A stretch of 21,302 nucleotides of DNA from a virus. The stretch is taken from IMG/VR virus record IMGVR_UViG_3300022562_000787, positions 1-21,302 of that record, one strand, 5' to 3'. A program made the position numbers and the translations under genes. Shown one piece after another: positions 1-21,302 of this stretch. Every line of letters starts with the position of its first letter. Position 1 is the stretch's first letter. The notes under the pieces were generated by a model. It was not told the origin of the DNA, searched no databases, and was given only the letters and a program-made list of their open reading frames with translations.

Positions 1-3000
1 TGACTCGATGTATTTTCGGAGCGTTTCCATTCTCTTGGCGGCGGCCTTGCTGATCTGGCCACGGGGAGCGGCCAGTGAAACCTTGGGCGCAACCGGATCG
101 GATCCGCTGATCTCCCTGATCCACTCGTCGAAGGACGGGATGGGGTCGAGGATGACCTCGCCCTCGCGCAATGGGCCGTGAGTGACCTCCTTGGGATCCC
201 AAGGCTGTCCCTCCTCCAGCATCCGTCCGATGTTGGGGAAGACCCGCTTCTGGCGGAACTTCCTCATGTCGTAGTAGCCAGCCCACTCGGCCTCGATGAT
301 CTTTCCATCTGCCGTCTTGAGCCGGATCTTCTGTCTCGGCGCGGACACAGGGCCAAGTCCAGCGGCCACATACATGGCCTTGACGTTGGTCAGGTTGGAC
401 AGGGCCTGATCGAACAGGGCGACCTGCGTCTTGCCCATCGTGCTGAAGTTCTCACGGATGGCCCGGATGATTCTTTCCAGCGTGCTCAGCGCACCCCAGC
501 TGATGCGATCACCAATCGCCATCTGGCTGAACTCGGTTGGGGTCAGCTTGAGCGCCTGCTGGATCCTGAAGCGGAGCGCCTCGTGCCCAAGCTGGGTGTC
601 GCTCAGGTTCATCTTCTGGCCCATGAGGTAGCGGTTCTTGATGACCCACTTCTCAAAGGCGGTCAGGCCGTTCCAGTAATTGAGCGCGGTCGTGTCATGA
701 ACGCCAAGATGGATCAGCTCTTCGGCGATGGCCGACTTGATGGCGCGGTGGATCTTCTCGTCCGAGAACTGCTTGCCGTAGCGCATCTCGTTGATCCACT
801 CCTGAAGGTTTCCCGCCACGGCAACCACGTTGCCCGTCTGACGGTTCACTGTGAAAACGGTATAGGGAGCCAGCGTTGCCGCAAAGGGTAGGTCTGGATT
901 GGTCAGCTGCTCCTTGCTGATGACCTCGATGCCGGTATTCTTGCCGCTGTTGAGTTTCGTGTCCTCTTCCAGCGCGGCACGCTCAGCAAAGATGTAAGCG
1001 CCCTCCTCCAATGCGGTCAGGGCCCGAGCTTCAAACTTGTTCAGGAGCTCCTCCATCCGTCCGCGATCCTTTGGATCGGTCAGCATCCCGATCTCGTCGG
1101 CGGTCAGGAGCTTAACCAGCTCGGCCTGCTCTGCGCTGACCGGAACCCGCTGCGGTCCCGGCTTGGCCAGATTGGGATCGCTCGTTCTTTCAACGATGGC
1201 TTCCAGATTGGTAAGCTGCAAAAGCCTTTGCTTGCCATCATCGCTCATCTCCAGCCCAGTGGTTGACATCTGGGTCTGCTGATTTCTGAGCGCATCCAGC
1301 TCTTCCTTCTGGGACTGAGTCATCGTGATCGGCTGACTCTCCCGTCGGCGATCCGTCCATGTCTCCAGTTCCAGATCCACCTTCGCGTTGTTCAGGGCCT
1401 CCTCGATGGTGTTGCCCTCTCCACGGATTGCCTGTGGCGTCTCCGAGCGAAGCCTTCTCTTGAGCTGCTGCTTCCGGGCCACCTTCTTGGTTTTCATCGG
1501 GGTGATGGCGCGAGGAGCCCTCACCCTCACCCTGTATCCGACGGTATTGCCAAGGGCGTCCACCTTGGGCTCGACCATCCACCGAGGCCCCTTGACCTTG
1601 GCGATCCGCATGTTGGCTTCCACCAGATTGAGCGGCTCTCCTTGAACCTCTTCAGCTGTGGGAGCCACCACCCCGGTTCTGGCGGCGATCAGGTAACGCT
1701 CTCCCGGAGTGAGATCTTCCCAACTGACATCCGTCAAATCCTCTCGACCACCGGACATCTGGGCGCGGATCTCCTTGGGAACACTGTTCCACAGTTCCTT
1801 GGTTTGAAGGTCCTGATTGGCGTTAAGCAGCGGCTCGTTGGCTGCCGCCACTTGCGCCTCGTCTAGTGATATTTCCTTTGCAGGTGTTTCGGCCAGTGGC
1901 TGAACTCCCTTGCCACCTTCTTGGATGGGCACTTGCCCCGGGCCTTGCTGGGGCTGTGGGCGCACATCGCCATGAACCTTTGCTGCTTGCGTGTCTTTGC
2001 GGGCATTTCTCTCACCACCTCTCGCTCTTCGCAGGGCTCCTGCTCCACCGATACCAAACGCCGACAGAAGGAATCCAACGGCACCGCCAACGCCTGCGTT
2101 CTTGGCGACATCCTGTAGGAGTTTCCGTTCGTCATCATAGAGATACTTGGCCGAAGCGTTTCCAACGATGGCCTGAAAGGCTTCCTGAGCCCCCTCCTCA
2201 AACCCGGACGCAACCATCTCCTTGAGTGCGCCCGACAGGGTTCCACCGGCCATCTTGTTGATCCGCTCGAAGATGTGGACAATCGGCAGCGCCTCGGATG
2301 TTCCGGCAATGGCGTTGATGAAGAACGCCTTCTCTGCCTGAGCCTGAGTTGCTCCGTTCTGAATCGCCTCGTCGTAGGCGGAAGCGCCAGATGAAAAGTA
2401 ACCGGAGGCCGCAATCCCGGCAGGGCCAAGCAATCCACTGGCGGCGAATCCCGCCGAACTGCCTGCGCCTTGCAGGATGTCTCCAATGGGGCGCTCGACG
2501 GACTGTGGCTGAATGGTTGGAAACGTGGCTTCGCTGTATTCCTGAATTGCCTCACCCGCCTTTACCAAAGGGTTTGTTGCAATCCGCTGTCCTCGCTGTT
2601 CCGGCGTCTCCGCTTCTCTGGACTGTCTGATCTGTTCTGAAAACTGTTCGAGACCCCTGCCCATTCCGAACTCAGGATCGGCCAGAAGCTCTGGCGGATT
2701 GAGCTCGGATTGAATCCCGGCCCCCTTCACCGTTGCGCCAACGGTTTCAATCGCGCCCTTGGCCAGCTGGGGAAAGTCGCTGGCGAAGAACTTCTCAAAT
2801 CCCGACAGCCCTTTCCATGTGTCCTCCATCGCCTTCTGCTCATTGCTGAGCGGGGTCTGGGCCTTGGGCTCTCCAGAAGGGAAGGCGGCATTGGGCGGCC
2901 CGACCTCCACCGGAGCGGAGGCCTTCCATTCGTTGGTGATCGAGCCAACGCTCTTTTCCAGCCTTGGCAGACCGGCAACTATCTGATTGATCGCTTCATC

Positions 3001-3069
3001 GGACGGCTTGGCGTCAGACTCCAACTCAAGGATGCGACCATCTTCGAGTTCAACTTCCCACTTTGGCAT
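1..3069 (-). CDS. Large internal-virion / polyvalent-type protein, C-terminus beyond window
   Basis: The frame is open without a stop from the ATG at 3069 to the left edge (1023 codons), so the C-terminus is missing. The start has a good ribosome site (AGGAG, 6 bases upstream). The N-terminus (MPKWEVELEDGR...) resembles the short leader domain often seen on very large phage virion or ejected proteins. Residues about 198-225 are Gly/Ala-rich and hydrophobic, about 290-307 hold a FEEGAQEAFQ segment, and about 321-346 form another Gly-rich hydrophobic helix. Such membrane-active segments are typical of ejection (internal core) proteins and of 'large polyvalent' phage proteins. Around residue 783 there is AEELIHLG, an EExxH variant of the HExxH metallopeptidase motif. 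It is the last structural gene of the leftward row, after a coiled-coil gene, as in podovirus ejection-protein blocks. Size and position support a virion protein; any enzymatic activity is speculation. Confidence 0.85.
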   Translation of the reverse strand, partial: MPKWEVELEDGRILELESDAKPSDEAINQIVAGLPRLEKSVGSITNEWKASAPVEVGPPNAAFPSGEPKAQTPLSNEQKAMEDTWKGLSGFEKFFASDFPQLAKGAIETVGATVKGAGIQSELNPPELLADPEFGMGRGLEQFSEQIRQSREAETPEQRGQRIATNPLVKAGEAIQEYSEATFPTIQPQSVERPIGDILQGAGSSAGFAASGLLGPAGIAASGYFSSGASAYDEAIQNGATQAQAEKAFFINAIAGTSEALPIVHIFERINKMAGGTLSGALKEMVASGFEEGAQEAFQAIVGNASAKYLYDDERKLLQDVAKNAGVGGAVGFLLSAFGIGGAGALRRARGGERNARKDTQAAKVHGDVRPQPQQGPGQVPIQEGGKGVQPLAETPAKEISLDEAQVAAANEPLLNANQDLQTKELWNSVPKEIRAQMSGGREDLTDVSWEDLTPGERYLIAARTGVVAPTAEEVQGEPLNLVEANMRIAKVKGPRWMVEPKVDALGNTVGYRVRVRAPRAITPMKTKKVARKQQLKRRLRSETPQAIRGEGNTIEEALNNAKVDLELETWTDRRRESQPITMTQSQKEELDALRNQQTQMSTTGLEMSDDGKQRLLQLTNLEAIVERTSDPNLAKPGPQRVPVSAEQAELVKLLTADEIGMLTDPKDRGRMEELLNKFEARALTALEEGAYIFAERAALEEDTKLNSGKNTGIEVISKEQLTNPDLPFAATLAPYTVFTVNRQTGNVVAVAGNLQEWINEMRYGKQFSDEKIHRAIKSAIAEELIHLGVHDTTALNYWNGLTAFEKWVIKNRYLMGQKMNLSDTQLGHEALRFRIQQALKLTPTEFSQMAIGDRISWGALSTLERIIRAIRENFSTMGKTQVALFDQALSNLTNVKAMYVAAGLGPVSAPRQKIRLKTADGKIIEAEWAGYYDMRKFRQKRVFPNIGRMLEEGQPWDPKEVTHGPLREGEVILDPIPSFDEWIREISGSDPVAPKVSLAAPRGQISKAAAKRMETLRKYIES

Positions 3070-3082
3070 GATGGTCTCCTAG

Positions 3083-3988
3083 TTATTTCAGTCTCCACTT
3101 GATGGCTGGCGCGTTGGTTGATGCCGATGGCGTCGGCGGATTGCGGGGAACGTTCATTGACATTCGCCTCTCATCGAGCTGGATCAGGTTTGTCTTCAGA
3201 GTGCTCAGAAGGGCCTCGTTCTCCTTGAACACCTGCTCAAACTCCTTGGTGACTTCTTTCTTTCCCAGTTTGGCCAGAGCCTTCTGCCCTTGAACAATCT
3301 TGTCCAAAACATCAATCTGCTTGACCATGTCCTTTCTCTGGTCGTCCAAGACCTTTCGCTCGTAGGCGCGATTCTCCTTCTCGATGTCAGCCTGTTGCTT
3401 GGCGGCGTCCAGCTTCTCCCTGTCCACCTGAGTGGCCACTTCGTAAAACTTTCCATCTCGCTCCACGTAGAGCGTTCCGCTTTTACCCTTGACCTCGCGG
3501 GGTTCTCCTCCAGAGGGCTTCTCATCCTTGAAGATCCCAGCCGGAATGGTGGCCTCCATCGCTGGGCCATACTTGGACCAGAGCGTTTCAATGTCGGCGT
3601 TGGGTTGTCCGATCTGCTTCTGAAACTCTCCGATGGCCTGCTGGCGATAGGACTCCTTCTGCTGCTTCATGGCCAGATCAGCCGCAGCGGTCTGAAGCTT
3701 CTGCTGCTCGATGGCAACCATTGAATCCTTGTAGGCCTTGTCAATCTCCATGCGTTGCTGGTTCTCAAGGCGCTCCTGAGAATCTATCTTCATCTTGATG
3801 GACGCATCCAGCTCGTTTGCCTCACGCTGGGCGCGGAGCTGGGCATAGCCAAGCGCGATGCGTGCGCTGTCGCTGGCCGCGCTCTGTTGCAGCTCCTGCT
3901 GTTTGAGCTGGAGATTCTGACCGCCAAGCCAAGCGCCCGAAAAGTCGGGCACTGGCAGCGATCCTCGATGTGATGGGATGACCGGCAT
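3083..3988 (-). CDS. Coiled-coil putative virion protein (301 aa)
   Basis: The start is placed at the ATG at 3988, which follows GGAGGA and the TAA of the upstream gene (TAATATG junction). A longer frame reaching 4093 would overlap the upstream gene and begins with low-complexity Arg/Gln-rich sequence. The protein is dominated by Gln/Glu/Lys/Ala-rich heptad-like helices (about residues 22-120 and 190-280), interrupted by a short beta-like patch (SGTLYVERDGKFYEVATQ, near residue 167). The C-terminus is Pro/Asn/Ser-rich and ends basic (IKWRLK). I do not recognise a named family. Its place between a gp14-like small virion protein and the very large presumed ejection protein suggests an internal core or ejection component. 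A scaffold-like role cannot be excluded. Confidence 0.8.
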   Translation of the reverse strand: MPVIPSHRGSLPVPDFSGAWLGGQNLQLKQQELQQSAASDSARIALGYAQLRAQREANELDASIKMKIDSQERLENQQRMEIDKAYKDSMVAIEQQKLQTAAADLAMKQQKESYRQQAIGEFQKQIGQPNADIETLWSKYGPAMEATIPAGIFKDEKPSGGEPREVKGKSGTLYVERDGKFYEVATQVDREKLDAAKQQADIEKENRAYERKVLDDQRKDMVKQIDVLDKIVQGQKALAKLGKKEVTKEFEQVFKENEALLSTLKTNLIQLDERRMSMNVPRNPPTPSASTNAPAIKWRLK

Positions 3989-3989
3989 A

Positions 3990-4607
3990 TTACCAAATTC
4001 CTCCAAAGAAGTTCTCGTTCGTGAAGGACCGGTTCCCCCACGGCGAGGTAGTCCTCGATCCCGAGGTTGAGGTTGTTGCTCCCGCCTTCGCAATCTCCAG
4101 CTGCTTGTTCGCCAGACGCTCTGACGTGTAGAGGTCAGCCGGATTCCAAAGCTCAGGGACAGGGGTGTCGCTGATGGCCTTGCTCAATCCCTCCTGTCCC
4201 TGCTTCATCAAGTCGAGAGAGGTGAGGCCAAGCGCCTTGAGATAGGCGGGTTTGGCCACGCCAGCACCGCCGCCCGTGGCGATCCCTCGCTCGGCGGCCT
4301 GCTGCAAGATCTCGTTGATGACATCGGTGGGGACATCCCCCTGCAACTGCGAGAGGATGTTCATGCTGTTCTGAGCCCTCATTCCCAGATACCCGGGAAG
4401 GTTCTGGATGAACGGAAGCTGGGCCTGACCCGTCATGAACTGGTTGACGCTGGAGGCCACGCCGGTCTCAAGGCCGGGAACGCCAACACCGGCCCCGCCT
4501 CCGGGGACTCCGCGACTCGTGTTGTAGGCGATTCGCTGGTTATAGAGGTCGCTCCCGGGAGTCGCAACGACTCCGGGCTGCAAGTATGCTGGAATGGTGT
4601 ATGCCAT
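3990..4607 (-). CDS. Gly/Ala-rich putative virion protein (205 aa)
   Basis: The ATG at 4607 opens MAYTIPAYLQPG, just after the stop of the upstream gene. The extra 65 residues of the longer frame lie inside that gene and look like out-of-frame sequence. Features are a Gly-rich N-terminal third, a helical middle with LQGDVPTDVINEILQQAAERG, then a Gly turn and YLKALGLTSLDLMKQGQEG, and a Ser/Thr/Trp-rich tail. The pattern 'LxGxVPxDVxxxIxxxAAERGxxxG...YLxALGLTSL' is one I associate with small structural proteins next to ejection proteins in podovirus-like phages; that is memory, not a search result. The ribosome site is weak, so translation is probably coupled to the upstream gene (2-base gap). 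Confidence 0.8.
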   Translation of the reverse strand: MAYTIPAYLQPGVVATPGSDLYNQRIAYNTSRGVPGGGAGVGVPGLETGVASSVNQFMTGQAQLPFIQNLPGYLGMRAQNSMNILSQLQGDVPTDVINEILQQAAERGIATGGGAGVAKPAYLKALGLTSLDLMKQGQEGLSKAISDTPVPELWNPADLYTSERLANKQLEIAKAGATTSTSGSRTTSPWGNRSFTNENFFGGIW

Positions 4608-4609
4608 AA

Positions 4610-5659
4610 CTAAATTATTGTGCCAATTTGCTGCCGTCTCAAGGACGCAGACCCAAACGGCTTGAACCCAACCGCGATCTGCTCCGATCCAAGGTAGTGC
4701 TGAATCTCTCCGTTGAGAAGCCTGACCGCCTGCTGATGGCGCTCGGCTGCGCTCTGCTTGGACTGGGGCTGATCCATCTCGGAAAACCGGATAGACTGAC
4801 ACTCGGCGTTGATCGCCTCCAGATTCTGAATCAACAGGTAGTCCGTGTCATACCGCACCGGAAGAAGCTCCAGCTTCACGATGGCGGTCAAGGTCACGTC
4901 TCCGTTGTCGTTCGGTGGAGGGCAGCAGCTGCTGGGCAGGTTGCTCAGGTAGTAGCGGCGATACCACGCCGTCTGCTCTCCGGGCTCCATCGTCAGCAGG
5001 AGAACCTCGTCTCCCGTGGTTGGATCCACCTGATAGAACTTGACCTCCCCATCCGTCACATCCTTCTGGATGGACAGGATCTGGTTGAACTGGTAGGCGC
5101 TCGTGACGAACGGGCTGTCCAGAACCAGATAGATTCCATCCACCCGATTCAGCCCGTCCTGCGAGTAAATCCTCACGTTATTGTTGTCCAGACCGCCGAT
5201 GACCACGCGCTTGCCCACATCCGAGGATTCGGTCACATAGACGCGGATCAGCTGCGGTGGGCTGGATAGGTCGGTGCTGGTGACGACGTTGTTTCTCATC
5301 AACATCTGCTTCTCTTGGAAACAGTTTGTTACGAACGTCTTGGGCATTCTGCCGTTCCCGAACTGTAGGTATTCATACCACTGGTTCTGCACTGGAACGT
5401 ATTCATCACACCAGTTGGCCGCGATGACCCTTGCCATATTTCTTGGAAGAGTCAGGTAAGGATCATCACGGTTCACTGTGAACGCGACCTCTGCGTAAGT
5501 CCCCCACCAGCCATCATTTCCTGCCTCCTTGCAGTAAAGTAAACGCTGCTGAGCTGAGTTGACGTAGGCGGCGATCTCAAGCTGATCGCCAACGCACAGG
5601 CCCAGATTGGCCGGGATCCTTGAGTTTCGGATGTCGTAGAGTCTAAGGCGCTGTGCCAT
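4610..5659 (-). CDS. Virion structural protein, possible head-tail adaptor (349 aa)
   Basis: The start is the ATG at 5659 (MAQRLRLYD...), preceded by AAAGGA at 5-base spacing; an earlier in-frame ATG at 5728 overlaps the upstream gene and lacks a ribosome site. The N-terminal part has a VGDQLEIAAYVNSAQQRLLY helix, then WWGTYAEVAFTV and a DPYLTLPRNMARVIAANWC segment. The helix-loop-'WxGTY...LPRxxxxI' arrangement is one I associate with phage structural proteins placed between the portal/stopper and fibre genes, and may be an adaptor. The middle and C-terminal parts are beta-rich, with a short CCPPPNDNGD loop. It sits in the structural row downstream of the stopper-like and Ig-like genes. The structural assignment is firm from context; the adaptor role is a guess. 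Confidence 0.8.
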   Translation of the reverse strand: MAQRLRLYDIRNSRIPANLGLCVGDQLEIAAYVNSAQQRLLYCKEAGNDGWWGTYAEVAFTVNRDDPYLTLPRNMARVIAANWCDEYVPVQNQWYEYLQFGNGRMPKTFVTNCFQEKQMLMRNNVVTSTDLSSPPQLIRVYVTESSDVGKRVVIGGLDNNNVRIYSQDGLNRVDGIYLVLDSPFVTSAYQFNQILSIQKDVTDGEVKFYQVDPTTGDEVLLLTMEPGEQTAWYRRYYLSNLPSSCCPPPNDNGDVTLTAIVKLELLPVRYDTDYLLIQNLEAINAECQSIRFSEMDQPQSKQSAAERHQQAVRLLNGEIQHYLGSEQIAVGFKPFGSASLRRQQIGTII

Positions 5660-5705
5660 ATATGTCCTTTTGTTACCTCGATAACGATAACTTTGCAAGC
5701 CATTC

Positions 5706-6203
5706 CTACGGATCAACGCATTCCACAATCACCTCCCCAGAGAGGCTGAATGACTGATCTGAAGGAATCTGATGGTTGATGTCAATGTAAGCCGCCCCTC
5801 CCGTCAACAGTTTGGTTGCCACCGCCGTGAGATTCACCTGAGTCGTGGTGTTGATGGGGCAGTTCTGGGTTGAGGAAACAAGTGTTCCGTTTGCGGTTGA
5901 CCGGCAGATCACATTGGCCGCGACTCCGGCCCTAGTCACAGGGCCGACAATCGTGGAAGTGACCCTCAGGAGTTTTCCTGCCGCGCTCGTCCAGTCAACC
6001 CTCCATTCCGCAACGCAGACGGACGTTGGGCCTCCCGTTCTCACGGCGGTCCAGACTCCATAATACCCCTCGATGTCGTAGGTCAGGAGGACTTCTGCCG
6101 GGGGCTGGTTGGGGTTCAGGCCCGGATTGTAGGTCCACGCCGCCGTCGCTCCCAGTCCGATACAGGAGATGATCTCTATCGTGAATTCTCGTTGACAGAT
6201 CAT
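5706..6203 (-). CDS. Beta-rich virion protein, MICQREFT paralogue 2 (165 aa)
   Basis: The ATG at 6203 overlaps the previous stop (ATGA), so it is probably translated by re-initiation; there is no good Shine-Dalgarno sequence. It opens with MICQREFTIEI, nearly identical to the N-terminus of the gene just upstream (MICQREFTVTI), and both end with a similar strand pattern (F..SG....I.C). The body is Thr/Val/Ala-rich beta sequence with scattered Cys, resembling an Ig-like or jelly-roll head/tail decoration. No named family recognised. The repeated N-terminus but diverged body suggests an old tandem duplication. Confidence 0.75.
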   Translation of the reverse strand: MICQREFTIEIISCIGLGATAAWTYNPGLNPNQPPAEVLLTYDIEGYYGVWTAVRTGGPTSVCVAEWRVDWTSAAGKLLRVTSTIVGPVTRAGVAANVICRSTANGTLVSSTQNCPINTTTQVNLTAVATKLLTGGAAYIDINHQIPSDQSFSLSGEVIVECVDP

Positions 6204-6712
6204 ACAATGGAGGAGGTGCAAATGAGCGTTCCATCTATGGTTCCACTCACCCTGAACGGATCCCATTGGACGGCAAACCAGATGTCCAGCCCCGCGTTGA
6301 GAACATAGTCACCGGATTCGCTTCTGGAATACGGACCCAGAACGGAGCCAAGGGTGGCGTCGTTGGCAATCACGGTTCCAGCCGTGGGCACGCTCACCGG
6401 TGGACCGGCCAGACCATACCTGACCAGAGTGCTTACATGTGGGCTAGATCCATTGATGGCGTTGATGACGCCGGAAACCCCCATCTCCATGTGGATGTTG
6501 TAATTGTCGGCGGTGCCGTTGGTGACATGAACCATCCAGATCAGGCGATCCGTCGCGCTACCGCTGACGCTGAACGACCACGAGCTGTTCACATATCCGT
6601 GCTCTGCCGTGATGGGAAGCCGGTCATTGGTTCCGTCGGTTGGCTCAATCCACACCACATCCGAGAACATCGCGTCAGCAATGGTGACGGTGAATTCCCT
6701 CTGGCAGATCAT
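6200..6712 (-). CDS. Beta-rich virion protein, MICQREFT paralogue 1 (170 aa)
   Basis: The ATG at 6712 overlaps the TGA of the upstream Ig-domain gene (ATGA) and has GGAGG about 10 bases upstream. The N-terminal MICQREFTVTI matches the expected last strand of the Ig domain that is cut short at the end of the upstream gene (see findings). The rest is beta-rich with few charges (for example FSVSGSATDRLIWMVHVTNG), consistent with a fibre or decoration domain. The C-terminus (SGTIDGTLICTSSIV) is like that of the next gene. Function not recognised; a virion surface role is inferred from context and composition. Confidence 0.75.
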   Translation of the reverse strand: MICQREFTVTIADAMFSDVVWIEPTDGTNDRLPITAEHGYVNSSWSFSVSGSATDRLIWMVHVTNGTADNYNIHMEMGVSGVINAINGSSPHVSTLVRYGLAGPPVSVPTAGTVIANDATLGSVLGPYSRSESGDYVLNAGLDIWFAVQWDPFRVSGTIDGTLICTSSIV

Positions 6713-7701
6713 GGCTGGTCATCCTCCATCTGGACGGTGAACGTAAAGACTCCGTTGGCGGTTGGGCTTCCGCTGAACTGTCCATTGGACGCCAGTGAAA
6801 CGCCCGTGGGAAGGGATCCAGACACCACGCTCCAGACCACGGTTGGGTTGGTGGTTCCGTCCACCGCCAGCGCAGGCGTGTAGGGCACCGAGAGAACTCC
6901 GTCCGGCAGCGTCTGGTTGGCAATCGTCGCCACCCGGATGGTGAATTCCTTTTCCATGAACCCGCCGTAGGTGTCCTCGACCAGAATGCTGAAGATATAC
7001 CCGCCCACGCCGGATGCCGTGCCGCTGATGGTGAAGCTGGTATCTCCCAGATCAATGGTCAGCCCGGGAGGCAGCTCCCCGTCGGTCATGAGGATGCTGG
7101 CCAGCGGAGCGCCGGATGTGACCGTCACGGTTGCCTCGTAGTCGTCGCCAAGGCACGCGCTGTCCGGGCTCAGTTCACCAATGCAGATGTGCCTTTCCGC
7201 CGCCCGGGTGGTGGCCACGCTGTTGGCGATATTGTCAGCCGCCGCCTGAGTAAAGGCGGAATACACCCCGGCTGGAATGGTGTAGGTGAATACGCTCCCG
7301 TCCGGGCAAACGAAGTCAGCCGACTGCTCGGTGTTGTAGTAGATCGTCTGGTTGCCCGGGATATACGGAGGCGTGTCCGGCGTCGGGTTGGGATTGGGGT
7401 TGGGTCTGGCCGTCGGCCATCTGGGATTGTTGTTGTCTCCCACGCAAAGAATGGCCGCCCTCTGGGCGCACTGGTCGGCATCCTCTTGAGACACCGAGGA
7501 AACGCACTGGCCCAAGCACCATTGGGCCGTGAAGTTGGACCCCAGCGGGGGCGGGTCATAGGTGCCGTAGGACCTTCCAAAGAAGTCCTCGGTATCCTGA
7601 GCCTCCGAAGAGATGTTCTGGACAGGCGAAGTCGTTGACGGATCCGTGCAGGTGCTCGGGTCCGAATCGCACGCGATGTAAAGCGGATTTGTGAACGGCA
7701 T
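6709..7701 (-). CDS. Ig-like (He_PIG-type) domain virion protein (330 aa)
   Basis: The ATG at 7701 lies 3 bases after the stop of the upstream stopper-like gene. Residues 1-90 are Cys-rich (C11, C18, C62, C66, C78, C86). Then follows a Pro/Asn linker (about 98-115) and a beta segment with VCPDGSVFTYTIPAGVY. Two tandem Ig-like domains come next: about 176-257 (LPPGLTIDL...FTISGTAS...YIFSILVEDTYGG...EFTIRV) and about 258-330 (LPTGVSLASNGQFSGSPT...FTFTVQMEDDQP). The 'LPxGL/V...xxSGxPT...FTVxxxD' signature is that of putative Ig (He_PIG) domains, common in extracellular adhesins and phage fibres. The second domain stops before its final strand, which appears at the start of the next gene. Likely an accessory fibre or decoration that binds the host surface. 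Confidence 0.85.
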   Translation of the reverse strand: MPFTNPLYIACDSDPSTCTDPSTTSPVQNISSEAQDTEDFFGRSYGTYDPPPLGSNFTAQWCLGQCVSSVSQEDADQCAQRAAILCVGDNNNPRWPTARPNPNPNPTPDTPPYIPGNQTIYYNTEQSADFVCPDGSVFTYTIPAGVYSAFTQAAADNIANSVATTRAAERHICIGELSPDSACLGDDYEATVTVTSGAPLASILMTDGELPPGLTIDLGDTSFTISGTASGVGGYIFSILVEDTYGGFMEKEFTIRVATIANQTLPDGVLSVPYTPALAVDGTTNPTVVWSVVSGSLPTGVSLASNGQFSGSPTANGVFTFTVQMEDDQP

Positions 7702-7704
7702 AAC

Positions 7705-9495
7705 TCAACACACAATACCCTTATAGAGCTGCCTGTCCACCGGCTCGGCGTAGAGCAAAATCCCACGGACTCGGCAAAAGCCCTTGATGGTGATCCTAAG
7801 CTGGAACTGGTATCCCAAGTTCGCAGGCCTGCCCGTGTTGCAGTCCGCGCATTCCTGAGGCGGCTTGGGCAGAACCATGTTGGTCTTGTAGCATTCCCCG
7901 TATTGGGTCAGGGGATAGCTGATCGGGTTGGCGTAGTCCTCCGCGCTGTTGCGGGGCGTGCAGGCTTTCCAGCGATGCCACAGCAGCCAGCAGCCTTGGA
8001 AGTCCGGGCGATACTCGACCTGAAACTGAACCGTCCCGAACAGGCGATCCACCCCCAGCTCGGCGGTCAGCAGCCTCTTGAGGTCAAGCTCCTGCCCCCA
8101 TGTGAACGCCGGGGTCTCGATGATCCAAGTCACCCGACCATCCCCATTCTCCCTCTGGTTGTCCCTCGTCAGCTCCCAGAGCTGGATATTGCCAGCTTCC
8201 CGGGAATAGATAACTCCGAAAGCCCTTTCTCTTCCGCCGAAATCCCCAACGAAAAGCTGGAGGAAATCCAAGCCTTCGTGCATCCCTTCCCAGTTTGGCT
8301 CCTTGGTCTTGTTGAAGCTGTTGATGGGAACGAAGTCCATCGGGATCAAGGCTGAGTGAGCGACCCCTACCGCTGTCTCGAATGGCAGCGCCGTCATGAG
8401 CAACCGGTTGTCGAATACGATGCCACTGGCGGCGTATAGGAGCGCACGGTTGTTGAACTGAAGGATTCTTTGCTCGTTTGAGCTGATTTGAATGTTTCCC
8501 CATTGGTTGAAGTAACGGATGGCTTGAAGCAGGGATCGGATTCCCGGCTCCAGCGATTGGTAGAACAAGTCACCATTGGCGGCAACAACAGACCTGTCAT
8601 TGACCGAACCATTCACCAGCTGAACCACGGTCATCAGTGGCTGATTGTTGTTGGTCGCCGCAATCCATTCCGTGCGAGTCACCGGAGCGTTGATCGCATA
8701 TACGGCCTTGCGTGTGAACGCGAAGAGTCGCCCCTGACCAAGGGACGCATCAAGGTTGGCGCTATGCTTGAGAGCCCGGATCGCGCCGTCATTGGATGGG
8801 ACAGTGAAGCCGTCACCGCCAATGGCTAAAGGATTCTCGGTGACATACAGCACCGAGTCGCGAAGCCCGTAGGCTGGCGAGCCGGAAGGGCCGAGCACGA
8901 TGTCTCCCGCCGTGACCTGCCTGCCACGGGCATACCACAGGCGGCCCATGAAGTAGTCCATTGGGCCAGCCGGGGGAATCTGGTTGCAGTTCGGACTGCC
9001 CGGAGTTGCGTCCCCGGTGATGCCGCGAGACCGGCTCAGCGTGACCCCGTCCCAGATCAGGGGATTGGTGACGCCGTCTCCGGCCTGAACGACCATGAAC
9101 TGCTCGGCTTGGGCGAAGAAGAAGATGGGCTGGCTGGCGGGATGAAAGTAAATAGGGTCCGAGCTCAGGGCTGTCAGCTGCCCCGTGGTCATGTCCTGAC
9201 GATACAGGACTCCACCCAGAGCATGGATGAGATAGGGATCCCCGCTGTCCGGGTAGTAGAAAGCCCCTCCCTGATACAGGGCGCTGCCTTCGGCCATGTC
9301 CCCAATCGGCTGCCAGCCATACCGTTGCGTGATGCCTCCATCGCGCACCGTGGCATTGTCCAGCCAAGCCAGCTGGTTTCGCTGTAGCCCGTTTGGAACT
9401 CTCTCGCTGGCAACGGTCGTCACCTTCAGCGAGTCCACACCGCCGCTGAAGTCCATGCTGCCGTCAACCCTTATCAAGCTGTTTGAAGATGGCAT
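7705..9495 (-). CDS. Stopper / tail-tube-like structural protein (596 aa)
   Basis: The start is the ATG at 9495 (MPSSNSLIRVDGSMDFSGGVDS), with AAGGA 4 bases upstream. An in-frame ATG at 9543 would overlap the divergent terminase start and has no ribosome site. The sequence is beta-rich, with repeated propeller-like strands (GALYQGGAFYY, VLYRQDMTTGQLTAL, FMVVQAGDGVTNPLIWDG, GRLFAFTRKAVYAINAP) and the N-terminal 'dfsgGvds...N(Q)L.wldNa..RdGgi..R.Gw' opening. That opening and length fit phage proteins of the P22 gp10 / T7 gp12 kind, which close the portal channel and form the tail hub. The C-terminal 100 residues are Cys-rich (CWLLW, ECADCNTG, terminal Cys). The family role is inferred from length, fold pattern and position. 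Confidence 0.8.
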   Translation of the reverse strand: MPSSNSLIRVDGSMDFSGGVDSLKVTTVASERVPNGLQRNQLAWLDNATVRDGGITQRYGWQPIGDMAEGSALYQGGAFYYPDSGDPYLIHALGGVLYRQDMTTGQLTALSSDPIYFHPASQPIFFFAQAEQFMVVQAGDGVTNPLIWDGVTLSRSRGITGDATPGSPNCNQIPPAGPMDYFMGRLWYARGRQVTAGDIVLGPSGSPAYGLRDSVLYVTENPLAIGGDGFTVPSNDGAIRALKHSANLDASLGQGRLFAFTRKAVYAINAPVTRTEWIAATNNNQPLMTVVQLVNGSVNDRSVVAANGDLFYQSLEPGIRSLLQAIRYFNQWGNIQISSNEQRILQFNNRALLYAASGIVFDNRLLMTALPFETAVGVAHSALIPMDFVPINSFNKTKEPNWEGMHEGLDFLQLFVGDFGGRERAFGVIYSREAGNIQLWELTRDNQRENGDGRVTWIIETPAFTWGQELDLKRLLTAELGVDRLFGTVQFQVEYRPDFQGCWLLWHRWKACTPRNSAEDYANPISYPLTQYGECYKTNMVLPKPPQECADCNTGRPANLGYQFQLRITIKGFCRVRGILLYAEPVDRQLYKGIVC

Positions 9496-9541
9496 CTTAT
9501 CCTTGCACGCACTGTCAACTAGACATAGTGTTTCCGCAAGC

Positions 9542-11434
9542 ATGTATTACAGTAAGCCGTCCAAGAAATCCACCGGACAGTTTGAGCGATACAACCTCCA
9601 GTGGATGAAAGATTCGCCAGATTGGTTAATAGAGCTCACCATGATCGCCAAGGGTGGGAAGTGGACGAAGTCCAACGGAGAGGAAGCTGGCAAGGGGCTG
9701 TTCTTCCATTACCGCAGGTTTCAGGAGATCGTCTGGCCCGGAAGGCTATGGGAAAGCGGACCCTTCAAGAATCACTGGGCCGAGGCCTGCCTTGAGAATT
9801 GGATCAACCACACTTATCTGGGCGTCATGGGCTGCGCGGGAAGCGGCAAGAGCGACAGCTTTGGCAGCATCGCCCTGACCGAATGGTATGCCCGATCCAA
9901 GGGGACGACCGTCCTCGTCTCCTCCACCGACCTGAAATCCCTTGAGCTCCGCATCTGGGGCATGGTCAAGAAGTATCACAAGCTGGCCAAGGAGAAGTGC
10001 CCAAGCCTGCCGGGGCATCTCATTGAGGGCAAGCAGATGCTGGTGCTTGATCCAAGGGAAGAGGCCTCGGAGGGGCGCGACTTCAAGAACGGGATCATCG
10101 CCGTGGCCTGCAAGCGGGGAAGCCAGTTCGTCGGGCTGGGGTCCTACATCGGGATTCACAACACTCGCGTGCGCCTGATCGGGGATGAAATGAACCTCAT
10201 GCCCCGTGGGTTTCTCGACTCCATCTCCAACCTGTCCAAGTGCGAAGACTTCAAGTTCGTCGGTCTAGGCAATCCCAACGAGACGACCAACGCCCACGGC
10301 GTCCTCTGCGAGCCTCACCCCGACCTTGGGGGATGGGACTCCGGCATAGACCAGCAGCCGGGAACGAAGACATGGAAGACCAAGTTTCCCAACGGAATCG
10401 CCTTGCAGCTGCCCGGGAGCGATACGCCCAACAAGAACGCCCCGGAGGATGTCGAGCCTCCGTTCCCGTTCCTCATCACCATGCAGCAGATGAAGAACGA
10501 TGCCGAGATATGGGGAGTGGATGACTGGCACTACACCATGATGAATGAGGCCCGGATGCCCAGAGGGCAGGGCAGCCGTCGCGTCATCACCCACCAGATG
10601 GCCAAGCAGTTCGACGCCTTCGAGCGTCCCCTGTGGCGGGACAGCAGGCGCACGTCCATCGCCTTTCTGGACGCGGCCTACCGGGGAGTGGGCGGGGATC
10701 GCTGCGTCTTTGGAGAGCTGGTCTTTGGCTTTGAGGCCTCTCAGGAGGCCAAGGCGGTGGACAGCTCCGGGCTGGTCTATCGGGACTCCGGCAACTCGGA
10801 TGGCAGGATGATCCTGCATCTGGTTGACGTTCTAATCATCCCGGTCAAAGGGGATCGGGCGGCCACATCCCCTGAGGACCAGATCGTCCAATTCGTGAAG
10901 GAACAGTGTGATCGCCGGGAGATTCCACCCCAGAACTTCTTCTTCGACTCCGGCATGAGAACCTCTCTGGTCACGTCCTTCTCGCGCCTGTGGAGCCCGA
11001 TGGTGAACTCGATTGACTGCGGCGGCAGGCCGTCCGAGAACTGGGTCTCCGCTGATATTCAGAAGACCTGCCGGGAATACTACGACCGCAAGATCACCGA
11101 GATCTGGTTCACCGTCAGGCTGATCGTGGAGTCGGGCCAGTTCCGGGGCATGACCTTCTCGGTCTGCAATGAGTTTGCCCAGCGGGAATGGAAGACCACG
11201 ATGGGAAACAAGATCTCAGTCGAGACCAAGGAGGAGATGAAGGAGAAGTGCGGGAAGTCTCCCGACTTGGCCGATGCCGTGGCCATAGGCTGTCACGGGG
11301 CGCTCCAGCGCGGGTTCGTCATCAAGCGAGCCCGAAAGGAAGATAACCGGATTGTGCACGAACGCTGGAAGACCGAACTGATTGAAAGAGCCCGGAAGCT
11401 TCACGCCTCCGGGTCTCTGAATTTCAACGCTTGA
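9542..11434 (+). CDS. terL: Terminase large subunit (TerL, 630 aa)
   Basis: This is the ATPase-nuclease that cuts and pumps phage DNA into the procapsid through the portal. Visible motifs: Walker A GCAGSGKS (97-104); Walker B RLIGDE (211-216, catalytic Glu 216); a coupling-type GNPN (243-246); and the RNase-H-like nuclease acidic residues at FLDAAY (D377), FFFDSG (D469) and SPDLADA (D575/D578). Length and motif order are complete. The ATG at 9542 is chosen because earlier in-frame starts lie antisense inside the neighbouring structural gene; no strong Shine-Dalgarno is seen. It is the only plus-strand gene: divergent from the stopper-like gene across 46 bases, and convergent with the small basic protein gene, overlapping it by 11 bases. 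No small terminase subunit is recognisable nearby. Confidence 0.97.
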   Translation: MYYSKPSKKSTGQFERYNLQWMKDSPDWLIELTMIAKGGKWTKSNGEEAGKGLFFHYRRFQEIVWPGRLWESGPFKNHWAEACLENWINHTYLGVMGCAGSGKSDSFGSIALTEWYARSKGTTVLVSSTDLKSLELRIWGMVKKYHKLAKEKCPSLPGHLIEGKQMLVLDPREEASEGRDFKNGIIAVACKRGSQFVGLGSYIGIHNTRVRLIGDEMNLMPRGFLDSISNLSKCEDFKFVGLGNPNETTNAHGVLCEPHPDLGGWDSGIDQQPGTKTWKTKFPNGIALQLPGSDTPNKNAPEDVEPPFPFLITMQQMKNDAEIWGVDDWHYTMMNEARMPRGQGSRRVITHQMAKQFDAFERPLWRDSRRTSIAFLDAAYRGVGGDRCVFGELVFGFEASQEAKAVDSSGLVYRDSGNSDGRMILHLVDVLIIPVKGDRAATSPEDQIVQFVKEQCDRREIPPQNFFFDSGMRTSLVTSFSRLWSPMVNSIDCGGRPSENWVSADIQKTCREYYDRKITEIWFTVRLIVESGQFRGMTFSVCNEFAQREWKTTMGNKISVETKEEMKEKCGKSPDLADAVAIGCHGALQRGFVIKRARKEDNRIVHERWKTELIERARKLHASGSLNFNA

Positions 11435-11627
11435 CCCTTCGGTAGGCCGGGGTCAGCCTTCCCTTGATGCGCTTGGCAACGCGCTCCCATCTGCCTGCCT
11501 GAATCTGCTCGTTGGCAAAACGGGTCAGCTGGCAGTGTGACTTGGGCCAGTCGGACATGAGCTCCTGAAGAGTCTGGGCGCTCTGGTCAACGACCACGGA
11601 GGGGAAGTCGGCTGAGAGTGGTTTCAT
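11424..11627 (-). CDS. Small basic protein, possible winged-HTH (67 aa)
   Basis: The start ATG shares its first base with the stop of the upstream exonuclease gene (TGATG overlap), so it is probably made by re-initiation. The C-terminal half is strongly basic (GRWERVAKRIKGRLTPAYRRVKR). The 'LTRFANEQIQAGRWERVAKRIKGRxTPAYRRV' run looks like the recognition helix and wing of small phage winged-HTH proteins, but it is too short for certainty. The last 11 bases overlap terL on the other strand. It could be a DNA-binding partner of the exonuclease or packaging machinery. A terminase small subunit is possible but unsupported. Confidence 0.65.
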   Translation of the reverse strand: MKPLSADFPSVVVDQSAQTLQELMSDWPKSHCQLTRFANEQIQAGRWERVAKRIKGRLTPAYRRVKR

Positions 11628-12187
11628 CAGAACGAGCTCCCCTTCTCGTCAATCACCTTCGTCAGTGACTTTACGCGCTCATAGACCATCTCCAGAGATT
11701 TCACGTCCTGAACGCAGTGGTGGACGATGTAGTCCAGACTCTTGCTGTCCCCGTCCATCGCGGCCTGTAGCCAGTGACGGAACTCGACGTGGGTCTTGTC
11801 CTCTGGGATGTCTAGGAAACGGATGAGCTCTTGAAGGCTGTTCCTCGCCAGCCGCATGTGACGCCGAGCCAGCAGCACGGGGTCAATGAACTTCGCAAAG
11901 CGGAGGGCAACAGGTTGGTGGTATTTGAGCGCCCAAGAGACCAGCATGGGCTTGTCGAATCTCTGCCCGTTGTGGGCTACGTAGATGTCGTAATCGGAGA
12001 GTTGCTTGATGACTTCGGCGACAATCGCACTGGGATCACTCCTACGCTTCTTCCAGTTGGGAAACTCGTCCGCTCGGATGACCAAGGGCTGTTCCTTTGA
12101 ACCATAGGTCTTGTAAGCGCAGCATAGGAGGATCCCGGTATTCGCCGACAGAGAGAACGTCTCTAGGTCGAATATGCAGGTTTTCAT
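11627..12187 (-). CDS. DEDD-family 3'-5' exonuclease, RNase H-like (186 aa)
   Basis: The start ATG overlaps the stop of the upstream gene by one base (TAATG), giving MKTCIFDLETFSL. The three exonuclease motifs are present: Exo I with DxE (FDLET, D7 and E9), Exo II (YVAHNGQRFD, N73 and D78) and Exo III (HHCVQDV, H156-x4-D161). It is a single compact domain like the proofreading exonuclease of family B polymerases or the RNase_H_2 family of predicted exonucleases. The His at the general-base position suggests the DEDDh type, though the 'HCVQD' arrangement also resembles the Tyr-type loop. It acts on DNA or RNA 3' ends with two metal ions. No polymerase is nearby; its place among lysis and packaging genes is unusual. 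Confidence 0.88.
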   Translation of the reverse strand: MKTCIFDLETFSLSANTGILLCCAYKTYGSKEQPLVIRADEFPNWKKRRSDPSAIVAEVIKQLSDYDIYVAHNGQRFDKPMLVSWALKYHQPVALRFAKFIDPVLLARRHMRLARNSLQELIRFLDIPEDKTHVEFRHWLQAAMDGDSKSLDYIVHHCVQDVKSLEMVYERVKSLTKVIDEKGSSF

Positions 12188-12729
12188 TAGAACTTCCAGA
12201 ATACGCCAAACCGATGCTGGGGGCCGGAGAAGCTTGACCAATACTCCACGTCATAGACCACACCGGCGTGCTCGTTGAACCTGATCCCGAGCCCCGCGCC
12301 AGCGATGCCTACGGCGGTGGTATTGTCCTTGCCTCTTCCGCTGATCGGAGTTGCGATTCCTCCAAACCCGAACGGGGTCGCTTGGATTTTTCCCATCAGA
12401 AGGATTGGAGCCTGTAACTGGACGCTGCCGGAGGGCAGCCAGATGTCTCCATTCACGTAGTCCATTCGCATCACCGTGACGACGTTGGGATTGATGGCGT
12501 AGCCGATCCCAATGCCAGCACCAAAGCTCTCGGTGTCGTTGCAGTAGATCCCGTAGGGAGCCACATACCAGTTGCTCGCCGTGTTGCTGAGGAAGCTCAG
12601 GACGATGCCCGGGATTTCTGGCAGCGTGGGCGGCTGGTTGGTGGAGGTCTCCGGGGGTGGAGCGTTTGTTTGTGAGTAACCCGCGAAACAGAGCATCGCG
12701 GCCATCAGGATACCAGCTATTTTCTTCAT
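12187..12729 (-). CDS. Exported outer-membrane beta-barrel-like protein (180 aa)
   Basis: A Sec signal peptide is clear: MKKIAGILMAAMLCFAGYSQ, with cleavage probably after AGYS or nearby. A Pro/Thr-rich linker (about 22-43) follows. The rest is alternating hydrophobic/polar strands separated by Gly/Asn turns (NWYVAPYGIYC, FGAGIGIGYAI, AGAGLGIRF, AGVVYDVEYW), ending in RFGVFWKF. The terminal Phe with alternating aromatics fits the beta-signal used by the BAM machinery, so an eight-or-so-stranded outer-membrane barrel is likely. It overlaps the upstream holin-like gene (ATGA). Phage-encoded outer-membrane proteins elsewhere can alter the infected cell's surface, for example by blocking superinfection; that role is inference here. 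Confidence 0.8.
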   Translation of the reverse strand: MKKIAGILMAAMLCFAGYSQTNAPPPETSTNQPPTLPEIPGIVLSFLSNTASNWYVAPYGIYCNDTESFGAGIGIGYAINPNVVTVMRMDYVNGDIWLPSGSVQLQAPILLMGKIQATPFGFGGIATPISGRGKDNTTAVGIAGAGLGIRFNEHAGVVYDVEYWSSFSGPQHRFGVFWKF

Positions 12730-13037
12730 TGGGTTTGATGTGTGGTGTTGTGTCTCATTTCTTGGTGTTTGACGTATTCAGTGACTACGTAACCACCGAG
12801 AGCGACGCAGAGCATGACTATCGCTGAGATGATAGCTGTCTGCCAGATCATCATGGTTCTCTCCTTGCGGGTTCGGTCTGATTCGCTGACGGCAATCTGC
12901 TTCTCCACCTCGACAATTCGCTCGGTGAGCCCGTTCATAACCCGGGCCTCCAGACGTTTGAAGTCTGAGTGCATTTCACCCAGTTTGTCATCTATGGCCT
13001 GAAATCTGACAATGATGGCTTCGTCATCGCGTGGCAT
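12726..13037 (-). CDS. Coiled-coil, single-TM membrane protein; holin/XhlA-like (103 aa)
   Basis: The ATG at 13037 overlaps the upstream stop by one base (TAATG), giving MPRDDEAIIVRFQAI. Residues about 5-60 form a charged coiled coil (IDDKLGEMHSDFKRLEARV...EVEKQI), followed by a basic KER and one membrane helix (MIWQTAIISAIVMLCVALGGYVV, about 64-86). A short hydrophilic tail follows. The architecture of coiled coil plus C-terminal membrane helix is that of XhlA-type lysis-accessory proteins and some holin partners. A second membrane protein with two helices is encoded 0.7 kb upstream, so the two could work as a pair in lysis. Function is inferred from topology only. Confidence 0.72.
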   Translation of the reverse strand: MPRDDEAIIVRFQAIDDKLGEMHSDFKRLEARVMNGLTERIVEVEKQIAVSESDRTRKERTMMIWQTAIISAIVMLCVALGGYVVTEYVKHQEMRHNTTHQTQ

Positions 13038-13723
13038 TAGTTGTCTCCAAATTTGATCCTGAAGAACCCGTTGGTAAACGTGATCCAGTTGGTGCTGGTC
13101 ACGTCCTGCGTCCATTGAAGATAGACGTTATACAGGCTGGCAGGAGGGTGCGGGATCGAAAAAACAAGCTGGTCTGACAAGACGCTCTCGACGCCGTTGG
13201 AGGGGTAGTATGCAGTGGCTCTGACGTAGTAAGTGTTTGGAACGACCTGATCCAGCGTGGCGGTCAGGTTGGTTCCCGCGCCAACAATGATGGGGGATGC
13301 CAGCTTGTTGGTTTCGGAAATCGAATTCGTGGCAGCATAGAGTCGGTATTCCACACCCGGAGAAGGTGATGGATCCCACTGGATCTTGACCTGAGTCTGG
13401 GCGTTGGAGCTGAAGACAGAAAGCAGCATGAGAATCGGAATGCAGATCGCAATACCGAATTGGTTGATCCGCTTGTGAATGGTTGATCTTCCCATTCCCA
13501 ACTCTTGAGCTGCGCCAGCGATTGATCCAGTTCTTTTCACAGCTTCGACGATAGCCTCGTTCTTCATTTTGTCTATAGCACTAAGGGCCTTTTTACATTC
13601 TTCTTCAACCGGGGGAAAGATCTTGCACCGCTGCCGAAGCACTGCGTTGTCAGCTTTTAAGGCCTTCAACTCAAGCTCTCTCAGCTTTTCGAGCTCTTCT
13701 CTAAAATCAAACGGAAGGTCCAT
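13037..13723 (-). CDS. Fis-type HTH fused to signal-like helix and fibronectin-III-like domain (228 aa)
   Basis: One uninterrupted frame. Residues 1-50 are charged helix (LEKLRELELKALKADNAVLRQ). Residues about 53-90 are a Fis-type helix-turn-helix (AIVEAVKRTGSIAGAAQELGMGRSTIHKRINQFGI). A hydrophobic stretch (IAICIPILMLLSVFSS) follows, ending in SNAQ, a likely signal-peptidase site. The remainder is a fibronectin-III-like domain opening VKIQWDPSPSPGVEYRLY and closing TNWITFTNGFFRIKF. A DNA-binding domain joined to an exported domain is odd. An in-frame ATG at 13495 (residue 77) would give a classic signal peptide, so the gene may have two products. The first ATG has only a weak GGGA site. The fibronectin part resembles exported proteins of Verrucomicrobiota. 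Confidence 0.75.
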   Translation of the reverse strand: MDLPFDFREELEKLRELELKALKADNAVLRQRCKIFPPVEEECKKALSAIDKMKNEAIVEAVKRTGSIAGAAQELGMGRSTIHKRINQFGIAICIPILMLLSVFSSNAQTQVKIQWDPSPSPGVEYRLYAATNSISETNKLASPIIVGAGTNLTATLDQVVPNTYYVRATAYYPSNGVESVLSDQLVFSIPHPPASLYNVYLQWTQDVTSTNWITFTNGFFRIKFGDN

Positions 13724-13756
13724 AGTGTTCCCATTTTGAGCAGAATCGGATAAGAG

Positions 13757-14026
13757 TCAAGTATTATCTGAAATGGAATCTCCGGTGACTGGCGGCTTGC
13801 CGCTGACGATGTTGCTGATCGTCCGGTCAAGGAAGGCGCACACCACACCGGCAATGGAGGAGACGACTCCGCACACGGTAATGAACTGCTGGGTTGGATT
13901 GAGGACTCCCCACTCCAAACCATTCATGGCCGTGCTGAAGGTGGAGACACCCACCACGATGGAATAAGAAGCCAGCCTGACGATGGCCAGCCTCCATACA
14001 AACGCCTCCTTGAACCACCGGCTCAT
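13757..14026 (-). CDS. Small two-helix membrane protein, holin-like (89 aa)
   Basis: The ATG at 14026 overlaps the upstream stop (ATGA), giving MSRWFKEAFVWRLAIVRLASYS. It has two hydrophobic helices (about residues 12-34, LAIVRLASYSIVVGVSTF, and about 45-68, FITVCGVVSSIAGVVCAFL) separated by a short polar loop, and a soluble C-terminal tail. Size, two-helix topology and its place among late genes fit a class II-type holin, which would permeabilise the inner membrane at lysis. There is no visible endolysin beside it to confirm this. A longer frame to 14083 runs into the upstream gene and begins with Arg-rich sequence, so it was not used. Confidence 0.72.
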   Translation of the reverse strand: MSRWFKEAFVWRLAIVRLASYSIVVGVSTFSTAMNGLEWGVLNPTQQFITVCGVVSSIAGVVCAFLDRTISNIVSGKPPVTGDSISDNT

Positions 14027-14745
14027 ATATCTCCACCGTAGAAGTTGTCGTAGGCCGTTTCGGATGCGTTGCCTTGGAAGCATTCGATTCCCAGATAGTT
14101 GCCGGTGTCCACGGCGCTGGCTCCCGGATCAGCGGTGAAGCTTGCCTCCGGGGTGGTATCCCCACTGTCCCATTCGTCCGCTGCCACAGGGCGGGTCGCG
14201 GTCGGGTTTCTCCAGCATCGGATCACCGTGCTGGCCCCGGTTCCGGTGATGGTAATTCCCCAGATGTCCCCCGAAGCGACCGTCGTTCCGATGTTCTCGA
14301 TGGTGCTGCCGGAGGTATCCGCCATGTTGGCCAGATACTGCCACCAGATGTTTCCACCCGTGTTGAACTGGACCGCGTAGTAGTGTGTCGAGTCATTCGT
14401 AAATCGAAGAACGACTTCGGCATACGACGTTGCGGTCAGGGTGGCAAGAGTGACTCTCACATACTGTTCAACGGTGTCGCAGGCGGTGGCCGTATAGATA
14501 GACGTGTCCTTGCCGTATGCTGCTGTGTTCGGAACAGCCTGATTGGAGGCGATGTTGATCTGGCCGGAGTTGGCCGACCAGTTGGCTCCAAGGCTGGAGG
14601 AGTCAGCCCGATTGAAGTCGTCAGAGAAGTCCTGTCCGCTGGGCGCTGCGGCTGGGGGTGGTGCGGGAAAGAACGAGGTGATCCTGAGCTGCGAGGGCGC
14701 AGCCACAGCGAAGAGGCACGCGAGAATGGTGAGCATCTTTTTCAT
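14023..14745 (-). CDS. Exported concanavalin-A/LamG-fold protein (240 aa)
   Basis: The ATG at 14745 overlaps the upstream stop by one base (TAATG). The N-terminus is a signal peptide (MKKMLTILACLFAVAAPSQ) followed by a Pro/Ala-rich linker (about 27-36). The body begins FSDDFNRADSSSLGANWS and ends AYDNFYGGDI. This start-and-end pair is typical of concanavalin-A-like (LamG/DUF1080-type) jelly-roll lectin domains in phage fibres and secreted bacterial proteins. It is likely to bind carbohydrate. A cleavable signal is unusual for a virion protein, so it may be displayed on or secreted from the host cell. Confidence 0.78.
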   Translation of the reverse strand: MKKMLTILACLFAVAAPSQLRITSFFPAPPPAAAPSGQDFSDDFNRADSSSLGANWSANSGQINIASNQAVPNTAAYGKDTSIYTATACDTVEQYVRVTLATLTATSYAEVVLRFTNDSTHYYAVQFNTGGNIWWQYLANMADTSGSTIENIGTTVASGDIWGITITGTGASTVIRCWRNPTATRPVAADEWDSGDTTPEASFTADPGASAVDTGNYLGIECFQGNASETAYDNFYGGDI

Positions 14746-15791
14746 TACCAGTATCCATTAAAAACAGCCTGAGTCACAATCCCCTGTATGGCGCTGACCC
14801 CCAGCTCGGCCCAAGTCCCGTTTGTCACGGTCACGGTCGTGCTGTTGGTGAACCCGGAGACATACCAGTCGGCGGGGACGGTGATGGTTCGATCCGCCCC
14901 GTTGGCGTTCAGCTTGATGACCTGCCAGTTGTCCTCGTTTGCGTTCATGTTCTGACAGCCTGTGATTGTCCAGTTGCCTGCCAGATTGGTGATGGCCACA
15001 TGACCTTTGGCGAAATCAACATTGGCGTTTCCGAGACTGTTCGTTCCCTGACGGAAGAATCCAGAGTATGCGGAGGCGGTTACGCCGGTCACATCCATGA
15101 CGAACGGAGCATCCCAAGGTGCGCTGGTGGACTGCCAAGAGAGCGCAGAGAGAGTCTGGGTGATTTTAACGTCGTCTCCTCCGTTGTTGTCTTGGAACTG
15201 AACCCCCTTCAGGATGGGATTGGTGATGATGGTGTTGGGAACCACGTTGGTGGTAATGAAGGACTGCACCGCAGTCAGCGCGGATCCGTCTCCAGAGAAG
15301 GTTCCATAGACCGTTCCCCCAAAGTCGTGTCGAGTTCCGTAGTGAAACGTTCCAGTGTTCGACAGTTGAAGGTAGCTGTTGGCTGAAGGATCCACCACCA
15401 GCGTTCCATATCCTCGCACGGCGTTGAACACCAAGTTGCTTCCACTGTCCAGAATCATCACGTTGTTGGAGTTCACAATAATTCTGTTCCATCCATTCGT
15501 GTCACGAACCACAACGCTCTGCCCGTCGTTGACGAAGTTCGTATCTCCCGCCGCTGCGCCGGTGGCCGCGATGCCGAATCGCCTGCCGTCCGCGTTGGTG
15601 GTGATGGCGATGCTGGCGTCGGCGGGATAGACGGCGGCGGCATTGCTGACACCGCTGGCGTCCCCGACAAAGTCAGGCGAGAACCCGCCCCCAACGAACT
15701 TCCCCTTGAACAGCGTGCCGGAGGCGGCCAGAAGCACGGTGACGAATCCGATCAGGAATACGACGGCTAGGAATTTTGCGATTGATTTCAT
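14745..15791 (-). CDS. Fibre-like beta-structured protein with N-terminal signal/anchor (348 aa)
   Basis: The ATG at 15791 (MKSIAKFLAVVFLIGFVTVLL) follows the upstream stop (TAATATG). The first 30 residues form a basic then strongly hydrophobic segment, either a signal peptide or a membrane anchor. The body is Asn/Thr/Gly-rich beta sequence with DASGVSNA, short strand repeats (VMILDSGSNLVFNAVRGYGTLVV) and FSGDGSALTAV, a motif common in phage tail-fibre beta-helices. The C-terminal 90 residues (NWTITGCQNMN...FNGYW) resemble a fibre tip. Probably a tail fibre or exported adhesin. The 417-aa longer frame begins in unlikely Arg/Pro-rich sequence antisense to nothing, and was rejected. Confidence 0.78.
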   Translation of the reverse strand: MKSIAKFLAVVFLIGFVTVLLAASGTLFKGKFVGGGFSPDFVGDASGVSNAAAVYPADASIAITTNADGRRFGIAATGAAAGDTNFVNDGQSVVVRDTNGWNRIIVNSNNVMILDSGSNLVFNAVRGYGTLVVDPSANSYLQLSNTGTFHYGTRHDFGGTVYGTFSGDGSALTAVQSFITTNVVPNTIITNPILKGVQFQDNNGGDDVKITQTLSALSWQSTSAPWDAPFVMDVTGVTASAYSGFFRQGTNSLGNANVDFAKGHVAITNLAGNWTITGCQNMNANEDNWQVIKLNANGADRTITVPADWYVSGFTNSTTVTVTNGTWAELGVSAIQGIVTQAVFNGYW

Positions 15792-15792
15792 A

Positions 15793-16056
15793 TTAGTGCC
15801 AAGCTCCATCATACCAGATCCACTGGGTTGCAGGTGTCGTTGATGTGTCATAGGCGAGCGCCACGTCAGACGTGGGTGTCCACGTCGGGTTTCCCCCGGC
15901 GTAGTCTCCAGCCTGACCCTGCACAGCACTCGTTCCACTCCCGGCAGTCGAAATTCGATTGAGCAGGGAGATGACAAGCAGGTCTGTAAAGCTGCCACCG
16001 AAACACGAGAAGCACTTGGCTTCCTCGATCAGGGCTTGTATCTCAGCTGATGTCAT
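15793..16056 (-). CDS. CxxC-G module protein, single motif (87 aa)
   Basis: Residues 1-36 are a helical CxxC-G module (AEIQALIEEAK-CFSCFG-...LLVISLLNRI, Cys 15 and 18), the same module found in three other proteins downstream of the capsid gene. After a Gly/Ser/Ala linker, the C-terminal 35 residues (DVALAYDTSTTPATQWIWYDG) look like the small beta end-domain of phage fibre proteins. It starts 43 bases after the upstream gene with only a weak ribosome site. The N-terminal module probably docks it to the virion or to partners carrying the same module; this is inference. Confidence 0.8.
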   Translation of the reverse strand: MTSAEIQALIEEAKCFSCFGGSFTDLLVISLLNRISTAGSGTSAVQGQAGDYAGGNPTWTPTSDVALAYDTSTTPATQWIWYDGAWH

Positions 16057-16099
16057 AGCGCACTCTAGTCAATTTGTTCAATATCTGCAACCGAAACCG

Positions 16100-16825
16100 T
16101 CAGGATAGCTTTCGGAACAAAACCTCGGACAGGTATAGGTTTTGAACCAGAGGCCATCCGGCCACAAATGTGTTTAAGGCTCCGTCGGCGACCTGATTTA
16201 CAGCGAGGGAAGCCGATGAGTTGGAATACCTTGTGCCGCCTCCACCGATGTAGGTGTTTATAGACGCAGTGGCCAAAGCCACGGTGGCTTCGTTCATAGC
16301 ATCCTCCAACACAGACCTCTCCTCGATGTCCAGAAACCCGCTGACCCCCTCGCAAGTGACGTGGGAGACGGTGATAAGCGGACCCACAACCTGAAAATCA
16401 ATGATGTGAATCGTCCTGACTGAGGACGGATCAGTCGAGAACAGGGCTGTGGAAATGGCCGGGGCCGAGTTGGTGATGGTCGTCCCGATCTTCTTGGACA
16501 TGTTCCAAGACGTGGACCAGTAGGGGGTTGCGGCAACCGTGTAAACGTTGTAATTGAATCGCCGAATTCCAACAAAGTGCTCGGTCTGCCACGACAGCGG
16601 GCCGTTGGTGATCCCGGAGTCGGGAGTCGTCATCAGGCCCATGTAGCACTGGGTATCCCACAGATTGAGGGCGTTGAAGTCATCGGCGGCCCACCGCCAG
16701 CCAATGCGGATATTGCTCCATGACGCTCCGAGATCCAGCTTCGCCGCCCACTGGGAATTGCTCTGACTCAGCCTCTTTTCCTGAGGCTCAAACGGCATGG
16801 GAAGATCTACGATGGAGGTGCTCAT
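16100..16825 (-). CDS. Tail-fibre-module protein, tandem paralogue B (241 aa)
   Basis: The ATG at 16825 overlaps the upstream stop (ATGA). It is clearly homologous to the gene just upstream: both share W-A-A-(K/S)-L-D, IRIGWRWA, C/A-YMG near the N-terminus, and YIGG(G/A)GTRYS, A(D/V)GALN near the C-terminus. The long middle is beta-rich with no recognised family. Position among fibre and CxxC genes suggests a virion or adhesion protein, perhaps a subunit of a hetero-oligomer with its paralogue. The upstream extension to 16879 overlaps the paralogue and is unlikely. Confidence 0.78.
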   Translation of the reverse strand: MSTSIVDLPMPFEPQEKRLSQSNSQWAAKLDLGASWSNIRIGWRWAADDFNALNLWDTQCYMGLMTTPDSGITNGPLSWQTEHFVGIRRFNYNVYTVAATPYWSTSWNMSKKIGTTITNSAPAISTALFSTDPSSVRTIHIIDFQVVGPLITVSHVTCEGVSGFLDIEERSVLEDAMNEATVALATASINTYIGGGGTRYSNSSASLAVNQVADGALNTFVAGWPLVQNLYLSEVLFRKLS

Positions 16826-17523
16826 GTGACGATGGCGACAAGGATTTCTTTGAAGTTGATCGCGCTGGTTTCCTCCCAAGCCACGGTCACGGCATTGAGG
16901 GCTCCATCCACACCCTCATCCACGGCAACAGAGGCCCCGGTGGTGGAATAGCGAGTCCCGGCCCCGCCGATGTAAGCGTTGAGCCCTGTCTCGATGAACG
17001 GCACCGGACCCAACAGGGTGTTCGTCAAGGGGGCCAAGTCGGCGATGTCCACCAAGGCCGCTGAGCCACGGGCGAAGAGATGGTTGATCGTGTAGTTCGG
17101 CGCTCCCTTCACAATCTCGGTGATGTGAACCGTGTTGATCGTGCTGGGGGAGGCGGAAAGAAAGGTGGCGGTCACTCCGGGGATGGCTGAAGTGATGGTC
17201 GCTCCCACCTTTTTGCAGACCCGGAAGGATGGAACGTAGTAGGTCGGTGGCCCAGCAGTCCGGGCGGCCGTCCCGATCCGGTAGCTTCCGACGTAGTGCG
17301 TGCAGGTGGCCAGCAAGGGGGATTCCGCTAGTCCGGCAGTGGGGTTGGACAGGACGCCCATGTAGGCCTGAAGGGCGGCGAGGTTGGCCCCGGTGTCGTT
17401 GACAGCCCAGCGCCATCCGATCCTGATCCGGTTCCAGCCGGTGCCCACATCCAGAGAGGCGGCCCATGCGTCGTTGCTGATCGCAAGTCGCTTGTCTCCG
17501 ATGCTGACGATTTCAACACTCAT
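16822..17523 (-). CDS. Tail-fibre-module protein, tandem paralogue A (233 aa)
   Basis: The ATG at 17523 overlaps the upstream stop (ATGA); no good Shine-Dalgarno, so translation is probably coupled. It aligns along its length with the following gene: WAASLDVGTGWNRIRIGWRWA, an YMGVL(S)NP segment, SAxPS...HI, and YIGGAGTRYS near residue 190. Unlike its partner it has only two cysteines. The unusual IRIGWRWA tract is conserved between the two, which suggests a shared fold or binding role. No family recognised. A structural/adhesion role is inferred from the surrounding genes. Confidence 0.78.
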   Translation of the reverse strand: MSVEIVSIGDKRLAISNDAWAASLDVGTGWNRIRIGWRWAVNDTGANLAALQAYMGVLSNPTAGLAESPLLATCTHYVGSYRIGTAARTAGPPTYYVPSFRVCKKVGATITSAIPGVTATFLSASPSTINTVHITEIVKGAPNYTINHLFARGSAALVDIADLAPLTNTLLGPVPFIETGLNAYIGGAGTRYSTTGASVAVDEGVDGALNAVTVAWEETSAINFKEILVAIVT

Positions 17524-17888
17524 GATACGTAAATGGTTCCATATCCCGTCACACTGGATCCGGGAGTCCCTCCGGCGTATGCGCCCACGGAGTAGTCCTC
17601 GAAGGTGTCACCAATGAGCGACGGGTTGTTGCCCACATACAGGGCGGTGAACAGGGTTCCTGCCAGCGGCATGGACGTGTCGTAGCTGCCCACGTCATAG
17701 CACTCAAAGGTGGTTCCGCCTCCGTCCGCAAAGGCGGTCACGGCGCACAGCGCGGCGTTGAACGTCACGCCGTTGGTGGCGATGTCCTGAACCTGACTGA
17801 TCGTGATGGTCTCGGCCAGCGAGAACATGCCGAAGCAAGCCAGACAGCTGGCATCGGAAAGGATTTGCTGGAGCTCCTGCTTGGTCAT
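17520..17888 (-). CDS. CxxC-G module protein with beta C-terminal domain (122 aa)
   Basis: The ATG at 17888 overlaps the upstream stop (ATGA) and has a strong GGAGG site 5 bases upstream. Residues 1-37 are the CxxC-G module (QELQQILSDAS-CLACFG-..., Cys 15 and 18). The rest (about 40-122) is Gly/Thr/Tyr-rich beta sequence with GGGTTFECYDVGSYD and a final GYGTIYVS, unlike the C-terminal parts of the other module proteins. It appears to be a small fibre or tip protein whose N-terminal module anchors it; its function is not known. Confidence 0.8.
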   Translation of the reverse strand: MTKQELQQILSDASCLACFGMFSLAETITISQVQDIATNGVTFNAALCAVTAFADGGGTTFECYDVGSYDTSMPLAGTLFTALYVGNNPSLIGDTFEDYSVGAYAGGTPGSSVTGYGTIYVS

Positions 17889-18856
17889 ATCTGCCTCCCC
17901 AATGCAGTTTGGAAGGTCTGCCAGTCAGCGGCGAAGGCTTGATATTCAGAAAAGGTCATCCCGATTCCAACAGTTAAACTGGCAAGGTTGGCATTTGTCA
18001 TGTGCGGCCCACCACCCGCGTTCATGTCCAGCACGTAAAATTCTGAATTGCCGACTAGGCTGGAAAGATTTGCCGCCGTTTGTTCTGTGGTGTAGTAGTT
18101 CCGTTTCGTGGATCCGTCGGTTCGTGCTGCCATCATAAGGCCCAACCCAACATTGTTGAAGGTGCTGAGATTCCCATCGTTGACCATCGTCCGAACCTGA
18201 GTTGTGCCCGTTCCGTTTCTTGTCCCTATAAGAAGCGCAGCCCCGCAATACCACATCAAAATAGTTCCTTTTGTCCTTAAATAGTGGGAAACGTGGCCTG
18301 AGTTCTGAGTGATTTGCCCGGATGTTCTTGGAATATAATGCGTGTTACCGTAGCCGGTTGCCCCGTCACCCGTGATCCCGTTGGCATCATGCGTGACGGT
18401 GCCATTCCAAGTGATGGTGAAGTCGCCGGGGGATTTCAAGTTGATGCTATGAGCCGTCGCGTTTCCACCGACAAACGGATAGATCAGGTCGCACTTGTCC
18501 CACCAGCCGTGGTCAACCGCCGAAGTGACCAGATTTCTAATGGCGGAAACCTGCGTGGAGTCGGTGATGCCGGTTGCGGAAAGGAACGCCAGAACGGTCT
18601 GACCGGAGGTGGAGAGCCAGAAGGAGATCTCGCTGAGCAGGGAAAGCCTCAGCACGTCGAACGCCTTCATTCCGTAACACGCCAGACACTTTCCATTTTC
18701 GGTCAACGCAGCCAGCGATGTGTCTGCGCTGGGATAGACGCTCAACAGCCAATCTCGATAGAGCGCCAACTCCACAAGCTTCGGCATGGAAATGCCAAGG
18801 CAGGCGTAGCATCGAACTCCATTGAGGAGGGATTTGATGTCATCAGTGGTTATCAT
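17885..18856 (-). CDS. Tail fibre: two CxxC-G modules plus lectin-fold head (323 aa)
   Basis: The ATG at 18856 overlaps the upstream stop (ATGA). Residues 1-82 carry two CxxC-G motifs (Cys 16/19 in CYACLG, Cys 57/60 in CLACYG) and match the whole of the neighbouring 81-aa protein. From about residue 120 there is a typical phage fibre domain: DKCDLIYPFVGGNATAHSIN, then an NLKSPGDFTITWNG motif and GYGNTHYIP. It continues to a C-terminal TFSEYQAFAADWQTFQTALGRQ segment. This is the pattern of concanavalin-like receptor-binding domains seen in many phage tail proteins. It probably binds the host surface, with the N-terminal modules as anchor. Confidence 0.85.
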   Translation of the reverse strand: MITTDDIKSLLNGVRCYACLGISMPKLVELALYRDWLLSVYPSADTSLAALTENGKCLACYGMKAFDVLRLSLLSEISFWLSTSGQTVLAFLSATGITDSTQVSAIRNLVTSAVDHGWWDKCDLIYPFVGGNATAHSINLKSPGDFTITWNGTVTHDANGITGDGATGYGNTHYIPRTSGQITQNSGHVSHYLRTKGTILMWYCGAALLIGTRNGTGTTQVRTMVNDGNLSTFNNVGLGLMMAARTDGSTKRNYYTTEQTAANLSSLVGNSEFYVLDMNAGGGPHMTNANLASLTVGIGMTFSEYQAFAADWQTFQTALGRQI

Positions 18857-19098
18857 GTGGTCACGGCAATAATCATATCCAGCAGGACGATCTCCATGAT
18901 CTCGAACAGGCTTAGCCCGTAACAGGCTAGGCAGTCCCCTTGAGACATGATGTTGGCCAGCGACACGTCGGCGGTTGAGTCAAGCGTCAGCAGCCACGTC
19001 CTCAGGTAGGACAGCTTCAACAGTTGGCCGATGGTCAGGCCAAGACAGCTGTAACAGTTGACCTCGGAAAGAGCGGTTTGCACTTCGGCGGCGGTCAT
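18853..19098 (-). CDS. Stand-alone double CxxC-G module protein (81 aa)
   Basis: The ATG at 19098 has GAGGT 5 bases upstream. The whole protein is two CxxC-G units: Cys 15/18 in CYSCLG and Cys 56/59 in CLACYG, each followed by a short amphipathic helix (LLKLSYLRTWLL; IMEIVLLDMII). It matches residues 1-82 of the next gene but has no head domain. Four Cys in two CxxC pairs could bind a zinc ion or form disulfides. It might be a base or adaptor on which the module-bearing fibres assemble; this is inference. It lies 2 bases after the small capsid-adjacent gene. Confidence 0.82.
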   Translation of the reverse strand: MTAAEVQTALSEVNCYSCLGLTIGQLLKLSYLRTWLLTLDSTADVSLANIMSQGDCLACYGLSLFEIMEIVLLDMIIAVTT

Positions 19099-19100
19099 AG

Positions 19101-19331
19101 TTACCTCATCAGATCTGAGACTTCCTCGTCTATTTCGTATTCCTCACTTCCAGAGTAAGACACCAGAACGGAGTCGTCTCGGACGGAAGTGACCTTGACC
19201 TCGCACACATCTCCGGGCTTGACCTTCTTATCAGACGGAAAGAAGGACATGGGGAGAATGGCGACGTTGGAGTCGGTTCCTGCCGGTTCCTCTCTGGGCT
19301 CGGCAGCCTCTTGATCGGGATAGTCAGCCAT
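19101..19331 (-). CDS. Small acidic capsid-adjacent protein (76 aa)
   Basis: The start is the ATG at 19331 (MADYPDQEAAEP); the only longer frame uses a TTG. A GGAAAGAG purine run precedes it. The first 25 residues are acidic and disordered-looking. Then comes ILPMSFFPSDKKVKPGDVCEVKVTSVRDDSVLVSYS, an OB/S1-like beta pattern. The 'LPxSFF...KPGDxCxVxV' pattern is one I associate with small proteins of unknown function found beside major capsid genes in podovirus-like phages. It sits just after the capsid terminator and just before the CxxC genes. It may be a capsid cement or assembly factor; not established. Confidence 0.8.
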   Translation of the reverse strand: MADYPDQEAAEPREEPAGTDSNVAILPMSFFPSDKKVKPGDVCEVKVTSVRDDSVLVSYSGSEEYEIDEEVSDLMR

Positions 19332-19351
19332 AAACTCTCTTTCCAATGGAC

Positions 19352-19394
19352 TTTAATGAAAATGCCCACACGCCAGACAATAGCGTGTGGGCAT
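19352..19394 (-). terminator. Rho-independent terminator after capsid gene
   Basis: A perfect 12-bp stem pairs 19362-19373 (ATGCCCACACGC on the plus strand) with 19383-19394, around a 9-base loop. In the minus-strand direction it is followed by TTTCATT. It lies 25 bases after the capsid stop and before the next minus-strand gene, so it would cut most transcripts after the capsid gene while allowing some read-through to the fibre genes. In T7 the terminator T-phi has the same place just after gene 10. Confidence 0.85.
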
Positions 19395-19419
19395 CTGAAT
19401 GCAACTGATTTTACATCAG

Positions 19420-20886
19420 TTAGACGATTGGGCCGTCCTCATCGCCGGTTGGAACACCAGTCCCATACACACCGTCAGGAGCAGGACAATCGGGCGGAGC
19501 CGAACTGTAGCTCTGAGACGGATAGCCGGGATCCGTGCTGCAAACGTCAATTTCGGGGATGCAGAAGAGTTCCCGCTTGTGGATGTAACCACGGAGGAAC
19601 TCGTAGTGCTTGGGCCGAACCCAATACTTGAACCACGCACCGAATTGACCCTTGTTCTCCCACTTGTTCGAGATCGGGTTGCCGCTTGTATCGGCTCCCA
19701 AGTCGTGCATGAGGAAGCGCCATTTCCCGCCGAAGTCTCGGTGGGCGAACGGCATATCCGGGTTGATCGGACGGGCGTCCGGGACGAGCAGCTCAAGGCC
19801 GTTGACGTGCCATTGATAGCTGATGGCGAACTGGGCATTGTCGTAATCGGTGTTAACGTTCGCGCCAATACCAGCCGCACCGCCAGCACCCGTGGTCGTC
19901 TCGTTCACAAACGGAAGGACGATCTGGTAGCGATACCGATTGCCGTTTCCGCCGTGTGCACCGGCACCCAGATCCGTGACGTAGTTGAACCGGAGTCCCA
20001 GTTCGTCCACGCGGACTTGGTAGTTACCGATCTGGCCCGAGAACCCATAGCGCCAATACTGATTGGCCGCGTCCCATTGGGTGAAGCGCCAGTTGGACGT
20101 GACGTTCGGGTTGTTCCCGCCGCCGACACCCAGCTGACCGCCCAGCTTGTCGAGGAACCAACACGTATCCATGTCGGTGACAAGCTCGATGTAGGGCAAC
20201 GTCTCCTTGAAGGGATTCTTGCCCCCGTAACCCTCACGCATGGAGCGCGAGTAGTTGTTCTGCAACATCTGAGGAACGAGGTGGTAGATGTCGGTCGGGC
20301 TCGCAGAGCAATCGAAATAGATTTCGTCGTCTGAAGTGCCGTCGCCATCCAAGTCCACACTCACCCACTCATAGGTGAAAGCAGAGAGCAACGAATTGGC
20401 AATCTGCTTGTATTTGGCCCAGAACAAACCACGCTTCCGGGCGAATGCCGAGAAGATGTTCTGCGTATTGGGCCGCAGGATGTTGTTGATGATCTGCGAG
20501 AGATGCTGTTCCGCGTGCGTGACGTGCATGAGCTGGTCATAGCAGAAGAGCGGGGTCTCGTAGGTGATTTCCTCAGCGTAGTAGGTCAACCGATCCGCGC
20601 CCCAACCAATCTGGCTGGACGGAGGATCACAGGGGTTGCCGGTGCAGCCGGGACCTGAAACAGGAACCCGACGCCACGCCTTGGTGGTGTTGGCCCACAC
20701 CGAGCGGAAGCGGTCCTGCGTAATCTCAGCAGGAGTCCCAAGGGGTGCGGTGCCGGTGGAGATGTGGCCGATCCAGCCATCTGTGGGCCGGATATCTTCC
20801 ATAATCATCTCGTCGAAGCGCGGAGTCTCATCCACTAGGAATTGAGCAAAGTCACACGCTGCCAATGTGCCGTCTGGGCAACTCAT
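19420..20886 (-). CDS. Probable major capsid protein (488 aa)
   Basis: The ATG at 20886 has AAAGG 8 bases upstream. The N-terminal part (MSCPDGTLAACDFAQFLVDE) is followed by aromatic, Gly-rich mixed sequence with GPGCTGNPCDPPSSQIGWG at about 78-95, then a helix-rich part (LMHVTHAEQHLSQIINNILRP) and a long beta-rich C-terminal half. No prosite-type motif is visible. The call rests on length, on an upstream scaffold-like tail, on its own promoter/leader and terminator, and on a small capsid-adjacent gene next door. Ten cysteines are present, high for a capsid protein. A different abundant virion protein is possible but less likely. Confidence 0.82.
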   Translation of the reverse strand: MSCPDGTLAACDFAQFLVDETPRFDEMIMEDIRPTDGWIGHISTGTAPLGTPAEITQDRFRSVWANTTKAWRRVPVSGPGCTGNPCDPPSSQIGWGADRLTYYAEEITYETPLFCYDQLMHVTHAEQHLSQIINNILRPNTQNIFSAFARKRGLFWAKYKQIANSLLSAFTYEWVSVDLDGDGTSDDEIYFDCSASPTDIYHLVPQMLQNNYSRSMREGYGGKNPFKETLPYIELVTDMDTCWFLDKLGGQLGVGGGNNPNVTSNWRFTQWDAANQYWRYGFSGQIGNYQVRVDELGLRFNYVTDLGAGAHGGNGNRYRYQIVLPFVNETTTGAGGAAGIGANVNTDYDNAQFAISYQWHVNGLELLVPDARPINPDMPFAHRDFGGKWRFLMHDLGADTSGNPISNKWENKGQFGAWFKYWVRPKHYEFLRGYIHKRELFCIPEIDVCSTDPGYPSQSYSSAPPDCPAPDGVYGTGVPTGDEDGPIV

Positions 20887-20920
20887 GATATCTACCTTTC
20901 GTTAACGTTAAATGTTCACA

Positions 20921-21040
20921 GACTGCCCCCACGCAATGTGGGCGGTAAATCTGCGTGCTGTTCGGCTCCGAAGTATGGCCCGCCGAGGGCTTTAGGAGGA
21001 CGCTCCTACACGGCCTATAAGGCTAGGCAGCCTAAAGGAT
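20921..21040 (-). promoter_or_regulatory. Hairpin-rich 5' leader of capsid mRNA
   Basis: In this 120-base stretch of the capsid leader there are five consecutive small hairpins: 20928-20932 with 20938-20942 (CCCAC/GTGGG); the self-complementary 20961-20972 (TTCGGCTCCGAA); 20978-20981 with 20987-20990; 20994-20998 with 21003-21007 (AGGAG/CTCCT); and 21020-21024 with 21029-21033 (AGGCT/AGCCT, possibly extended). No start codon lies in this part of the leader. It could be a structured RNA that stabilises the transcript or controls translation; no known RNA family was recognised. Confidence 0.45.
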
Positions 21041-21049
21041 GAACCTTGT

Positions 21050-21095
21050 GGAGGGAGACTATAACGTTAACGGGAGGGAGACTATAACGTTAACG
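21050..21095. repeat. Perfect tandem 23-bp direct repeat
   Basis: Two identical units, 21050-21072 and 21073-21095, lie end to end with no spacer. Each contains a purine run (GGAGGGAG), then ACTATA and the palindromic core TAACGTTA (21062-21069 and 21085-21092). The core appears a third time at 20903-20910, beside the capsid ribosome site, with the GTTAAC extension on the opposite side. The 23-bp length is the length of T7-type phage promoters, and a TATAGT tract lies on the minus strand. Could be tandem phage promoters or binding sites for a regulator. Confidence 0.85.
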
Positions 21096-21107
21096 CGAGA
21101 CTGTCAA
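21058..21107 (-). promoter_or_regulatory. Candidate promoter for capsid transcription
   Basis: On the minus strand a perfect -35 TTGACA (21107-21102) is followed after 15 bp by TATAGT (21086-21081), a 5/6 match to the -10 consensus. The second TATAGT lies one repeat unit further (21063-21058) without its own -35. The spacer is shorter than the ideal 17 bp. Transcription would enter the capsid leader. Phage-encoded RNA polymerase promoters are an alternative reading of the repeated units. Confidence 0.4.
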
Positions 21108-21121
21108 GGGACAATCTCGCG
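21094..21121. repeat. Inverted repeat (hairpin) overlapping the -35
   Basis: The 7-bp arms 21094-21100 and 21115-21121 pair (CGCGAGA with TCTCGCG), then one mismatch, then 4 more pairs (TGTC/GACA) closing a 4-base loop. There is no T-run on either side, so it is not a typical terminator. It overlaps the TTGACA element, so it could be an operator. A further 12-bp palindrome (ACAGAGCTCTGT, 21142-21153) touches the stop of the neighbouring gene. Confidence 0.6.
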
Positions 21122-21152
21122 CTTTACAGAGAGACAGAGATACAGAGCTCTG

Positions 21153-21302
21153 TCAACGGGCCTTGGACCGGAGACGGGCAAAGACCTGATCGGTTACTCT
21201 TCCCGAGGCAGCAGGGGTGCTGGGCTGCTTGCGGCCCTCTGGCACTGATCCGGGCGTGCTCTCCTCGTATTGCTCCAGACGTGCCTTCAATTCTGCGTTT
21301 TC
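21153..21302 (-). CDS. C-terminal end of a probable scaffolding protein (last 49 aa)
   Basis: A minus-strand frame is open from the right edge to the TGA at 21155-21153; the start is outside the window. It reads as a charged helix (ELKARLEQYEE), a Pro/Ser/Thr linker (STPGSVPEGRKQPSTPAAS) and a basic terminal helix (VTDQVFARLRSKAR). Scaffolding proteins of tailed phages are helical and end with a small basic helix that binds the capsid protein, and they are encoded just before the capsid gene. The call is therefore an inference from position and composition of a short fragment. Confidence 0.6.
   Translation of the reverse strand, partial: ENAELKARLEQYEESTPGSVPEGRKQPSTPAASGRVTDQVFARLRSKAR

What the first reader, a model, noticed from the sequence alone, without database searches (positions are those of the whole stretch)
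15793..19098. Six-copy CxxC-G module used as a common N-terminal domain in four fibre-region proteins
The motif C-[FLY]-[SA]-C-[FLY]-G, preceded by a short helix and followed by an amphipathic helix, occurs once in the proteins at 15793-16056 and 17520-17888, and twice in those at 17885-18856 and 18853-19098. In all four proteins the first Cys is at residue 15 or 16. The C-terminal parts differ completely: none, a small beta end, a different beta domain, or a lectin-type head. This looks like a shared docking module with interchangeable heads, plus a stand-alone double module that could be the base. Four-Cys versions could hold zinc, and two-Cys versions could dimerise. I know no named family for it.
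Basis: partly seen in the sequence, partly recalled or inferred. Interest (0 to 1): 0.8.

Follow-up and report, generated by a model that had tools for sequence, protein, structure and literature searches.

The report
Phage hairpin module carrying interchangeable heads
The repeated cysteine motif is a real, previously unnamed small helical building block that one large group of uncultured phages places at the front of many unrelated surface-type proteins, probably to plug them into a common platform on the virus particle; the cysteines look like optional clips rather than zinc holders.

Summary
Six CxxC-G modules lie in four neighbouring proteins: D 18853-19098 (two), C 17885-18856 (two), B 17520-17888 (one) and A 15793-16056 (one). 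They define a domain family absent from Pfam and NCBIfam, with no convincing PHROGs match, and not found in 50,697 phage records. In uncultured relatives it is nearly universal: 64 of 69 further putative-capsid relatives pass the threshold, and 4 of the other 5 carry cysteine-poor versions. Reversed and shuffled controls gave zero hits. All module proteins lie just downstream of the putative capsid gene, on its strand. About 50 of 80 loci have one module-only protein (2, 3 or 5 modules), never two; other proteins carry 1-5 N-terminal modules before at least 17 unrelated C-terminal parts. AlphaFold2 gives D a confident all-helical fold (pLDDT 93.8) without Foldseek relatives. Zinc is not supported: cysteines are lost in pairs and some modules have none. 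A second cysteine pair brackets whole arrays of 1-5 modules, suggesting disulfide staples. Best reading: an N-terminal assembly/docking module that gathers swappable adhesin-type heads on a module-only platform. It works like T4gp10-type RBP adaptors but no homology was found. Position on the virion and the binding itself are unproven.

The parts
18853..19098 (-). Protein D, 81 aa, module-only double module (proposed platform)
   Evidence: ORF; two module hits E 1.8e-7 and 1.5e-6; AlphaFold2 pLDDT 93.8, pTM 0.80
18982..19098 (-). Module 1 of D (CxxC codons 19045-19056)
18856..18975 (-). Module 2 of D (CxxC codons 18922-18933)
17885..18856 (-). Protein C, 323 aa: double module + beta-rich head; start overlaps the D stop by 4 bases
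   Evidence: ORF; modules 5.4e-9 and 3.5e-7; head matches phrog_26223, E 1.2e-9, and Sinorhizobium / Flavobacterium phage proteins
18737..18856 (-). Module 1 of C (CxxC codons 18800-18811)
18611..18730 (-). Module 2 of C (CxxC codons 18677-18688)
17888..18607 (-). C-terminal head of C: two helices then low-confidence beta-rich domain
17520..17888 (-). Protein B, 122 aa: one module (17775-17888, CxxC codons 17835-17846) + 84 aa C-terminal part; 4-base overlap with C
   Evidence: module E 3.2e-4
15793..16056 (-). Protein A, 87 aa: one module (15940-16056, CxxC codons 16003-16014) + small C-terminal domain ending in YDGAWH
   Evidence: module E 2.5e-10; tail domain shared with module proteins of several relatives
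19101..19331 (-). Small acidic protein between putative capsid gene and module cluster (conserved position, similar proteins in L013, L014, L016, L142, L154)
19420..20886 (-). Putative major capsid protein (488 aa), the syntenic anchor used to find relatives
   Evidence: inferred from position and conservation; no family or PDB match; relatives
16100..17523 (-). Two proteins without modules between B and A (16822-17523 and 16100-16879) that resemble each other by eye; possible partners
   Evidence: no significant family match

Best explanation
The motif marks a ~38-residue helical module (short helix, CxxC turn, amphipathic helix) that serves as an N-terminal assembly or docking domain. In each phage a module-only protein of two or more tandem modules forms a platform. 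One to four other proteins start with the same kind of module and carry unrelated, exchangeable C-terminal parts (lectin-like, LRR-like, FN3-like, small beta domains), which display binding functions on the virion. Platform and heads assemble through module-module contacts. The tip cysteine pair and, in many lineages, a second pair at the two ends of the module array act as optional disulfide staples. SHOWN here: module family, tandem arrays, head swapping, synteny, cysteine pairing statistics, predicted fold of the C and D modules. INFERRED: virion location, binding between module proteins, disulfides, receptor-binding role of the heads.
For: Family: 359 domains at E<1e-3 in real ORFs, 0 in reversed or shuffled ones. 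Synteny: 210 of 210 module proteins on the putative capsid gene's strand, first one a median 405 bases downstream; in whole records nearly all matches sit in that one cluster. Universality: 64 of 69 extra putative-MCP relatives; of the other five, L108, L142, L154 and L155 have Cys-poor modules and L117 is cut short. Architecture: 49 of 80 loci (50 with the window's D, missed at threshold) have exactly one module-only protein of 2, 3 or 5 modules; 125 proteins have a C-terminal part; nearly all first modules start within 8 residues of the start codon. At least 17 head clusters, including LRR_5 (3.8e-6) and fn3 (7.5e-9). Fusions: arrays and heads in one ORF in L009, L011, L101, L121. Within a genome, head modules resemble each other (mean identity 0.57 against 0.30 between genomes) and base-head pairs are closer than between genomes (0.43 against 0.29). 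Fold. Cysteine coupling.
Against: No experiment or complex prediction shows the module proteins touching each other or being in the particle. The putative capsid protein has no database match, so its identity is inferred. About 30 of 80 loci lack a separate module-only protein (most have tandem arrays fused to a C-terminal part instead). In 18 of 45 cases a head module's closest head relative is in another genome. C's head model is poor.
Confidence: 0.62

Rival explanations
1. Head-fibre / capsid-decoration reading: the modules bind the capsid lattice directly, like the tandem N-terminal domains of phi29 gp8.5, and the proteins are capsid-surface fibres rather than tail receptor-binding proteins; module-only proteins are cement proteins.
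For: Genes lie directly behind the putative capsid gene; phi29 gp8.5 has two similar N-terminal barrel domains, six of which form a pseudo-hexagonal base on the capsid, followed by a fibre (PMC6542822). It is compatible with the docking idea and differs mainly in what is docked to.
Against: gp8.5 base domains are beta-barrels, these modules are predicted helical. One to five modules per chain do not suggest one fixed lattice site.
Confidence: 0.35
2. Homo-oligomerisation only: each module is an N-terminal oligomerisation or folding element of its own fibre, and the module-only protein is an independent small virion protein.
For: Single-module proteins are the commonest class (81 of 125 proteins with a C-terminal part); phage fibres commonly oligomerise (general knowledge).
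Against: Does not explain why nearly every locus also has a tandem array, why arrays and heads are fused in some genomes, or why the second cysteine pair is nearly all-or-none per genome (42 all, 35 none, 3 mixed).
Confidence: 0.2
3. Zinc (or iron) site: four cysteines of two modules bind a metal and hold modules together.
For: CxxC pairs are typical metal half-sites; 268 of 297 modules have both Cys.
Against: CxxxC spacing in 90 modules; 13 two-module proteins with only one Cys pair and 6 with none; L112 has one tip Cys in every module; L154 modules have none. Loss in one module does not drag the partner module along.
Confidence: 0.08

Closest known systems
T4gp10-like adaptor / branching domains of receptor-binding proteins (K1-5 gp37, G7C gp66, CBA120 TSP2/TSP4)
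   Same: N-terminal modules let several receptor-binding proteins with different enzymatic or binding parts share one attachment system; modules can occur in more than one protein of a phage (PMC6872550, PMC11721090).
   Different: No sequence or Foldseek similarity was found; here the module is a ~38-aa helical unit, tandemly repeated 1-5 times, with a module-only protein, and the same unit on platform and heads rather than a domain plus a short conserved peptide.
phi29 head fibre gp8.5
   Same: Tandem similar N-terminal domains followed by a C-terminal fibre (PMC6542822); gene next to the capsid gene (from memory for phi29).
   Different: gp8.5 base is beta-barrel and a single protein; here helical modules are spread over several proteins with unrelated heads.
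T7 gp17-type N-terminal anchor domains
   Same: Conserved N-terminus with exchangeable distal part.
   Different: Those anchors are about 150 aa or more and single-copy; the modules here are ~38 aa, repeated and shared by several proteins; no family match was found.

Membership tests
T4gp10-like RBP adaptor/branching domain | sequence or fold similarity to T4 gp10 domains 2/3 | tested here: not met
   No Pfam, PHROGs or NCBIfam match for the window modules; PDB profile search and Foldseek without significant match
T4gp10-like RBP adaptor/branching domain | shared N-terminal element on several proteins with different distal domains | tested here: met
T4gp10-like RBP adaptor/branching domain | experimentally shown hetero-complex of the proteins | not testable with these tools
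   no multimer prediction or biochemistry available
phi29 gp8.5-type head fibre | N-terminal beta-barrel base | tested here: not met
   AlphaFold2 model of D is all-helical, pLDDT 93.8
phi29 gp8.5-type head fibre | binds capsid at quasi-threefold sites | not testable with these tools
   only gene adjacency is known
zinc-binding CxxC module | four ligands kept together | tested here: not met
   two-module proteins with one pair (13) or no pair (6), and modules without tip Cys
Tim10/DDP-type twin CX3C hairpin | family profile match | tested here: not met
   only E=0.04 in one relative, below the curated cut-off

The most novel reading that the evidence does not exclude
The modules of all module proteins of a phage, from platform and heads alike, join end-to-end through one common interface into a mixed ring or chain. 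Peptide linkers join modules within a chain, and in many lineages a cysteine pair (start of the first module, end of the last) covalently links one chain to the next, giving a mix-and-match adhesin collar. Closure of each array on itself into a small alpha-hairpin ring is the competing reading of the same cysteine rule.
Probability: 0.22. Interest if true: 0.8.

Novelty: new variant of a known kind. Interest (0 to 1): 0.62.

Why it matters
It identifies a small, portable assembly domain used by a whole lineage of uncultured phages without any isolate in the collections searched, and it turns a set of otherwise unannotatable genes into recognisable platform and head proteins. Module profiles would let one list candidate receptor-binding proteins in these phages from sequence alone. 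The cysteine bracket rule, which holds for arrays of 1 to 5 modules, makes a specific and testable prediction about how the assembly is held together.

Tried and rejected
Named families: Pfam, PHROGs and NCBIfam gave no match for the window modules; weak hits of relatives (zf-Tim10_DDP 0.04, MOZART1 0.019, phrog_17094 1.7e-4 with no stretch passing on its own) were rejected as below cut-off or too short. Isolated phages: no tblastn match for four module proteins, the putative capsid or the portal-like protein. Bacterial genomes: alignment-derived patterns gave no confirmed relative, and six pattern hits contain no module by profile, so no host was found. Foldseek of D against PDB and BFVD: nothing at E<=0.001. 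Foldseek of C against PDB: nothing significant; lectin-like sandwiches are among the noise and the model is too poor to use. Zinc was tested through cysteine loss patterns and rejected as a general property. A scan with alignment A4 failed for lack of conserved stretches. Most apparent exceptions to the cysteine bracket rule turned out, on reading, to be arrays whose last degenerate module the profile had missed or cut short; L019, L106, L119 and L130 remain exceptions. Two literature searches for this specific module system found nothing relevant.
Full report
OBSERVATION. Proteins D, C, B and the following gene overlap by four bases each (18853-18856, 17885-17888, 17520-17523), suggesting a translationally coupled unit (direct reading). 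The invariant columns of the six copies are Cys, Cys, Gly. D and the first part of C are 40% identical along both modules.

CONTEXT. The window is a virus record. A longer contig, 99.8% identical over 12.4 kb (L005), shows upstream a 789-aa portal-like protein, a 443-aa scaffold-like protein and then the 488-aa protein I call the putative major capsid protein (MCP). These names rest on gene order and sequence character only: none of the three has a significant Pfam, PHROGs, NCBIfam, phage-record or PDB-sequence match where tested. A terminase-like protein on the other strand resembles Streptomyces phage terminases (E about 6e-6).

FAMILY. The putative MCP found 21 further contigs (60-73% identity), and a profile of more distant copies gave 80 loci (some already known) down to 33% identity. 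A module profile, iterated from the window and first relatives, found modules in 64 of 69 further contigs. Of the other five, L117 ends soon after the MCP, L142, L154 and L155 carry two module-like repeats each that are nearly or wholly free of cysteines, and L108 has modules without the tip pair (read partly by eye, since profile E-values there are weak). In controls on 27,770 ORFs the profile gave 359 domains at E<1e-3, against zero in reversed and zero in shuffled sequences. All 210 module proteins lie on the MCP strand, the first one a median 405 bases behind it. Whole-record searches found nearly all modules in that single cluster. No module was found in 50,697 phage records, and none was confirmed in bacterial or archaeal genomes.

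ARCHITECTURE. After removing near-duplicates there are 80 loci, 176 proteins and 298 modules. Forty-nine loci have a module-only protein (2, 3 or 5 modules), never two. The window's D adds one more: its second module fell just below the later profile's threshold (E 0.072) although it scores 1.5e-6 with the earlier profile. Modules nearly always start within 8 residues of the start codon. In the first 30 or so contigs the C-terminal parts form at least 17 unrelated clusters, among them BspA-type LRR (L022, 3.8e-6) and fn3 (L010, 7.5e-9). The head of window protein C belongs to a domain that also occurs at the C-terminus of Sinorhizobium phage phiM12's 775-aa protein annotated with a partial GDSL lipase domain, and of a protein next to the portal gene of Flavobacterium phage FL-1. 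A's small C-terminal domain (ending YDGAWH) recurs in module proteins of several relatives. In L009, L011, L101 and L121 a long module array and a head are one protein, which suggests that the separate proteins act together.

FOLD. AlphaFold2 on D with 35 related double modules: pLDDT 93.8, pTM 0.80, all helical, with the same helix / short CxxC helix / 17-residue helix pattern in both halves. In C the same pattern appears with block pLDDT of about 82-90 over most of the two modules, while the head is mostly below 50. Neither PDB nor BFVD has a significant structural match for D.

CYSTEINES. Of 297 distinct modules 268 have both tip cysteines, spaced mostly by two (176) or three (90) residues. 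They are lost together more often than expected (Fisher p 6e-13; after 60% redundancy reduction 4e-9). Thirteen two-module proteins keep the pair in one module only, and six in neither. A second pair exists in roughly half of the family: one Cys just before the first helix of an array and one after the LL near the end of its last helix. The two behave like an opening and a closing bracket around the whole array. One module: 51 both, 26 neither, 6 one only. Two modules: 19 as '(..)', 17 as ' ', 31 none, 6 other. The same bracket occurs around arrays of 3, 4 and 5 modules (p about 1e-15 for one and for two modules separately). Most exceptions vanish when degenerate last modules are read by eye. 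On a tree of the putative MCPs, independent pairs of rows agree in direction 9 to 0-1 for tandem arrays (median p 0.02) and 6 to 0 for single-module proteins (median p 0.03), so shared descent alone does not explain it. The two pairs look largely independent of each other (tip Cys 1 against end Cys, p 0.6), although tip Cys 2 against the N-terminal Cys gave p 0.01. Presence of the second pair is nearly all-or-none per genome: 42 all, 35 none, 3 mixed; the corresponding base-head test on the tree has too few pairs to be significant (4 to 0, p 0.125). The window's own proteins have only the tip pair.

INTERPRETATION. I read the module as an N-terminal assembly or docking unit. The platform is the tandem module-only protein (D in the window), and A, B and C are its clients with exchangeable heads. 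Head modules within a genome resemble each other (0.57 against 0.30 between genomes), as expected if they share one partner, but not always (27 of 45 have their closest head relative in the same genome). The cysteines look like disulfide staples that stabilise the assembly and can be dispensed with. Whether the second pair closes each array on itself or links neighbouring chains cannot be decided from sequence. Zinc is unlikely as a general mechanism.

COMPARISON. Functionally the nearest systems are adaptor and branching modules of receptor-binding proteins (T4gp10-like; PMC6872550, PMC11721090) and, by gene position and tandem N-terminal domains, the phi29 head fibre gp8.5 (PMC6542822). The module is a member of neither by sequence or fold as tested. 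Head versus tail location remains open.

LIMITS. All relatives are metagenomic contigs, host unknown; no metagenome scan was available. Library searches cover only described families. Counts depend on profile thresholds and are lower bounds for degenerate modules. The module profile was seeded with window copies, and several cut-offs and groupings were chosen while looking at the data, so the p-values are descriptive. Treating the 488-aa protein as the capsid is an inference.

Noticed in passing
window 14745-15793, 14023-14745, 12187-12729 (all -): Three proteins downstream of the module cluster, two of them lectin- or fibre-like, begin with what look like signal peptides (MKSIAKFLAVVFLIGFVTVLLAASG, MKKMLTILACLFAVAAPSQ, MKKIAGILMAAMLCFAGYSQ). 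Relatives L142, L154 and L014 show the same just after the module genes, which is odd for virion proteins.
   Followed up: no
window 9296-11434 (+) against 7705-9543 (-): The terminase-like ORF is on the opposite strand to the structural genes and, from its first ATG, overlaps the 612-aa ORF antiparallel by about 250 bases; its real start is probably further in.
   Followed up: no
window 13037-13723 (-): A single ORF joins a Fis-like helix-turn-helix N-terminus, a hydrophobic segment and an FN3-like C-terminus; either an unusual fusion or two overlapping genes with an internal start.
   Followed up: no
window 16100-16879 and 16822-17523 (-): Two adjacent module-free proteins inside the cluster look like paralogues (shared RIGWRWA..D and KK.G.TIT segments); possible partners of the modules.
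   Followed up: no
L005 3747-9679: Portal-like, scaffold-like and capsid-like proteins of this lineage have no match among isolated phages or protein families where tested, so the whole group appears to lack a cultured representative in the collections searched.
   Followed up: partly
window 19101-19331 (-), and L013, L014, L016, L142, L154 behind the capsid gene: A small acidic protein with a recurring core (LP.S.F......KPGD.CEVKV) sits between the putative capsid gene and the module genes.
   Followed up: no
L011 2927-5485: One 853-aa protein carries about five modules followed by two tandem copies of the same head domain.
   Followed up: partly
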